In this document: piece by piece, positions 1 through 62,215 of the stretch | Numbering within the stretch: the stretch's first letter is position 1 | Layout: each line of letters begins with the position of its first letter | DNA from: Methylomonas sp. | GTDB taxonomy: Bacteria; Pseudomonadota; Gammaproteobacteria; Methylococcales; Methylomonadaceae | Direction of reading: 5' to 3' | Assembly: GCA_026989395.1 (NCBI GenBank) | Contig: JALSJK010000100.1 | Location: 1-62,215 of the forward strand | DNA length: 62,215 nucleotides | Program-made: the position numbers and the translations under genes | The notes under the pieces: generated by a model | The model's input: only the letters and a program-made list of their open reading frames with translations | The model's database searches: none | Told to the model about the DNA's origin: nothing

Positions 1-2
1 CA

Positions 3-98
3 CACTTCTTCGACAACCTCGATGAGCATCATGCTCCTTTGCGTGCATTGTTGACTGAAAAGTTTCAGATTATTGAGGGCAAAGCCGGGTATTCTTGA
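3..98 (+). CDS. 3' end of an unidentified gene (partial)
   Basis: An open frame enters from the left edge and stops at TGA 96-98. It gives about 31 residues with protein-like composition (begins HFFDNLDEHH, ends EGKAGYS). There is no start inside the window and I do not recognise the family. It overlaps head-on the last 34 bases of the minus-strand antitoxin gene, so one of the two tails is probably not native. The call rests on composition only and could be chance. Confidence 0.35.
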   Translation, partial: HFFDNLDEHHAPLRALLTEKFQIIEGKAGYS

Positions 99-349
99 TC
101 GTAGATAGTATACCTATTTCCTGCGGCTTTCCCAGTAACCTGGCTTCTAATATCATTCCATGAAACACCATCTACCTCGCCAGACTCCAGCTCCAACAAA
201 CGTTTTTCAGATATTTTTAGCCATTTATCATCTACCTCTTGATCATGACCCGATTCAAGTGATGATATCAGGCAATGAGCAATGAGTGCTTTTTCATCTG
301 CAGAAAGTGATTTAATATTTTCAATAACCCGCTTGAATGCCACAGTCAT
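65..349 (-). CDS. Addiction-module antitoxin-like protein (TIGR02574-type), no toxin visible
   Basis: This 94-residue protein starts at ATG 349, preceded by GGAG seven bases upstream (ttggagatatt). A longer in-frame start at 442 lies inside the upstream Tim44-like gene and is rejected. Residues 1-75 look like the small addiction-module family: an Ile/Leu-rich helix, then LSADEKALIAH, then an E-L-E-x-G-E segment and VSW. Family members usually end soon after VSW; here about 20 more residues follow (ending EYPALPSII) and overlap an opposing reading frame. The expected RelE/ParE toxin would lie just downstream, at the window edge, and the visible bases there do not open one convincingly. It may be an orphan or truncated antitoxin. 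Confidence 0.6.
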   Translation of the reverse strand: MTVAFKRVIENIKSLSADEKALIAHCLISSLESGHDQEVDDKWLKISEKRLLELESGEVDGVSWNDIRSQVTGKAAGNRYTIYDQEYPALPSII

Positions 350-366
350 AATATCTCCAACAAAAA

Positions 367-1308
367 TCAATCCGCTAACTGCTGAATGCCGTCCAGATAC
401 CAGGTTGGCTGAATACTGTTTTTTGGCTTGATAAAATGCCAAACTTCCTGTACCTGATGGGCCTGCGAGTCATCATCTTCCCGAATAATCGCATTGAATA
501 AAACTACCGCTTCCACTTCTGTATCCAGTTCCCTGACATCGAGAAGCTCGGCATCAAGTTTTAATACATAGGTTTTATTTGGGCCTTCTGATTCCTTCAA
601 TTGTTGTTGAATTTCTGCAAACACCTTATCCGTCGTTAATCCGCGAATTTCTGCAAGGTCATTATCATCCCAGGCTTTTTGCAGCAGATAAAAAGCTTGT
701 TTAGCCCCATTTAAAAATTCAGCCTGATCAAAACCTTTCGGAAGCACCAGTTCTGAAAAATCAGCATCCTCCTGGTCAGTCTCCTGCTCGGAAAACGAGG
801 CAGCCTTGTTCTTGTTGAATAAAACATCCGTATCAAAATTCGATTGGGACTGATTATCAGATCCCTGATACTGAGAATAATTTCCTTCGCTATTTTGCTG
901 ATACTGATATGCCGACTGTCTCCGTGTCGCAGATTTTGCCGCAAAAATTCGGTACAGCAAATAAGCTAGCCCTCCAAAAATCAGAATATCCATAAAATTA
1001 AGACCTTCAAAGGCACCGCCAAAAAACATTGCCCCTAACAAACCGCCTAGCGCCAAACCTCCTAACATACCCATCAAACCACCACGGCGATTCATAGATT
1101 GACGAGCAGCCTGGTTCTTCTGATATGCCTGTTTTTGGCTGGCAGACCGGGAAGGGGAAACTGAACGGCGATAAGGGCTGCTAAATCCAGATTTACCGCC
1201 AAAGGACCGCGCACCACCAAAACGCTTGGCTTCAGCATCAGAAACGCCAGCCAATGTAATGGTAAAAGCAAATAAAACAGTAAAGAATAATCCAGTGAAT
1301 GTTTTCAT
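367..1308 (-). CDS. Tim44-like domain membrane protein
   Basis: The protein has 313 residues from ATG 1308; the upstream in-frame start at 1371 is rejected because it precedes a good signal peptide. Residues 1-28 form a signal sequence ending in AEA. A Gly/Phe/Ser/Arg-rich stretch follows (FGGARSFGGKSG), then glycine-rich hydrophobic segments at about 95-145 (GGLMGMLGGLALGG onward) that should be membrane-inserted, a Gln/Ser-rich linker, and a C-terminal Tim44-like domain at about 180-313. Bacterial Tim44-like proteins of this layout are common in proteobacteria; their role is not settled. It ends 17 bases before the antitoxin start at 349, so the two may share a transcript. No strong ribosome binding site is visible. 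Confidence 0.75.
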   Translation of the reverse strand: MKTFTGLFFTVLFAFTITLAGVSDAEAKRFGGARSFGGKSGFSSPYRRSVSPSRSASQKQAYQKNQAARQSMNRRGGLMGMLGGLALGGLLGAMFFGGAFEGLNFMDILIFGGLAYLLYRIFAAKSATRRQSAYQYQQNSEGNYSQYQGSDNQSQSNFDTDVLFNKNKAASFSEQETDQEDADFSELVLPKGFDQAEFLNGAKQAFYLLQKAWDDNDLAEIRGLTTDKVFAEIQQQLKESEGPNKTYVLKLDAELLDVRELDTEVEAVVLFNAIIREDDDSQAHQVQEVWHFIKPKNSIQPTWYLDGIQQLAD

Positions 1309-1387
1309 GATTGGTTGATTAAGAAGTAAACAGTGAAGATATAGACTACAAGGAATGAGATGGTTCCGCAAATAGAGCTGATCGCTC

Positions 1388-1783
1388 TCACCAAATCGTT
1401 TCTACTATGCTTGCATTTCTTAAATTTTTGTCCGCAGTAACAACAGGAGCTTGATTTAGTACGGAAGCCGCAGCTATTAACCTATCGGCAGGATCACTAT
1501 TTATATTGGACTCCAAGTTTACGGATAATTCGGCAATTTCCGGTGTTATATGAACAACAGTATAATTTCTAGAACTGAGAATCATTCTAATTAAATTTGC
1601 AGGTGTTTCATCGACTTCAATGCGTTTTCGTTTAACCAGCATAGCTATCTCCCAAATTGAAATATCACATATCAGAAGATCACTATTGTTATCCGCGTTA
1701 ATAATAGCTTGCTTTGCTTTTTCACTTAACTTACTTGGCTCTAGTGCGTCCCAGATAATGGCACAAGTGTCCATTGTTATCAT
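1388..1783 (-). CDS. PIN-domain toxin of a type II toxin-antitoxin pair (VapC-like)
   Basis: The protein has 131 residues. The start is taken at ATG 1783 because it overlaps the antitoxin stop as ATGA; starts at 1798 and 1774 are possible. PIN-domain ribonucleases carry four acidic residues: here an Asp in MDTCAIIW, a Glu in DISIWEIAML, and the Asp residues of NSDPADRLIAAAS. That pattern is intact, so the nuclease should be active. Family members cleave RNA, often tRNA, when freed from the antitoxin. It is translationally coupled to the upstream antitoxin and shares its autoregulated promoter. Confidence 0.85.
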   Translation of the reverse strand: MITMDTCAIIWDALEPSKLSEKAKQAIINADNNSDLLICDISIWEIAMLVKRKRIEVDETPANLIRMILSSRNYTVVHITPEIAELSVNLESNINSDPADRLIAAASVLNQAPVVTADKNLRNASIVETIW

Positions 1784-2010
1784 TGAAGCGCATCCCATTG
1801 CTCATTAGTGGGACTCATAACATCTTTTATCACAGCGTTCTTAGCCAAATGTTTTAATTTGGCTTTAGCCTGCTTGTTTTTGCTGATGGGGGGAACTATC
1901 GCTGCTAAAGTTTTACCATGAGAAGTAATAATGATCTCATGACCATCTTGAACTTTCTTCAGATAATTTAACAGATTAGATCTGAACTCGCTTATATTAA
2001 CAGTTTCCAT
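1780..2010 (-). CDS. Antitoxin, Phd/YefM-type
   Basis: The protein has 76 residues and starts with METVNISEFRSNLLNYL, the typical N-terminal DNA-binding fold of the Phd/YefM family, followed by a DGHEIIITSHGKTLAAIVP strand region. The C-terminal 35 residues are the expected toxin-binding tail. An AAGG motif seven bases upstream serves as ribosome binding site. It overlaps the PIN toxin gene by four bases. A perfect inverted repeat at 2022-2042 lies just upstream, over the promoter, as expected for autorepression by the toxin-antitoxin complex. Confidence 0.88.
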   Translation of the reverse strand: METVNISEFRSNLLNYLKKVQDGHEIIITSHGKTLAAIVPPISKNKQAKAKLKHLAKNAVIKDVMSPTNEQWDALQ

Positions 2011-2021
2011 TTTTATGCCTT

Positions 2022-2042
2022 TTGTACAATGATATTGTACAA
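2022..2042 (-). promoter_or_regulatory. Probable toxin-antitoxin operator
   Basis: A perfect inverted repeat of 9-base arms, TTGTACAAT and ATTGTACAA, is separated by three bases. It sits 11 bases upstream of the antitoxin start and touches the -10 element at 2042-2047. That position suits steric repression by the Phd-type antitoxin. Confidence 0.7.
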
Positions 2043-2070
2043 TTATAGCGTAGCTTTAAAAACTTTCCAA
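2042..2070 (-). promoter_or_regulatory. Promoter of the toxin-antitoxin operon
   Basis: Reading the minus strand, TTGGAA (2070-2065) is followed by a 17-base spacer and a perfect TATAAT (2047-2042). Spacing and -10 are ideal for a sigma-70 promoter. Confidence 0.7.
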
Positions 2071-2172
2071 GTCGCTACCTGGTTGCAAAAAAACGCCCCC
2101 TTTCGTTATTATACTTTTTCGACAAGTCAGTTTATTTGCTAAATCTTATTGCAAAAACTGAAATACAAGCTT

Positions 2173-2622
2173 TTACCAACAATTTGCAATACCTGTATTC
2201 GTTCTAACTCCTGCCTGTGTCAAATTCATAATTCCGCATGCATCTGCTGCTTGCGCTGTTCCAGCAACTGGCGTTGCACCAATCGAAAAAGTATTGGCAT
2301 TTACGGCTGTAATTACCAGATTGTAATAAATGACCGGACCAGTTGCTGGCGAACGGGCCAACCCTGCCGGGATAACCGGCGCAGCATCATCAGCATTTCC
2401 GCATAAGCGATCTGGCCCGGGGTTATAGCAGCCGGTTTCTGTCGCCAGCCTTTCCATAAAATTAGCCAAATTAACCAGCGCTCCTTGCGCATCTCTTCTC
2501 CGTGATTTTCTTACACTGTCTTGATAACTAGGAATAGCGATTGCTGCCAAAATACCGATAATAGCTACTACCACCATCACTTCAATTAACGTAAACCCCA
2601 ATTGTTTTGTATAATTTTTCAT
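2173..2622 (-). CDS. pilE: Minor type IV pilin PilE
   Basis: The protein has 149 residues from ATG 2622; an in-frame TTG at 2628 is possible. A short leader KNYTKQLG is followed by FTLIEVMVVVAIIGILAAIAIP, the class III signal cut by prepilin peptidase PilD after Gly, with the conserved Glu at +5. The rest is an alpha-spine and a small globular head with cysteine pairs (GCYNPGPDRLC and ACGIM/NCW) of the PilE/minor pilin type. It is the last gene of the minor pilin operon. Minor pilins of this set help prime the pilus and cap its tip together with PilY1. Confidence 0.88.
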   Translation of the reverse strand: MKNYTKQLGFTLIEVMVVVAIIGILAAIAIPSYQDSVRKSRRRDAQGALVNLANFMERLATETGCYNPGPDRLCGNADDAAPVIPAGLARSPATGPVIYYNLVITAVNANTFSIGATPVAGTAQAADACGIMNLTQAGVRTNTGIANCW

Positions 2623-2630
2623 AAGCAAAT

Positions 2631-2879
2631 TTAATGTGGTATCTCATCTAAATCAACAGGAATGGGTTTATATTTATTAATATCACGATAGCCAAAATTT
2701 GAACTTTTTGGCTTCGAATATTTTTTTTTAAGACCCTTGTTAGGATGAGACATCTTTTTGGAAAGCTTATTTTTATAAGTTTTATCGCTAAAAGAATTAA
2801 CTTTTTTGCTCTCTTTAGCTGCAACTGGATTTAACATCATCAAAAATACAATAAAAGCAAACATCACTTGTCGGTTCAT
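2631..2879 (-). CDS. Small Lys-rich exported protein in the pilY2 position
   Basis: The protein has 82 residues. An N-terminal signal peptide (RQVMFAFIVFLMMLNPVAA, cut after AxA) is followed by about 60 strongly basic, low-complexity residues rich in Lys and Ser, then a short Pro/Asp tail. I see no known domain. It lies between pilY1 and pilE, 27 bases after the pilY1 stop and 8 bases before pilE, so it is clearly within the operon. In Pseudomonas the same slot holds pilY2; this may be a positional counterpart, but I cannot claim homology. A ribosome binding site (aggaggat) precedes the start, which supports real translation. Confidence 0.7.
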   Translation of the reverse strand: MNRQVMFAFIVFLMMLNPVAAKESKKVNSFSDKTYKNKLSKKMSHPNKGLKKKYSKPKSSNFGYRDINKYKPIPVDLDEIPH

Positions 2880-2906
2880 TTCTTATCCTCCTAGTATCGG
2901 TAAAAT

Positions 2907-5900
2907 TTATCTGATTTCTTGCCAAGAAAAACGACCAATTGGGGCAGAACCAGGCCCGGCTTGTCTAACCACGCGATTATTAACACCTTCCTTATCATCA
3001 CCTGATATTGAATTATTAAGGTCGCTACCTGGTGTAAACTGCCTACTCTTACCTTTGTTACTGATAACTTTAGAAGGAGCAGCTAGACCATAAGTAAATT
3101 TGATACCTACAGGGGCTGCTTTACGATTTGGGGTTTTAACCAGATCCTTGTCATTAATCGTGCCATCGCCATTCAGATCAAATGCTGGGTCGTCTTGAGT
3201 TGGTTCCCCACCGTCAAACTGCTCAACTGACATTAAAAAACTTGTTCCTCCCGAATGACAAGGCGATGCGTCAGGAATTAGCGTATTAAACAACACGAGA
3301 CCCGCATGGACCACAGGATCAACGACTACGCGCTCCCCAGCAAACTGGGGCACATTAAAATTGATTTTCCAACCTTGGTGTCCTGCCGCGTAATCTATTT
3401 TGTCAGGAGTCCCGTCATTATTATCATCATATTGCTGAAACACTCTTACAGTATCTGTTAGATTATTAACCACATCTGTGCAACTGCCATCAGATTGAAT
3501 CTGATCACAACTGTCATTATCTTCAAGGGTGCTAGTATTATCAAATCTTTGTTCAAACAAATCGTTAGGTGTAATTCCTCCAGTACCATGATCCCATACA
3601 CCATAAAAAGATTGGTCAGCAGGAAGTGCAGTAACATCTGTATCGGTTAAATATTGGCCTGTTCCAAAATATACCAATAGATTTGGACCATTGGTGTTGC
3701 TATCTTTGATTCTAGGGTGTTTTACTACAATGGGCTTCACGGTGATCGGTTGATTGTTAGAAGCAACAAACAACGGTTCCGGAGAACCAGCATTATCATA
3801 TGCAACCTTCCAGTTCGCTACTAAATCAGAAGAAACATCAAAAGCCCACATATTCCCTAGAATGTCACCAGCATAAATTCGGTCAATCAATAAATCACCA
3901 TTCAAATCAACAACATGTGGCGAAGACAATCCATTACAGTTACTCCCTGCATTTAAACAGTCATTGCCAACAATTGAGCCTTTGCCTGTATCAAGTTCAA
4001 TATAATCCGAGCCAGATGTCCAAACCCCATCAATACCTCCATCCAAAAAAACAATAAATAACTTGCCTTTGCCGTCACCTTTATTGTTATAACCATTACC
4101 AAAAATGGCCGCCCAGCGTTTATTGTTCATCATGACAATTTTTGGCTTACTAAATGTCAGCCCCAAATCCTGATCATCAACATCACTAAATTCCCACAAA
4201 ACCAATTGATCAGCATTGCTTTCAGAGAACTGGGCAGGGTCAGAAACATCCAAGGCAAATATACCTCGACCTCCCGCCCTGCTTCCACCAATAAGAATTG
4301 AATACCAGTTGTAATTGCCATCCCCTTTGTTTATATAAACATCAGAAACAGTCGGACTTAAATCAACATAAAATCGATGTTCGTAAAGTGGGTCGGTTAA
4401 AAAATGTAGCCCTGAACTGGCTGAAGAGGATGAAAAAAGAAACGAAGGAATATAGGCCAAAAGCTCTTTTCCAGTTCCCTCAGAGAAACCATGGAGCATA
4501 CCATCATTGGCACCAACATAAACAACCCCATTTCTGGTTGAACGGGTTTGTTTATAATCTGAATACCTGTTGCCAGAACTTGATGGAAAAGGGTAATCAT
4601 CAGGCCAATTATTTTTTGGTAACCCGACAAATAATGGTGATGAGTTAATTATATCGCCTAACAAGCTATCGCGATTTCGAAAGCTAAAATTTCCATTAGC
4701 GGAAGCCTCATTACTTTTATCTCCCCGCAAAAAATTTAGTCTGGCCTCTGCTTTAACATCATCAGTTGTAAGCGTATTATTTGGCTCTGTCCTAAGATCA
4801 TTTTTTTGCTCTGTTGCCAGGTCGCTCCATCTGAATGGAATGCCATTGCCAATATTTCCATTAATATCAAGCGTCTTATCGTAGGAAATAATAACCCTTG
4901 AATCTGCAGGATTGGTTCTATCATTTAAAATCCTAGAAGCACTCCAGTCAGGCACAACAATTAATTTGCTGCTATCATTTGGATCAACTTGAGTTACAAA
5001 AACACCTTCGCTGTCCAATTTAACCGACAACAAATCACCACTCCATTTATTTCCCTGCTTATTAAACCGCGCTAAAAATACATTGGTATCCAGTGACAAT
5101 GATGTGGTGCTGAAAGTAACGGCTGCGCCACTCCCCAACCTATTGCCCACACTGCCAATTGCCCTGTTCAGTGAGTCTGAAACTTCGCTTGGTGTTGCTG
5201 CCGATACAAATGTCCCACGACTGTTAAAAGCAGCATGCCATAAATCATCAATTTTCTGAGGTGTTCCGCTAAAAGGGTTACCCCAACTCATGTTATAAGG
5301 TCGATTATTACTTAAATTGCTGGGATCCTCAGGCCATCCATTATTATCAATATCCTGCAGCAAACCTCTTACACCAAAAGCTATGCCAAACGTAACCATA
5401 TGCTGGTGCGTTGCATTATCGAAATCATTTCTTGGCACTTCATCAGGCAACGAGCTTAGGTCATTTTGATAATAATACCTTGCTACATCTGCCAAAGTGA
5501 CATCATCACCACTGCCATCATTTTCCCCATCACCATCAATATCTTGATTAATAACAATCGGGGAGTTGCCATTCCAAAATCCATCAGTGAACAATACCGT
5601 AAAATTTTGCTGGCATTCGTAAAGTATTGGATCGACTTTACCAGCAAGATTACCGTCAAAATATTCACCAGCATTTTCCAAACCTCTTCGTAGCGGTGTT
5701 CCGAATGCCTGCCAGTTAAAATCAAACAGATCATTCAACAAACTACTATTATGAATTGAAAAATTTGTTACGTTTGCACCTGGAAGCTCTGTAAACAACA
5801 GATCACTCCGGTTAATAACACTTAAACCATAGCGAAGACCCGGGTTTTGGGTAACCACAGAGCCAAGCGCTGCTTTTGTAACAAAAGAACGTCTTCGATG

Positions 5901-6767
5901 GTACTGGTACCAATTTGCTATATTTTGCTGTACATCTGCTACTGTTTTATTACCCAGTTCGGTATAAACCGTACCGTCATTTAGCAAGTCAGGCAATGAA
6001 TTAACAACCTCATCCCCATTGGCGTTATAGACAACTCTTTCCACTTCGATTCTATTTGATTCGACTGTATAACGAGTATGTTCATCCCACCAGTCAACTA
6101 TTTGATTTGCGCCATCAGTACGATTAATATTCGTTCCTCTTACAGGAGCGGTCCCACTGAAACCATGCGTATCTTCCCATACTTCGTAAACAAAACCAGA
6201 AAGGTTACGGGTTATGCCCGCCCCCTGGGTTCCAGGTTGCGGATCACTCAAGGCGGCGCCGAAACTGGCATTACCAAGCCCTGTTCCCTGCCAGGGTAAA
6301 TATGTGCTGACAGGATTGTAATAAATTACATTAAGATCTGATGAAAAAATACGCCAGTCGAATTGCTGTTCTGCATTCGAGAAACTCTCCAACCCTGCGT
6401 TATTATATGCTCCATCCGCACTGGTGTAGATATAGATAATGTTTGTTGCACTACCATTTACTGTGTTCACAATTAACCCATCAGCCCTATACTGACTAAA
6501 CCCATAAGAACAAGAATTATTCGAACTATCGGAATGAAAATTTCTGTTATATGTACAGGCTGTCCAGTGAGGCTTGGTAAGAACTTCCCAGTCCATCGAC
6601 CCAGAATCATCCACTTCAAAAAAAACATTGGGTACAACATTGCTGTTTGCAAATAATGGTGTATTAGCAACATTCCCAGGTGCGGATTGAGCCTCCCCGA
6701 GCCAGCTCAAGCCAATGACAAAAAGACAAACCAACCCTGAATGACGGCATAAAACGAAACTAGACAT
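2907..6767 (-). CDS. pilY1: Type IV pilus tip protein PilY1
   Basis: The protein has 1286 residues from ATG 6767, with GGAG 11 bases upstream; a TTG at 6782 is rejected. A signal peptide (to about residue 29) leads into a vWA-like N-terminal region whose DDSGSM at 53-58 supplies a metal-binding D-x-S-x-S. The C-terminal half is the PilY1 beta-propeller: it contains VYVGANDGMLHGF, and a Ca-binding DLNGDLLID loop near residue 954. Further Asp-rich loops (DDNNDGTPD near 1113, DLNGDGTIN near 1196) look EF-hand- or dockerin-like. PilY1 sits at the pilus tip, controls retraction by binding Ca, and mediates adhesion. It lies between pilX and pilE in the usual order. Confidence 0.92.
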   Translation of the reverse strand: MSSFVLCRHSGLVCLFVIGLSWLGEAQSAPGNVANTPLFANSNVVPNVFFEVDDSGSMDWEVLTKPHWTACTYNRNFHSDSSNNSCSYGFSQYRADGLIVNTVNGSATNIIYIYTSADGAYNNAGLESFSNAEQQFDWRIFSSDLNVIYYNPVSTYLPWQGTGLGNASFGAALSDPQPGTQGAGITRNLSGFVYEVWEDTHGFSGTAPVRGTNINRTDGANQIVDWWDEHTRYTVESNRIEVERVVYNANGDEVVNSLPDLLNDGTVYTELGNKTVADVQQNIANWYQYHRRRSFVTKAALGSVVTQNPGLRYGLSVINRSDLLFTELPGANVTNFSIHNSSLLNDLFDFNWQAFGTPLRRGLENAGEYFDGNLAGKVDPILYECQQNFTVLFTDGFWNGNSPIVINQDIDGDGENDGSGDDVTLADVARYYYQNDLSSLPDEVPRNDFDNATHQHMVTFGIAFGVRGLLQDIDNNGWPEDPSNLSNNRPYNMSWGNPFSGTPQKIDDLWHAAFNSRGTFVSAATPSEVSDSLNRAIGSVGNRLGSGAAVTFSTTSLSLDTNVFLARFNKQGNKWSGDLLSVKLDSEGVFVTQVDPNDSSKLIVVPDWSASRILNDRTNPADSRVIISYDKTLDINGNIGNGIPFRWSDLATEQKNDLRTEPNNTLTTDDVKAEARLNFLRGDKSNEASANGNFSFRNRDSLLGDIINSSPLFVGLPKNNWPDDYPFPSSSGNRYSDYKQTRSTRNGVVYVGANDGMLHGFSEGTGKELLAYIPSFLFSSSSASSGLHFLTDPLYEHRFYVDLSPTVSDVYINKGDGNYNWYSILIGGSRAGGRGIFALDVSDPAQFSESNADQLVLWEFSDVDDQDLGLTFSKPKIVMMNNKRWAAIFGNGYNNKGDGKGKLFIVFLDGGIDGVWTSGSDYIELDTGKGSIVGNDCLNAGSNCNGLSSPHVVDLNGDLLIDRIYAGDILGNMWAFDVSSDLVANWKVAYDNAGSPEPLFVASNNQPITVKPIVVKHPRIKDSNTNGPNLLVYFGTGQYLTDTDVTALPADQSFYGVWDHGTGGITPNDLFEQRFDNTSTLEDNDSCDQIQSDGSCTDVVNNLTDTVRVFQQYDDNNDGTPDKIDYAAGHQGWKINFNVPQFAGERVVVDPVVHAGLVLFNTLIPDASPCHSGGTSFLMSVEQFDGGEPTQDDPAFDLNGDGTINDKDLVKTPNRKAAPVGIKFTYGLAAPSKVISNKGKSRQFTPGSDLNNSISGDDKEGVNNRVVRQAGPGSAPIGRFSWQEIR

Positions 6768-6844
6768 TATTTTTAACTCCAAAATTTTGAGGTTTCTGAT
6801 TGGTCAGTGCAAACAAAATCATTCATTAGCAAAGCAAACTAATT

Positions 6845-7366
6845 TTATATTGGTCTTCCGATATAAGCCTGCAGGAAAACACGTGTGGTATTTTTTCTGC
6901 CGGTTCCTCGTGCGACTATTCTGAAAATTGAAATCGGATCAGAACTCGGATCCAGCGGATCTGATGGTTGATTGCCCAGATAATGAATAAAAAACCGCGG
7001 CTGTGTTGTAACCAAAGGCATTACTCGTAATGCTTGTGCTGATGAATTATCCCAGGTATTGTTTGTCGCCAGATTCGGTCTTTGCGTCTGAGAAAATCGA
7101 CCAGCTGCATTTTGCGAACCATCAAAACTTGCCAAATCAGCCAAACCGTCAATGACTAGCTCAGCACTGCGCAATGCCTCTTCCGCTGCCTGGAAAGCTA
7201 TATTTCTGTCATAATCATTACCGGCCATTTTTTCTTCAAGATTTGTTGTCTGGCTGCCCGTAACACCAATCATGGAAAGCAACAACAGCACAATCATACT
7301 AACCATCAATACTGCGCCCGATTGCCGTGCCAAAGAGAACTTCATATGTATTATCTGACTCTTCAT
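6845..7366 (-). CDS. pilX: Minor pilin PilX
   Basis: The protein has 173 residues. The start ATG 7366 overlaps the pilW stop as ATGA. After a basic leader, ARQSG is followed by AVLMVSMIVLLLLSMIG, then a spine segment (TTNLEEKMAGNDYDRNIAFQAAEEALR) that is the hallmark of the PilX N-terminal family. The +5 Glu found in other pilins is replaced by Val, as is usual for PilX/GspK-type tip subunits. It belongs to the priming complex with PilV, PilW, FimT and PilY1. Confidence 0.9.
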   Translation of the reverse strand: MKSQIIHMKFSLARQSGAVLMVSMIVLLLLSMIGVTGSQTTNLEEKMAGNDYDRNIAFQAAEEALRSAELVIDGLADLASFDGSQNAAGRFSQTQRPNLATNNTWDNSSAQALRVMPLVTTQPRFFIHYLGNQPSDPLDPSSDPISIFRIVARGTGRKNTTRVFLQAYIGRPI

Positions 7367-8373
7367 AACCTGTTCCTTAGCGCTATTGTAGAAGTAACAA
7401 CCCTTCTTATCCGCCGATCTGCAACTGACGTACCTCCATTGTAAAAAACTACTGTATTTTGATCTGTGATATTGTTGGCAATTGATTGCAGCAGCAAACT
7501 GATTCTAATGCTAATTACCCTGTTTATTCCCGGAACATTTCCTGAAGGAGTATTGATTGTTACTGGAATTTGATTAAAAGGCACATAAAAGTCGGTAGAA
7601 AAATCCATCGTCGCGTCATCATCAATACCATAAAGTACCTGCATATTTTCAACACCTTCAATTAATTCCCTATTTGTTCCATTAATACTGCGAAACAAAC
7701 TCGGCAATCCACTTGCTCCATTAGCAATTGAATACGAAACCGTTGCCACTTGATAAACCTGTGAACCTGAACCATAAGTTGCTGACAAATTTGGGGTAGT
7801 GTTGCCTGGCGCCAGTCCGCCAACAGTATGTGTAATCGATGTGCCGGCCGTACCTGCTGTTGCTTGAAATATGTCTCCTTTTTTGCAATCAGTGATGAAC
7901 AAATAATCATTTGGATTAAAGCCATGATTTGCCGTTGTTGTAATGGTTACCCCATTATCAGCAGCAACAAAAACGCCAACTGAAGCTGCACCTCGGATAG
8001 TCAAGGAATCCGGTGCGTCAAGCCCTGTATTTCCCGCATTTACAACACCATTTGTGCCACTAAAGCCACCCGCACCATAAAAATCGTAAACAGCTCCCGC
8101 AGCACCAAAATTTATATTGTTGACTGGGCCACCCATATCTCTTCGTAAACACCCCCAAAAATCGCCCATACGAAGATCGCGAGCAATAAAGTCCAATGCA
8201 AACCGTGAATTTTCCTGTATTCTAGATACTGCCTCTAGCGACCTGTTGGTTTGCTTGGTATTAATGAATATCCCTAATATTCCTGCAAGCATTATTGCGC
8301 CAATCAACATGGCGATCAGTATCTCAACCAATGTCATTCCTGAATTGTGATAACGCTTATGGCCTGACTTCAT
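7363..8373 (-). CDS. pilW: Minor pilin PilW
   Basis: The protein has 336 residues. A basic leader ending HNSG precedes MTLVEILIAMLIGAIMLAGILG, the type III signal and membrane helix with +5 Glu. The helix continues through LEAVSRIQENSRFALDFIARDLRMGDFWGC, typical of PilW. The large C-terminal head ends in a basic strand (RIRRVVTSTIALRNRL). It overlaps pilV and pilX by four bases on each side, so the genes are translationally coupled. Confidence 0.92.
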   Translation of the reverse strand: MKSGHKRYHNSGMTLVEILIAMLIGAIMLAGILGIFINTKQTNRSLEAVSRIQENSRFALDFIARDLRMGDFWGCLRRDMGGPVNNINFGAAGAVYDFYGAGGFSGTNGVVNAGNTGLDAPDSLTIRGAASVGVFVAADNGVTITTTANHGFNPNDYLFITDCKKGDIFQATAGTAGTSITHTVGGLAPGNTTPNLSATYGSGSQVYQVATVSYSIANGASGLPSLFRSINGTNRELIEGVENMQVLYGIDDDATMDFSTDFYVPFNQIPVTINTPSGNVPGINRVISIRISLLLQSIANNITDQNTVVFYNGGTSVADRRIRRVVTSTIALRNRL

Positions 8374-8837
8374 AATGTGAACCCCAGAGTAAATAAGGCA
8401 TCATCATTATCTACATCACCATCCCCGTCGTTATCCAGAGAGCCATCCTTGTCATCATCCCAATTAACATAAATCGTATAGACATTTGCGGCTGTTTGAA
8501 CAATTGAACCGACTCCACCTCCTGGAAGCGCATTAAGCGCCGCATTCCATTCTGCCAGATCATGGTTTGCCATTTGATCTGGGTTACAACCCGCAGCACC
8601 CAAACAATTATTATTCAATGCTGGTGCTAGTGCTAAATATATTGCAATTTGACTGCTATTAGCCCTGATTCTATCGGCTAAATCGTATGCTAAAGCGGTT
8701 GCCTGCGAACGATAAGAAGCATCCTGATTTTGCTGCATATTGGCTGCTTGCAAACCTGCAAGACCTAGCAAACCAAAAGCCAAGATAATCATGGCAATAA
8801 GTATTTCAATTAAGGTAAATCCAGTATTTTTTTTCAT
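8370..8837 (-). CDS. pilV: Minor pilin PilV
   Basis: The protein has 155 residues from ATG 8837, which overlaps the fimT stop by one base (TAATG); a TTG at 8858 is rejected. The leader MKKNTG is followed by FTLIEILIAMIILAFGLLGLAGLQ, the PilV signature. The helix continues through QNQDASYRSQATALAYDLADRIRAN. The tail has an Asp-rich segment (DDDKDGSLDNDGDGD) that could bind calcium and is less usual for PilV. Confidence 0.9.
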   Translation of the reverse strand: MKKNTGFTLIEILIAMIILAFGLLGLAGLQAANMQQNQDASYRSQATALAYDLADRIRANSSQIAIYLALAPALNNNCLGAAGCNPDQMANHDLAEWNAALNALPGGGVGSIVQTAANVYTIYVNWDDDKDGSLDNDGDGDVDNDDALFTLGFTL

Positions 8838-9457
8838 TAGAATGGGGAAACTGTACAAGAAACGATTTCAGTCCCATCGTTTTTGTTGGGAATACCATCG
8901 TTATCGATATCGCCAGCAGTCATAGCTCGACCCGTTATACTGATAATAATCATTCTGGCTGTATTCGCCTGCGGAAGATTATCACCATCAAAGTTATCAC
9001 ATAAAACAAAGCTGCCATTACCACTCAAACCAGTTGGTTGAAATGTCACTCTATTTGTAAATCCAGGTACCGTACCTCTCAAAGTATAATTTACTGGCAC
9101 GGATTGAAATGTATTAATCAAACTGTCTCCATCAACTGCATCATAAATTCCATCGCTATCAATATCAGTAAAAACATCCCATCCATTTTCCCAATTTGCT
9201 CCCACCCCAAGACTGGTAAATGAATTATTATCAACTTTGCGAACTGTGACTGGCACTCCTCTTTTTATTGCCTCACTTCGCGCCAGGTTTAAAGAAGTCA
9301 ACAGCATATTATTTGTTGTTGTTAACCGGTTATTCCTTATCGTTTGGGTAAAACTCGGCATTGCCATCGCTGCAAGAATTGCTGCAATCGCCACGGTTAC
9401 CATTAGCTCTAGCAATGTAAAGCCTTGAAATTTTAATCGATGTTTATATATACCCAT
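8837..9457 (-). CDS. fimT: Minor pilin FimT/FimU (GspH family)
   Basis: The protein has 206 residues from ATG 9457, with GGAA about nine bases upstream. The leader ends KFQG before FTLLELMVTVAIAAILAAMAMP. The segment NNMLLTSLNLARSEAIKRGVPVTV is the GspH/FimT family signature. It is the first gene of the minor pilin operon and its product forms part of the pilus-initiating complex. An Asp-rich insert (DIDSDGIYDAVDGDS) and a second near the C-terminus (DIDNDGIPNKNDG) resemble calcium loops like those in PilV and PilY1 of this cluster. Confidence 0.88.
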   Translation of the reverse strand: MGIYKHRLKFQGFTLLELMVTVAIAAILAAMAMPSFTQTIRNNRLTTTNNMLLTSLNLARSEAIKRGVPVTVRKVDNNSFTSLGVGANWENGWDVFTDIDSDGIYDAVDGDSLINTFQSVPVNYTLRGTVPGFTNRVTFQPTGLSGNGSFVLCDNFDGDNLPQANTARMIIISITGRAMTAGDIDNDGIPNKNDGTEIVSCTVSPF

Positions 9458-9507
9458 ACATTCCAAAAAAGGATGGAAACAATTAACTGCAAGCTTAGTA
9501 CAAAATT

Positions 9508-9535
9508 AAAATATTGCCTGTTAACCTGATCTCAA
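9508..9535 (-). promoter_or_regulatory. Candidate promoter of the minor pilin operon
   Basis: On the minus strand, TTGAGA (9535-9530) and TATTTT (9513-9508) are separated by 16 bases, about 50 bases ahead of fimT. The match is only moderate. Confidence 0.3.
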
Positions 9536-9654
9536 TTATTAAAGATTGGGAAGTTGTTGAAAATTAGCATCCATTCAGTCTAGATCAATCGGAGGAGCCG
9601 CCTCTGTATCGGAAAAGTTGTACTTGGTGACATTTTTTTTAGCTTTTTTAAACA

Positions 9655-9689
9655 CCCTCATCCCGGCCTTCTCCCATCTGAGGGGGAAG
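9655..9689. repeat. Short repeat, left member of an inverted pair
   Basis: The block CCCTCATCC-CGGCCTTCTCCC ends in ATCTGAGGGGGAAG. The reverse complement of 9832-9870 reads CCCCTCATCCTGACCTTCTC and then ends in AGAGAAGGGGGC, so the two are diverged inverted copies about 145 bases apart. They may be ends of a small MITE-like element or two independent REP-type units. The rest of the 460-base gap between fimT and the AOR operon (9458-9917) shows no gene; small frames in it are low in protein character. Confidence 0.5.
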
Positions 9690-9831
9690 TGGAGTTATTT
9701 TTTAAGCCGTATTCATCCGGGAAAAGCTCAAGGGAAAATTTAGATTACATTTGATTGTTTCACTGTGATCGAGTTATAGTTTTCTTGAATACTCATAATC
9801 CCTCTCAAATTTCGGGCATTGGATAAACAAT

Positions 9832-9870
9832 AAGCCCCCTTCTCTAGCGGGAGAAGGTCAGGATGAGGGG
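9832..9870. repeat. Short repeat, right member of an inverted pair
   Basis: This is the inverted, diverged partner of 9655-9689. It is itself partly self-complementary (CCCCCTTCTCTAGCGG with GAGAAGG). It lies 48 bases before the ferredoxin start. Confidence 0.5.
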
Positions 9871-9917
9871 ATAAGAAGAGGATTAATTTATTTAACTGAT
9901 CAACAGGATTTCGTTTT

Positions 9918-10385
9918 ATGCTCAAATCCCTGCAAATTGAACCAGAAAAATGCACCGGCTGCCTGCAATGTGAGCTGGCCTGTTCCTATCACCATGAAGG
10001 AATATTTAACCCTTCCAAATCCCGAATCAAGGTATTTACTTTTCATCAGGAAGGGCGGTTTGCTCCTTATACTTGCACCCAATGCACGGAAGCCTGGTGT
10101 TTGCATACTTGTCCGGTTGAGGCGATTGTAATTAATGATGCAACCGGTGCAAAAGAAGTGATTGCTGATCGCTGTGTTGGCTGTAAGGTTTGCACTATTT
10201 CCTGCCCGTTTGGTACGGTCAATTACAATGTAGATTCTGGTGTTGTTGATAAATGTGATTTATGCGGTGGCGATCCTGAATGTGCGACTGCTTGTCCTAC
10301 CGCTGCCATTACCTATGTAGATGCCGAACACACAGGGCTTGCCAGAATGCAGGCGCACGCCGCACAATCCATAAAAGATTTGTAG
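9918..10385 (+). CDS. aorA: Polyferredoxin subunit of bacterial aldehyde oxidoreductase (AorA-like)
   Basis: The 155-residue protein carries four ferredoxin-type cysteine groups: CTGCLQCELAC near the N-terminus, CTQCTEAWCLHTCP, CVGCKVCTISCP, and CDLCGGDPECATACP. That predicts four [4Fe-4S] clusters of the HycB/NrfC type. It is cytoplasmic, with no signal peptide. It is followed closely by the tungsten aldehyde oxidoreductase gene. In Aromatoleum aromaticum an equivalent subunit forms an electron-conducting filament between catalytic and FAD subunits; the same role is inferred here from gene order. Confidence 0.85.
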   Translation: MLKSLQIEPEKCTGCLQCELACSYHHEGIFNPSKSRIKVFTFHQEGRFAPYTCTQCTEAWCLHTCPVEAIVINDATGAKEVIADRCVGCKVCTISCPFGTVNYNVDSGVVDKCDLCGGDPECATACPTAAITYVDAEHTGLARMQAHAAQSIKDL

Positions 10386-10394
10386 GAGGTTATT

Positions 10395-12245
10395 ATGGCC
10401 TGGACCAGAAATGTTTTACGCGTTAATTTAACCGAGCTTAGTTGTAAAAAAGAACCGCTCAATATGGAATGGGCCAGTCAGTACCTTGGTCAAAGAGGTT
10501 TAGCCAGTAAATATTTGGTTGAAGAAATTGATCCTAAAGTTGAGCCACTGTCACCAGATAATATTTTAATCATGGCAACCGGGCCATTAACCGGCACTAT
10601 GGCCTCCACTGCCGGTCGTTATTCTGTGATTACCAAAAGCCCTTTAACCGGGGCGATTGCTTGTTCCAATTCTGGTGGCTTCATCGGTATGGAATTTAAA
10701 AATGCAGGTTGGGATATGATTATTTTTGAAGGCAAAGCCCCATACCCCGTTTATCTTTATCTCGAAAACGACCAGCCAGAATTGCTACCTGCCGATGAAA
10801 TCTGGGGCAAAACCGCTTGGGCAACCGACGAGTGGTTGCATAATCAACATCAAGACCCTTTGTTGCGCATTGCCACGATTGGACGTTCCGCCGAAAAAGG
10901 CTGCTTGTTTGCCGCGGTTATTAATGATTTGCATAGAGCCGCTGGCCGCTCTGGTGTTGGAACGGTAATGGCATCTAAAAATCTTAAAGCCGTTGCAGTC
11001 CGCGGCACCAAAGGTGTTGGTAATATCAAAGACCCGGCTGCATTTATGAAAGCGGTGAATGAAGGCAAAAAAGTGCTGGCTGAAAATGCCGTCACTGGTC
11101 AGGGATTACCCACCTATGGCACTCAGGTGTTAATGAATGTCATTAATGAGGTCGGTGCCATGCCGACGCGCAATATGCGCGAAGTGCAATTTGAAGGCGC
11201 GGAAAAAATCTCCGGTGAGGCCATGCATGAACCCCGGCCAACAGATGGCAAGCCTAACCTGGTCACTAATGCGGGCTGTTTTGCCTGCACTATTGCTTGT
11301 GGCAGAATTTCCACGATTGACAAGGGCCATTTCAGTATTCAGCATAAACCGCAATATTTTGGCGCTTCCGGCGGTCTTGAATATGAATCAGCCTGGGCCT
11401 TTGGCTCTGATACCGGCGTGGATGATCTGGATGCACTCACTTATGTCAATTTTCTTTGTAATGAGGACGGCATGGACCCGATCACTCTGGGTTCAACCAT
11501 TGCCGCAGCCATGGAAATGTTTGAACAGGGCGACCTTACTTTAGCCGATACTGGCGGCTTGGAACTGAAATTTGGATCAGCAAAAGCGTTGGTTGAAATT
11601 GTCGAATTAACTGCGCGGGGCGAAGGTTTTGGTAAGGAAATCGGCCTGGGCTCCAAACGTCTGTGTGAAAAATATGGCCGTCCAGAATTATCCATGACCG
11701 TCAAGGGGCAGGAATTTCCCGCCTATGATCCCCGTGGTATTCAAGGAATGGGGCTGGCCTATGCCACCTCCAACCGAGGCGCATGTCATTTACGCGGTTA
11801 CACGGTTTCCTCTGAAATCATGGGTATTCCGGAAAAAACTGATCCTTTAGCTACGGAAGGCAAGGCCGAACTGGTCAAAGCCTTTCAGGATGTAACTGCC
11901 GCAGTCGATTCATCTGGACTTTGTGTTTTCTCTACCTTTGCCTGGTCAATGTCTGATATCGCCCCACAAATTGCCGCCGCTTGTGGCGATGAATGGACAA
12001 TGGATACTCTGCTTGAAGCCGGGGAAAGAATCTGGAATCTAGAGCGAAAATTCAACATGGATGCGGGTTTAACGGGTGCGGACGATACTTTACCCAAGCG
12101 ACTGCTAAAAGAAGCCGCTAAAACCGGTCCGGCAGCCGGACGAGTAAATGATCTGCATAAAATGCTGCCGGAATATTATCAACTTCGAGGCTGGAGTGAA
12201 GAGGGCATCCCCACGCCAGAAACCTTAAATCGTTTCGGAATTTAG
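10395..12245 (+). CDS. aorB: Aldehyde:ferredoxin oxidoreductase, tungsten catalytic subunit
   Basis: The 616-residue protein is full length for the AOR family. A perfect AGGAGG precedes ATG 10395. The family N-terminal domain (MAWTRNVLRVNLTE, then GQRGLASKYLVEE and GPLTGTMASTAGRYSV) binds the bis-pterin. The [4Fe-4S] ligands follow the family pattern: C295, C298 and C302 in NAGCFACTIACGR, and a distant C510 in DSSGLCVF. The enzyme oxidises aldehydes to acids, or reduces acids with low-potential electrons, using a tungstopterin cofactor. Gene order with a polyferredoxin, an FAD protein and a MoaD-like protein matches the AorABC-type bacterial enzymes that use NAD. Confidence 0.93.
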   Translation: MAWTRNVLRVNLTELSCKKEPLNMEWASQYLGQRGLASKYLVEEIDPKVEPLSPDNILIMATGPLTGTMASTAGRYSVITKSPLTGAIACSNSGGFIGMEFKNAGWDMIIFEGKAPYPVYLYLENDQPELLPADEIWGKTAWATDEWLHNQHQDPLLRIATIGRSAEKGCLFAAVINDLHRAAGRSGVGTVMASKNLKAVAVRGTKGVGNIKDPAAFMKAVNEGKKVLAENAVTGQGLPTYGTQVLMNVINEVGAMPTRNMREVQFEGAEKISGEAMHEPRPTDGKPNLVTNAGCFACTIACGRISTIDKGHFSIQHKPQYFGASGGLEYESAWAFGSDTGVDDLDALTYVNFLCNEDGMDPITLGSTIAAAMEMFEQGDLTLADTGGLELKFGSAKALVEIVELTARGEGFGKEIGLGSKRLCEKYGRPELSMTVKGQEFPAYDPRGIQGMGLAYATSNRGACHLRGYTVSSEIMGIPEKTDPLATEGKAELVKAFQDVTAAVDSSGLCVFSTFAWSMSDIAPQIAAACGDEWTMDTLLEAGERIWNLERKFNMDAGLTGADDTLPKRLLKEAAKTGPAAGRVNDLHKMLPEYYQLRGWSEEGIPTPETLNRFGI

Positions 12246-12254
12246 GAGGCCAAC

Positions 12255-13520
12255 ATGCATCATGTCATCATTGGCGCCGGTCCCGCCGGAGTTGTTGCTG
12301 CTGAATCATTAAGAAAACTTGATAGCCAATGCGAGATCTCCATTATTGGTGATGAACCTGAGCCACCGTATTCCCGAATGGCACTGCCGTATTATTTAAT
12401 TAAAAAAATTGACGAAAGCGGTACTTATTTAAGAACTGAGGCCAATCACTTCCAGAGTAACAATATCAAGCTTATCCAACAACGGGTTACTAAAATTCTT
12501 CCTGAACAAAAAAACCTGCAATTAGCTAATAAAACTCTGGTTCAGTATGACAAATTATTGATTGCAACAGGTTCAAGTCCAATTAAGCCCGCCATCCCCG
12601 GAATCGGTTTACCTGAAATCTACAATTGCTGGACACTGGAAGATGCCCGAAAAATCAGTAAGCAAGCCAAACCAGGGAGTCGAGTGGTTTTAATGGGCGC
12701 TGGTTTCATTGGCTGCATCATTCTGGAAGCCTTATTTAAAAGTGGCGCAGATTTAACGGTTGTCGAAATGGGTGACCGCATGGTTCCCCGAATGATGAAT
12801 AAAAAAGCTGGGCGGTTAATCCAGCAATGGTGCGAAAATAAAGGCATTAAAATTCATACCGGTACTAAAATCACCTCGCTGGCAAAAGGCCAAGACAAGC
12901 TGCAAATCACTTTAGACACTGATAAAACCCTGATTGCCGATTTTGTAGTTTGTGCGGCGGGCGTTAAAGCCAATACAGATTTTCTGAAAGACAGCGGTAT
13001 TAATACTGATCAAGGGATTCTCGTTAACCGGCATCTGCAAACCAATATCCCAGATATTTATGCCGCCGGTGATGTTGCGCAGGGACTCGATTTTTCCACT
13101 GGTGAATATTCAGTACAAGCCATTCAACCCACAGCAACCGATCATGGCGTATTGGCTGCCTTGAATATGGCGGGTTCAAAAGAAGCCATACACCGAGGTA
13201 ACATCAACATGAATGTATTAGATACCCTGGGTTTAATTGCCTGCTCATTTGGATTATGGCAAGGCGTTGAACAAGGGGAGCACGCTGAACAATATAACCC
13301 TGAACGATTCCGTTATATCAATTTGCAATTCGATGGCGAATACCTGGTGGGCGCCACTGCAATCGGTTTAACCCAGCACGTTGGGGTATTGCGAGGACTA
13401 ATTCAAGGCAAGATTAAATTAGGCGAATGGAAAGATCGTTTGATGCATGACCCGTTGCGAATCATGGAAGCCTATTTAAGCCGCACCCAAGCCATCGGTT
13501 TTAATGCCAGTGTATGGTGA
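12255..13520 (+). CDS. aorC: FAD-dependent NAD(P) oxidoreductase subunit of AOR (AorC-like)
   Basis: The 421-residue protein has an N-terminal FAD fold (HHVIIGAGPAGVVAAESL), a second dinucleotide fold near residue 150 (VVLMGAGFIGCIILEALF), and the class-typical IYAAGDVAQG. This is a pyridine nucleotide-disulfide-type oxidoreductase without a redox-active CxxC in the FAD domain. A perfect AGGAGG lies just after the AOR stop. In the Aromatoleum-type complex this subunit passes electrons between the ferredoxin chain and NAD; that role is inferred from the context. Confidence 0.85.
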   Translation: MHHVIIGAGPAGVVAAESLRKLDSQCEISIIGDEPEPPYSRMALPYYLIKKIDESGTYLRTEANHFQSNNIKLIQQRVTKILPEQKNLQLANKTLVQYDKLLIATGSSPIKPAIPGIGLPEIYNCWTLEDARKISKQAKPGSRVVLMGAGFIGCIILEALFKSGADLTVVEMGDRMVPRMMNKKAGRLIQQWCENKGIKIHTGTKITSLAKGQDKLQITLDTDKTLIADFVVCAAGVKANTDFLKDSGINTDQGILVNRHLQTNIPDIYAAGDVAQGLDFSTGEYSVQAIQPTATDHGVLAALNMAGSKEAIHRGNINMNVLDTLGLIACSFGLWQGVEQGEHAEQYNPERFRYINLQFDGEYLVGATAIGLTQHVGVLRGLIQGKIKLGEWKDRLMHDPLRIMEAYLSRTQAIGFNASVW

Positions 13521-13768
13521 GAATTACCGTTAAACTCTTTGCCGGTTTTCGCCCATTATTACCCGCTGAAAACCGAATCGAAGGTATTACGATAGATGTT
13601 GATGATTACATCACGCCCCATCAAATCCTGCGACAATTTAAAGTTCCTGTCGAACAAGCCCATTTACTCCTCATTAATGGCGTATTCATAGAACCAGAAA
13701 GAAGGAACCAGGCTATTTTCAAAAATAACGATGTTTTTGCGGTATGGCCTGCTGTTGCTGGTGGCTAA
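13514..13768 (+). CDS. MoaD/ThiS-family sulfur carrier of the AOR operon
   Basis: The 84-residue beta-grasp protein ends in a Gly-Gly tail (AVWPAVAGG), the site that becomes a thiocarboxylate in MoaD. It overlaps the end of the FAD-subunit gene by seven bases. MoaD-like proteins with AOR genes are thought to serve dithiolene formation for the tungsten cofactor. It probably acts in place of, or beside, the housekeeping MoaD, which is not in this window. Confidence 0.85.
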   Translation: MVRITVKLFAGFRPLLPAENRIEGITIDVDDYITPHQILRQFKVPVEQAHLLLINGVFIEPERRNQAIFKNNDVFAVWPAVAGG

Positions 13769-13966
13769 GCAATGAAATGTCGAAAAATAGCAGCTATTCC
13801 TTCAAAAGCCGATCCAAACCGACAAAAAAGGGAAAGGTTGTGAAATGACCACACTAAACCGGACAATTCGACTTGAAGTTGCCGACTTTGAATACCCGGT
13901 GAAATATAGAGTTTATTGAATTTTGTAAGAACTTAACTAGACTGATGATTAAGCAAAAGACCAGGA

Positions 13967-14058
13967 AGTTGTCAGGTTAAGGGATTCTTAGCTAGGCAAG
14001 TCGGAAAACCAGCCAGTTTCCCATAGCCGCAGTAGAATCATCTTTAACCTGGACAGCC
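13967..14058. repeat. MITE-like element, copy A
   Basis: The ends are imperfect inverted repeats: the left end reads GTTGTCAGGTTAAGGGATTC, and the reverse complement of the right end reads GGCTGTCCAGGTTAAAGATG. The internal block from 14014 to 14058 (cagtttcccatagccgcag onward) recurs at about 47845-47891. It occupies part of the 325-base gap (13769-14093) between the AOR operon and the MCP-rhodanese gene. The rest of that gap shows nothing I can name. Confidence 0.6.
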
Positions 14059-14093
14059 TCTTAGCTAAATGACTTAGGCAAAATAAATTAGTT

Positions 14094-15221
14094 ATGCTAA
14101 ATCCACAACAAGATAATTCAAAACAATTACTTTCAAGCACTCAGAAATTGGGCAAAAGCAGTGAAGAAACCACACGAACAGTCCAGAAAATCAAGGCAAT
14201 AAATGAGTCATTGGTTGAAATTACCCAGCAACAGTATGATGTTGTTAATCGGGTTTATGCTGATGGAGAGCAAATTAAAACCATGCTCTCAAAATCTGTC
14301 CAGCAAGCGGATAATTCGTTAACGATACTAAATGAAACGGTAACAACCATCGAGTCAGGCTTTAATCGTATCGAAGATAGTATTCATCTTTTTGATAAAA
14401 TCAAGGAAAGTACTCAATCTCTTTTCAAAGTTGCCCGTCATACCAAAATGTTGGCGTTAAATACTGCGGTTTTAGGCGGATCTCTCGGTGGAGATGGCAA
14501 TGGTATTAATATTGTTGCAAAAGAAATGCAGGGACTAGTCAAAACTTGCGAGGATGCCTCCAAACACATTGATGAGGTGGTGACCTCGGCTCGTGATAAT
14601 GTCAGGGAAATTATCGAATCTAATCGCGAACATATGCAAGCCGGACTGGAAAATACCCAAAATGTATCCCAGGCCTTAACATCTCTAATAAGACTTTTTA
14701 AAGGTAATGAAAATCAAAGTACCCAGCAAAGAGAGGCTTCAGTACAAGCGATTGTTGCAGCTGTTGGAAATATTGAAAAACTAGCGCAACAGGCCAGGAA
14801 AATTGCTGAAGATACCAAATCTCAGACCGAAGTACTCAATAACGAAGTTGAAGTATCCAATCAAGCGCTTTCTGATTTAGTTGGAGTGGTGACTGGAAAG
14901 CCGATAACCAATATTTCTCCCAAGCAGGCAATGCAACAATTGGAAGCTTTTCGGATAATTGATGTTAGAAGACCGGATGAATTTAATGATCATCTAGGGC
15001 ACATCGAAGGTGCAAAATTATGTACCATCAATGAAAAATCCTTTAAAAAGCAACTGATGTCATTGAACAAAAAAGCACAGTATTTATTTGTTTGCCGTAG
15101 TGGAGGTCGCTCTTCCCGTGCGGCTAGAATTGCCCAATCAGTTGGGTTTGATCATATTTATAATCTTGACGGAGGAATGCTGGCTTGGGATAAATGTCGA
15201 TTACCTGTTGTGAGAGACTAA
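14094..15221 (+). CDS. MCP-like coiled-coil protein fused to a rhodanese domain
   Basis: The protein has 375 residues, with no signal peptide and no membrane segment, so it is cytoplasmic. Residues 1-265 are long amphipathic helices with the register of a chemoreceptor signalling domain. The hairpin-tip region at 119-149 (KMLALNTAV ... GINIVAKEMQGL) lines up with the LLALNAAIEAARAGE...GFAVVA segment of MCPs, but the EAARAGE core reads LGGSLGG. Residues 275-375 are a single rhodanese domain with DVRRPDEF and the active loop CRSGGRSS, catalytic Cys at 334. Rhodaneses carry persulfide sulfur. The combination suggests sulfur or thiol sensing, which is inference. No clear ribosome binding site precedes the ATG. 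Confidence 0.8.
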   Translation: MLNPQQDNSKQLLSSTQKLGKSSEETTRTVQKIKAINESLVEITQQQYDVVNRVYADGEQIKTMLSKSVQQADNSLTILNETVTTIESGFNRIEDSIHLFDKIKESTQSLFKVARHTKMLALNTAVLGGSLGGDGNGINIVAKEMQGLVKTCEDASKHIDEVVTSARDNVREIIESNREHMQAGLENTQNVSQALTSLIRLFKGNENQSTQQREASVQAIVAAVGNIEKLAQQARKIAEDTKSQTEVLNNEVEVSNQALSDLVGVVTGKPITNISPKQAMQQLEAFRIIDVRRPDEFNDHLGHIEGAKLCTINEKSFKKQLMSLNKKAQYLFVCRSGGRSSRAARIAQSVGFDHIYNLDGGMLAWDKCRLPVVRD

Positions 15222-15296
15222 AAAAACCTTAATTTTTTTCAAAGCTCCTTTTCTAAGGGGAATGAATTACAGATTTAAAAAAATGAAGAATTTCCG

Positions 15297-15830
15297 ATGA
15301 TGAAACTACTTAAAATTATATTTGTGAGCAGTTTGCTTGGAGGATGTTCTGCTAAATATGCCAAAGTCCCTTTAGAACCGTATGAAAAAGAGGAAGAGAA
15401 ATCTGTTGTATTTTTCCATGCGCTTGCTGATTTGTGTGTAAATATAAATGTAGATGGGGAAAATAAAGGTGAAGTGTGTGAAGACAAATATGTAAGAACT
15501 ATACTAGAACCAGGTAAACATACATTTTACGCAGAACCAACAGCAGGGACTAGAGCCCTATCCTTTTTAAGCACGGGAATAGTAATTCGCCAGAAAAGAA
15601 CCTTTGGATTAAAGCCGAATAAAATCTATACCTTCGCCGCCTACTATATACAAGGATCTTGGACAGGTAAAACTATAATAAAAAGAGATGTAAAAGACTC
15701 TGATTATTTTTTACTTCCCACTATAGCATTAGACAATGATAGAGAAAGTCGATACGAAATTATTGAAATAGAACTGGAAGAAAGCAAAGAAATTTATAAT
15801 TCACGATACGGCAACAGATTAAACCAATGA
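15297..15830 (+). CDS. Hypothetical lipoprotein
   Basis: The protein has 177 residues. The start is ATG 15297, or the adjacent ATG 15300. The N-terminus KLLKIIFVSSLLGGCSA is a lipoprotein signal with the lipid-bearing Cys at about residue 17. The mature part contains a PEGA-like stretch (VNINVDGENKGEV, then LEPGKHTFYAE), a fold often seen in surface lipoproteins, and a Glu-rich tail. I do not recognise a specific family. It lies 33 bases before the next gene on the same strand. Confidence 0.65.
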   Translation: MMKLLKIIFVSSLLGGCSAKYAKVPLEPYEKEEEKSVVFFHALADLCVNINVDGENKGEVCEDKYVRTILEPGKHTFYAEPTAGTRALSFLSTGIVIRQKRTFGLKPNKIYTFAAYYIQGSWTGKTIIKRDVKDSDYFLLPTIALDNDRESRYEIIEIELEESKEIYNSRYGNRLNQ

Positions 15831-15863
15831 GGCTTGAATGTGATATAGATAGTAGGAGAGAAG

Positions 15864-16262
15864 ATGAGCATTGCAATCAAAGCAATTGGAATATGGATTG
15901 TCATGCTTATGGCTGCGATTATCAATGGCATTGTTAGAGAAAAAATATTAACCCCTGCTATTGGTTTTGATCTGGCATTGCCGATTAGTGGCTTGATACT
16001 AGCAATCTTGGTGTTACTGATAGTGTGGATTTTCGTCCCTTTTATTAAGGTAAAGCAAGCGAAGCATTATTTTACAATTGGATTTTTCTGGTTAGGTTTG
16101 ACTTTAGCATTTGAATTTATTTTTGGGCGCTATATTTTAGATAAATCATGGCAGGAAATCTGTGAAATATTTAACATAAAAAACGGTGATTTATTTAGTA
16201 TAGTGCTTATTATGATGTTATTTTCCCCATGGTTAGCAGCAAAGTTACGAGGTGTTTTATGA
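15864..16262 (+). CDS. Hypothetical inner-membrane protein, four helices
   Basis: The protein has 132 residues and a good ribosome binding site (aggagagaag). It shows four hydrophobic segments at about 5-25, 38-62, 70-88 and 108-127, with basic residues between them (FIKVKQAKHY) and at the C-terminus. Inserted between the second and third is the usual short cytoplasmic loop. No family is recognised. It could be co-transcribed with the lipoprotein gene before it; a 92-base gap without features follows. Confidence 0.6.
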   Translation: MSIAIKAIGIWIVMLMAAIINGIVREKILTPAIGFDLALPISGLILAILVLLIVWIFVPFIKVKQAKHYFTIGFFWLGLTLAFEFIFGRYILDKSWQEICEIFNIKNGDLFSIVLIMMLFSPWLAAKLRGVL

Positions 16263-16354
16263 AATCGGTTAAAAAAATATTGAAGGAGTAACTTATCTCT
16301 GTCGTTATTCCCAAAATTAACTGCGCCAGAGAAGCAAAAGGATTTAGATAAATA

Positions 16355-17227
16355 ATGAAGGTTAAATTCTGGGGCGTTAGGGGTTCAATTCCCACACCAG
16401 GACCGGAAACAACCCGTTATGGGGGTAATACCACTTGCCTCCAGGTAGTCACGGACAATGGTGATCTCATTATTCTGGATGCAGGCACAGGAATTCATGC
16501 GTTAGCCAGGCAATTACCCGGAAAACTTCCTGGCACGGCGCATATTTTGATTACCCATACGCATTGGGATCACATTCACGGACTGCCGTTTTTTACGCCT
16601 CTGTTTGTTCAGGGAAACCAGATCAAAATTTATGGTGGCCGCGATATCGACACTGGCGAAGGTATAGAACGGGCTCTCAATGTGCAGCTTCAATACTGTT
16701 ACTTTCCGATTATCGAATCAGAATTAAAAGCCGACTTGGAATATGTCACAATTTTGGCAAAAAAATCTTTTCAGATTGGTTCTGCAACGATTACACCTTA
16801 TCTATTGAATCATCCGGTAATCAATTTTGGATATAAAATTGATTGTGATGGAAAATCCATTTTTTTTACCGGAGATTATGAGCCGCTTACCAATCATCAT
16901 TCGCCCAATACCGTTGAATTTGCCAATCATCAACAAATGATTGAAAGCAATTTGAATGAATTGGTTCAGGCAATTACCAATATCGATGCATTAATCATTG
17001 ATGCCTCATATACCCAGGAAGAATATTCAAGCAAACATGGCTGGGGACATGGCACTCATTCATCTTCAATGGAATTGGCTGAAAAAGCCGGTGTTAAACA
17101 ATTATTTTTCACTCATCATGAACCAACACGGAGTGATACAGAACTTGAGGAGATTTTTAAAAACCTGAAAAAAAATAGTGATTTTGAACATTATTTGGCC
17201 TATGAAGGTTTGGAAATATTACTTTAA
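16355..17227 (+). CDS. MBL-fold metallo-hydrolase
   Basis: The protein has 290 residues; AGGA lies about 15 bases before the ATG. It begins MKVKFWGVRGSIPTPGPETTRYGGNT, the start typical of a phosphodiesterase/PhnP/RNase Z-like branch of the metallo-beta-lactamase superfamily. The zinc motif T-H68-T-H70-W-D72-H73 is intact, with a further Asp in FTGDYEP and a His in FTHHEP. It is cytoplasmic and likely hydrolyses a phosphodiester such as a cyclic nucleotide; the substrate cannot be told from sequence. Confidence 0.85.
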   Translation: MKVKFWGVRGSIPTPGPETTRYGGNTTCLQVVTDNGDLIILDAGTGIHALARQLPGKLPGTAHILITHTHWDHIHGLPFFTPLFVQGNQIKIYGGRDIDTGEGIERALNVQLQYCYFPIIESELKADLEYVTILAKKSFQIGSATITPYLLNHPVINFGYKIDCDGKSIFFTGDYEPLTNHHSPNTVEFANHQQMIESNLNELVQAITNIDALIIDASYTQEEYSSKHGWGHGTHSSSMELAEKAGVKQLFFTHHEPTRSDTELEEIFKNLKKNSDFEHYLAYEGLEILL

Positions 17228-17307
17228 ATTGAGTAAACGCGGAATATATATTAGGAAAAATAACGTAATTCAGAATTTTATTGATTGTTAAATTCAATAA
17301 AAATGGC

Positions 17308-17337
17308 TTGCATCCAGACGCCTGCTAGGTGTAATGT
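17308..17337 (+). promoter_or_regulatory. Candidate transketolase promoter
   Basis: TTGCAT (17308-17313) and TAATGT (17332-17337) are separated by 18 bases, 58 bases before the transketolase start. The match is moderate but well placed. Confidence 0.35.
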
Positions 17338-17395
17338 TAGTGCGAATTTATTTTTATCAAAATTAATAACAATCACTTAAACAAAGAGGAATATT

Positions 17396-19294
17396 ATGTC
17401 TACTTTTCCAATTGATCTGGGCGCATATCAGCGCATTTCTCTGGATCCAAGCAACCCAACATTATCAGATGAGCAAAGAGAAGCTTTAAAAAGCAATATC
17501 CAGCTTTGTCGTGATGCCATCATTTTCTTTACTGCGACCGGCGCTGCAAGAGGTGTTGGCGGCCACTCTGGCGGACCCTACGATACCGTGCCGGAAGTAA
17601 TGATTATGGATGCGCTGTTTCGTGGCGCTGAAGATAAATATGTCCCCATTTTCTTTGATGAAGCAGGGCACCGGGTTGGCACGCAATATTTGATGTCAGT
17701 CTTGAACGGCGACATGCCGGCAGAAAAATTGATGCATTATCGTGAAGCACATTCACATTTGCCCGGCCATCCAGAATTAGGATTTACCCCGGGGGTTAAG
17801 TTTAGTTCTGGCAGATTGGGACATATGTGGCCGTATGTCAATGGCGTAGCCATGGCGAATGCAGGCAAAACGGTTTTTTGTCTGGGTTCTGACGGCTCTC
17901 AGCAGGAAGGAAATGATGCCGAGGCGGCACGTTTGGCCGTAGCGCAAGGCATTAACGTAAAACTCATCATAGATGATAATGATGTCACTATTGCAGGCCA
18001 CCCTTCTGAATATTTGAAAGGCTGTTCAACGGCTAAAACACTTGAAGGACACGGCTTAACTGTTTTCGAATGTAATGGCGAAGATCTTGATGACTTATAC
18101 CAAAATATGGTTAAAGCCGTTAATACTGATGGCCCGGTTGCAGTGATTTGTAAACGGCCTATGTGCCCCGGTATTGAAGGACTTGAAGGATCAACGCACG
18201 GTCATGATGTGGTTTCTGTAAAAATCGCTCTGGATTATCTGGAATCTCATAATCAACAAAAGGCTGCGGAGGTTTTGAAAACTATTGAAGCGCCCAAGCA
18301 AGATAAGGATTTCAAAGGCTCCAGTGATAACTGGGATGCCAATCGTGGAATTTTCGGCGATGCAGTGGTAGAAGTATTAAGCGGTATGAGTGAAGCCGAG
18401 CGGGTTGAAAAGGTTCGGGTTATTGATAGCGACCTGGAGGGTTCTTGCGGATTGGTTAAAATCCATAAGGCGAATCCGGAAGTATTTATTTCTTCCGGCA
18501 TCATGGAGCGCGGTAACTTTTCTGCTGCAGCCGGCTTCGGTATGGCGGAAGGCAAACAAGGTATTTTTGGTACTTTCAGTGCATTTTTGGAAATGACTCT
18601 TTCCGAGATCACTATGGCGCGGCTGAATAATTCCAATGTGCTATGCCATTATTCACATTCAGGTATTGACGACATGGCAGATAATACCTGTCACTTTGGT
18701 TTAAATAACATGTTTGCTGACAATGGTTTGGACGATGGTTATCCTACCAATCTGTATTTTCCTGCAGACCCTAATCAAATGCGTGCAGTGGTAAAGAGTA
18801 TTTTCTCTGATCCCGGTCTACGTTTTGTATTCTCTACTCGTTCAAAAGTACCAACTATTCTTGATACTGAAGGTAATGAAATGTTTGCTGGCAATTATCA
18901 GTTTGTTTCAGGAAAAGACGAAGTCATTAGGGAAGGCACCCAGGGATATGTTGTTGCCTTCGGTGAAACTCTTTATCGTGCGTTAGACGCAGTTGAGCGT
19001 CTGAAAGAAGAAGGCATCGATGTCGGTTTAATCAACAAGCCCTCTTTAAATGTCGTTGATGAAGACATGATGGCCAAATTAGGTAAAGCACCAATGGTTC
19101 TGGTTGTTGAATCATTCAATCGTAAAACAGGGCTGGGTAGCCGTTTTGGCTCCTGGTTACTGGAAAGAGGTTATGCGCCTAAATATAACTATATCGCCAC
19201 TCATAAAGAAGGTTGTGGCGGATTATGGGAGCAGTTCCCACATCAAGGCATTGACCCAACCGGGATTATGGCAACCGTTAAAGGTTTGATCTAA
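17396..19294 (+). CDS. Transketolase-like ThDP enzyme
   Basis: The protein has 632 residues and a good AGAGGA ribosome binding site. The N-terminal ThDP domain shows GHSGGPYDTVPEVM, LPGHPELGFTPGVKFSSGRLG and the diphosphate motif GSDG...IIDDND (about 165-195). The pyrimidine domain and C-terminal domain follow (EMTLSEITMARLNNS, then VVESFNRKTGLGS). Transketolases move two-carbon ketol units between sugar phosphates. Compared with the housekeeping form (about 660 residues) it is shorter and has unusual loops (GHMWPYVNG instead of GPLGQG-type sequence), so the substrate may differ. It stands alone, with its own candidate promoter and terminator. Confidence 0.85.
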   Translation: MSTFPIDLGAYQRISLDPSNPTLSDEQREALKSNIQLCRDAIIFFTATGAARGVGGHSGGPYDTVPEVMIMDALFRGAEDKYVPIFFDEAGHRVGTQYLMSVLNGDMPAEKLMHYREAHSHLPGHPELGFTPGVKFSSGRLGHMWPYVNGVAMANAGKTVFCLGSDGSQQEGNDAEAARLAVAQGINVKLIIDDNDVTIAGHPSEYLKGCSTAKTLEGHGLTVFECNGEDLDDLYQNMVKAVNTDGPVAVICKRPMCPGIEGLEGSTHGHDVVSVKIALDYLESHNQQKAAEVLKTIEAPKQDKDFKGSSDNWDANRGIFGDAVVEVLSGMSEAERVEKVRVIDSDLEGSCGLVKIHKANPEVFISSGIMERGNFSAAAGFGMAEGKQGIFGTFSAFLEMTLSEITMARLNNSNVLCHYSHSGIDDMADNTCHFGLNNMFADNGLDDGYPTNLYFPADPNQMRAVVKSIFSDPGLRFVFSTRSKVPTILDTEGNEMFAGNYQFVSGKDEVIREGTQGYVVAFGETLYRALDAVERLKEEGIDVGLINKPSLNVVDEDMMAKLGKAPMVLVVESFNRKTGLGSRFGSWLLERGYAPKYNYIATHKEGCGGLWEQFPHQGIDPTGIMATVKGLI

Positions 19295-19320
19295 TAAGAG
19301 AATCCTAAATATCTAGCGGA

Positions 19321-19347
19321 AAAGGGGCAGAATCAATGCCCCTTTTT
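19321..19347 (+). terminator. Rho-independent terminator after the transketolase
   Basis: A stem AAAGGGGCA / TGCCCCTTT with a seven-base loop runs straight into a T run. It lies 26 bases after the transketolase stop and ends just before the next start codon. Confidence 0.85.
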
Positions 19348-19352
19348 TAATC

Positions 19353-19793
19353 ATGCGAAACAACTTATTATTAAAATCCATTTTAGTTTTTGTGGCTTGG
19401 AACGTATTTGCAGAAAGCACCATGGAAATAAAACTACCTCCCTGCCCCGATAAGCCAAATTGCGTTTCTTCTCAAGCAGGATCAGGAAGCGATCATTATA
19501 TCGAACCTTTTAAAATTAGTGGCTCTGTTGAAAAAGCTTGGGCGACATTAAAAAAGATATTAAAGAGCCAGAGCAGGGCAACTATAACCAAAAATTCTGA
19601 TTGCTCGATAGATGTAGAGGCAAAGAGTCTGGTTTTCCGCTTTGTTGATGACGTTCAATTCCGTTTGGATAAACAAGCCGGTGTTATCCATGTCCGTTCA
19701 GCATCGCGAACGGGTTACAGTGATTTAGGCGTGAATAGAAAGCGGGTAGAAGAAATTCGAAAGCAACTTCGTCTTGCCGGTGTCATTGAATAG
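19353..19793 (+). CDS. DUF1499 family exported protein
   Basis: The protein has 146 residues. A signal peptide (LLLKSILVFVAWNVFA, cut near residue 21) precedes the DUF1499 hallmark LPPCPDKPNCVSSQ. The domain continues to RSASRTGYSDLGVNRKRVEEIRKQL, also typical of the family. The function of DUF1499 is unknown. The start lies within a few bases of the terminator T run and lacks a visible ribosome binding site, so a downstream start is possible, though it would lose the signal peptide. Confidence 0.8.
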   Translation: MRNNLLLKSILVFVAWNVFAESTMEIKLPPCPDKPNCVSSQAGSGSDHYIEPFKISGSVEKAWATLKKILKSQSRATITKNSDCSIDVEAKSLVFRFVDDVQFRLDKQAGVIHVRSASRTGYSDLGVNRKRVEEIRKQLRLAGVIE

Positions 19794-20109
19794 CAACAAT
19801 TCATCTTCCCCGTTCTCCATCAGCAAAAAATTCATTAGAACTTATAAATATTATGGCTTTCATACCCAAGAATACCATCAATTATAGTATTCCTTGGTTT
19901 GTGAATAACGTCAAAAACCATCCAATGGTCTGCTCTTGCCACGTTTTTGCACCCAACCCTTAACATAACCAACTCACTCTAAACGAGTCATTCTCAAATT
20001 CAAAAGGTATCATTAAATTTTAGGAACGCTCACGGAATAAGTTGGGCAACTGGCGCCGTATTTTTTTATTCAAAGCGTGTAAAAAGACAAGTCAGTTATT
20101 CAAGTTATT
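19794..20109. other. Intergenic region, nothing recognised
   Basis: This 316-base gap lies between the convergent DUF1499 gene and the RND gene. It has a small inverted repeat (GAATAC...GTATTC at about 19871-19894) around an AT-rich loop, but no gene, no tRNA and no clear terminator. Confidence 0.5.
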
Positions 20110-23100
20110 TCATACGCTTTCCTTAGCTTTCACTATCCCGAAATCTTCTAAAATGCAGTACAAACAGGGAATCACGAATAACACTAGAAGTGTAGAAGTC
20201 GCAATTCCAAAAATGATACTGGTTGCCAACGGTATTAAAATTTGCGCCTGAAGGTTTTGTTCGAACAATAATGGCGTTAATCCAGCCATTGTTGTTATCG
20301 AAGTAAGTAAAACGGCCCGAAAACGTTCATGACTGGCTTTCACTGCCGCTACATGAGGAACTAAGCCTTCACGGTTATGACGTTTGACAAACTCTACCAG
20401 CAAGATGGAATCATTAACCACGATACCTGCTAATGAAACAAACCCTAGCAACGAAGGCATAGTGATATCCAAGCCCATAATCAGATGCCCCCAAATCACA
20501 CCGATAAAAGCCAGTGGAATATTTGCCATGACCAATAATGGCTCGGTATATGAGCGGAACTGAATACTCAGCAAAACAAAAATTCCGATCAGACCGAACA
20601 TCAAACTTCTGCGCATGGAGCTTCGGGTCAAATTACCCTCTTTTATCTCTCCCTCGAACGCAATAGAAATATCTGGAAATTGATCTTTAAATTGTTTTAA
20701 AAAGCCATTTTGCAAGTCATAAATAACCGCCTGAGTATTGTTTATTTCGGCATCAATATCACCATAAACCGTAACGGCCCTCTGAGAATTAATTCTTTGA
20801 ATGCGAGAAAAACTGCGTGTCGGAATAATTTCTACAACATTGGATAATGGAATAACTTGTCCTGATTGAGGATGAATAACTGGAAAATTATCAAAATCAG
20901 TTAATTCATCCCTGGATTCATCGGCTAAAATTACTGTGATTTCGTAGGTTTCCAGGTTGACAGTAGTTTCCAAAACTTCTACCCCCTGATAGGCTGCACG
21001 TAATTGAGAGGCAATAGTCGATGCATCCAGGCCCAGTGCAAAAGCGCCAGGTTTTAATTTTATAGTGAATTCCGGCTTTCCAGGTCTCAGGTCATCCATT
21101 ATATTTGAAACCCCCGGGTAACCTGACAACCAATTTTGTAGCTGGTGGGAGGCTAAAGAAAGTTGCTTCAGTTGGTCGCCTTGCAAGCGAATATAAATGG
21201 CTCGACCAGCAGGTCCTATCATCGGTTCTTTGATGGACACATTCAGCGCTTCAGGGATATCGGCATTAGCTTCATGCCATTTGGCAGCAATTTGGTGGAT
21301 AGACATTTGACGCAGTTCGGCAGTCAATAAATCCACGCTGATTGTTGCCAGATGTGCGCCGCTTTCAAATGCATCGGCATTCATTCCATAACTAATGGTT
21401 ACCGCTTTAATAAGAGATTCGTTGTATTTATCCAGATAATCTTGATTGATTTGCTGTAGATTTCTGTTTAATTTTTCTACGGTTTTTTCAGTTTGTGATA
21501 AAGATGTTCCAACTGGCATTAAAACGCGCGCCTGCAGAATATCGCCTTCCAAATCGGGAAAAGCAGAAAATTTGACAATTCCCGATGCAAACAAGCTGAG
21601 TGACAGAAAAAAAAAGCCGATCACAACGCCGATAAACGCGTAGCGGTAATTAATTAACGCTTCTACCAGCGTATGGGCGCGTTGATGTAATTGCTCAAAA
21701 TGATACGCAAATTGCGTCCGGAGTTTTCCAGGTGACTGTTGGCCTGATTTCGATAAAGAATGTTGTAAATGATTGGGCAAAATTAAAAACGCTTCCACCA
21801 GGGAAATGCTAATGACAGAAATCAGCACCGCTGGAATGGTTTTCAACATTTGTCCGATATCGCCACTCAGAAACAACAATCCAATGAAAACACATAAAGT
21901 GGTGACAAAAGATGACAATACGCCGCGAGCAACTTTTTTTGTACCATCAACAGCAGCTTGAAGCGGTTGTTTGCCTAAATTTATTTGAGCGCCAATACTT
22001 TCGCTGATGACAATAGCATCATCCATTAATATCCCCAATGCCAACAGCAAGGCAACCATTGATAACAGATTGATGCTGATGCCCCATTGGGCCAATAGAA
22101 AAGCACTCGCCAAAAATGATACTGGCAATCCCATTACCACCCAAAATGCATATCGGCTGCCAAAGAAAAGCCACATAACTGCAAATACCAAAATCAATCC
22201 CTGCCAGGCATTGCTGACCAACAATTGAATACGATCTTTGACGATACTGGTAAAGTCCTGAGTCAGGTAAAAACCGACCTCATCAGGCAAATGTTGTCGT
22301 TGTTGCTCTATAAATGATTCGACTGCGTGAAGTACTCGCAGGCTATCATCTCGGGTATTTTTTCTGATTTTAAAAAATGCTGTCGGCTTGCCATTGAAGA
22401 ATATTTTATCTTCATCCAATTCAAAACGGTCGACAATTTCCGCAATATCTCCCAAGCGAACTTCATTGCCAGATTGCCCTTTTACAATAATTAATTCTGC
22501 CAGTTCTTCCGGCGTGCGTCGTTCGTCCCGAAAACGGATCTGATAATCTCTGGCGTTAGTGTTTATTTCGCCGAGCGGCAAATCCAAATCCTGGGCGCTA
22601 ATCAAATCGGCAACGGTTTGCAGACTTAAACCATATTGGCGTAAAGATGCCTGACTCACTTGTATTTGTAGTTGACGATCAGAAAAACCTTCAATTTCAA
22701 CCAAAGGAATCAATGGCTCTCTCATCATTTGCTGCTTGATGTTTTCAGCAAGGTCTTTTAATTCCTGAGCCTTCAATTCAGCCGTCAAAGCAACCGTAAC
22801 AACATCTTGAGTACGGCCTAATTCACGGATGATTGGTTGTTCTACCTGGGATGGGAAACTGTCAATTTCATCAACTGCACTATCAATATCATCTTTGAAC
22901 AGACTATAATTGCCTTCCTCAAGCATTTCCAACACAGCGATGGCCATTCCTTGTCGAGATTCACAGCGCATTTCCTTAATAAAACTGATGCCATCAAGAG
23001 CATCTTCCAGTGGACGGCAGATTTTCTGTTCTACATCTTGGGGAGTTGCTCCTGGATATTTGACTTTGACTTCAACCTCGTAAGTTTTAATTTCCGGTAA

Positions 23101-23202
23101 CGTTTCCCGTTTCAAACGGGGAAGTGTTGTTAAACCGGCAAAGATCAGCAATAACATCATTAAATTTGCTGCAGTGGGATGCGAGGCAAAATAACGAATC
23201 AT
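20110..23202 (-). CDS. RND-family efflux transporter, inner-membrane pump
   Basis: The 1030-residue protein has the HAE1-type layout: a first helix near residues 10-30, a large periplasmic loop, helices 2-7, a second large loop and helices 8-12. The N-terminus is MIRYFASHPTAANLMMLLL. The proton-relay pair D394-D395 is intact in GILMDDAIVISES. It pairs with the HlyD-type adaptor encoded one base upstream; no outer-membrane channel gene is in the operon, so a shared TolC-like protein is expected. The substrate is not predictable. The family exports drugs, dyes, detergents or lipids. Confidence 0.9.
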   Translation of the reverse strand: MIRYFASHPTAANLMMLLLIFAGLTTLPRLKRETLPEIKTYEVEVKVKYPGATPQDVEQKICRPLEDALDGISFIKEMRCESRQGMAIAVLEMLEEGNYSLFKDDIDSAVDEIDSFPSQVEQPIIRELGRTQDVVTVALTAELKAQELKDLAENIKQQMMREPLIPLVEIEGFSDRQLQIQVSQASLRQYGLSLQTVADLISAQDLDLPLGEINTNARDYQIRFRDERRTPEELAELIIVKGQSGNEVRLGDIAEIVDRFELDEDKIFFNGKPTAFFKIRKNTRDDSLRVLHAVESFIEQQRQHLPDEVGFYLTQDFTSIVKDRIQLLVSNAWQGLILVFAVMWLFFGSRYAFWVVMGLPVSFLASAFLLAQWGISINLLSMVALLLALGILMDDAIVISESIGAQINLGKQPLQAAVDGTKKVARGVLSSFVTTLCVFIGLLFLSGDIGQMLKTIPAVLISVISISLVEAFLILPNHLQHSLSKSGQQSPGKLRTQFAYHFEQLHQRAHTLVEALINYRYAFIGVVIGFFFLSLSLFASGIVKFSAFPDLEGDILQARVLMPVGTSLSQTEKTVEKLNRNLQQINQDYLDKYNESLIKAVTISYGMNADAFESGAHLATISVDLLTAELRQMSIHQIAAKWHEANADIPEALNVSIKEPMIGPAGRAIYIRLQGDQLKQLSLASHQLQNWLSGYPGVSNIMDDLRPGKPEFTIKLKPGAFALGLDASTIASQLRAAYQGVEVLETTVNLETYEITVILADESRDELTDFDNFPVIHPQSGQVIPLSNVVEIIPTRSFSRIQRINSQRAVTVYGDIDAEINNTQAVIYDLQNGFLKQFKDQFPDISIAFEGEIKEGNLTRSSMRRSLMFGLIGIFVLLSIQFRSYTEPLLVMANIPLAFIGVIWGHLIMGLDITMPSLLGFVSLAGIVVNDSILLVEFVKRHNREGLVPHVAAVKASHERFRAVLLTSITTMAGLTPLLFEQNLQAQILIPLATSIIFGIATSTLLVLFVIPCLYCILEDFGIVKAKESV

Positions 23203-23203
23203 G

Positions 23204-24568
23204 TTATTGCTCCTGAACCCATTTTTTTATCTGTCGTTGTGTTGCGATGTCCAGTATTGGTTTTAATTGCATACCAGGAATTGCCGGGAACAAATCAGAA
23301 ACGACAATTTTCTCCCCAGTTTGCATGCCATTTTCAAATAATGCCAGATTGCCTTGTAACTGAAATGGCTGAATTTGACGCCGTTGTAATTGATTTTCCT
23401 TGTTGCAAAAAAACAATTCCCTTTCGTGCAGAGCATCACGAGGTATCAGATAAAAACCTCTGGCTTTTCCCTGCAATCTCACTTCGGCATACATGCCCGC
23501 CATTAAAGGCGGCTTGGTTCCGGGTTGAATTTGTTGATAAGGACGATCGACACTAACAATAATGCCCAACGTGCGTGCAGCCGGGTCCATCGAACTGCTG
23601 ATTCGTTCAACCTTGGCATTCCAAAAGAGATTTTTGTCATCGGCTAGATTAACTTTGGCAGTCAAACCCAACCGGACAAAAAAATCACTGGCAAAACCAT
23701 TCTGAAATGCTTGCTGAAATAACGCCTGATCATTACGGAAATCTTTTGCCAACTGCCTAAATTGTTTTAATGGAAACTGGGCATTAATGAGGATTTTATC
23801 GGTGGTCTGTGCACTAAAAAGAATTGTTCCTTGACTAACGAACTGATTTTCATCAACCAATAATCGAGTAATTCGGGCATTAAAAGGTAATCGAATCGAC
23901 GTGCGTTCAAGATTACGTTCCTGGGTTCTTGCTACCGCTTCACTATTAGCAAGCATAGCTTCAAGACTGCGTTGTTGCTCAGGCAAAGTCCTAAGTAAAC
24001 TTTCCAGGTTTTGTACTTCTTGTTTCAATTTCAATACATTGGCCCGTTGGGCATCGACAGCGGATTGGGAAATTAATTTTTTTTCAGACAGTTTTTGATA
24101 TCGTTGCAAATCTTTTTTGGCTAATGCTAATTTGGCCTTCGCAAGTTGCAAATCCACCCGGGTATTTTCAAACTGAATTTTGATTTCTCGTAGTTTTGCC
24201 TGGCTGATTGCAACATTGGCGTGCGCCTGTTGCAATGCTAATTGATAATCTTCCTGTTCAATACGGAGAACTTCGGTGTTTTTGGCAAACACTTCGCCAT
24301 CGCGCAATTGTGGATGTATATAAACAATTTTTCCGCTGATTTCCGCTTTGGCTTCAAACAGAATATCCGGCTCGACAACTCCGAAGCCAATAATAGCTGG
24401 CTTTACCAGATACTGTTTAACTTCGATGATCTTTACCGGGGTAATAAAACCTGCATCAGGCTCATGTTGCATGGCCGGTTGTAGTTTGACAATGGCAATG
24501 GCTAACAATAGGCAGATGCCAACTATGATCGGTAAAATTCGTTTTCTTGTAGTCCATTCGCTAAGCAT
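23204..24568 (-). CDS. Periplasmic adaptor of the RND pump (HlyD/MFP family)
   Basis: The protein has 454 residues from ATG 24568, chosen because GGGAG precedes it and a signal-anchor (RILPIIVGICLLLAIAIV) follows; a longer start at 24688 would lie inside the TetR gene. Residues about 65-100 form the first lipoyl half. A long helical hairpin rich in Gln, Lys and Leu spans about 110-225, followed by the second lipoyl half and a beta-barrel. It overlaps the TetR gene by eight bases. It bridges the pump to the outer-membrane channel. Confidence 0.88.
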   Translation of the reverse strand: MLSEWTTRKRILPIIVGICLLLAIAIVKLQPAMQHEPDAGFITPVKIIEVKQYLVKPAIIGFGVVEPDILFEAKAEISGKIVYIHPQLRDGEVFAKNTEVLRIEQEDYQLALQQAHANVAISQAKLREIKIQFENTRVDLQLAKAKLALAKKDLQRYQKLSEKKLISQSAVDAQRANVLKLKQEVQNLESLLRTLPEQQRSLEAMLANSEAVARTQERNLERTSIRLPFNARITRLLVDENQFVSQGTILFSAQTTDKILINAQFPLKQFRQLAKDFRNDQALFQQAFQNGFASDFFVRLGLTAKVNLADDKNLFWNAKVERISSSMDPAARTLGIIVSVDRPYQQIQPGTKPPLMAGMYAEVRLQGKARGFYLIPRDALHERELFFCNKENQLQRRQIQPFQLQGNLALFENGMQTGEKIVVSDLFPAIPGMQLKPILDIATQRQIKKWVQEQ

Positions 24569-25202
24569 CACTAGACTCCCTGTCCAAAATACCTTGAGTA
24601 AATAATTGATAGATATGTTCAGACCACGCATTACTACAAACTTGTTGATCGCTAATATTCCAGGCTTGCTTTCGAACTGAATCACCAATAAATGGCATGA
24701 CCAGCATAGTCATTAATGAAAACGCGGCCCAGTGTGCATTAATAGTTGTGTTGTATTGAGGGTGCCTGATGATCAAATCAGGTAGAAATGCGGCAATTTT
24801 TTTGGGAAAAAGCTCAATAAACCTTTTACCTAAGGTGCTTTGTTGAAACAGCACCTCATCGGCAATCAATCGGGTAATTGCCTTGTTTTGTGAAAAAAAA
24901 TGGACAGCGGAATAAATAAACTCTTTAAGAGGGTTTTCTGTATGTTTAATGTTTTGAAAAATTTCAAATTGCTGCTCCGCGGTATGTTCCAATAAAACTA
25001 CAAAAAGAGCTTCCTTGCTCCCAAAATAATAGCTGATCATTGCCGATTTCATATCAGCAGCATCTGCAATTTCTCTGATACTGATGCTGTGATAACTTTT
25101 GTGTTGAAGTAAGTTATGAGCAGCATTTATCAGCGTCAGTTTTTTTTGTTGCTGAATTTCCGGATCGACAGGACGGCCACGAATATTTTTTTTCACTTCC
25201 AA
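24561..25202 (-). CDS. TetR/AcrR-family repressor of the efflux operon
   Basis: The protein has 213 residues. The N-terminal helix-turn-helix reads LINAAHNLLQHKSYHSISIREIADAADMKSAMISYYFGSKEAL in two consecutive family motifs; the YYFGSKEAL recognition helix end is canonical. The C-terminal half is the helical ligand-binding and dimer domain. It is the first gene of an operon with the adaptor and pump and sits just behind a large palindrome (25209-25253), so it probably represses its own operon until a pump substrate binds. Confidence 0.9.
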   Translation of the reverse strand: MEVKKNIRGRPVDPEIQQQKKLTLINAAHNLLQHKSYHSISIREIADAADMKSAMISYYFGSKEALFVVLLEHTAEQQFEIFQNIKHTENPLKEFIYSAVHFFSQNKAITRLIADEVLFQQSTLGKRFIELFPKKIAAFLPDLIIRHPQYNTTINAHWAAFSLMTMLVMPFIGDSVRKQAWNISDQQVCSNAWSEHIYQLFTQGILDRESSDA

Positions 25203-25208
25203 AAAACA

Positions 25209-25253
25209 ATTTATTTAATCAATTGATTAATATTATCACTTGATTAAATAAAT
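25209..25253 (-). promoter_or_regulatory. Palindromic operator region of the TetR-efflux operon
   Basis: Two perfect 14-base arms, ATTTATTTAATCAA (25209-25222) and TTGATTAAATAAAT (25240-25253), are 17 bases apart. Within them, 25215-25230 is a perfect 16-base palindrome (TTAATCAATTGATTAA). It lies 7-51 bases before the TetR start, the usual place for a TetR site. Confidence 0.7.
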
Positions 25254-25276
25254 AGCCAGTTTATGGCCTTGTGGAG

Positions 25277-25417
25277 ATGGAAGATCAACAAACCAAACAT
25301 GACACTCTCAAGAAGGATGGCGCCCTGAACGATTTATTTGTCGTCGAATTATCTGAGGTAGCCTCGCCTGATAATCCGACAAAAGAGTTCAAGCTTTATT
25401 TTGATAACGCAGATTAA
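25277..25417 (+). CDS. Possible small ORF, 46 residues
   Basis: ATG 25277 to TAA 25417 gives an acidic peptide with ordinary amino-acid composition (MEDQQTKHDTLKKDG at the start, KLYFDNAD at the end). GGAG abuts the ATG with no spacing; a GTG two codons earlier is an alternative. It may be a gene fragment. It lies in the 500-base gap between the divergent TetR operon and hemW. Confidence 0.25.
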   Translation: MEDQQTKHDTLKKDGALNDLFVVELSEVASPDNPTKEFKLYFDNAD

Positions 25418-25488
25418 AATTCATTGAACCGAATTATTTTTCGTTATTGTTATACTTTGTGCGGTTACGAATGCGGAATTTATAGCGC

Positions 25489-25578
25489 ACTGATTTATGC
25501 CGAGAGCAAGGCACTAAAATAGGCGCATAGTAAGCTACGCAACTGTTTTAGTAACACAGCTATCGGCAAAAACTCAGT
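25489..25578. repeat. Long imperfect hairpin
   Basis: Outer arms ACTGATTTATGCCGAGAGC and the reverse complement ACTGAGTTTTTGCCGATAGC match at most positions. Inner arms ACTAAAATAGGCGCATAG and ACTAAAACAGTTGCGTAG also match, with TAAG at the tip. The whole 90 bases can fold as one stem with small bulges. It is not an obvious terminator, as no T run follows. It may be a mobile palindromic element (REP/MITE type) or a structured RNA. Confidence 0.5.
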
Positions 25579-25702
25579 CGTTAGAAACCCGTAGTCGTGG
25601 CCGCGCGAAGTATGTATTAAAAGCGGTCACTTGCGTCATCACAAACTTACGTTATGATTCTTACATCAATTCTTGAAAATAGCTATCTTTAGCTGTGCAA
25701 AA

Positions 25703-26839
25703 CTAATTATCCAGTACGAAATACTCCAATATATCATCCAAAAAATTCCAGCCTCTTTCAGAACATTGATAGTACTGTGCTTTTTTTATAATCAAATCTT
25801 GTTGTATTAATTTTCCAAGTTTTGCTTCAATATTAGAGAAGGGTAATCCTGTTGTTGTAATGAAATCGTCAATGGAAAAACCCGTTTTAAGCCTGAGGTG
25901 ATTCATCATGAATTCTAAGGCAAGTTCCGCAACAAGTACGTTACGATGCGCTCCTTTTTCTGGATCTTTTAAATACTGCTCGGGATGCTTTGGTTTGTTC
26001 GTTCGAATGATCTGTTCGGGTCGACTTAAAGTGATTTTGCCATGAGCACCAGCGCCTATCCCTAAATAATCACCAAATTGCCAATAATTTAAGTTATGAC
26101 GACACTGAAAATTATCTTTAGCAAATGCAGAGATTTCATATTGATCGTATCCTGCTTTTTGTAGATATTTTTGCCCATTTTGCTGAAACTTAAAAATCCG
26201 GTCATCAGCTGGTAACTTGGGGGGATGCTTGTAAAAATAAGTATTTGGCTCTAAAGTCAATTGATAAAAAGAAAGGTGCTTTGGCTCAATGCTAATTGCG
26301 GTTTTTATATCATACTCGCTATCACTTGCAGAACTTCCGGGCAGACCAAACATTAGGTCCAAATTGAAGTTATCAAAGCCGGCCTGATGTGCAATTTCAC
26401 CTGCCCTAAGTGCTTCTTCAGCTGAATGTACTCGCCCCAGTTTTTGTAAAAATTTATCATTAAAACTTTGTATACCGATAGATAGTCTATTTATTCCTAT
26501 TTCTCTATATTCAGCAAATTTTTGACTTTCAAACGTACCGGGGTTTGCCTCCAAAGTAATTTCAGCATTGGATTTAACAGGTATGCGTTGGCGAATACCG
26601 ATGAACAAACGCTCTAAAGCTTTAGGAGAAAATAAACTAGGCGTTCCGCCTCCGAGGAAAATACTTTGAACCGGACGATCTAATAAAAAGTGCTCAATAT
26701 CATTTTGCAAGTCTCGCAATAATGCAGAAATATATTGATTCTCTGGGAAGGAGCCTTTAACAGCATGGGAGTTAAAATCACAATAAGGACATTTCTTGAT
26801 GCACCAGGGAAAATGAATATACAAACTTATTGGTTGCAT
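25703..26839 (-). CDS. hemW: Radical SAM heme chaperone HemW
   Basis: The protein has 378 residues. The N-terminus MQPISLYIHFPWC gives the radical SAM cluster ligands C13, C17 and C20 in WCIKKCPYCDFNSH. The CDF after the third Cys separates HemW from the oxidase HemN, which has CGC. SAM-binding GGGTPSLF, EANPG and the RLSIGIQSF motif follow. HemW inserts heme into respiratory enzymes. It follows the sensor kinase gene by 16 bases on the same strand, an unusual place, since hemW usually sits with rdgB. Confidence 0.92.
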   Translation of the reverse strand: MQPISLYIHFPWCIKKCPYCDFNSHAVKGSFPENQYISALLRDLQNDIEHFLLDRPVQSIFLGGGTPSLFSPKALERLFIGIRQRIPVKSNAEITLEANPGTFESQKFAEYREIGINRLSIGIQSFNDKFLQKLGRVHSAEEALRAGEIAHQAGFDNFNLDLMFGLPGSSASDSEYDIKTAISIEPKHLSFYQLTLEPNTYFYKHPPKLPADDRIFKFQQNGQKYLQKAGYDQYEISAFAKDNFQCRHNLNYWQFGDYLGIGAGAHGKITLSRPEQIIRTNKPKHPEQYLKDPEKGAHRNVLVAELALEFMMNHLRLKTGFSIDDFITTTGLPFSNIEAKLGKLIQQDLIIKKAQYYQCSERGWNFLDDILEYFVLDN

Positions 26840-26855
26840 TGAGTTATTTGCTTAT

Positions 26856-28265
26856 TCATTTAGCGATTGGAAAAGTGATTTTTACAGCCAAACCACCTAG
26901 AGTTGCCTCGCCAAGCGAAAAAGTTGCGCCATGAATACTGACTATATTACTAACAATAGATAACCCAAGACCACTTCCCGCTGTGCTGCCAGCCATTTCG
27001 ATATGCCTAAAGAAACGTTGTGTTACTTGTTCGCGTGCTTCCGGGGGAATTCCAGGCCCTGAATCCTGAACGTAAAAAGTGACCGTTTTTTCATCATTAA
27101 AGATTCTGATGATTATCACTCCTTTTTCCGGTGTATACATAATGGCATTGTGTATAATGTTTCTCACCAAAACATACATGAGCCCTGAATTGGCCATGAC
27201 GGGCTGATCATTCTCCTCAAATATTTTTATCTTGATCTGCTTTTTCTCCGCAAACGGACTCAAATCAGTAAGTACAGGGTTGATTGAATCTTCAATTTTT
27301 AATAGTTCTTTTTCTACTTCGGCTGCATTTGATTCAAGCCTTGAAAGCACAAGCAACTGCTCAACCATGTGCGTCATACGTAATACGCCTTTTTCGATTT
27401 GCGATAATGCCCTATGCTTAATATTTTCGTCTGTAGTTTTTAAAGCTACTTGGGACTGAGTTAACAACCCAGCCAAAGGAATTCGTAATTCGTGCGAAGC
27501 ATCTGCAGTAAATCGGCGTTCTTTTTCGTAAGCATTTTCCAACCTGGCAAAAAGATCATTGAGCGAGGCAACTACCGGAGCAATTTCGAGTGGTAATTTT
27601 TTAACGTTTAACGGCTTTAGGTAGTTTAATTTTCTGTGCTTAAGCTGATAAGTGAGACTTTTTATAGGCCGCAGCGCATAGCCAACAATTAACCATATTA
27701 TAAAGAGCAGGATGGGCAAACTAATAAACGCCTGCTTGTAAACCAAAAAGGCAATATTTTCAGTTAATTGCTTGCGGATATCTGTGTGTTGGGCAACGTG
27801 AATGATGTAAGTTTCATCGCCATCCTCATCTTTGTTTTGCAAACTAAAAACATCCCAAGGCTGTTCATCAATAGTGATTTTACTAAAACCGTTTTTTTTG
27901 TCTGAAAAAGGAAAGGTGGGGGCATTTTTTGATCTTAATATTAATCCTTGATCAGTCATCCATAGCTGGAAAGCCACTTTATTTTCATATTTGCTTCTGC
28001 CCATATTCTCTTCTAACAGAGATATACCCTCATCCAAGTCCCAATCCTCATAGAGTGATTTATTATGAAGCAGGCTTTCCATAAATCCATGGATTACTTT
28101 TGCTGACTGCGCTAATTCGTCATCAAATAAACCATAGATTTCATCTCTAACTTCCCGATAACTGATGAACGATGTTATTCCCCACGTGAAAATTGTTGTT
28201 GTTAGCAGTGCAAATAAAAGCAATCCCCGTAATGAATAATATTTGGTGGTTTTATTCTTCTTCAT
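26856..28265 (-). CDS. Sensor histidine kinase (QseC/PmrB-like)
   Basis: The protein has 469 residues from ATG 28265 (a TTG at 28280 is rejected). A first helix (about 13-37), a periplasmic sensor of about 140 residues and a second helix (about 180-200) are followed by a short HAMP-like region. The phospho-acceptor H258 lies in ASHELRIPLAGL; the ATPase domain has the N box NIIHNAIMYTP, DSGPGIP, and GSGLGLSIV. It overlaps the regulator gene by 14 bases. The periplasmic part is acidic (EDWDLDEG, NKDEDGDET), suggesting a cation or cationic-compound signal; that is inference. Confidence 0.9.
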   Translation of the reverse strand: MKKNKTTKYYSLRGLLLFALLTTTIFTWGITSFISYREVRDEIYGLFDDELAQSAKVIHGFMESLLHNKSLYEDWDLDEGISLLEENMGRSKYENKVAFQLWMTDQGLILRSKNAPTFPFSDKKNGFSKITIDEQPWDVFSLQNKDEDGDETYIIHVAQHTDIRKQLTENIAFLVYKQAFISLPILLFIIWLIVGYALRPIKSLTYQLKHRKLNYLKPLNVKKLPLEIAPVVASLNDLFARLENAYEKERRFTADASHELRIPLAGLLTQSQVALKTTDENIKHRALSQIEKGVLRMTHMVEQLLVLSRLESNAAEVEKELLKIEDSINPVLTDLSPFAEKKQIKIKIFEENDQPVMANSGLMYVLVRNIIHNAIMYTPEKGVIIIRIFNDEKTVTFYVQDSGPGIPPEAREQVTQRFFRHIEMAGSTAGSGLGLSIVSNIVSIHGATFSLGEATLGGLAVKITFPIAK

Positions 28266-28914
28266 CAATGATATAGCCAACGCCTCTGACTGTTCTGATA
28301 AAATCAGAGCCCAGTTTTTTCCGTAAATGGTGAATATGCACCTCTACTGTATTACTTTCTACCTCTGTATTCCAGGCATAAAGCGTTTCTTCGAGTCTGG
28401 CCCTGGAAGCTACTTTCCCCTGGTTCTGCATTAAAAAGTTTAAAATTTCAAATTCCTTGTTGGAAATATCAACCGGTTTCCCATGTAATTTAACTTGGTG
28501 TGCCGCCGGATCAAGCGTAAGCCCTTTGTGTTCAAAACATGGCGCGGCTTGGCCGGTTTTTCTTCTTGCCAACGCTCTCAGGCGGGCGCATATCTCATTC
28601 AGATCAAAAGGCTTAACCACAAAATCATCTGCGCCACTGTCTAATCCAGTTACGCGATCCTCAACTGTGTCTCGTGCAGTTAAGACCAAAACAGAAACCT
28701 TGTCTTTCCGTTTGCGGATTGCGCCCAAAACATCCAAGCCATCCATTCCAGGAATACCCAGATCCAAAACCACCAGGTCATAATTGTGAGATCTCAAAGC
28801 TTCATCAGCCTTGACGCCGTCTCTAATCCAATCAACGGCATAACCTTCCATCGTCAAGCCTGCTTGCAAACCATCACCTAAAATCGGATCATCTTCTACT
28901 AATAATAAACGCAT
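28252..28914 (-). CDS. OmpR-family response regulator (QseB/PmrA-like)
   Basis: The protein has 220 residues. The receiver domain has the acidic pair E7-D8-D9, the phospho-acceptor D51 in VVLDLGIPGMDG, the switch Thr in LVLTARD and Lys in VKPFD. The C-terminal winged helix ends with VEVHIHHLRKKLG and IRTVRGVGYII. It is co-transcribed with the kinase. Possible autoregulatory TTAAG repeats lie at about 29054-29096. Confidence 0.92.
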   Translation of the reverse strand: MRLLLVEDDPILGDGLQAGLTMEGYAVDWIRDGVKADEALRSHNYDLVVLDLGIPGMDGLDVLGAIRKRKDKVSVLVLTARDTVEDRVTGLDSGADDFVVKPFDLNEICARLRALARRKTGQAAPCFEHKGLTLDPAAHQVKLHGKPVDISNKEFEILNFLMQNQGKVASRARLEETLYAWNTEVESNTVEVHIHHLRKKLGSDFIRTVRGVGYIIDEEE

Positions 28915-29053
28915 AAATTTACCCTGTTTGTAATTTTTTAACGCCTACTGGATAAATATTATCCAGCACAACACTTATTTTTGATACTCAAATTATTTCA
29001 GGCCACCTGCTCTAACATTATTTTTTTATGATCAGATATCCGAATAAAGAGCT

Positions 29054-29096
29054 ATCTTAAGTTAAGATTTTATTTTACTAGTTATAACTTAAGATG
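29054..29096 (-). promoter_or_regulatory. Candidate regulator-binding repeats upstream of the two-component operon
   Basis: A perfect palindrome ATCTTAAGTTAAGAT (29054-29068) is followed by AACTTAAGAT (29087-29096). PmrA/QseB-type regulators bind paired CTTAA elements, so these may be its own sites, 140-180 bases before its start. The remainder of the 326-base gap 28915-29240 holds no gene. Confidence 0.35.
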
Positions 29097-29240
29097 TTGT
29101 TAATCAATACCAGCAGCATAGGCCTATTCAGGCTAGACACTATTTATGCACATAAATTCATACCATTTATATTGTCTGTCGTGTAACTGAGAACTTTTTT
29201 TTACATTTTTTCAAGTAAAAAACGATATAATTGTAGCCCT

Positions 29241-29600
29241 AGAGTCAACCGAACAGTCGCTGCTTATTATTTAGGCAGAGGAAAGTCCGGGCTCCACTGG
29301 GCAGGATGCCAGGTAATACCTGGGAGGCGTGAGCCTACGGAAAGTGCCACAGAAAATATACCGCCCAATCCCTGGATTTTGTTCCCGGGATTGGGTAAGG
29401 GTGAAATGGCGCGGTAAGAGCGCACCGCACTTCTGGCAACAGAAGTGGCAGGGTAAACCCCATCCGGAGCAAGATCAAATAGAGGAACATACGCATGGCC
29501 CGTGCGGTTCCTGGGTAGATCGCTTGAGCAACAAGGCGACTTGTTGCCTAGATGAATGGCTGTTCTCGACAGAACCCGGCTTACAGGTTGACTCTATATT
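29241..29600 (+). ncRNA. rnpB: RNase P RNA, type A
   Basis: The 5' end AGAGTCAACC pairs perfectly with the 3' GGTTGACTCT (29586-29595), forming P1/P2. The universal core is present: ACAGTCGC, GAGGAAAGTCCGGGCTCC (in part 29278-29295), AGGGTGAAATGGCG, GGTAAACCCCATCCGGAGCAAG and, near the 3' end, CCCGGCTTACAG. It matures the 5' ends of tRNAs together with RnpA. The P3 stem is short (CTGC ... GCAG around an AT loop). The exact 3' end is not fixed; no strong terminator follows. Confidence 0.95.
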
Positions 29601-29983
29601 TTACCTATCCAGTAGCCCCACCCTCAAAATTAACACATCCCAAAAAACCAGTTACCACATTTGTGCGTAATATTTATACAGCCACAAAACATCACAGCCA
29701 TCTAAAAATACATAACTAATTGTTATTTATATAATAACCAAAATATCTTCATGAAAGAAAAACAAACTCTGGCCAATTGTTAGTCTTTTTGCGCATTTAT
29801 TGCCTCGCAATTCTGATGTTTTCTTTAAAAAATCAATTTTTCCTTGACAATTTCTTAAGAGCCGCAATCACACCCAACTTCAACAAAGCCAACTAACTTT
29901 TTGAATTAAGTTAAGTTTTTTTTAGGTCAAAAAAACAACTCTAAGTTATTGTCCGAAAAGAAAAAAATTTAAGCATTTTGCTC

Positions 29984-30012
29984 TTGACTAACTCTCATTT
30001 GAACCCTATAGT
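29984..30012 (+). promoter_or_regulatory. Promoter of the dcw cluster (Pmra)
   Basis: TTGACT (29984-29989), a 17-base spacer, and TATAGT (30007-30012) form a near-consensus sigma-70 promoter. Transcription would start near 30019, about 60 bases before mraZ. Confidence 0.8.
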
Positions 30013-30020
30013 GCAATCAA

Positions 30021-30040
30021 GTGGTAAAAAAGGGAGAGAA
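30021..30040 (+). promoter_or_regulatory. Probable MraZ-binding repeats
   Basis: Two G-rich units, GTGGTAAAAA and AGGGAGAGAA, sit exactly ten bases apart just after the promoter. MraZ is known to repress its own operon by binding ten-base-spaced TGGG-type repeats at this place. Confidence 0.55.
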
Positions 30041-30079
30041 ATGTTGTTTTTTGGTTTTTTATTGTTTTTGGGGTAAAAA

Positions 30080-30550
30080 TTGTTACGTGGCACCAGCAAA
30101 ATCAATCTGGATGCAAAGGGACGGCTTGCCATCCCAACCCGTTATCGCCCGGAATTAAAGGAATCATGCGAGGGCCAAATGATTGTAACACTGGCACTGG
30201 ATGAAAAGCATACCGGATTACCCGGTTGTTTGTGGCTGTATCCTCTGCACGAATGGGAAAAACTGGAAGCATTCATTGACAACTTATCCTCCGGCAACAA
30301 AGCCAATGAATCTGTAAGACGTTTTATCATCGGTAACGCCAACGAATGCGAAATGGATGGCCATGGCCGATTGCTACTTCCCGAAACCTTGAGAAGTCTG
30401 GTCAATTTGGAAAAAAAAATAATTTTATCGGGACAACTAAAGAAATTTGAAATCTGGAATGAAGAAGCCTGGAATCAACGACAGCTGGAAATGCTGAGTG
30501 GCAGCCCGCTGGATGGTGATACAAGCGAACTCAAACGCATACCATTCTAG
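30080..30550 (+). CDS. mraZ: MraZ, transcriptional repressor of the dcw cluster
   Basis: The protein has 156 residues with two AbrB-like halves: LRGTSKINLDAKGRLAIPTRYR at the N-terminus and NECEMDGHGRLLLPETLR in the second. The start is TTG 30080, with GGGG seven bases upstream; no ATG fits the conserved N-terminus. MraZ forms ring oligomers that bind the repeats upstream and limits dcw expression. Confidence 0.93.
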   Translation: MLRGTSKINLDAKGRLAIPTRYRPELKESCEGQMIVTLALDEKHTGLPGCLWLYPLHEWEKLEAFIDNLSSGNKANESVRRFIIGNANECEMDGHGRLLLPETLRSLVNLEKKIILSGQLKKFEIWNEEAWNQRQLEMLSGSPLDGDTSELKRIPF

Positions 30551-30555
30551 CAATC

Positions 30556-31488
30556 ATGGGGATGGAGCATCTGCCGGTAATGCTGGAACAAAGTCTCCAG
30601 CATTTAATAAATAATAAACAAGGTATTTATGTTGATTGCACATTTGGCCGTGGCGGACATAGCACTGGCATATTGCAATCATTAGGCAGTAGCGGGAAAT
30701 TATTGGCATTAGATCGAGACAAACAGGCTATAGACTCGGACGAAGCAAAATCATTGTTACAAGATCAGCGTTTTACTTTAAAACACAGCTCTTTTTCTCA
30801 ATTAAAAACTGTAATCGAGCAACTAAATTGGACTGGACAAATAGATGGTATTTTGATGGATCTTGGCGTTTCTTCACCACAGCTTGATGATACCCAACGT
30901 GGGTTTAGTTTTTTACACGATGGGCCGCTTGATATGAGAATGGATAAAACCACCGGGGTTTCAGCCGCTCAATGGCTCCATGATGTAGCTGAAAAAGATT
31001 TGATTAAAGTATTGTTCGAATTTGGTGAAGAGCGCTTTGCCCGGCGGATTGCGAAGGCCGTTATTGAGCAGCGTAAAGAACAGCCAATAACAACTACCAA
31101 CCAACTGGCAATGCTTGTTGAAAAAGCGATTCCTTTTAAGGAAAAACACAAACATCCTGCTACGCGGAGCTTTCAGGCCATCAGGATAGCGATAAATCAA
31201 GAACTGGATGAATTGACTACGGCACTAAAAGACGCCATTACTGTACTAAAACCAGGGGGCAGACTAGTTGTTATTTCTTTTCATTCATTAGAAGACAGAA
31301 TTGTAAAACGATTTATCAGAAATGAAAGCAGAGCCAATCAAAATATCGGAAAGCTTCCTATTAAAGAAGCCGATATTGATAAAGGTCGATTAAAAAAAAT
31401 TGGAAAAGCATTTCGCGCTTCATCACAAGAAGTTGCAAACAACATTAGGTCGCGCAGTGCCATTTTGCGTGTAGCGGAAAAACGATAA
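30556..31488 (+). CDS. rsmH: 16S rRNA (cytosine-N4)-methyltransferase RsmH
   Basis: The protein has 310 residues. Family motifs include EHLPVMLEQSLQHL at the start, YVDCTFGRGGHS for SAM binding, DGILMDLGVSSPQLDDTQRGFSF, and VISFHSLEDRIVKRF. It methylates C1402 of 16S rRNA. It begins five bases after mraZ; an internal ATG at 30562 is an alternative start. It is the usual second gene of the cluster. Confidence 0.95.
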   Translation: MGMEHLPVMLEQSLQHLINNKQGIYVDCTFGRGGHSTGILQSLGSSGKLLALDRDKQAIDSDEAKSLLQDQRFTLKHSSFSQLKTVIEQLNWTGQIDGILMDLGVSSPQLDDTQRGFSFLHDGPLDMRMDKTTGVSAAQWLHDVAEKDLIKVLFEFGEERFARRIAKAVIEQRKEQPITTTNQLAMLVEKAIPFKEKHKHPATRSFQAIRIAINQELDELTTALKDAITVLKPGGRLVVISFHSLEDRIVKRFIRNESRANQNIGKLPIKEADIDKGRLKKIGKAFRASSQEVANNIRSRSAILRVAEKR

Positions 31489-31490
31489 CC

Positions 31491-31757
31491 ATGAAAGATA
31501 AAGCGATATTAGCAACCAGCCTGATGGTATTGGTAGTTTCTGCGCTATCAGTCGTTTATTGCAAATACCAATCTAGACAGGTGTTTATAGCTATTCAAAA
31601 CATAGAAAAACAACTGGACAAATATGAAGTTGACTGGGGCCGATTACAACTGGAACAAACAACATTGGCAGAACATAACCGAGTTGAAATTATAGCTCGC
31701 AATCAACTTTCCATGGTTCTCCCAAAACAAAAAGACATAGTGTTTATAAAGCCATAA
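31491..31757 (+). CDS. ftsL: Cell division protein FtsL
   Basis: The 88-residue bitopic protein has one membrane helix (about residues 5-23) followed by a periplasmic coiled coil (IQNIEKQLDKYEVDWGRLQLEQ). Position between rsmH and ftsI and length fit FtsL. It forms a complex with FtsB and FtsQ that activates FtsWI at the septum. Confidence 0.88.
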   Translation: MKDKAILATSLMVLVVSALSVVYCKYQSRQVFIAIQNIEKQLDKYEVDWGRLQLEQTTLAEHNRVEIIARNQLSMVLPKQKDIVFIKP

Positions 31758-31763
31758 TAAATT

Positions 31764-33530
31764 ATGTATTTTTTTGATCATCATAATAAAGCTGACAACC
31801 CACAGCTAGATTTTTCCTGGAGAAGAAAGCTATTGTTTGCTTTTATGATGGGCGCTATGGCAATGTTAATAGGACGAGCCATTGATTTACAAGTCATTAA
31901 CAAGCGATTTCTACAGAAAAAAGGTGATACCCGTCATATCAGTATGGTGACAGTTCCTGCCTACCGCGGAGAAATTTTAGACAGAAATAACAAACCACTT
32001 GCCATCAGTACCCCCGTACATTCAATCTGGGTAAATCCACAAATTTGCAAAGAATACGCAGAAACAAGGCCAAAAAACATCCCTCAAGGCTGCTTTGAAT
32101 TGAACAACGCAACCTTTGCAACCCTTGCAAAAATACTGAATACACCAACTCAACTCATAACTAAAGCATTTTCCCAAGAAGCTGGCCGGAAATTTGTTTA
32201 CCTAAAACGCAGAGTAAATCCCGCAGTTGTTAGCCAAGTAAAAGCCTTGCATTTACCTGGTGTCTATTTCGAGCCGGAGTTTAAGAGATTTTATCCGACA
32301 GGCGAGGTAAGCGCCCATGTCTTGGGATTTACAGACCATGAAGATAAAGGCCAGGAAGGCCTGGAGTTAATGTATGAAGACGCATTGAAAGGTCATCCCG
32401 GAAGCAAGCGTGTTATTCGTGATGGCAAAAGGCGCATTATTGAAAATATTGAGAGTATTGCCCCTCCAGTACCAGGTCAGGATCTTTATCTTACGATAGA
32501 TCAAAGGCTTCAATATCTAGCCTATCGGGAACTAAAATCTGCGGTAAAAGAACATCATGCTCAATCAGGATCTTTGGTAATGCTGGATGCCAAAAATGGC
32601 GATATCCTGGCAGCCGCCAATTATCCTTCATTTAATCCTAATGGTAAAAAAAGTTTAAAATTCATACGTAACCGGGTATTTACCGACAAATTTGAGCCCG
32701 GTTCGACAGTTAAACCTTTTGTAGTCGCTGCAGCTTTAGACGGCAGCTTCATCCGGCCAGATGCGATTATTGAAACACATGGCTTTTTCAGAGTAGGCAG
32801 AAGACTTGTCCGAGACATCCATAACTATGGTTATTTGGACTTGACAACTGTTTTGAAAAAATCCAGTAATGTTGCTGCAAGTAAAATTGCCCTGGCGATG
32901 CCTTCCGATTATTTCTGGCGCGCTTATCACAATTTAGGATTTGGAGAACTGCCCGGCATTGGCTTTCCTGGAGAGACCAGCGGTTTTTTACTTGACTATC
33001 AAACCTGGAGTGATTTTGAGAAAGCAACATTATCCTTTGGATACAGCCTCTCCACGTCAGTATTACAGTTGGCGCGCGCCTATACTGCTATTGCTGATGA
33101 TGGCGTTCTTCATTCAGTTTCGTTAATAAGAAGAGAACAAGACCAAGATGCCCGGCGTATTTTATCCGCTATAACAGCAAAAAGAGTACGGCATATGCTG
33201 GAGCATGTTATTAAAAAAGATGGCACTGCTTACCAGGCGCGTATTGACGGCTACCGGGTTGCCGGTAAAACCGGAACGGTAAAAAAATCAGTGGCTGGCG
33301 GTTACTCCAGCGATAGTTATCTGGCAATTTTTGCTGGCCTGGCGCCTGCGAGCAACCCACGCTTGGTCACTGTGGTATTGATTGACGAACCTACAGGAGA
33401 ACACTACTACGGAGGTCTTGTAGCTGGCCCGGTGTTTTCCAAAGTTATGGGGGGCGCATTGCGAGTATTAAATATTGCTCCGGACGATGAATCCACAATG
33501 CCGCTACTATTAGCAAGGAAGTCATCATGA
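31764..33530 (+). CDS. ftsI: Peptidoglycan transpeptidase FtsI (PBP3)
   Basis: The protein has 588 residues. One membrane anchor (about 25-45) is followed by the dimerisation domain and the penicillin-binding domain. The catalytic motifs are S314-TVK, S367-S-N369 and K502-T-G. It crosslinks septal peptidoglycan together with FtsW. The stop overlaps the murE start by four bases. Confidence 0.95.
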   Translation: MYFFDHHNKADNPQLDFSWRRKLLFAFMMGAMAMLIGRAIDLQVINKRFLQKKGDTRHISMVTVPAYRGEILDRNNKPLAISTPVHSIWVNPQICKEYAETRPKNIPQGCFELNNATFATLAKILNTPTQLITKAFSQEAGRKFVYLKRRVNPAVVSQVKALHLPGVYFEPEFKRFYPTGEVSAHVLGFTDHEDKGQEGLELMYEDALKGHPGSKRVIRDGKRRIIENIESIAPPVPGQDLYLTIDQRLQYLAYRELKSAVKEHHAQSGSLVMLDAKNGDILAAANYPSFNPNGKKSLKFIRNRVFTDKFEPGSTVKPFVVAAALDGSFIRPDAIIETHGFFRVGRRLVRDIHNYGYLDLTTVLKKSSNVAASKIALAMPSDYFWRAYHNLGFGELPGIGFPGETSGFLLDYQTWSDFEKATLSFGYSLSTSVLQLARAYTAIADDGVLHSVSLIRREQDQDARRILSAITAKRVRHMLEHVIKKDGTAYQARIDGYRVAGKTGTVKKSVAGGYSSDSYLAIFAGLAPASNPRLVTVVLIDEPTGEHYYGGLVAGPVFSKVMGGALRVLNIAPDDESTMPLLLARKSS

Positions 33531-35005
33531 TGCTTTCAACGCTGCTGCCTGACCTGACAAACAAATCAATGCCTGATATTGATATTAAAGGACTATCTCT
33601 GGACAGTAGAAAGGCTGCGCCTGGATATGCTTTTATCGCCATACCAGGCACTAAGCAACATGGCATTTACTATGCGAAACAAGCCATTGATAATGGCGCA
33701 TCAGTTGTGTTATACGATCCTTCCAACATAGAGTCTTTTACCGAATTAACTGGCGTTGTTTACATAGCAATTGACTGCCTATCAGACCAAGTGGGAGCAA
33801 TTGCCGCCAGATTTTATGACTTTCCCTCAAAAAAACTCTCCATAATCGGTATTACTGGCACCAATGGCAAAACCACCTGTAGTCAGCTTCTAGCACAGTT
33901 ATTACCGGACAGCGGTGTAATCGGCACTTTGGGATGGGGTGAAACATATCGTTTGAATACTACTGAAAACACAACACCTGACGCCATTTCAATGCAGAAA
34001 ATCCTGCGGCATTTTGTCGGGCAGAATAAAAAAACTGTCGCAATGGAAGTATCATCGCATGGTGTTGAACAAGGGCGCATCAACGGTATTGAGTTTGAAG
34101 GCATAATTTACACCAATATCACACGCGATCACCTCGATTATCATGGCTCGATGGAAGCTTATGTTCAGGCAAAATTAAAATTATTAACTGCCCCTGGAAT
34201 ATCTTTTGTCGTGGTTAATATGGATAGCCCTTATGCTGAAGAAATTGTTTCTACCGCCCCTGATAAAGCTAAAATTTTTGGATTCAGTCGATGCCATCAT
34301 TCGCAGCAAAACCCTGAAATACTTACGATCAGCCAGGTTCACTATTCATTAAAAGGAACTGAATGCAAGCTCCACTGGAAAGGCCATTCCTTTCCTTTAC
34401 ATACTTCCATGGTTGGCGAATTTAATCTGGAAAACATTCTGGCCGTTATTTGCACCCTACTGGCCTTGGGGAAAAACTTATCGGATATTGTCGAATTAAT
34501 ATCCAACAAAGCTCTTGCCATCAATGGCAGGATGGAGCGCTTAACTGACATTCATCATTCCTTTCAGGTTTTCATTGATTACGCACATACGCCAGATGCG
34601 CTGGAACGAACCTTAAAAAGCCTTAAACCACACTGTGAAAACAAACTTTCTGTAGTATTTGGCTGCGGTGGAGAACGGGATAAGGGTAAAAGGTCTTTAA
34701 TGGGAATCATTGCCGCAAAATGGGCAGATAAAGTTTTTATTACCAATGACAACCCTCGGAATGAACAGCCGGAAATCATTATCAATGATATTTTGAAGGA
34801 ATGTCCTCAGCAAAAAGCAACTGTAATTGAAGACCGAAAAGCTGCCATTCATCAGGTTATCAACGCTGCTAATGACAGTGATATTGTGCTCATTGCAGGA
34901 AAAGGCCACGAGAATTACCAGGAAATACAAGGTGTCAAGCATCCATTCAATGACCGGGAAGTTGCCATTGAAGCACTTAAAACCAAAAAGGTGCAGCTAT
35001 GTTGA
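33527..35005 (+). CDS. murE: UDP-MurNAc-tripeptide synthetase MurE
   Basis: The protein has 492 residues. The N-terminal domain contains GLSLDSRKAAPGYAFIAIPG. The ATP site is GITGTNGKTT, and the C-terminal domain contains the DNPR motif (ITNDNPRNEQP) that marks the meso-diaminopimelate-adding enzyme. It adds the third residue of the stem peptide in the cytoplasm. Confidence 0.95.
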   Translation: MMLSTLLPDLTNKSMPDIDIKGLSLDSRKAAPGYAFIAIPGTKQHGIYYAKQAIDNGASVVLYDPSNIESFTELTGVVYIAIDCLSDQVGAIAARFYDFPSKKLSIIGITGTNGKTTCSQLLAQLLPDSGVIGTLGWGETYRLNTTENTTPDAISMQKILRHFVGQNKKTVAMEVSSHGVEQGRINGIEFEGIIYTNITRDHLDYHGSMEAYVQAKLKLLTAPGISFVVVNMDSPYAEEIVSTAPDKAKIFGFSRCHHSQQNPEILTISQVHYSLKGTECKLHWKGHSFPLHTSMVGEFNLENILAVICTLLALGKNLSDIVELISNKALAINGRMERLTDIHHSFQVFIDYAHTPDALERTLKSLKPHCENKLSVVFGCGGERDKGKRSLMGIIAAKWADKVFITNDNPRNEQPEIIINDILKECPQQKATVIEDRKAAIHQVINAANDSDIVLIAGKGHENYQEIQGVKHPFNDREVAIEALKTKKVQLC

Positions 35006-36360
35006 TGACATTACAGCAAATCAATGACATTGTTTCAGGCGATCTGAAAGGTGCTGATGTAACCATTAACAATATCAGCATTGACACCAGAACCCTGCAA
35101 AAGGGAAACTTATATCTTGCCATCAAAGGAGAAAATTTTGATGGCAACGATTTTGTTAAGCAAGCAGAAAAATCGGAGGCTGCCGCCGCCTTGCTGAGCC
35201 GCAACATAGAAACTCAGTTGCCAAAAATTATTGTTACAGACACTCGACTGGCATTAGCAAAAATTGCAGGTGCACTTCGCAAGCAAATGGCTTTGCCGGT
35301 ATGCGCAATCACCGGTAGTAACGGCAAAACCACAGTCAAGGAAATGGTAACCGCTATTCTGTCCGTCAATACCAAAGTTTTATCGACACGCGGTAACTTT
35401 AACAATGACATCGGAGTACCGTTAACATTATTGCGCCTTGAAAAACTGCATGATTTTGCTGTCATTGAAATGGGGGCCAATCATCCTGGAGAAATAGCCT
35501 ATACAGGACAATTCGTTCGACCGGATATTTCTATCATCACCAATGTTGGTGCGGCGCATCTTGAAGGATTTGGAAGCATTCAGGGTGTAGCGAAAGCAAA
35601 ATCTGAAATAATCCAGTCCTTACCGCCACATGGTACTGCCATACTAAATGCGGATGACCCATTTTTTGATTTCTGGCAAGACGTGGCTGGCGATCGGAAA
35701 ATCATTTCTTTTGGCCTTTCCGAAACTGCAAATATTAAGGCTTCAGAAATTTCCAATAAAATTGAACGAAGCCAGTTTGTAACCACCTTCAACTTAAAAA
35801 CCGGCAAACATGAAACCCCATTTTCCTTGCATCTGGCTGGAAAACACAATGTCTTGAATGCACTGGCGGCTGCCTCGGCTTGCCTTGCCATGGATATTCC
35901 TCTGGAACAAATCCAACAAGGACTTAGCACCATTAAACCGGTATCTGGCAGACTGGAACCTCTGCTTAGTGAGAAGGGCAATATTATTATCAATGATACC
36001 TATAACGCAAACCCTTCATCTTTAGAGGTCGCTTTGAATGTATTACAAAATTGCCCTGGTGAACCCTGGGTTATTCTTGGCGCCTTCGGTGAATTGGGCT
36101 CTGACAGTAAAAAAATTCATGCGGATTTGGGTCAGCTCATTAAATCAAGAAAAGTTGTGCGATTGTTAGCAGTCGGCTCCGATGCTGAAAGTACCGCCTC
36201 TACCTTCGGCAAAGGAGCTTCTTTTTTTTCAACACAAAATGAACTGATACAAACCTTGTTAAGTGAAATCACCGGCAACGAAACAATACTCATTAAAGGC
36301 TCAAGAGCCCAGAAAATGGAAAAGGTTACAGAAGCTCTACTCGCAAGGGAGGCGGCATAG
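34999..36360 (+). CDS. murF: UDP-MurNAc-pentapeptide synthetase MurF
   Basis: The protein has 453 residues. The start overlaps murE by seven bases. [25 protein letters not shown] and the ATP motif [13 protein letters not shown] are typical, as is [11 protein letters not shown] later. It adds D-Ala-D-Ala to complete the pentapeptide. D-Ala-D-Ala is supplied by the ddl gene of this same cluster. Confidence 0.95.
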
Positions 36361-36362
36361 CC

Positions 36363-37445
36363 ATGTTGTTATATCTTGTTGATTATTTAATGACACTGGA
36401 CAGTGGCTTTCGAGTTTTCCAGTATTTAACATTCCGTGCAATTCTGGGTGCATTAACCGCTTTAATTTTTTCATTCATGATTGGCCCTTCAATGATTCGT
36501 CGTTTGAGCAATAACAACATTGGTCAAAATGTCCGCGAATGCGGGCCGGAAAGTCATTTTGATAAAGCGGGTACCCCAACAATGGGAGGAACTTTAATTC
36601 TGGTTGCCATTGCTTTTAGTACCCTGCTCTGGGCGGATTTAAGCAATCGTTATATCTGGACAGTGTTGTTAGTCACCATGGGATTCGGTGTTATTGGTTT
36701 TATTGATGATTACAAGAAAATCAAATTGGGCAATAGTGACGGTTTGTCAGCAAAAGCGAAGTTTTTCTGGCAGTGGGTAATAGCCATTGCTGCTGCGGTA
36801 TTTTTATACCAAACAGCAACCGTACCCGCAGAAACACAATATATCGTACCTTTTTTCAAAGAAGTCAAAATTGATTTGGACTGGTTTTACGTAGTGATAA
36901 CTTCCCTGATGATTGTCGGATTTAGTAACGCTGTCAACTTAACAGACGGTCTGGATGGCCTGGCTATTATGCCTACAGTTATGGTTGCAGCAGCGCTGGG
37001 AATTTTCGCTTATTTATCCGGCCATGCAAATTTTTCTGAATATCTGGCAATTCCTTTTCTGCCTAAATCTGGTGAGTTGTTCGTTTTTAGCGCCACATTG
37101 ACTGGTGCAGGGCTGGGGTTTTTATGGTTTAACACATATCCTGCAATGGTATTCATGGGGGATGTGGGCGCATTGGCGCTTGGTGCAGCATTAGGTGTTT
37201 TAGCTGTTTTGGTCAGGCAGGAGCTGGTGTTATTGATTATGGGAGGAGTTTTTGTCATGGAAACAGCCTCGGTCATTGTACAGGTTATTTCATTTAAATT
37301 AACGGGTAAACGGGTATTCAGAATGGCGCCCATTCATCATCATTTTGAATTAAAAGGATGGCCCGAACCAAGAGTTATTGTCAGGTTCTGGATTATTACA
37401 GTCATTTTGGTTTTGATTGGTTTAGCAACATTGAAACTCAGATAA
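36363..37445 (+). CDS. mraY: Phospho-MurNAc-pentapeptide translocase MraY
   Basis: The protein has 360 residues and about ten membrane helices. Conserved family stretches include [28 protein letters not shown] and [15 protein letters not shown]. It makes lipid I on the inner face of the cytoplasmic membrane. It begins two bases after murF. Confidence 0.96.
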
Positions 37446-37448
37446 GTT

Positions 37449-38819
37449 ATGGATAAAACATCAGTCTACAAAAAATTATTAGCAACATTCGGGTTATCGC
37501 CTGAATCAAGCAAGATATTAATTGTCGGCTTGGGCCACACAGGACTTTCTGTTGCCCGCTATTTGCATAAACTTGGTTTTAAGTTCGAATTGGTCGACAG
37601 TCGAAAAAGCCCGCCAATGAATCAGCAATTATTAGCTGAAATACCTGATGCAGCAGTATTTACCGGTGGGTTTGATGAGGCAGTATTTGCCACGGCAACA
37701 CATCTTGTTGTTAGTCCTGGCATCTCACTTAAAGAACCCGCAATTCAAAATGCACTGTCGAATAACATTCAATTGCTTGGTGATATCGATTTATTTTCAG
37801 CATCTATAAATGCTCCAGTAGTTGCTATTACTGGATCAAATGGCAAAAGTACTGTTACCAGCATGGTCGCAAAAATGGCTGAAGCTGATAACAAATATGT
37901 CGCAGTAGGCGGAAACTATGGAACACCGGCGCTGGATTTAATCGAGTCAAATATTGATCTTTATGTCCTGGAATTATCCAGCTTCCAGCTGGAAAGAACG
38001 GATTTTCTGCAACCTGCAGCGGCAACAGTTTTAAATATTTCTGAGGACCATTTAGATCGTTATTCGAATATCAATGAATATGCGGAAGCGAAACAAAAAA
38101 TTTTCAACGGCGAAGGAGTCATGATACTTAATGCTGATGACCCTTTTGTCATTGGTATGATTGAACCGGACCGGGAAGTCATGACTTTTGGTCTTGAAAA
38201 TGGCGCCGATTTTCATTTGAGTTCCAAACCAGAAAAAGAATGTCTTGCTGAAAATGGTCAATGCTTTATGGACATCAAGGATTTGCCGCTTGTTGGATCA
38301 CATAACATCGCCAATGCTTTGGCGGCATGGGCACTAGGAAAAGCTATCGGTTTATCAGAAGCGGCTATGTTGACTGCTCTAAAAAACTTCAAAGGTCTGG
38401 AACACCGGATGCAAGCGGTCGCTGAAATTAATGGAGTTACATGGATTAATGATTCGAAAGCAACCAATGTTGGCGCTTGTGTCGCTGCATTGAAAGGCAT
38501 GGATCGAAAAGTAGTGCTGATTGCCGGCGGAGACGCCAAAAATGCCGATATGCGTGAGCTTGCCCCAGTTCTGGAGAAAAAAGTAAAGGCAGTGATATTA
38601 ATGGGCAAAGATGCACCGTTACTAAAACAAATTATTACCGAAAATATCCCAACAAAAAAAGCAAAATCTATGCAAGATGCCGTCAAGCTTGCTGCTAAGC
38701 TTGCTGGCAACGGCGACTGCGTGTTGCTATCCCCCGCTTGTGCCAGCCTGGATCAATTCAAAAATTATCAAGAACGCGGCAAATTATTCAGTAAAGCTGT
38801 TAAGGAGTTGGCTGCATGA
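37449..38819 (+). CDS. murD: UDP-MurNAc-L-Ala:D-Glu ligase MurD
   Basis: The protein has 456 residues. The N-terminal nucleotide-sugar domain contains VGLGHTGLSVARYL; the ATP motif is [15 protein letters not shown], and GLEHRMQAVAEINGVTWINDSKATN marks the Mur ligase core. It adds D-Glu to UDP-MurNAc-L-Ala. It starts three bases after mraY and overlaps ftsW by four bases. Confidence 0.95.
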   Translation: MDKTSVYKKLLATFGLSPESSKILIVGLGHTGLSVARYLHKLGFKFELVDSRKSPPMNQQLLAEIPDAAVFTGGFDEAVFATATHLVVSPGISLKEPAIQNALSNNIQLLGDIDLFSASINAPVVAITGSNGKSTVTSMVAKMAEADNKYVAVGGNYGTPALDLIESNIDLYVLELSSFQLERTDFLQPAAATVLNISEDHLDRYSNINEYAEAKQKIFNGEGVMILNADDPFVIGMIEPDREVMTFGLENGADFHLSSKPEKECLAENGQCFMDIKDLPLVGSHNIANALAAWALGKAIGLSEAAMLTALKNFKGLEHRMQAVAEINGVTWINDSKATNVGACVAALKGMDRKVVLIAGGDAKNADMRELAPVLEKKVKAVILMGKDAPLLKQIITENIPTKKAKSMQDAVKLAAKLAGNGDCVLLSPACASLDQFKNYQERGKLFSKAVKELAA

Positions 38820-39997
38820 ATAATCACAATCCTAAACTGACTATTTTTGATTGCATCAAAAGCGACACCTTGCTGATATTTGCATTTAGCAGCTTGCTGA
38901 TTATTGGCTATATCATCATGACTTCTGCAACTATGCATTTAGGCGTTAAGACCTCTGGAAACGTCTGGCATTATCCAACCAGACAGCTCATTCATATTAG
39001 TCTGGGACTCACTATTGGAACCATTATCTTAATGGTTGATGTATCTTTTTGGCAGAAAATTTATCCCTGGCTTTTCCTTGCAGGTCTTGCCCTGTTGGTT
39101 CTGGTGCTGATTCCAGGCTTGGGCGTTAAAGTCAATGGCAGTGTACGCTGGTTGTCATTAGGAGGCCTGCGGATACAAGTTTCTGAAATCGTCAAATTTA
39201 CCTCTGTAATTTACATAGCCGGTTATGTCACTAAGTATAAAGAGTCGGTCCGCACCTCCTCTCATGGAATGGTAAAACCATTAATGCTATTTGCATTTTG
39301 CTGTTTTTTATTGCTTAAAGAACCTGATTTTGGTTCTGCCGTTGTCATCTTAACCATTGCCTTGGGTATGATGTTTATTAGTGGCGCGAAAATATGGCAA
39401 TTTGTTATTTTGTTGGTCACTCTAATAATACTTGCCTCCTTATTGGTTTATTTCGAACCATACAGAATGTTAAGGGTTGTTAGTTTCATTGACCCTTGGG
39501 CTGATCCATTAAATTCAGGTTTCCAGTTAACCCAGGCTCTGATTGCTTTTGGGCGTGGCGAATGGCTGGGCGTAGGGTTAGGCTCAGGTCTACAGAAATT
39601 ATTTTATTTGCCAGAGGCTCATACTGATTTTCTGTTTTCAGTTTTAAGTGAAGAACTTGGTTTATTAGGGGTTGTCACAGTTATTTGCCTTTACACCGTA
39701 TTAGTCTGGCGAGCTTTTGCAATTGCGATAAAAGCAGAAATTGCAGCTCAGGATTTTCATGCTTATGCTGCCTATGGCTTAGGTATCTGGTTTGGTTTTC
39801 AGGCTTTTGTCAACATTGGTGTCAACATGGGCATGCTACCGACAAAAGGTCTCACCTTACCACTTATGAGTTATGGTGGCGGCAGCATGATTATCATGTG
39901 TGCGGCAATTGCTTTATTACTCAGAATTAACACCGAAGTATCTGACCTTTACGCCAATACACCAAAGAGAAAACCGGAATGGGTAACACAATCATGA
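38816..39997 (+). CDS. ftsW: Septal peptidoglycan polymerase FtsW
   Basis: The protein has 393 residues and ten predicted helices. SEDS-family motifs are present: NGSVRWLSLGGLRIQVSEIVKF, KEPDFGSAVV, LPEAHTDFLFSVLSEELG and GLTLPLMSYGGGSM. It polymerises glycan strands at the septum in a pair with FtsI. Confidence 0.95.
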   Translation: MNNHNPKLTIFDCIKSDTLLIFAFSSLLIIGYIIMTSATMHLGVKTSGNVWHYPTRQLIHISLGLTIGTIILMVDVSFWQKIYPWLFLAGLALLVLVLIPGLGVKVNGSVRWLSLGGLRIQVSEIVKFTSVIYIAGYVTKYKESVRTSSHGMVKPLMLFAFCCFLLLKEPDFGSAVVILTIALGMMFISGAKIWQFVILLVTLIILASLLVYFEPYRMLRVVSFIDPWADPLNSGFQLTQALIAFGRGEWLGVGLGSGLQKLFYLPEAHTDFLFSVLSEELGLLGVVTVICLYTVLVWRAFAIAIKAEIAAQDFHAYAAYGLGIWFGFQAFVNIGVNMGMLPTKGLTLPLMSYGGGSMIIMCAAIALLLRINTEVSDLYANTPKRKPEWVTQS

Positions 39998-41034
39998 TTA
40001 TGGCTGGCGGCACAGGCGGGCATGTTTATCCTGCCCTGGCAGTTGCGCAAAACCTACAGGATAAAGGTTGGCAAGTCAGCTGGCTGGGAACCCAAAAAGG
40101 CCTGGAAAGCCGAGTCATTCCGGAGCAGGGTATTGAGATAGATTGGCTAACTATATCTGGGCTACGAGGAAAAAATCGGCTGGCTTTGTTAAAAGCCCCT
40201 TTTATGCTGCTCCTCGCTTGCAAACAAGCTAAAACTGCTTTGCAAAAAAGACAGCCTGACGTAGTTTTAGGGATGGGTGGATTTGTTGCCGGACCTGGTG
40301 GTTTACTGGCCAAAATAATGGGGATACCTTTAATTATCCATGAACAAAACCGCGTTCCCGGAACGACCAATCGTTTGTTATCGCGAATTGCCAATGTGGT
40401 TTTGGAAGCATTCCCAGGCAGTTTTAAAAAAACAACCAATGCTGTTTGCACAGGAAATCCTTTAAGGAAGTCTTTTTCTATAGCTATCGCTAACAAGCGT
40501 TTTCACAAAAATAAACCCCTACATATCCTGGTTGTAGGCGGTAGTTTAGGTGCTCATATTTTAAACCAGATTGTTCCTTCAGCGGTTGCATCGACTAAGA
40601 ATCTCAAGATTAAACATCAAACCGGCAATAAGGATTTACAGCTGGTTAAAGCTGATTATGCTGCGAACCAGACGAATGCGGAAGTTCTGCCGTTCATTGA
40701 TGACATGGCTGCTGCTTACCAGTGGGCTGATTTAATTATATGTCGTGCTGGCGCTATGACGATCAGTGAAATTGCAGCCTCCGGCTTACCCTCAATCCTG
40801 ATTCCTTATCCTTATGCAATTGATGATCACCAAACTGCAAATGCAAAGTATCTGGCTGATGCGGGAGCGGGAATACTGGTACCACAACAGCAATTAACAG
40901 CAGAACTATTAGCTGAAACCATTACTAAAGTTAATAACAATTTAGAACAAATGTCCCAAGCTGCCCGCCAATGCGCAAATCTGGATGCGACTGAAAAGGT
41001 CGCGCAAATCTGTATACAAGAGGCAAAACAATGA
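39979..41034 (+). CDS. murG: UDP-GlcNAc transferase MurG
   Basis: The protein has 351 residues. The N-terminus [18 protein letters not shown] is the family signature, and later [17 protein letters not shown] and [24 protein letters not shown] appear. The start ATG 39979 lies 19 bases inside ftsW; an in-frame ATG 15 bases later is an alternative. It converts lipid I to lipid II. Confidence 0.95.
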
Positions 41035-42467
41035 GCCGGTCAGTGAATACAGTCGCAAAAGAGGCGTTAGGAGCAATTAAAAACATCCATTTTGTAGGTG
41101 TTGGCGGTACTGGCATGAGCGGTATTGCTGAAGTGCTTGCAAATTTGGGCTACAGGGTATCAGGGTCAGATATGAAAGATACCATTGTTACACAACAATT
41201 AGCTAAAAACGGCGTATCTATTTTTATCGGTCATCACGCAGAAAATGTTGATGATGCGGATGTTGTTGTTACATCAAGTGCCGTTGATCGTAACAATATT
41301 GAAGTCGAGCGGGCTTATCAAAAAAGAATCCCTGTTATTCCTAGAGCTGAAATGTTGGCTGAATTAATGCGTTTTCGATTTGGAATTGCAGTTGCGGGTA
41401 CACATGGAAAAACCACGACGACCAGTCTCGCCGCCAGTATATTAGCTGAAGCTGGTTTAGATCCAACTTTTGTTATCGGAGGCCGGTTAAATAGCGCCGG
41501 AACCAATGCCAAACTGGGAACCGGCCATTATCTTGTTGCAGAAGCAGATGAAAGCGATGCTTCTTTTTTACATTTGCAGCCGATGATTGCCGTTGTTACC
41601 AATATTGATGAAGATCACATGTCAACCTATGGCGGTAGTTTTGATCGGCTGAAACAGACCTTTATTGAGTTTTTACATCATCTACCATTTTATGGGCTGG
41701 CGGTGATGTGTCTTGATGACTCAGGTGTTAAGGAAGTGCTACCAGAATTATCAAAGCCAGTTAAAACCTATGGAGTTGATGAAAACGCGGATGTACGCGC
41801 TATCAACATCGAACAACAAGGGATGTTAACCAAATTTGATGTTGTTCGTTGGGGCGCGCACAAGAACATACATATTTCTTTGAATATGCCAGGCTGGCAT
41901 AACATGCTGAATGCCTTGGCTGCCATAACAATTGCCACTTATCTTGAAGTGCCTGATGAGGCTATCGTAAACAGTCTATCAGTGTTTCACGGCGTTGGCA
42001 GAAGATTTCAGATTAATGGTGATATCTCATTGCCAGACGGCAAGATCACACTAGTTGACGACTATGGTCATCATCCCAGAGAAATTGCCGCAACGATGGA
42101 AGCATTACGCCAGGCATGGCCTGACAGACGCGCGGTATTGGTCTTTCAGCCACATCGGTATTCCAGAACTCATGATTTATTTGAAGACTTCGTACAGGTA
42201 TTGTCCAACGTTGATGTATTGATTTTACTAGATATTTATACAGCTGGAGAAACGCCTATTACCGGCGCTGACAGCAAAACACTGGCCGGTACGATACGGA
42301 TGCGCGGTCAGGTTGATCCGGTTTTTGTTAAGGATCAGGACGATCTGCCTCAAATTCTGGCAGGCATCATTAAACCTGACGATGTGGTACTGACAATGGG
42401 CGCCGGAGATGTTGGAAAAATTGCGGCAAAATTACCGCAACAACTCGAATCATTATTAAAACCGTGA
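41031..42467 (+). CDS. murC: UDP-MurNAc:L-Ala ligase MurC
   Basis: The protein has 478 residues. [17 protein letters not shown] starts the domain, the ATP site is [11 protein letters not shown], and later [14 protein letters not shown] and QPHRYSRT mark MurC. It adds the first amino acid to UDP-MurNAc. It overlaps murG and murB by four bases each. Confidence 0.96.
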
Positions 42468-43381
42468 ACGCTTGCGCTGAAAGCTTATTTAAAACAATGA
42501 ACATTAAAGGACAATTGTTAAAAAATGCACCTCTGGCCAAATATACCAGTTGGCGTGTCGGAGGACCGGCTGAGCAACTGTTTTTGCCCGAAGACAAGCA
42601 AGATATACAACTGTTTTTAAGTTCATTACCAGCCTCTACTCCCGTTTTCTGGATGGGTCTGGGTAGCAACCTTTTGATTCGTGATGGCGGCATTCCAGGC
42701 GTTGTTGTCAATACCCGAGGACGTCTTAAGCAAATGTATCGTACTGAAGACAGTACTATTTATGTTGAAGCGGGCGTTCCATGCGCCCATGTTGCCCGTT
42801 TTTGCGGAGAGCAAGGCTTAACTGGCGCCGAATTTCTAGCCGGCATTCCTGGAACCCTTGGCGGCGCTCTGAAAATGAATGCAGGCGCTTTTGGCGGAGA
42901 AACCTGGGATATTGTCAGCAATGTTGAAATGATTTCCAGTGAAGGGAGCATTACAGAACGCACTGCTGATGATTTTGATATTCAATATCGGTCAGTTATT
43001 GGCCATTCAAATGAATGGTTTATTGCCGCAAAGTTACAATTGAAATCTGGCGACACCTGTGCCAGCCAGGAAAAAATCAAGGTGCTACTCGCCAAACGCA
43101 ATCAATCTCAGCCAACCAATCAACCTAGTTGTGGCTCGGTTTTCAAAAATCCTGATTATGATTATGCTGCCCGCTTAATTGAAGCTTGCGATTTAAAAGG
43201 GCATAGCATAGGCGGAGCTCAGGTTTCAAAAAAACATGCAAATTTTATTATTAATACCGGCTCTGCCAAAGCAAGCGATATTGAGGCATTAATTCACTAT
43301 GTACAAAGTGAAGTCAAGCAGCAACAAGGCGTGTTCTTACAAACTGAAGTCTGCATCGTTGGACAAGGATCATCACAATGA
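42464..43381 (+). CDS. murB: UDP-GlcNAc-enolpyruvate reductase MurB
   Basis: The protein has 305 residues. The start is GTG 42464, coupled to the murC stop; an ATG at 42497 is an alternative that still keeps the FAD domain ([19 protein letters not shown]). [13 protein letters not shown] and [22 protein letters not shown] are FAD-binding motifs, and the catalytic Ser lies in [11 protein letters not shown]. This length and the missing C-terminal loop fit the shorter type II MurB. murB lies in the cluster, as in many gammaproteobacteria but not in Escherichia coli. Confidence 0.95.
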
Positions 43382-44325
43382 CAGCTCGCTTGATTAACGA
43401 CCCTGCAAAATTTGGCAAAGTAGGCGTACTCATGGGAGGAGCGGCTGCTGAAAGGGAAATATCCATCAACAGCGGTCAGCAGGTTTTAGCTGGACTACTC
43501 CGCAAAGGAGTTAATGCCATTGCTGTGGATATTAAAGAAGACATGATCCTGCCAATCATGAACCAGGATTTTGACCGGGTATTTAACATCATTCATGGCC
43601 GAGGCGGTGAAGACGGTATCCTGCAAGGTGTTCTTGAATCGCTAAAAATACCGTATACCGGAAGTGGCGTGATGGCCTCCGCATTAAGCATGGACAAATT
43701 AAGAACCAAGCTTTGTTGGCAAGGCGCCAACTTGCCAACCCCTTCGTGGATGCTACTGACTTCTGAACAAGATGTTTCAAGCTGCGCTGATCAATTACCA
43801 TTCCCAGTGATCGTTAAACCCTCATTGGAAGGCTCCAGCATTGGCATGAGCAAAGCCAATAATATTTCAGAGTTATTAACTGCCTGGGAAACAGCCTCAA
43901 ACTATCAATGCGATGTTTATGCTGAATCCTGGGTTTCTGGAAAAGAATATACCGTGGCAATATTAAACGACCAGGCATTGCCTGTTATTCGCCTTGAAAC
44001 TCCTCATGCATTTTATGATTACGAAGCTAAATATAATGCTAGTACCACTTCGTATCACTGCCCTTGTGGATTAAATAATCAACAGGAACAAAAAATCCAG
44101 GAGCTAGCCCTTCATGCAGCACAACTCATTGGAGTAAAAGGCTGGAGCCGAGTTGATTTGTTTATTGATGATCAAGAACAAGCCCAGTTAATTGAAATCA
44201 ACACGGTACCGGGAATGACCGATCACAGCCTGGTACCAATGGCTGCCAAGGCGAATGGAATTGATTTTGATGAACTGGTATGGCGCATTTTGGAAACATC
44301 ATTTAATAAGGCTGAATGGACATGA
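43378..44325 (+). CDS. ddl: D-alanine--D-alanine ligase Ddl
   Basis: The protein has 315 residues. VGVLMGGAAAEREISINSG is the N-terminal signature. ATP-grasp motifs follow: HGRGGEDGILQGVLE, VKPSLEGSSIGMSK and IEINTVPGMTDHSLVPMAA. It makes the dipeptide used by MurF. It overlaps murB by four bases and ftsQ by ten. Confidence 0.95.
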   Translation: MTARLINDPAKFGKVGVLMGGAAAEREISINSGQQVLAGLLRKGVNAIAVDIKEDMILPIMNQDFDRVFNIIHGRGGEDGILQGVLESLKIPYTGSGVMASALSMDKLRTKLCWQGANLPTPSWMLLTSEQDVSSCADQLPFPVIVKPSLEGSSIGMSKANNISELLTAWETASNYQCDVYAESWVSGKEYTVAILNDQALPVIRLETPHAFYDYEAKYNASTTSYHCPCGLNNQQEQKIQELALHAAQLIGVKGWSRVDLFIDDQEQAQLIEINTVPGMTDHSLVPMAAKANGIDFDELVWRILETSFNKAEWT

Positions 44326-45077
44326 CCTTCCCAAAAACTGTCTTTTTTATTGGTTTTGTGACACTTGGATTGTGGGGAGCCAGTCTTGCGCTTAAATCCT
44401 TGAGTGTCAAATTAATGCCTATTCGCTATGTCCGGATTGAAGGTAATTTCCAATATTTAGACAAAAACAATTTAAAACAACATTTGTTGCCTTTAGTTAA
44501 TACTGGGTTATTTGCTGCAGATATAAACGCCATTCAGAAAACAGCTAAAAATATGGCTTGGATTGATGATGTCGAAGTTAAACGAGTATGGCCGGATACG
44601 ATTGATATCAAACTCAGCGAACAGCAACCTGCAGCGAAATGGGGTAACGATGGCGTTCTCAATAACCGAGGGGAATTGTTCAAACCTAAAAATATCGAAA
44701 CACTGGCGTTTCTTCCACAACTCTTTGGCCCAGCTGGGTTGGAAAAAAGGCTGTTCAACATTATGCAAGGATTGCAATTGGTATTGCAGGATCAGTCCCT
44801 TGAACTACGCAAATTTATTGTCAACAACCGGCGTTCCTGGAAACTATTACTCACCAACGGCATTGAATTACAACTTGGCAGAATTGATCCGTTGCAAAAA
44901 TTTCAACGCCTGATGAAATCTCTACCGATATTAGCCAATAGCCAAAAAGATGGACTGGAAACAATCAGCAAAGTAGATTTGCGTTATCCCAATGGTTTCG
45001 CTGTCACCTGGAAACCAGGAGCGGAATCCCTTTGGAAAGATGAAATTGCAAAACAACAAAATAAGAAAAAAACATAA
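44316..45077 (+). CDS. ftsQ: Cell division protein FtsQ
   Basis: The protein has 253 residues. A short cytoplasmic tail and one membrane helix (about 7-28) are followed by a POTRA domain (IRYVRIEGNFQYLDKNNLKQHL) and the FtsQ beta domain (WPDTIDIKLSEQQPAAKW, then VDLRYPNGFAVTWK). It links FtsL/FtsB to the divisome. A second ATG at 44322 is possible. Confidence 0.92.
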   Translation: MDMTFPKTVFFIGFVTLGLWGASLALKSLSVKLMPIRYVRIEGNFQYLDKNNLKQHLLPLVNTGLFAADINAIQKTAKNMAWIDDVEVKRVWPDTIDIKLSEQQPAAKWGNDGVLNNRGELFKPKNIETLAFLPQLFGPAGLEKRLFNIMQGLQLVLQDQSLELRKFIVNNRRSWKLLLTNGIELQLGRIDPLQKFQRLMKSLPILANSQKDGLETISKVDLRYPNGFAVTWKPGAESLWKDEIAKQQNKKKT

Positions 45078-45088
45078 AGAGCATAACC

Positions 45089-46318
45089 ATGGCAAAAAAA
45101 ACTGATCGTAATTTGATAGTAGGGCTGGACATAGGTACTTCAAAAGTTGCCGCCATCGTTGCTGAGCTCACTGAAACTGGGGAACTTGAAGTCATTGGCA
45201 TTGGCTCAACGCCTTCGCGGGGATTAAAAAAAGGGGTTGTCGTAAATTTGGAGTCGACTGTGTTGTCAATAAATCGTGCCGTGGAGGAAGCAGAGCTAAT
45301 GGCTGGATGTAATATCCACTCGGTCTATGCAGGCATTGCAGGAAGCCATATTCGCAGCCTAAATTCCCATGGTGTCGTTGCTATTAAAGATAAAGAAGTC
45401 ACCCAATATGATATTGACCGGGTTATTGATTCAGCCAAAGCTGTTGCAATCGGCACTGACCAAAAAATCCTGCATATTTTGCCACAGGAATTTATTATCG
45501 ACCGTCAGGATGGCATCAAGGAGCCAATCGGAATGGCCGGTATTCGTCTTGAAGCTAAAGTGCATATGGTCACCAGCAGCATCAGCGCTGCTCAAAACAT
45601 TATCAAATGTATCAGACGTTGTGATCTGGAAGTCGATGATATTGTCCTTGAGCAACTTGCCTCCTGCACCGCAGTTTTAACAGATGACGAAAAAGAACTG
45701 GGCGTTTGCCTGATCGATATCGGCGGCGGAACCACTGATATTGCGGTATTTTCTGATGGCGCGATACAACATACAGCGGTTATTCCTATTGCTGGAGATC
45801 AGGTTACCAATGATATTGCGGTAGCATTGCGGACCCCGACTCAAAATGCTGAACAAATCAAACGTGAACACGCCTGCGCATTAACACAGTTGGCGAATGT
45901 TGAAGACTCAATCGAAGTTCCCAGCATTGGCGACCGCCCTCCAAGAAAAATTTCCAAACAAAATCTGGCCGAAATAATCGAGCCAAGATATGAGGAGTTA
46001 ATGCTGCTGGTACAAGCAGAGATAAGACGCAGTGGTTTCGAAGAACTGATTGCTGCCGGTATTGTATTGACAGGCGGTAGTTCAAAAGTTTATGGATTGG
46101 TTGACCTGGCAGAAGAAATATTTCATATGCCGGTTCGACTGGGTTTGCCACAACATGTTTCAGGATTAACAGATGTTGTACAGAACCCGATTTATGCAAC
46201 GGGAGTTGGATTGCTACTCTACGGAAAAGAGCATCAAATGATAGGCAGTGGGGGGATTTTGGACAGAAAGATGGGTATTTGGGAAAGAATTATGAATTGG
46301 TTTCATGGGAATTTTTAA
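45089..46318 (+). CDS. ftsA: Cell division protein FtsA
   Basis: The protein has 409 residues and an actin-like fold: LIVGLDIGTSKVAAIVAEL (phosphate 1), LIDIGGGTTDIAVFSDG (phosphate 2) and VLTGGSSKVYGLVDLA (adenosine). The C-terminus ends in an amphipathic helix (GIWERIMNWFHGNF) that tethers it to the membrane. It recruits FtsZ and later divisome proteins. Confidence 0.96.
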   Translation: MAKKTDRNLIVGLDIGTSKVAAIVAELTETGELEVIGIGSTPSRGLKKGVVVNLESTVLSINRAVEEAELMAGCNIHSVYAGIAGSHIRSLNSHGVVAIKDKEVTQYDIDRVIDSAKAVAIGTDQKILHILPQEFIIDRQDGIKEPIGMAGIRLEAKVHMVTSSISAAQNIIKCIRRCDLEVDDIVLEQLASCTAVLTDDEKELGVCLIDIGGGTTDIAVFSDGAIQHTAVIPIAGDQVTNDIAVALRTPTQNAEQIKREHACALTQLANVEDSIEVPSIGDRPPRKISKQNLAEIIEPRYEELMLLVQAEIRRSGFEELIAAGIVLTGGSSKVYGLVDLAEEIFHMPVRLGLPQHVSGLTDVVQNPIYATGVGLLLYGKEHQMIGSGGILDRKMGIWERIMNWFHGNF

Positions 46319-46403
46319 ACAGTTTTTAGGTTGCAGCTCAAGCAACTTAATTAGTCACATTTAGTAAAGTTAGTTAATTTTGAATCAAAAAGAGGATATG
46401 AAA

Positions 46404-47558
46404 ATGAAATATGAATTGATGGATTCTGGCAATGATAATGCGATTATCAAAGTTATCGGTGTTGGCGGCGGCGGTGGTAATGCTGTTAATCATATGCTCG
46501 GCAGCGATATTGACGGAGTATCTTTTGTCTGCGCCAATACCGATGCCCAGGCATTAAGAAAACTGGATATTGATACCGTTGTACAACTGGGTGTTGAACT
46601 AACCAAAGGTCTGGGAGCAGGAACTGACCCTGATATTGGCAAAAAAGCGGCTGAAGAAAATAAATCACGCATCAAGGAAGTCATTGAAGGCGCTGACATG
46701 GTATTTTTAACGGCTGGCATGGGCGGTGGAACTGGAACTGGCGCCATTCCTGTGATTGCTGAAATCGCTAAAGATATGGGGATTTTAACCGTTGCCGTAG
46801 TCACTAAACCCTTTGATTTTGAAGGCGTGAAAAAGATGGCAGTTGCGGAGATGGGTATTGCTGAATTGGAAAAATATGTCGATTCACTGATCACTATTCC
46901 AAACCAGAAATTACTACCCGTATTGGGCAACAACATCTCTCTGGTTTCTGCATTTAACGCCGCCAATGATGTATTACTGGATGCTGTCCAGGGTATTACC
47001 GAACTGATTACTCATCCCGGCATGATTAATGTCGATTTTGCTGATGTCAGAACCGTTATGGCAAGCATGGGCGCTGCCATCATGGGAACAGGTTCTGCTG
47101 AAGGCGAAAATCGTGCCAGAGAGGCGGCAGAAAAAGCCATTGCCTGTCCTTTACTGGAAGATATAAATCTGCAAGGTGCTAGAGGAATCCTGGTTAACAT
47201 TACTGCAGCGGATATGGGCATCGCAGAATTTGACGAGGTCGGCACTATTGTCCACCAGTTTGCGGCTGAAGACGCGATCATTAAAATAGGGACGGCATTG
47301 GATCCAACTTTAGGAGATGAAATCAAAGTAACTGTTGTTGCAACCGGAATGGGGATGGCGCCAGTCAAGACTCCTGTTAAACTGGTACAAAAAGTCAACA
47401 GCGGCGAACCAAATTATACAGACCTGGACGCCCCTACTGTTATGCGACAACAAAAAGCAGCTGATGCGCGCGAAACCCGATTCGGCGCACCATCAAAAGA
47501 CACAGGTGATCTTGATTATTTGGATATTCCGGCGTTTCTTAGGCGTCAGGCAGACTAA
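46404..47558 (+). CDS. ftsZ: Cell division protein FtsZ
   Basis: The protein has 384 residues. The start is set at ATG 46404, because AGAGGA at 46391-46396 is seven bases away; ATG 46398 is only one base away, and TTG 46380 is unlikely. IKVIGVGGGGGNAVNHML and the tubulin signature GGGTGTGAIPVIAEIAK are intact. A linker leads to the conserved C-terminal peptide DLDYLDIPAFLRRQAD that binds FtsA and ZipA. It is the last gene of the dcw run. Confidence 0.96.
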   Translation: MKYELMDSGNDNAIIKVIGVGGGGGNAVNHMLGSDIDGVSFVCANTDAQALRKLDIDTVVQLGVELTKGLGAGTDPDIGKKAAEENKSRIKEVIEGADMVFLTAGMGGGTGTGAIPVIAEIAKDMGILTVAVVTKPFDFEGVKKMAVAEMGIAELEKYVDSLITIPNQKLLPVLGNNISLVSAFNAANDVLLDAVQGITELITHPGMINVDFADVRTVMASMGAAIMGTGSAEGENRAREAAEKAIACPLLEDINLQGARGILVNITAADMGIAEFDEVGTIVHQFAAEDAIIKIGTALDPTLGDEIKVTVVATGMGMAPVKTPVKLVQKVNSGEPNYTDLDAPTVMRQQKAADARETRFGAPSKDTGDLDYLDIPAFLRRQAD

Positions 47559-47568
47559 ATTATTATCC

Positions 47569-47648
47569 GAATCCGTGATTTATGCGGATAACAGGTGGCA
47601 AGAGCTTGCCACCTGTGCCGTTGTGAAGTCACAGATTCAGATTTTTTT
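47569..47648 (+). terminator. Terminator of the dcw cluster
   Basis: A strong inner hairpin (ACAGGTGGCAA / TTGCCACCTGT, 47591-47616) is nested in an outer stem (GAATCCGTGA / TCACAGATTC) followed by seven Ts at 47642-47648. It lies just after ftsZ. Confidence 0.75.
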
Positions 47649-47737
47649 GTTAACCGGAATTCCGCGTAGGCATTCATCCATTAAATAACTTCAACTATTA
47701 TGATGGGTTTACCCCACGCATTTTGTTTCGGCCAGAA

Positions 47738-47891
47738 GGCTGCCAGATTAAGAAGTTCATAGCGAGGCAAGTGGCAAATTGAGCGCATTTTTTGGTCTTT
47801 TAAAGCGCGTACTGCTGCAACGCCGAAAAAGATCGGAAAAAAAGGGACAATTTCCCATTACCGCAGTAGAATCATCCTTAAACTAACAGCC
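47738..47891. repeat. MITE-like element, copy B
   Basis: The ends are imperfect inverted repeats starting GGCTG: left GGCTGCCAGATTAAGAAGTTC, and the reverse complement of the right end GGCTGTTAGTTTAAGGATG. Copy A at 13967-14058 shares both ends (AGCTAGGCAAGT-like left block, and the CCGCAGTAGAATCATC right block), with an extra middle of about 60 bases here. It lies in the 427-base gap 47559-47985 between ftsZ and lpxC. The final 95 bases, with a TAGAAT at 47946, probably hold the lpxC promoter. Confidence 0.6.
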
Positions 47892-47985
47892 TCCTGGGTG
47901 GTATCCTTGAAAAATGCTGTCCATTCTTATTAATATCAATTGTGTTAGAATGAGCAGCTTTCCCTAGATAAATGGCGTTTACCCT

Positions 47986-48909
47986 ATGATTAAGCAACGG
48001 ACTCTCAAAAACGTAATAAGGGCGACTGGTGTTGGCTTGCATACCGGTGAAAAGGTTTATTTAACCTTACATCCGGCCGAAGCTGACACTGGCATTCGTT
48101 TTCGAAGAGTTGATCTGGACACTCCCGTCACCATTGCGGCAACACCCGAAAATGTCGGGGAAACGACCTTATCAACAACCCTAATTCAAGACGATGTAAA
48201 AATATCAACCGTTGAACATTTGTTATCTGCCCTGGCAGGGTTGGGTATTGATAATGCCATTATTGATGTCAGCTCGGCAGAAGTCCCAATTATGGATGGT
48301 AGTGCCGGACCTTTTGTTTTTTTGTTACAGTCAGCTGGAGTTCAAGAACAAGATCAACCTAAACGATACATCCGGATAACAAAGGAAATTCGCGTTGAAG
48401 AAGGAGAAAAATGGGCCGCATTTTCCCCTTTCGACGGCTTTAAAGTCACATTTACCATCGATTTTGAGCACCCCGCATTTGGGGAAGATGTCAAAACAGC
48501 AACAATGGATTTTTCAACAACAACGTTTGTTAAGGAAGTCAGCCGGGCGAGAACTTTCGGATTCATGAAGGACATTGAGTTTTTAAGAAAAAACAATCTC
48601 GCTTTAGGTGGTAGCCTAGACAATGCAATTGTTGTCGACGACGATAAAATTCTCAATGAGGATGGTCTGCGTTCTGCCGATGAATTCGTCAAACATAAAA
48701 TCCTCGATGCCATTGGTGATTTATATTTATTAGGCCACAGCCTGATCGGGGAATTTGTTGGCTACAAGTCTGGCCATGCTTTAAACAACAAGCTGCTGCG
48801 CGCTTTACAAGACAACCCGGACGCGTATGAAATAATCACTTTTAACAGTGAAAAAGACGCCCCAATTTCGTTTATGCGCAACTCGGGAGAGTCATCTAGC
48901 GCTGCTTAA
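47986..48909 (+). CDS. lpxC: UDP-3-O-acyl-GlcNAc deacetylase LpxC
   Basis: The protein has 307 residues. The family start [24 protein letters not shown] is followed by [32 protein letters not shown] and the zinc ligand pair in [13 protein letters not shown]. It carries out the committed step of lipid A synthesis, so the cell is Gram-negative with LPS. Its 3' end overlaps the convergent DUF721 gene by 18 bases. Confidence 0.96.
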
Positions 48910-49335
48910 ATCTTTCAACGTGCTGCTAAGACTTAACAAAGCCTGTTTAAGATCACTTTCCGGGGCTTGTAATTGGCTTGATATAAGCGCATCAATATTA
49001 ATTTGAGAAGGAATTTTTTTCCTTGATTTCTTCTCGGGAAAGTCTCTAATGGGCTGCTGTACTTTTAGCTGTATTTTGTCAATTTTGCCATCACAAATCC
49101 TATTGGCAGCCGCTTGAATGGTTTGACTAAAAAAACGCAATTGAGAAGACCATACAGCTGAATCCGCATAAACCAATAACTTTGTTTCCTTAACAACGCA
49201 AGCCTTAACTTCAGCCGCTAAATTCTCAGGTAAAGCCGCCTGAACTGCCTGTAAAATTTTTATTTGTGTTTCAATAATGACCTGCAGTTGCGTAGTCGTC
49301 CGATTGCGGTGTGTTAATGCAGGTTTAAAGGTCAT
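48892..49335 (-). CDS. DUF721 (DciA-like) protein
   Basis: The protein has 147 residues. The DUF721 region spans about residues 20-95 ([23 protein letters not shown]). DciA-type DUF721 proteins load the replicative helicase in bacteria that lack DnaC. The gene is convergent with lpxC; DUF721 genes next to lpxC/secA are common in gammaproteobacteria. The C-terminal part is weakly conserved, so the exact role is inferred. Confidence 0.75.
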
Positions 49336-49413
49336 AATGCATAAAATTGATTTGAGGCTTACACATTATACCCAACCTCAACGATTTCTTAATGAACAAT
49401 CGCAACTAGTTTT

Positions 49414-49614
49414 TCAATGATCCAAATAATCAAGCGCCTGAATTTTTACCAGCTTTAATGCTGTTTTTTCAGAATACCAATGGCCAGAGTGTGGATCACG
49501 CCATTGCAAAATCAGCTCACTATTTAATTTCCTGAAACTCCGTTTCCAGCCAAAATCTTTCAAAATCATGCCATTTACAAATTGATTCCACTTTTTTTCT
49601 ATTAAATCGTACAT
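49414..49614 (-). CDS. Small hypothetical protein
   Basis: The protein has 66 residues, with GGGT about ten bases ahead of the ATG. It is rich in Trp, Lys and aromatic residues (QWRDPHSGHWYSEKTALKLV). No family is recognised. It lies 78 bases beyond the DUF721 start on the same strand. Composition looks like a genuine folded protein, possibly nucleic-acid binding, but that is a guess. Confidence 0.5.
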   Translation of the reverse strand: MYDLIEKKWNQFVNGMILKDFGWKRSFRKLNSELILQWRDPHSGHWYSEKTALKLVKIQALDYLDH

Positions 49615-49832
49615 AACTTTACCCGCCAGCGATGTTTCGCTTTATGAAGTTACTATCAATAATAGCCAAATAATCTGTATATTCTGTGATCTAGTTCCCT
49701 GAAAAAAGTGAAATTTTACTTATCAGTTGGTTTTTAGTCTGTGCTCCTATATTATGAGTTTATGATATTTTTCAGAGCTATCCGCCCTTCATTAACTTGA
49801 GAGTTTTCCTTTCTCCTAATAATTTCTAATTA

Positions 49833-50825
49833 ATGATTGACACTATTTATATTGAGGAAAACATTCAACAACATCCCCGGGTTGAGGAAATCTGCGAGCG
49901 TTTTCCAAATGCAAGACGCATTTTTTGCCATCGTTATGGGGAAGTCTTTAATCCAAAGGCTCAAAATTTCCGGCTACAAAAACAGAAGCCGGCATTAATT
50001 TTGGCGGAAAAATATAAAAATTTTGCACTGCCTGCTCCACCGGGCTATGGCATAGGTGCAAACTATAATTATTATTTCTCGCATATGCTCAACTGTTTAT
50101 ATGACTGCAGGTATTGCTTTTTGCAAGGCATGTATCAATCTGCAAACTATGTGCTATTTGTAAATTATGAGCAATTCCAGAATGATATTCGACAGATTTG
50201 CTTAGAAAACCCGGAACAAACCTTCCATTTCTTTTCCGGATATGACTGTGACAGTCTGGCTCTGGAGCCAGTAACTCATTTTGCAGCGGAATTTTTACCT
50301 TTTTTTGAAACAATCGACAATGCCTGGCTGGAGCTGCGCACTAAAAGCACGCAGATTAGAAGCTTGCTGGAAATAACGCCCGCCCCTCGCTGCATCGTTG
50401 CATTCAGCTTTACACCAGACGAAATTGCTAGCGCAATTGAACATAAAGCCCCGAATATTAATAAACGGCTTGAAGCAATGTGTAAATTACAGGAACAAGG
50501 GTGGCTGTTAGGTTTACGATTTGATCCCATCATTTTCCAGACTGACTGGCAACAACAATATCAACGACTTTTTAATCAGGTATTTGAAAGAATTGATATC
50601 CAATTGCTTCATTCTGTCAGTTTGGGAGCTTTTCGATTACCGGAGCAATACTTCAAAAAAACCCGTAAACTTTATCCTGAAGAGAAACTGTTTGCCGGTC
50701 CTTTGGAAAATTGCAATGGCATGGTCTCTTACAAATCACAGCTTGAAAAACAAATGCTGGATTTTTGTACCAACGAGGTGCTCAATTACATTCCAGACAA
50801 TAAATTTTTTCCATGCACAGTCTAA
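49833..50825 (+). CDS. Spore photoproduct lyase-family radical SAM protein
   Basis: The protein has 330 residues. The cluster ligands are C88, C92 and C95 in NCLYDCRYCFLQG. A Cys at 139 (GYDCDSLALEP) lies 44 residues after the last ligand, the place of the hydrogen-donor Cys in true spore photoproduct lyases. GAPLENCNGMV-like text (AGPLENCNG) and the C-terminal FPCTV follow. The family splits thymine spore photoproduct using SAM radical chemistry; members also occur outside spore formers, with unknown substrate. It overlaps the following SDR gene by 13 bases. Confidence 0.82.
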   Translation: MIDTIYIEENIQQHPRVEEICERFPNARRIFCHRYGEVFNPKAQNFRLQKQKPALILAEKYKNFALPAPPGYGIGANYNYYFSHMLNCLYDCRYCFLQGMYQSANYVLFVNYEQFQNDIRQICLENPEQTFHFFSGYDCDSLALEPVTHFAAEFLPFFETIDNAWLELRTKSTQIRSLLEITPAPRCIVAFSFTPDEIASAIEHKAPNINKRLEAMCKLQEQGWLLGLRFDPIIFQTDWQQQYQRLFNQVFERIDIQLLHSVSLGAFRLPEQYFKKTRKLYPEEKLFAGPLENCNGMVSYKSQLEKQMLDFCTNEVLNYIPDNKFFPCTV

Positions 50826-51532
50826 AGCGCACTATTCTCGTCACTGGAGCCAGTTCGGGTATTGGTAAAGCCATTACTGAAAAAATTTTACATCTGGGGC
50901 ATCAAGTTATTGGCATCTCCAGAACCCCGGATCAATTGGTTCGAAACTGTGAGGGATTTTCCGCCTTTACAATGGATTTTTCAAAGCTGGATGTATTACC
51001 CGCCCAGTTAAAAGTTTTAAAGAAACGGTTTCCCAATATTGATACGATCATTTTTTCAGCAGGAATTGGCTTATTTGGTAATTTGGAGGAATTTTCTCAT
51101 CATCAAATACAAAGTTCGCTGGCTGTAAACTTTACCGGCCAAGTATTTCTTACCAAGGAGTTTCTTCCTGCCTTAAAAAAGAAAACCATTGCCGATCTGA
51201 TTTATATTGGCTCTGAAGCTGCATTAAAGGGTGCCAGGAAAGGCTCAATCTATTGTGCCAGTAAATTTGCTGTACGCGGTTTTACACAAGCGTTAAGAGA
51301 AGAATGTGCAAAAAACAGTGTTCGCGTTTCACTCATCAATCCTGGCATGGTAAAGACTGAATTTTTTCAGTCACTTTCTTTTGAACCTGGAGAGGAACCC
51401 AACCAACATCTGCTTGCTGAAGATATCGCAAATGCTGTGGTATATATATTGAATGCCAGATCAGGGATAGTGATTGACGAAATCAATCTTAACCCCGCAA
51501 ATAAAGTAGTTAGACATAAAAAAACAAATTAA
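50813..51532 (+). CDS. Short-chain dehydrogenase/reductase
   Basis: The protein has 239 residues. The NAD(P) motif TGASSGIGKAI is at residues 11-20, and the catalytic YCASK lies near residue 152 with an upstream Ser (IGSEAALKG). FSAGIGLFG replaces the usual NNAG. It overlaps the radical SAM gene by 13 bases and precedes the channel gene by five, so translation is likely coupled. The substrate is unknown. Confidence 0.88.
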   Translation: MHSLKRTILVTGASSGIGKAITEKILHLGHQVIGISRTPDQLVRNCEGFSAFTMDFSKLDVLPAQLKVLKKRFPNIDTIIFSAGIGLFGNLEEFSHHQIQSSLAVNFTGQVFLTKEFLPALKKKTIADLIYIGSEAALKGARKGSIYCASKFAVRGFTQALREECAKNSVRVSLINPGMVKTEFFQSLSFEPGEEPNQHLLAEDIANAVVYILNARSGIVIDEINLNPANKVVRHKKTN

Positions 51533-51537
51533 TAAAA

Positions 51538-53133
51538 ATGTTTACCCGGCTGCTTATACATCTCGCTTATTTTCTGAAATCATCCTCTCGTTATCAAAAC
51601 ACCAAAAAATTTGTTTTCGACTTATTAGAGAACCCGGGCAGCCGTCTTAAGCGCCACTTTGACCTGTTCATGATTTTGCTGGTCATGATGAGTGTATTTT
51701 TGTTGATTTACGAAATCAACAATCCGCCCATTCCTTATAGTGAATGGTTTGAAAATATCGTTGTTGTTGTATTTATCAGCGAATATATTTTACGGGGATG
51801 GCTTTATTCAGATAATCATAAAATTCTGATTGAGCATTACGAACGCACCCAATATCTGGGAATCAAATTCCAGCTCAGAAAACCATTAGTTAAAATTTTT
51901 TCAAGCAAATTAAAATATATATTCTCTCCTTATGCCATTATCGATTTACTGGCAATTCTACCCAGTTACCGGCCACTACGAATTCTTCGTATTTTTCTGG
52001 TTTTCAGATTATTCAAGCTGGTTCGCTACTCTCATAGCGTCAAACTCTTTACTGAAGTACTGGCAAATAAAAGATTTGAGTTATTAACACTGGCAATGTT
52101 CATTGGCTTTTGGTTGTTTATTTCCAGTACCGCTATTTATATGTTCGAAAATGAACCGGTTGGCGGTCAGGTAAGACATTTATTTGATGCTTTATATTGG
52201 TCCATCGTCACCATGTCGACCGTAGGTTACGGCGATATTACACCTCAAACCCCTGGCGGTAGAATTGTTGCCTTGACACTCATTATCATTGGGGTTGGCG
52301 TATTATCATTTTTTACCTCGATTATCGTTACTGCTTTCACAGAGAAAATGGAGGAATTACGGGAAAACCGTACCTTTTCAGAAGTCGAAAATATTGATAA
52401 TTTCATCATTATTTGCGGTTACGGTAGAGTAGGCCAGGAAGTCGCCAAACACATGGATAAAGACCAACAACCCTATGTCATTATTGATAACAGCGAAGAA
52501 AATTTTCTATTAGCCAGAAGAAATAACTGTCTGGCAATAAAAAATGACGCCAGTAAAAATGAGGTTCTATTAAATGCTGGTATCAATAAAGGTGCAAAAG
52601 CTGTGCTTTGCACAACCGGTAATGATGTGACCAATGTTTATGTCACTTTGACCAGTCGTCACCTAAATCGGGACATTAAAATTATCTCGCGCGCCAATAG
52701 ACAAGAAAACATCAAAAAACTTAGACAAGTTGGCGCTAATTTTATTGTACAACCTTTTGAAATTTCAGGGTTATTAGCTGCTGAATATGTTGGCCAACCC
52801 GTTGCATCGCAAGCCATTTTTGGCATTATCAATGAGGAAAAAGATATTTTGATGGAAACCATATTGGTTCCAGAAAATTCTGACATTGAAAATGTAAAAA
52901 TTAAAGATATCGATTTCGAAAAACGTCGTCTGATTCTCATTGGTGTAATCAGTAATAAGACCATTCACTGCAAACGTAATAACCGGTATAAAGTAAAAAA
53001 TCGTCAGTTTTATTTTAACCCGGCAGACGAATTCATCTTACAAGCTAAAGATATCCTGGTTCTGCTCGGACGAAAATACAGTATTGATTATTTTAAGGAT
53101 CAAATTGAAAGAAGTAGTCTAGCAATCAAATGA
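51538..53133 (+). CDS. Voltage-sensor-type potassium channel with RCK domain
   Basis: The protein has 531 residues. About six helices precede the pore; an S4-like segment has regularly spaced Arg (PLRILRIFLVFRLFKLVR). The pore filter is T228-VGYGD. A cytoplasmic RCK/TrkA-N domain starts near residue 287 with an intact Rossmann loop G294-YGRVG and a TrkA-C region follows (about 410-525). It resembles bacterial Kv-type channels gated by ligands. The next gene encodes a second RCK-like protein, overlapping by four bases, hinting at a hetero-oligomeric gating ring. Confidence 0.88.
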   Translation: MFTRLLIHLAYFLKSSSRYQNTKKFVFDLLENPGSRLKRHFDLFMILLVMMSVFLLIYEINNPPIPYSEWFENIVVVVFISEYILRGWLYSDNHKILIEHYERTQYLGIKFQLRKPLVKIFSSKLKYIFSPYAIIDLLAILPSYRPLRILRIFLVFRLFKLVRYSHSVKLFTEVLANKRFELLTLAMFIGFWLFISSTAIYMFENEPVGGQVRHLFDALYWSIVTMSTVGYGDITPQTPGGRIVALTLIIIGVGVLSFFTSIIVTAFTEKMEELRENRTFSEVENIDNFIIICGYGRVGQEVAKHMDKDQQPYVIIDNSEENFLLARRNNCLAIKNDASKNEVLLNAGINKGAKAVLCTTGNDVTNVYVTLTSRHLNRDIKIISRANRQENIKKLRQVGANFIVQPFEISGLLAAEYVGQPVASQAIFGIINEEKDILMETILVPENSDIENVKIKDIDFEKRRLILIGVISNKTIHCKRNNRYKVKNRQFYFNPADEFILQAKDILVLLGRKYSIDYFKDQIERSSLAIK

Positions 53134-53831
53134 GTGTCAAAAATATTGCCATATTTGGCTACAATCCCATGTCATTTGAACTCATCAAGTGCCTGGATTT
53201 AAAACAGCATGAAGTTATCGTTGTCGACCAGGATCAAGAAAGCTTGATTACCGCTGCAGACCTTGGTTTTACAGTAATTGCAACCGATTATCGAAATGAT
53301 GATAACTTGGAGGAAGTGGGCATCGGTCGCCACATTGATGTCCTGTTTTGTTTTTTTGAAGAAGACTCAAACAACCTTTTCTTGACAATTTCTGCTCGAG
53401 CCATGGACCAAAAACTTGAAATAATTTCTATTGTTGATGATCCTGAATCGGCGGACAAACTACTTGTTGCCGGAGCTAACAAAATTATTGATCCGTACCA
53501 AATCTGCGGCAGGAAAATCTACCAGTTGATAAAAAACCCGGATATTGCAGATGTCCTAGACCATACTATTTTTGGACGACACGATCTAAACACTGCTGAA
53601 ATTCTAATCCCGCCAGATTCACCGTTAGAAAATACCTATGCCAGTCAATTACAATTAAATTCTCGATATAACCTTATTTTAATTGCCATAGTTGATAAAG
53701 AGCTGGGTAAAGAGTTACACTTTACGATTGGAGAGCAAGATCATAGATTAGACGCTGGCGATATTCTCATCGTTTTGGGTCCATCACGACAAATCAAGGC
53801 ATTTAAACAGGAAGTGGAGAAACAAGCATGA
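53130..53831 (+). CDS. Stand-alone TrkA-N/TrkA-C (RCK-like) protein
   Basis: The protein has 233 residues with a TrkA-N fold (about 1-120) and a TrkA-C domain (about 150-230). The Rossmann loop is degenerate: where GxGxxG is expected the sequence reads IFGYNPMSFELI, so nucleotide binding may be lost. The gene overlaps both the channel gene and dsbB by four bases. The likely role is as regulatory subunit of the channel just upstream. Confidence 0.82.
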   Translation: MSVKNIAIFGYNPMSFELIKCLDLKQHEVIVVDQDQESLITAADLGFTVIATDYRNDDNLEEVGIGRHIDVLFCFFEEDSNNLFLTISARAMDQKLEIISIVDDPESADKLLVAGANKIIDPYQICGRKIYQLIKNPDIADVLDHTIFGRHDLNTAEILIPPDSPLENTYASQLQLNSRYNLILIAIVDKELGKELHFTIGEQDHRLDAGDILIVLGPSRQIKAFKQEVEKQA

Positions 53832-54337
53832 TTCATTTAAGGCCAAGAGCCTGGTTTTTAATAGGTTTTATCAGTTGTTTTTTGATGTTGGCCGTTGCAG
53901 CTTATTTCCAGTTCGTTGAAGGCCTGGAACCTTGTCCGTTGTGTATTTCTCAACGAATTGTCCTGGCTTTAGTTGGCATCGTTTTTCTAGTGGCTGCCAT
54001 TCATAATCCTGGACCGGCTGGCACCAAAGTCTATTCAATATTGGGCGTCATCGTAGCGCTTGGAGGGGCAGCAATATCTGCCCGTCATGTCTGGCTGCAA
54101 AACCTTCCTCCCGAACAAGTACCTGATTGTGGCCCTGGGCTATCTTATATTTTTGAAAATTTCCCGTTAACAGAAACATTAAGATTGATGCTGAATGGCA
54201 CTGGAGAATGTGCTGAAGTTTTATGGACTTTTATGGATATCAGCATCCCGGGATGGACATTGGTAGCGTTCGTTGGTTTGGCTTGCTTAAGCTTATTGCA
54301 ACTCTGGAATGACTCAGATGAACAGCATCATCTTTAA
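53828..54337 (+). CDS. dsbB: Disulfide bond formation protein DsbB
   Basis: The protein has 169 residues and four helices. The first redox pair is in EPCPLCISQR, and the second Cys pair lies in the periplasmic loop (PDCGPGLSYIF, and GECAEVLW). It re-oxidises DsbA by passing electrons to quinone. It is translationally coupled to the RCK gene. The periplasmic second loop is of normal length. Confidence 0.93.
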   Translation: MIHLRPRAWFLIGFISCFLMLAVAAYFQFVEGLEPCPLCISQRIVLALVGIVFLVAAIHNPGPAGTKVYSILGVIVALGGAAISARHVWLQNLPPEQVPDCGPGLSYIFENFPLTETLRLMLNGTGECAEVLWTFMDISIPGWTLVAFVGLACLSLLQLWNDSDEQHHL

Positions 54338-54354
54338 TAAAATCGGATAATGAT

Positions 54355-55164
54355 ATGAAGAAATTAGTGTTTTTTTCGGCAGCTTTGTTGATTGCCACTT
54401 TTCAACCCAGCTGGGCAAAACAGAATGAAAGCCTGCAGCATGTGATTTCAGGCAATCATCGAAGTGCCGCACATAAGGCCAGAGATGTTTATCGTCATCC
54501 TAAACAAACCTTGGAATTTTTCGAAGTTCAACCTAATATGACAGTTGTTGAAATCTGGCCTGGCGGAGCAGGTTGGTACACAGAAATTTTAGCGCCCTAT
54601 CTAAAGCAACAAGGCAAATTATATGCAGCCCATTTTGCTGCAGATTCTTCTGTTCCATATTTTCAGAAAAATTTGAAGAAATTCATTGGCAAAATAAAAG
54701 CCCAGCCAGAAATTTATGGCAAGCTCATACTCACTGAACTAGATCCACCACAAAAGCTTGACATCGCACCAGAGGCATCCGCAGACCGAGTCTTAACTTT
54801 CCGTAATGTCCACAACTGGATGAAAAAAGGAACCGCAGAAAAAGTTTTCCAGGCCATGTATATAGCATTGAAACCTGGTGGCATACTGGGCGTTGTTGAA
54901 CACCGCGGTGACGCTTCATTACCTCAAGACCCGAAAGCCTTATCTGGTTACGTTCGCGAAGATTATGTGATTGATCTCGCTAAAAAAGCAGGCTTTACGT
55001 TACTAGCAAAATCAGAAATCAATGCTAATCCCAAAGATACCAAAAATCATCCAAAGGGCGTTTGGACATTACCGCCATCACTTAAACTAAAGGATCAGGA
55101 TAAAGAAAAATACCAGGCTATCGGGGAAAGTGACCGCATGACACTAAAATTCATCAAAAAATAG
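54355..55164 (+). CDS. Predicted methyltransferase with signal peptide
   Basis: The protein has 269 residues. A signal peptide (KKLVFFSAALLIATFQPSWA) precedes the mature part. A class I methyltransferase fold is suggested by TVVEIWPGGAGWYTEIL (SAM loop with WPGG), RNVHNWMKKG and LKPGGILGVVEHRGD. This type (COG4798-like) is often annotated as an exported methyltransferase although SAM is not expected in the periplasm. It follows dsbB by 17 bases. It could act on another substrate or be held in the cytoplasm; activity is unproven. Confidence 0.78.
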   Translation: MKKLVFFSAALLIATFQPSWAKQNESLQHVISGNHRSAAHKARDVYRHPKQTLEFFEVQPNMTVVEIWPGGAGWYTEILAPYLKQQGKLYAAHFAADSSVPYFQKNLKKFIGKIKAQPEIYGKLILTELDPPQKLDIAPEASADRVLTFRNVHNWMKKGTAEKVFQAMYIALKPGGILGVVEHRGDASLPQDPKALSGYVREDYVIDLAKKAGFTLLAKSEINANPKDTKNHPKGVWTLPPSLKLKDQDKEKYQAIGESDRMTLKFIKK

Positions 55165-55178
55165 TCTTCGAAAGCCGA

Positions 55179-55775
55179 TTAACCAACATTCCTGTGACGT
55201 AACGGACTCTTTCTTGGAAAATGGCTGCACAGAAATTCCATCTGATCACTTAAAATCTTACGCCCTTGCAAAAACACATATTCTGCCCGGTTAGGAACAA
55301 AAGGAATTGCAATTAATTGCATATTGGCCTGCTCAGGCGTTCTGCCTGCCTTGTAGTTATTGCATCGTTTGCAAGCGGTCGCAACATTATTCCAGGTATC
55401 TTGGCCACCCATGCTCACAGGAATAATATGATCTCTTGACAACAAACTCCGACGAAAATATTCACCACAATACAAACAAATATAATTATCCCTTTTGAAT
55501 AAAGCATGATTATTCAACGGAGGAATATAATGACGCGTTTTTTTTGATTTTTGATGGTGATTGAATGTCGCGATAATCGAATTAATCTCTAATTTGCTTT
55601 GCATGCCGGACAAAGCATTATAGCCACCATGAATAGTATAAAGGTGGTTCCCAAGCGAATAAGCCACTTGGTCTAAATGATATAATTTAACCGCTTCTTG
55701 AAAATCCACCCAACCGAGAGGCATTCCGGAAACATCGGTTCTTAAAACGAGTCTACTTAGTGATTCCATAATCAT
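55179..55775 (-). CDS. HNH endonuclease-family protein
   Basis: The protein has 198 residues. The HNH/McrA core reads CLYCGEYFRRSLLSRDHIIPVSMGGQDTWNNVATACKRCN in successive motifs: a CxxC pair, the DHIIP catalytic His, N in TWNN, and a second CxxC. The N-terminal 90 residues (RLVLRTDVSGMPLGWVDFQEAV) recur in a proteobacterial family of unknown role. It is convergent with the methyltransferase gene, 14 bases apart. A start at 55769 is also possible. Confidence 0.85.
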   Translation of the reverse strand: MIMESLSRLVLRTDVSGMPLGWVDFQEAVKLYHLDQVAYSLGNHLYTIHGGYNALSGMQSKLEINSIIATFNHHQKSKKTRHYIPPLNNHALFKRDNYICLYCGEYFRRSLLSRDHIIPVSMGGQDTWNNVATACKRCNNYKAGRTPEQANMQLIAIPFVPNRAEYVFLQGRKILSDQMEFLCSHFPRKSPLRHRNVG

Positions 55776-56002
55776 TATTTTTCTTACCAGAAGCCAAACA
55801 ATATTTCCAACTTACACACAACTTAAAATATTAAAAACAAAAATGTGACACAGTTTGCAACAATTAAATCCAAGTTTTTTTTGACTATTTATAACACATT
55901 GAAATTAATAAAAAAACACCATTTGCTCTAAAAGCAGCCTATTTAACAAAACTGTAATAAAAACCGTCATTAAGCGATACTAGCAAGACTAAATCCACAG
56001 AG

Positions 56003-56011
56003 TTATCCACA
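56003..56011 (+). promoter_or_regulatory. DnaA box (first copy)
   Basis: TTATCCACA is a perfect match to the strong DnaA consensus (TTATNCACA). It lies in the first repeat block. Confidence 0.65.
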
Positions 56012-56192
56012 GATTTTGTGGGCAACTTGAATTATTTATACCGATGAATAACTTGGCTGCTATTTATACGATGAATATGAAAAATATGATCTAATTTTTA
56101 AATTTCATTTTAAGCATTGTTATTTTTCATTTTTTAGCAAAAAGTAAAATTCAATGGAAATTATCAGCCGTTTTTAACCATTAAAAATTGAC

Positions 56193-56201
56193 TTATTCAC
56201 A
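56193..56201 (+). promoter_or_regulatory. DnaA box (middle)
   Basis: TTATTCACA matches TTATNCACA. It lies between the two repeat blocks within the most AT-rich part. Confidence 0.5.
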
Positions 56202-56383
56202 ATTTAAAATTAAGAATTTCATTTTGTGAACCCGTAAGCAAAAATAAAAATACCAAAATTCGTAAAAAATCATAACTATTTGAATAATAATACATTTACT
56301 CATTAGCTTTAAAACTGAGCAATTTAACAAAACACCAGTAAACACTATGCATCAGGCAATAAAACAAGACCTAATCCACAGAG

Positions 56384-56392
56384 TTATCCACA
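56384..56392 (+). promoter_or_regulatory. DnaA box (second copy)
   Basis: A second perfect TTATCCACA, in the same local context as the first (AATCCACAGAG before it), 72 bases before the priA start. Confidence 0.65.
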
Positions 56393-56464
56393 GCTTTTGT
56401 GAACAACTCAAATTATGCCTGATTAATAATCACTTAGCCCAAATAGGTGTAATTTAGTTTAAAA

Positions 56465-58696
56465 ATGACCAATAATTTGCCTGTTGACAAGATGCTGATT
56501 TTTCGGATTGCCCTGGCTGTGCCACTTACCCGTTTGTTTGACTATTTACCACCAAACAATAAAGAAAATTCGCAAGCAACAATAGGTGCCAGAGTTCGGG
56601 TTCCTTTTGGCAGCGGAGAAAAAATTGGTATTTTGGTGGAAATAACCGATACCACAACATTCAAAATAGAAAAACTGAAAAATATTAAAGAGATTCTTGA
56701 TCAAACTCCACTACTGAATGAAATAGATTTAAAGCTATTACACTGGGCATCCAGTTACTACCACTACCCGATTGGTGAAGTGATGATGAGTGCATTCCCC
56801 GCGGTCTTAAGAACGGGAAAACCTGCAAAGCTAAACCACGAGTCATATTACGAGCTAACCGAAACCGGGAAAACACTTGACTCAAAACTTATTAAAAGAG
56901 CCAAAAAACAACAAGCCCTGATCGACTTGTTTAAGAACAGCCCGTTAGCGCTCTCTACAACCCAAATTTCATTCCAGATTGAAAACTGGCAAGCACCACT
57001 CAAAAAAATCCTGGAAAAGCAATGGATAAAAGAAACTGAACCGATAAAGGCTACACATTCGACACCTCAACAGATCTTGTTGTCATCAACATTTAATGCC
57101 AACCTTGAACAACGGAAGGCAATTGATAGTGTCAGCGAAAATCTGGGTCAATTCAAGGTTTTTTTACTGGAAGGCGTTACGGGTAGCGGTAAAACCGAAG
57201 TTTATATGCAGATCATTCAGCAAGTGCTGAAAGACGGCAAACAAGTCCTGGTGCTATTGCCTGAAATTACACTAACTCCCCAGCTAGAAAATCGCTTTCG
57301 TAAACGTTTTGCTGTACCCGTTGCAATTTTCCACTCAAAACTCAGTAACACACAACGCTTTGAAGCCTGGTTAAAAATGCAGCAAGGAGAAACTTCGATT
57401 TTACTCGGTACCCGATCAGCACTCTTTACTCCGATGCCGCAGCCTGGATTAATAATTCTTGACGAAGAACATGACAGTTCTTTTAAACAACAAGAGGGTT
57501 TCAGGTTTTCCGCTCGGGACGTTGCAATCGTTCGTGGAAAAATGCTTGATATCCCTGTAATTTTAGGCTCAGCCACTCCCTCGCTGGAAAGTTTTCATAA
57601 CGCCATCAGAAAACGCTATCACCATCTTAAATTATCCAAAAGAGCGGGAAATGCAACCAAACCGGTGATTCAACTACTGGACATCCGAAACAAAAAAATG
57701 CAAGAGGGGTTTTCCGAGCAGTTATTGGCCCAAATAACTGAAACCCTGGACAAACGCGAGCAGGTTTTAATTTTTCTTAACCGACGTGGTTATGCTCCCG
57801 TCCTGATGTGTCACAGCTGTGGCTGGATTGCTCGCTGTCGCCACTGCGATGCCAATCTGGTCGTACATTTCAATGAAAACAAACTGCGTTGTCATCATTG
57901 CGGCCAGCAACAAACACTTTCCCGCCAATGCCACTCTTGTCAACAAAATGAATTAACGCCAATTGGCCTGGGTACTGAAAGAATCGAACAGGCCTTGCAG
58001 GAATTTTTCCCCAATTATAAAACCATTAGACTAGACCGGGATACCACTCAACGTAAAAACCAACTTGAAGAGCAATTGCAAGCCATTAACTCCGGGCAGG
58101 CAGAAATTATTTTAGGCACCCAAATGCTGGCAAAAGGGCATCATTTTCCAAACGTCACTTTAGTCGCCATGCTGGACGTTGATAGTGGATTATTCGGGAT
58201 TGATTTTCATGCCCCGGAAAAACTGGCGCAAATGATTATACAGGTCTCAGGCAGAGCCGGGCGGGCCGAGAAACCAGGGAAAGTTGTATTGCAAACACGG
58301 AAACCAGATCACCCTTTATTGCTAACCCTGATTCATCAAGACTACAGTCATTTTGCCCGTTCAGCACTTGCAGAAAGGCAAGCGGCACAACTCCCTCCTT
58401 TCAGTTATCAAGCGTTATTTCGGGTTCTGGCAATGGACAAACAAACGCCTGTCGAGTTTTTACAAAAAATATCAGATTTTCTAAAACCTGCTGGCAACAA
58501 GATCCAGATACTTGGTCCAGCCCCGGCACCGATGGAAAAACGCGCTGGACGTTTTCATTATCAATTACTTATACAAACCACTGTTCGTTCTGATCTACAT
58601 GATTTGCTTGATCGATTGATGCCAGAAATTGAAACCATGAAACTGGCAAAAAAGGTTCGCTGGTCGCTGGATGTAGACCCAATAGATTTGTACTAA
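56465..58696 (+). CDS. priA: Primosomal helicase PriA
   Basis: The protein has 743 residues. The N-terminal 3'-DNA-binding domain (IALAVPLTRLFDYLPP) is followed by the helicase: Walker A GVTGSGKTEVY, DEEH, and GRAGRAEKPG. The zinc region (CHSCGWIARCRHC, CHHCGQQ, CHSCQQ) is complete. PriA restarts stalled replication forks. The ribosome binding site is weak. DnaA-box repeats lie directly upstream, which could tie its expression to replication. Confidence 0.95.
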   Translation: MTNNLPVDKMLIFRIALAVPLTRLFDYLPPNNKENSQATIGARVRVPFGSGEKIGILVEITDTTTFKIEKLKNIKEILDQTPLLNEIDLKLLHWASSYYHYPIGEVMMSAFPAVLRTGKPAKLNHESYYELTETGKTLDSKLIKRAKKQQALIDLFKNSPLALSTTQISFQIENWQAPLKKILEKQWIKETEPIKATHSTPQQILLSSTFNANLEQRKAIDSVSENLGQFKVFLLEGVTGSGKTEVYMQIIQQVLKDGKQVLVLLPEITLTPQLENRFRKRFAVPVAIFHSKLSNTQRFEAWLKMQQGETSILLGTRSALFTPMPQPGLIILDEEHDSSFKQQEGFRFSARDVAIVRGKMLDIPVILGSATPSLESFHNAIRKRYHHLKLSKRAGNATKPVIQLLDIRNKKMQEGFSEQLLAQITETLDKREQVLIFLNRRGYAPVLMCHSCGWIARCRHCDANLVVHFNENKLRCHHCGQQQTLSRQCHSCQQNELTPIGLGTERIEQALQEFFPNYKTIRLDRDTTQRKNQLEEQLQAINSGQAEIILGTQMLAKGHHFPNVTLVAMLDVDSGLFGIDFHAPEKLAQMIIQVSGRAGRAEKPGKVVLQTRKPDHPLLLTLIHQDYSHFARSALAERQAAQLPPFSYQALFRVLAMDKQTPVEFLQKISDFLKPAGNKIQILGPAPAPMEKRAGRFHYQLLIQTTVRSDLHDLLDRLMPEIETMKLAKKVRWSLDVDPIDLY

Positions 58697-58768
58697 TCAA
58701 ATTGGATAATATCCCGGGTTTCATGGATAATACCCGGTTACTTTGTGCCCGGAACAGTTATCTTGACC

Positions 58769-60529
58769 ATGAAACAAAAACTTGCCTCAGTGATTGAAAA
58801 GGCTTTATCAGAGATAAAAAACCAAGGCATTATTGATGAAAATGTAACGCCTAAAATTACCATCGAACGTACCCGCGATTCTCAGCATGGCGATTTTGCT
58901 TCCAATATTGCCATGATTCTGGCCAAACCGGCCAAAATGAATCCCAGACAACTGGCGGAAAAAATAGTCAATGCCTTACCAAATGACCCGGCCATCAGTA
59001 ACATTGAAATTGCTGGTCCCGGTTTCATCAATTTCTTTATTAACCCGAATGCACAATACCAAATCATCTCTCAAATTCATGATCTTGGCCATGAATTCGG
59101 CAAAAGCGACATTGGCGCCGGAAAAAAAATTCAGGTTGAATTTGTCTCTGCGAATCCGACCGGACCACTGCATGTCGGTCATGGGAGAGGGGCAGCGTAC
59201 GGCTCTGTAGTCTCCGATTTACTGGAAGCAGTCGGCTTTGATGTTCACCGGGAATATTACGTCAATGATGCAGGCCGGCAAATGGATATTCTGGCTACCA
59301 GCATCTGGTTACGCTATCTTGAAGAATGCGGGGAAATCATACCTTTCCCCAGTAATGGATACCGGGGTGATTACATCCGGGATATTGCCAGAGAAATCCA
59401 TCAGCATTCTGAAAATGACTATCGAAAACCGGCCGAACTGGTTATGGAGAATTTACCAGCGGATGAACCGCAAGGTGGTGATAAAGAAGCACATATTGAT
59501 GCACTGATAAATCGAGCCAAGGAGTTACTGGACTCCTCCCAGTATGAAGATATTTTTTCTCTTGGATTAAAACAAATTCTTGATGATATTAAAGAAGACC
59601 TGGCTGAATTTGGCGTGACTTTTCAGGAATGGTTTTCAGAACGTCAGTTAATGACTAATGGTTCCGTACAAGATGCTCTGCAACGCCTGGATAAAGCCGG
59701 ATACCTCTATCAAAAAGAAGGGGCGACCTGGTTCGCTTCCAGTCAGCTTGGAGATGAAAAAGATCGGGTTGTGGTTCGGGATAACGGCCAAACCACCTAT
59801 TTTGCTTCTGACATCGCTTATCACATGAACAAGCTGGATCGGGGCTTTGATCAAATCATTGATATTTGGGGAGCCGATCATCACGGCTATATTCCCAGGG
59901 TAAAAGCAGCTCTGCAAGCTCTGGGAGCCAACCCGGAAAAACTGAAAGTATTACTGGTACAGTTTGCCATTCTTTACCGGGGCAAAGAAAAAATCCCGAT
60001 GTCAACGCGTGCAGGAGAATTTGTTACCTTACGCCAACTACGAAACGAGGTTGGGAAAGACGCTGCACGATTCTTCTATGCCATGCGCCGTTCCGAGCAA
60101 CATCTTGATTTTGATTTGAAACTTGCAACTTCAAAAACCAATGAAAACCCGGTTTATTATGTGCAGTATGCCCATGCCAGAGTTTGCAGCGTATTTCGTC
60201 AACTAGATGAAAAAGGCTGGTCACGAGATATTAAACAGGGCATGGATAATCTTGACAAACTCAGTCAACCTCATGAAACTGAACTGGTCGCTACTTTATC
60301 GAGATATCCAGAAATTGTTGAAAAATCGGCCCTGAAATATGAACCTCACCAGCTCATCCTGTATTTACGAGAATTGGCTAATGAATTTCATACTTACTAT
60401 AACGCTCATCAATTCCTGGTTGAAGATAGCGCTTTACGCAATGCCCGCTTAAATTTAATTGATGCAGCCAAACAAGTTATTGCTAATGGACTAGACTTAT
60501 TAAATATAAATGCTCCAGAATCAATGTAA
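58769..60529 (+). CDS. argS: Arginyl-tRNA synthetase
   Basis: The protein has 586 residues from ATG 58769; a GTG 24 bases earlier is also in frame. The HIGH motif is HVGHGRG in [15 protein letters not shown], the KMSK-like loop reads PMSTRAG, and the DALR anticodon domain ends [10 protein letters not shown]. It charges tRNA-Arg. The stop overlaps the SPOR gene start by one base (TAATG), an order (priA-argS-SPOR protein) common in gammaproteobacteria. Confidence 0.95.
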
Positions 60530-61122
60530 TGGCAAGAGACTACAAGCCCCGAACTTCATCAAATCGCAGAAAACGTTCCCAACCCGAAACAAAAATCAGT
60601 TGGTGGCGCTGGCTGTTGGTCATCCTGTTAATAGCCGGATTTGCCTGGAGCTTAAGTTTTCTTGGCGATTCAACGCCCGATGAGCAAACAACGGCTGTCA
60701 CCAAGCCGCTCCCTGTAACACCGCCTAAGCCGGAAAAAAAACCCGCTAAAAAAATAGCCCAACCCAAACCAGAAAAAATTGAACCCCAATTTGATTTCTA
60801 TAACCTTTTGGAATCCAAAGAAGTACGGATTCCAGAATATGAAATAAAAACCCGCGCCAGAGAAGAAAAAGTTGGCAAGGCTAAATCTGCTCAGTATGTT
60901 TTACAGGTCGGCTCATTCCGGGAATTTCAAGAAGCTGACAAGCTAAAAGCTCGGCTGGCCTTCATGGGAATACAATCAAAAATTGAAAAAGCCAAGGTCG
61001 GAAATGTCATCTGGAATCGCCTTAAAATTGGCCCTTATGCAAAATTATCTACCGTTGAAAGAGTTCGTAACCGACTTAAAAAGGAAGGAATTGCAACCAT
61101 CGTTACTGAACTTAAAGGATAA
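60529..61122 (+). CDS. SPOR-domain (FtsN-like) membrane protein
   Basis: The protein has 197 residues. A basic cytoplasmic tail, one membrane helix (about 25-47) and a Pro/Lys-rich linker (about 55-90) lead to a C-terminal SPOR domain (YVLQVGSFREFQEADKLKARL). SPOR domains bind denuded septal peptidoglycan. The layout is that of FtsN, and its place after argS matches that gene in other gammaproteobacteria; the symbol is withheld because several SPOR proteins share the layout. Confidence 0.88.
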   Translation: MARDYKPRTSSNRRKRSQPETKISWWRWLLVILLIAGFAWSLSFLGDSTPDEQTTAVTKPLPVTPPKPEKKPAKKIAQPKPEKIEPQFDFYNLLESKEVRIPEYEIKTRAREEKVGKAKSAQYVLQVGSFREFQEADKLKARLAFMGIQSKIEKAKVGNVIWNRLKIGPYAKLSTVERVRNRLKKEGIATIVTELKG

Positions 61123-61130
61123 CACGGTAA

Positions 61131-62069
61131 CTACTTCAGAAAAGTACGAATACCCGCAATACCTTGCGCTCCAGAATAGATCGCCTGCTCCTGATCTGAT
61201 AACTCCATGCCACCCAGTGCGTAAACAGGAATATTAACTTGCCTGACCAACTTGGCAAATTTTTCCCAACCCAGTGTTTCAATACCGGGATGGGTCGCGG
61301 TAGGTAAAACAGCCCCCAAAACGGCAAAATCAAGTTGATATTGCTCGGCTAATCGTAAGTCTTCCAAAGAATGGCAAGACGCACCAACCCATTTAAAACC
61401 AGCCGGCCTTGTTGACAGAGTCATTAAATCTGTGCTGGTTAAATGCAATCCATATTGAGCAAAATCCCAGGCATTCGCCATGCCTGAATTTAACAGCAGC
61501 TGAACATTATTTTTTTCACAATAAGGCTTGATGAACTGCATGAATTCCCGGACCTCATTTTCAGCCAATGATTTTGCCCTAAGCTGAATCAACTTGATGC
61601 CTTTTTTGATGATCTTGATAAAATTATGCTGCAATTTTTCCAGCCTGGCATCATCCAGAATCGCATAATATCGCGGCAAACAAGTTGCACTGATGATAGG
61701 AAAATTCGCTGCCGGAAAATCATAATGTCGTAATTCATCAGTCTTGACCCATCGAATTGGCTGACCTTCACATGCTTTCAGATCGCCAGAAAATTCAACA
61801 ACTTCCCAAACATCCAGACAAACGGCCAAATCATCATATTGATGATTGATGGTGATCAACGGCTTGGCTAGTTCAACAGTTAAATTCAATTCCTCCTTTA
61901 ATTCTCTTGCCAAAGCACGCCTAACATCTTCGCCTGTTTCCACTTTGCCCCCTGGAAACTCCCATAATCCTCCCTGGTGAAGATGTTTGTGCCTTTTCGA
62001 AATGAGGATGTTATTTGAATTATTTCTTATGACCCCTACTGCTACATGAACCAACTGTGTTTCAGGCAT
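61131..62069 (-). CDS. Nudix hydrolase fused to a ThiE-like domain
   Basis: The protein has 312 residues. Residues 1-130 are a MutT-type domain: G41, E47, R55-E56, E59-E60 satisfy the Nudix box. Residues 140-312 are a thiamine phosphate synthase-like TIM barrel (IKLIQLRAKSLAENEV, then HLTSTDLMT, and ALGGMELSDQEQAIYSGAQGIAGI). Such fusions are regular in gammaproteobacteria next to argJ. The MutT half should cleanse oxidised dGTP; the barrel half may act in thiamine salvage or be non-catalytic. It begins 15 bases after the argJ stop. Confidence 0.9.
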   Translation of the reverse strand: MPETQLVHVAVGVIRNNSNNILISKRHKHLHQGGLWEFPGGKVETGEDVRRALARELKEELNLTVELAKPLITINHQYDDLAVCLDVWEVVEFSGDLKACEGQPIRWVKTDELRHYDFPAANFPIISATCLPRYYAILDDARLEKLQHNFIKIIKKGIKLIQLRAKSLAENEVREFMQFIKPYCEKNNVQLLLNSGMANAWDFAQYGLHLTSTDLMTLSTRPAGFKWVGASCHSLEDLRLAEQYQLDFAVLGAVLPTATHPGIETLGWEKFAKLVRQVNIPVYALGGMELSDQEQAIYSGAQGIAGIRTFLK

Positions 62070-62084
62070 AGAAAAAAACCACGC

Positions 62085-62215
62085 TCAAGTTCTGTATTCA
62101 GCATTAATCCGCACATAATCATAAGAAAAATCACAAGTCAGCACTTCTTCTTTTGCCTGCCCCCGGCCAAGTAAAATTGTCACCGTGATGTCTTCCTGTT
62201 CCATGACTTCCTGAC
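62085..62215 (-). CDS. argJ: Glutamate N-acetyltransferase ArgJ, C-terminal end (partial)
   Basis: The gene enters from the right edge and stops at TGA 62087-62085. The last 42 residues include [10 protein letters not shown] and end in the family signature [17 protein letters not shown]. ArgJ makes N-acetylglutamate and ornithine in arginine synthesis. argJ followed by the Nudix/ThiE fusion is a common gammaproteobacterial order. Confidence 0.9.

Follow-up and report, generated by a model that had tools for sequence, protein, structure and literature searches.

The gap upstream of priA in Methylomonas sp. is a tandem duplication (381 bp apart) of an approximately 214-bp module, composed of a distal DnaA box, an IHF-like site and a core of three DnaA boxes. 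Judged from the sequence and arrangement of these elements, the gap is probably a duplicated DARS-type site (DnaA-reactivating sequence) located beside the gene of the replication restart helicase. The window, i.e., the whole analyzed stretch of 62,215 nucleotides, is contig C100 of a 3.27-Mb genome assembled in 182 contigs. A preliminary description of this DNA had proposed a DnaA-linked, duplicated site that is unexpected beside priA, and the core repeats and their conservation in relatives support this proposal. The description had recognized the box pairs, but it had missed the inverted box I, the IHF site and the match to DARS.

The gap (55776-56464; 689 bases) separates an HNH-endonuclease gene, its left neighbor (55179-55775, minus strand), from priA (56465..58696, plus strand). 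The closest named loci of the PriA protein belong mostly to methanotrophs of the Methylococcales (Methylobacter, Methylomonas, Methyloglobulus and mussel symbionts). As had been stated earlier, the gap is devoid of genes: the only open reading frame (ORF) of at least 50 aa lying wholly inside it is one of 50 aa without support. Terminators are absent from the gap or at chance level, and sigma-70 promoter-like sites in the gap are also at chance level (5 found, 4.3 expected). The HNH part of the left neighbor weakly resembles IscB and Cas9d models, with scores below the cut-offs. Relatives of this gene adjoin DARS-type cores in two genomes, G002 (82%) and G020 (68%), in the latter case on a contig without a priA match.

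The box TTATCCACA is present in the gap at 56003-56011 and 56384-56392, and a third box, TTATTCACA, at 56193-56201, all exactly where the preliminary description had placed them. The direct repeats that contain the two perfect boxes are spaced by 381 bases and match over 52 nt at 87% and 45 nt at 71%, which bears out the reported duplication. The window has 7 occurrences of TTATNCACA, where 3.27 are expected; a count of 7 was reached in 3 of 100 shuffled sequences. Three of the seven fall within the gap; in the whole genome, TTATCCACA is found 46 times and its backwards pattern 21 times. Each repeat consists of box III, a 3-bp spacer, box II (TTATCCACA), a 5-bp spacer and an inverted box I. 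When the three boxes were scored against TT[A/T]TNCACA (maximum 27), the two gap copies were the best cores of the window, with 25 and 23 of 27, and the next best place reached 20.

In copy 1, the core (55991..56025, plus strand; 23 of 27) is composed of box III (55991-55999), box II (56003-56011) and inverted box I (56017-56025). The core of copy 2 (56372..56406, plus strand; 25 of 27), with box III at 56372-56380, box II at 56384-56392 and inverted box I at 56398-56406, ends 58 bp before priA. Each core is preceded on its own strand by two more elements, an IHF-like site (-99) and another DnaA box (-179). In copy 1 these are TAACACATTGAAA (55892..55904, plus strand), with one mismatch to the pattern YAANNNNTTGATW, and TTACACACA (55812..55820, plus strand; 8 of 9 positions); in copy 2 they are TAACTATTTGAAT (56273..56285, plus strand), also with one mismatch, and TTATTCACA (56193..56201, plus strand). 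The "third box" of the preliminary description is therefore real, but it is the distal box of copy 2, a role that had gone unrecognized. The IHF pattern, for which one mismatch at most was allowed, is the consensus TAAnnnnTTGATW, taken from the accessible part of PMC8682772, with Y as the first base. Such matches are common in the AT-rich window (173 found, 128 expected), and since each of the two sites carries one mismatch, it is their position that speaks for them. An exact Fis consensus is found in neither window copy; among relatives, it is enriched at -66/-65 (16 of 52 named priA cores). In Methylomonadaceae-like loci (L223-L301) a conserved AATAAAAACCG stretch lies approximately 40 to 30 bp before the core and is kept in copy 1 of the window, and ACTTAGC follows the core in the same loci. 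The genome carries another full module away from priA (contig C159:1840-2045).

A loose core pattern, in which both gaps were left free from 0 to 14 (225 combinations), was run on 41 related genomes. The spacing was exactly (3,5) in 103 of the 116 matches, a number that includes tandem copies (one genome, G008, accounts for 7 entries), and several of the other matches were overlapping readings of the same place. At least one (3,5) core was present in 36 of the 41 genomes, and the backwards control of the loose pattern gave 2 matches in the same set. In nine regions of E. coli (115 kb), a score of at least 23 of 27 was obtained only at DARS1 (25) and DARS2 (24); two other places scored 22, and none of the oriC, datA, nrdA, purH, dnaA, polA and priA regions reached 23.

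The flanking elements recur together with the core. Of 52 distinct named priA cores, 47 have an IHF site at -97 to -99 (counted from the core start), 39 have a distal DnaA box (8 or 9 of 9 positions, same strand) at -184 to -171, and 36 have both, so that one or both elements are absent from 16. Control windows shifted by 30-60 bp contained 0-2 IHF sites and 0-4 distal boxes. G002, a genome of the same genus, has a box at -179 but no IHF match at its core nearest priA, together with a decayed second copy that scores 22. Of 370 class genomes, 61 matched a strict full-module pattern (71 listed matches), and the backwards control matched none. For 30 loci of this search plus two own modules, the distal box lies at -175 to -180 in 29 of 32 cases and the IHF site at -98 or -99 in 28 of 32.

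The boxes are conserved in relatives. By score, 42 of 63 genomes and 55 of 74 named loci have a core upstream of priA and on the same strand; the opposite strand carries none in the former set and one in the latter. The strict core lies within 1 kb upstream of priA in 20 of the 41 genomes, and class loci outside these genomes have a core at priA in 16 of 26 cases; the 41-genome, class and named sets overlap. The 63-genome set corresponds to 65 rows minus G010 and G022, counted twice and both negative; it leaves out L114 and L118 (no priA by tblastn), L060 (129 bp of upstream sequence only), and L196 and L220 (repeats of G030 and G027, respectively). The named PriA loci were retrieved by an alignment query, a single-protein query having matched nothing, and 74 of 80 were used, the other 6 being without upstream sequence. 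The core at priA is not universal: it is lacking in 21 of the 63 genomes and at 19 of the 74 named loci, some of them family members, and E. coli priA has no core (best score 18 of 27).

The arrangement at priA raises the question of a DnaA/IHF-controlled priA promoter, in which DnaA bound to the core would block or assist transcription and so tie restart capacity to the initiation cycle. All 21 strict cores upstream of priA in the 41 genomes are on its strand, as are all 22 full modules found 64-275 bp upstream of the gene. These 22 come from 45 full modules with a listed priA place: 47 of the 71 listed matches were joined, 2 of them without a listed place, while the remaining 24 belong to genomes without a listed priA place and were left out. 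Moreover, among the Methylomonadaceae-like loci the core often ends exactly 58 bp before priA (23 of 73 distinct rows), and the gene downstream of E. coli DARS1, uvrB, is reportedly repressed by DnaA (PMC11317965, accessible part). The fixed strand fits DARS function, a promoter role or plain descent. Against a promoter role, the core-to-priA distance ranges from 34 to 295 bp, the promoter scan of the gap is at chance level, and an inverted box I at 5 bp would not be needed. Control of a priA promoter, as suggested in the preliminary description, is thus unlikely to be the main explanation; the fixed strand and the frequent 58-bp distance leave it as a possible second role.

Cores located away from priA bear on the same question. 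The 41 genomes contain 81 of them, 50 with an IHF site and 32 with both an IHF site and a distal box. The next gene is co-directional with 32 of the core clusters and convergent with 30; 5 of 72 clusters lie inside an ORF of at least 100 aa, and 5 have no downstream ORF in the available sequence. This lack of gene direction favors a site acting on DnaA, i.e., a reactivating site, over a mere promoter element. The neighbors of these cores are gcvH/dgkA/pfkB-type genes in up to 6 genomes and hrpA in 5, the rest being scattered. Similarly, the neighbors of 20 non-priA full-module loci of the class mostly differ (DctM, HerA and RsmA twice each, rpmE once). Larger arrays were also observed: four cores 322 bp apart, approximately 3 kb beyond the priA end (G008, contig C176; L178), and a tandem array of three cores 394-404 bp apart (G004, contig C26; L176).

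AT-rich DNA with DnaA boxes and IHF sites would also suit a chromosomal origin, or a secondary one, as had been considered earlier. GC skew was sampled (20 kb per 250 or 120 kb) in two relatives with long contigs, the genome of the window being in 182 contigs. The skew of G011 is negative in the stretch sampled at 3.27-3.29 Mb and positive in that at 3.52 Mb, with dnaA (3.397 Mb) between them, whereas priA (3.232 Mb) is placed between two negative-skew stretches. For G029, the sign change was placed at 0.74-0.84 Mb, with priA at 1.155 Mb. In the latter genome, dnaA is located at the start of contig C1, away from the skew switch, so the origin and dnaA seem to be separate. E. coli oriC, in turn, shows no core. 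An origin was rejected on the skew and the position of dnaA in the two relatives, and we regard this reading as highly improbable. The preliminary description had named a conventional origin elsewhere, together with unconserved boxes, as the outcome that would speak against its proposal; the origin does lie elsewhere in the two relatives, whereas conservation of the boxes is strong.

For the DARS-type site, a mechanism can be proposed. Genes for both subunits of IHF and for Hda, the protein that generates ADP-DnaA, are present in the genome, while a Fis candidate scores 92.4, below the NCBIfam cut-off of 99. According to the accessible literature on E. coli, ADP-DnaA molecules on boxes I and II meet head to head and lose ADP. 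From the shared architecture we infer DnaA-reactivating activity for the module: ADP-DnaA would bind boxes I and II in a head-to-head arrangement and release ADP, and apo-DnaA would then depart and take up ATP. Two further steps are our own suggestion. IHF, bound approximately midway, may fold the DNA and thereby bring DnaA at the distal box into contact with DnaA at the core; this folding would make the site switchable, with IHF deciding when it is active. The tandem duplication would double the dose. Occupation of copy 2 may also influence priA transcription, since this copy ends 58 bp before the gene.

DARS were characterized in E. coli, at the uvrB and mutH loci. A module recognizable by the fixed positions of its DnaA and IHF sites would allow sequence-based identification of DARS across Gammaproteobacteria, and it offers a general, testable layout for comparison with the Fis-dependent DARS2 of E. 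coli. The naturally duplicated, tripled and quadrupled copies constitute dose variants. The location also raises the question of whether recharging of the initiator is tied to the gene that restarts broken forks. DARS as such are already known; the accessible parts of the literature searched, a scope that sets aside the first DARS paper of 2009, contain neither a DARS at priA nor the box-IHF-core layout, and both appear to be new within that scope.

Among known systems, the E. coli DARS resemble the window module most directly in their cores: those of DARS1 and DARS2 have the same box orientation and the same gaps (3 and 5) as the window cores, in agreement with the reported common spacing of the two sites and the orientation of box I opposite to boxes II and III (PMC5742627, accessible text). 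DARS1/DARS2-like sequences are said to be conserved in many proteobacteria (PMC10380432), and DARS-like sequences have been described at uvrB and mutH in Vibrio cholerae (PMC6090056), as far as the accessible text of both papers goes. The window module is at priA, not at uvrB or mutH, and thus does not occupy the orthologous DARS1 or DARS2 locus. DARS1, at the uvrB locus, shares the core (25 of 27) and, like the window module, is intergenic and upstream of a DNA-repair gene. Unlike the window module, it has no IHF-consensus site with at most one mismatch near the core.

The layout of the window module is also reminiscent of datA, in which DnaA boxes flank an IHF site (layout as given in the accessible parts of the papers). 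This suggests a DnaA titration or inactivation site, another of the readings raised in the preliminary description. The order of box, IHF site and box recalls datA, and the E. coli site contains a GAG-spaced pair that includes TTATCCACA. However, datA scores only 21 of 27, below the core score, because the head-to-head box I is missing, whereas the window and its relatives keep this box at exactly 5 bp. Identity with datA was rejected on this architecture, and a datA-like function is quite improbable, E. coli datA and oriC both missing the core score. The DnaA double boxes of the E. coli ChIP-seq regulon (PMC11317965, accessible part) share with the window the direct pair spaced by 3 bp, but the nrdA, purH, dnaA and polA regions are without the full core; priA is absent from the main text of that paper.

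The likeness of the DARS-type module to DARS2 extends beyond the core. Both have an IHF-consensus site on the box III side and a consensus DnaA box approximately 180 bp out, although DARS2 is beside mutH and the window module beside priA. The DARS2 IHF site is at -87 on the core strand and that of the window at -99 (-97 to -99 among the named priA cores), a difference of 10-12 bp or approximately one helical turn; the far box of DARS2, probably box V, is inverted at -185, while the distal box of the window is direct at -179. On its box III side, DARS2 carries a pair of IHF matches separated by 3 bp, as described for IBS1-2, and when IBS1-2 was shifted from the core by 10 bp, DARS2 was moderately active, whereas after a 5-bp shift it was only partly active (PMC4245941, accessible text). 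The Fis sites of DARS2 (FBS2-3) are essential according to the same source, in contrast to the window copies with no exact Fis consensus. DARS2 also contains a weaker second core (22 of 27; IHF match at -97) at a distance of 316 bp from the main one, possibly a decayed tandem copy. Tentatively, and with the balance somewhat against it, the priA-linked module might be an old, general gammaproteobacterial DARS, composed of a distal DnaA box, an IHF bend and a head-to-head core, that couples DnaA recharging to the priA locus. It would then have been lost at E. coli priA, and DARS2 would be a rearranged relative that gained Fis control and whose decayed second core is a trace of a tandem duplication like that of the window.
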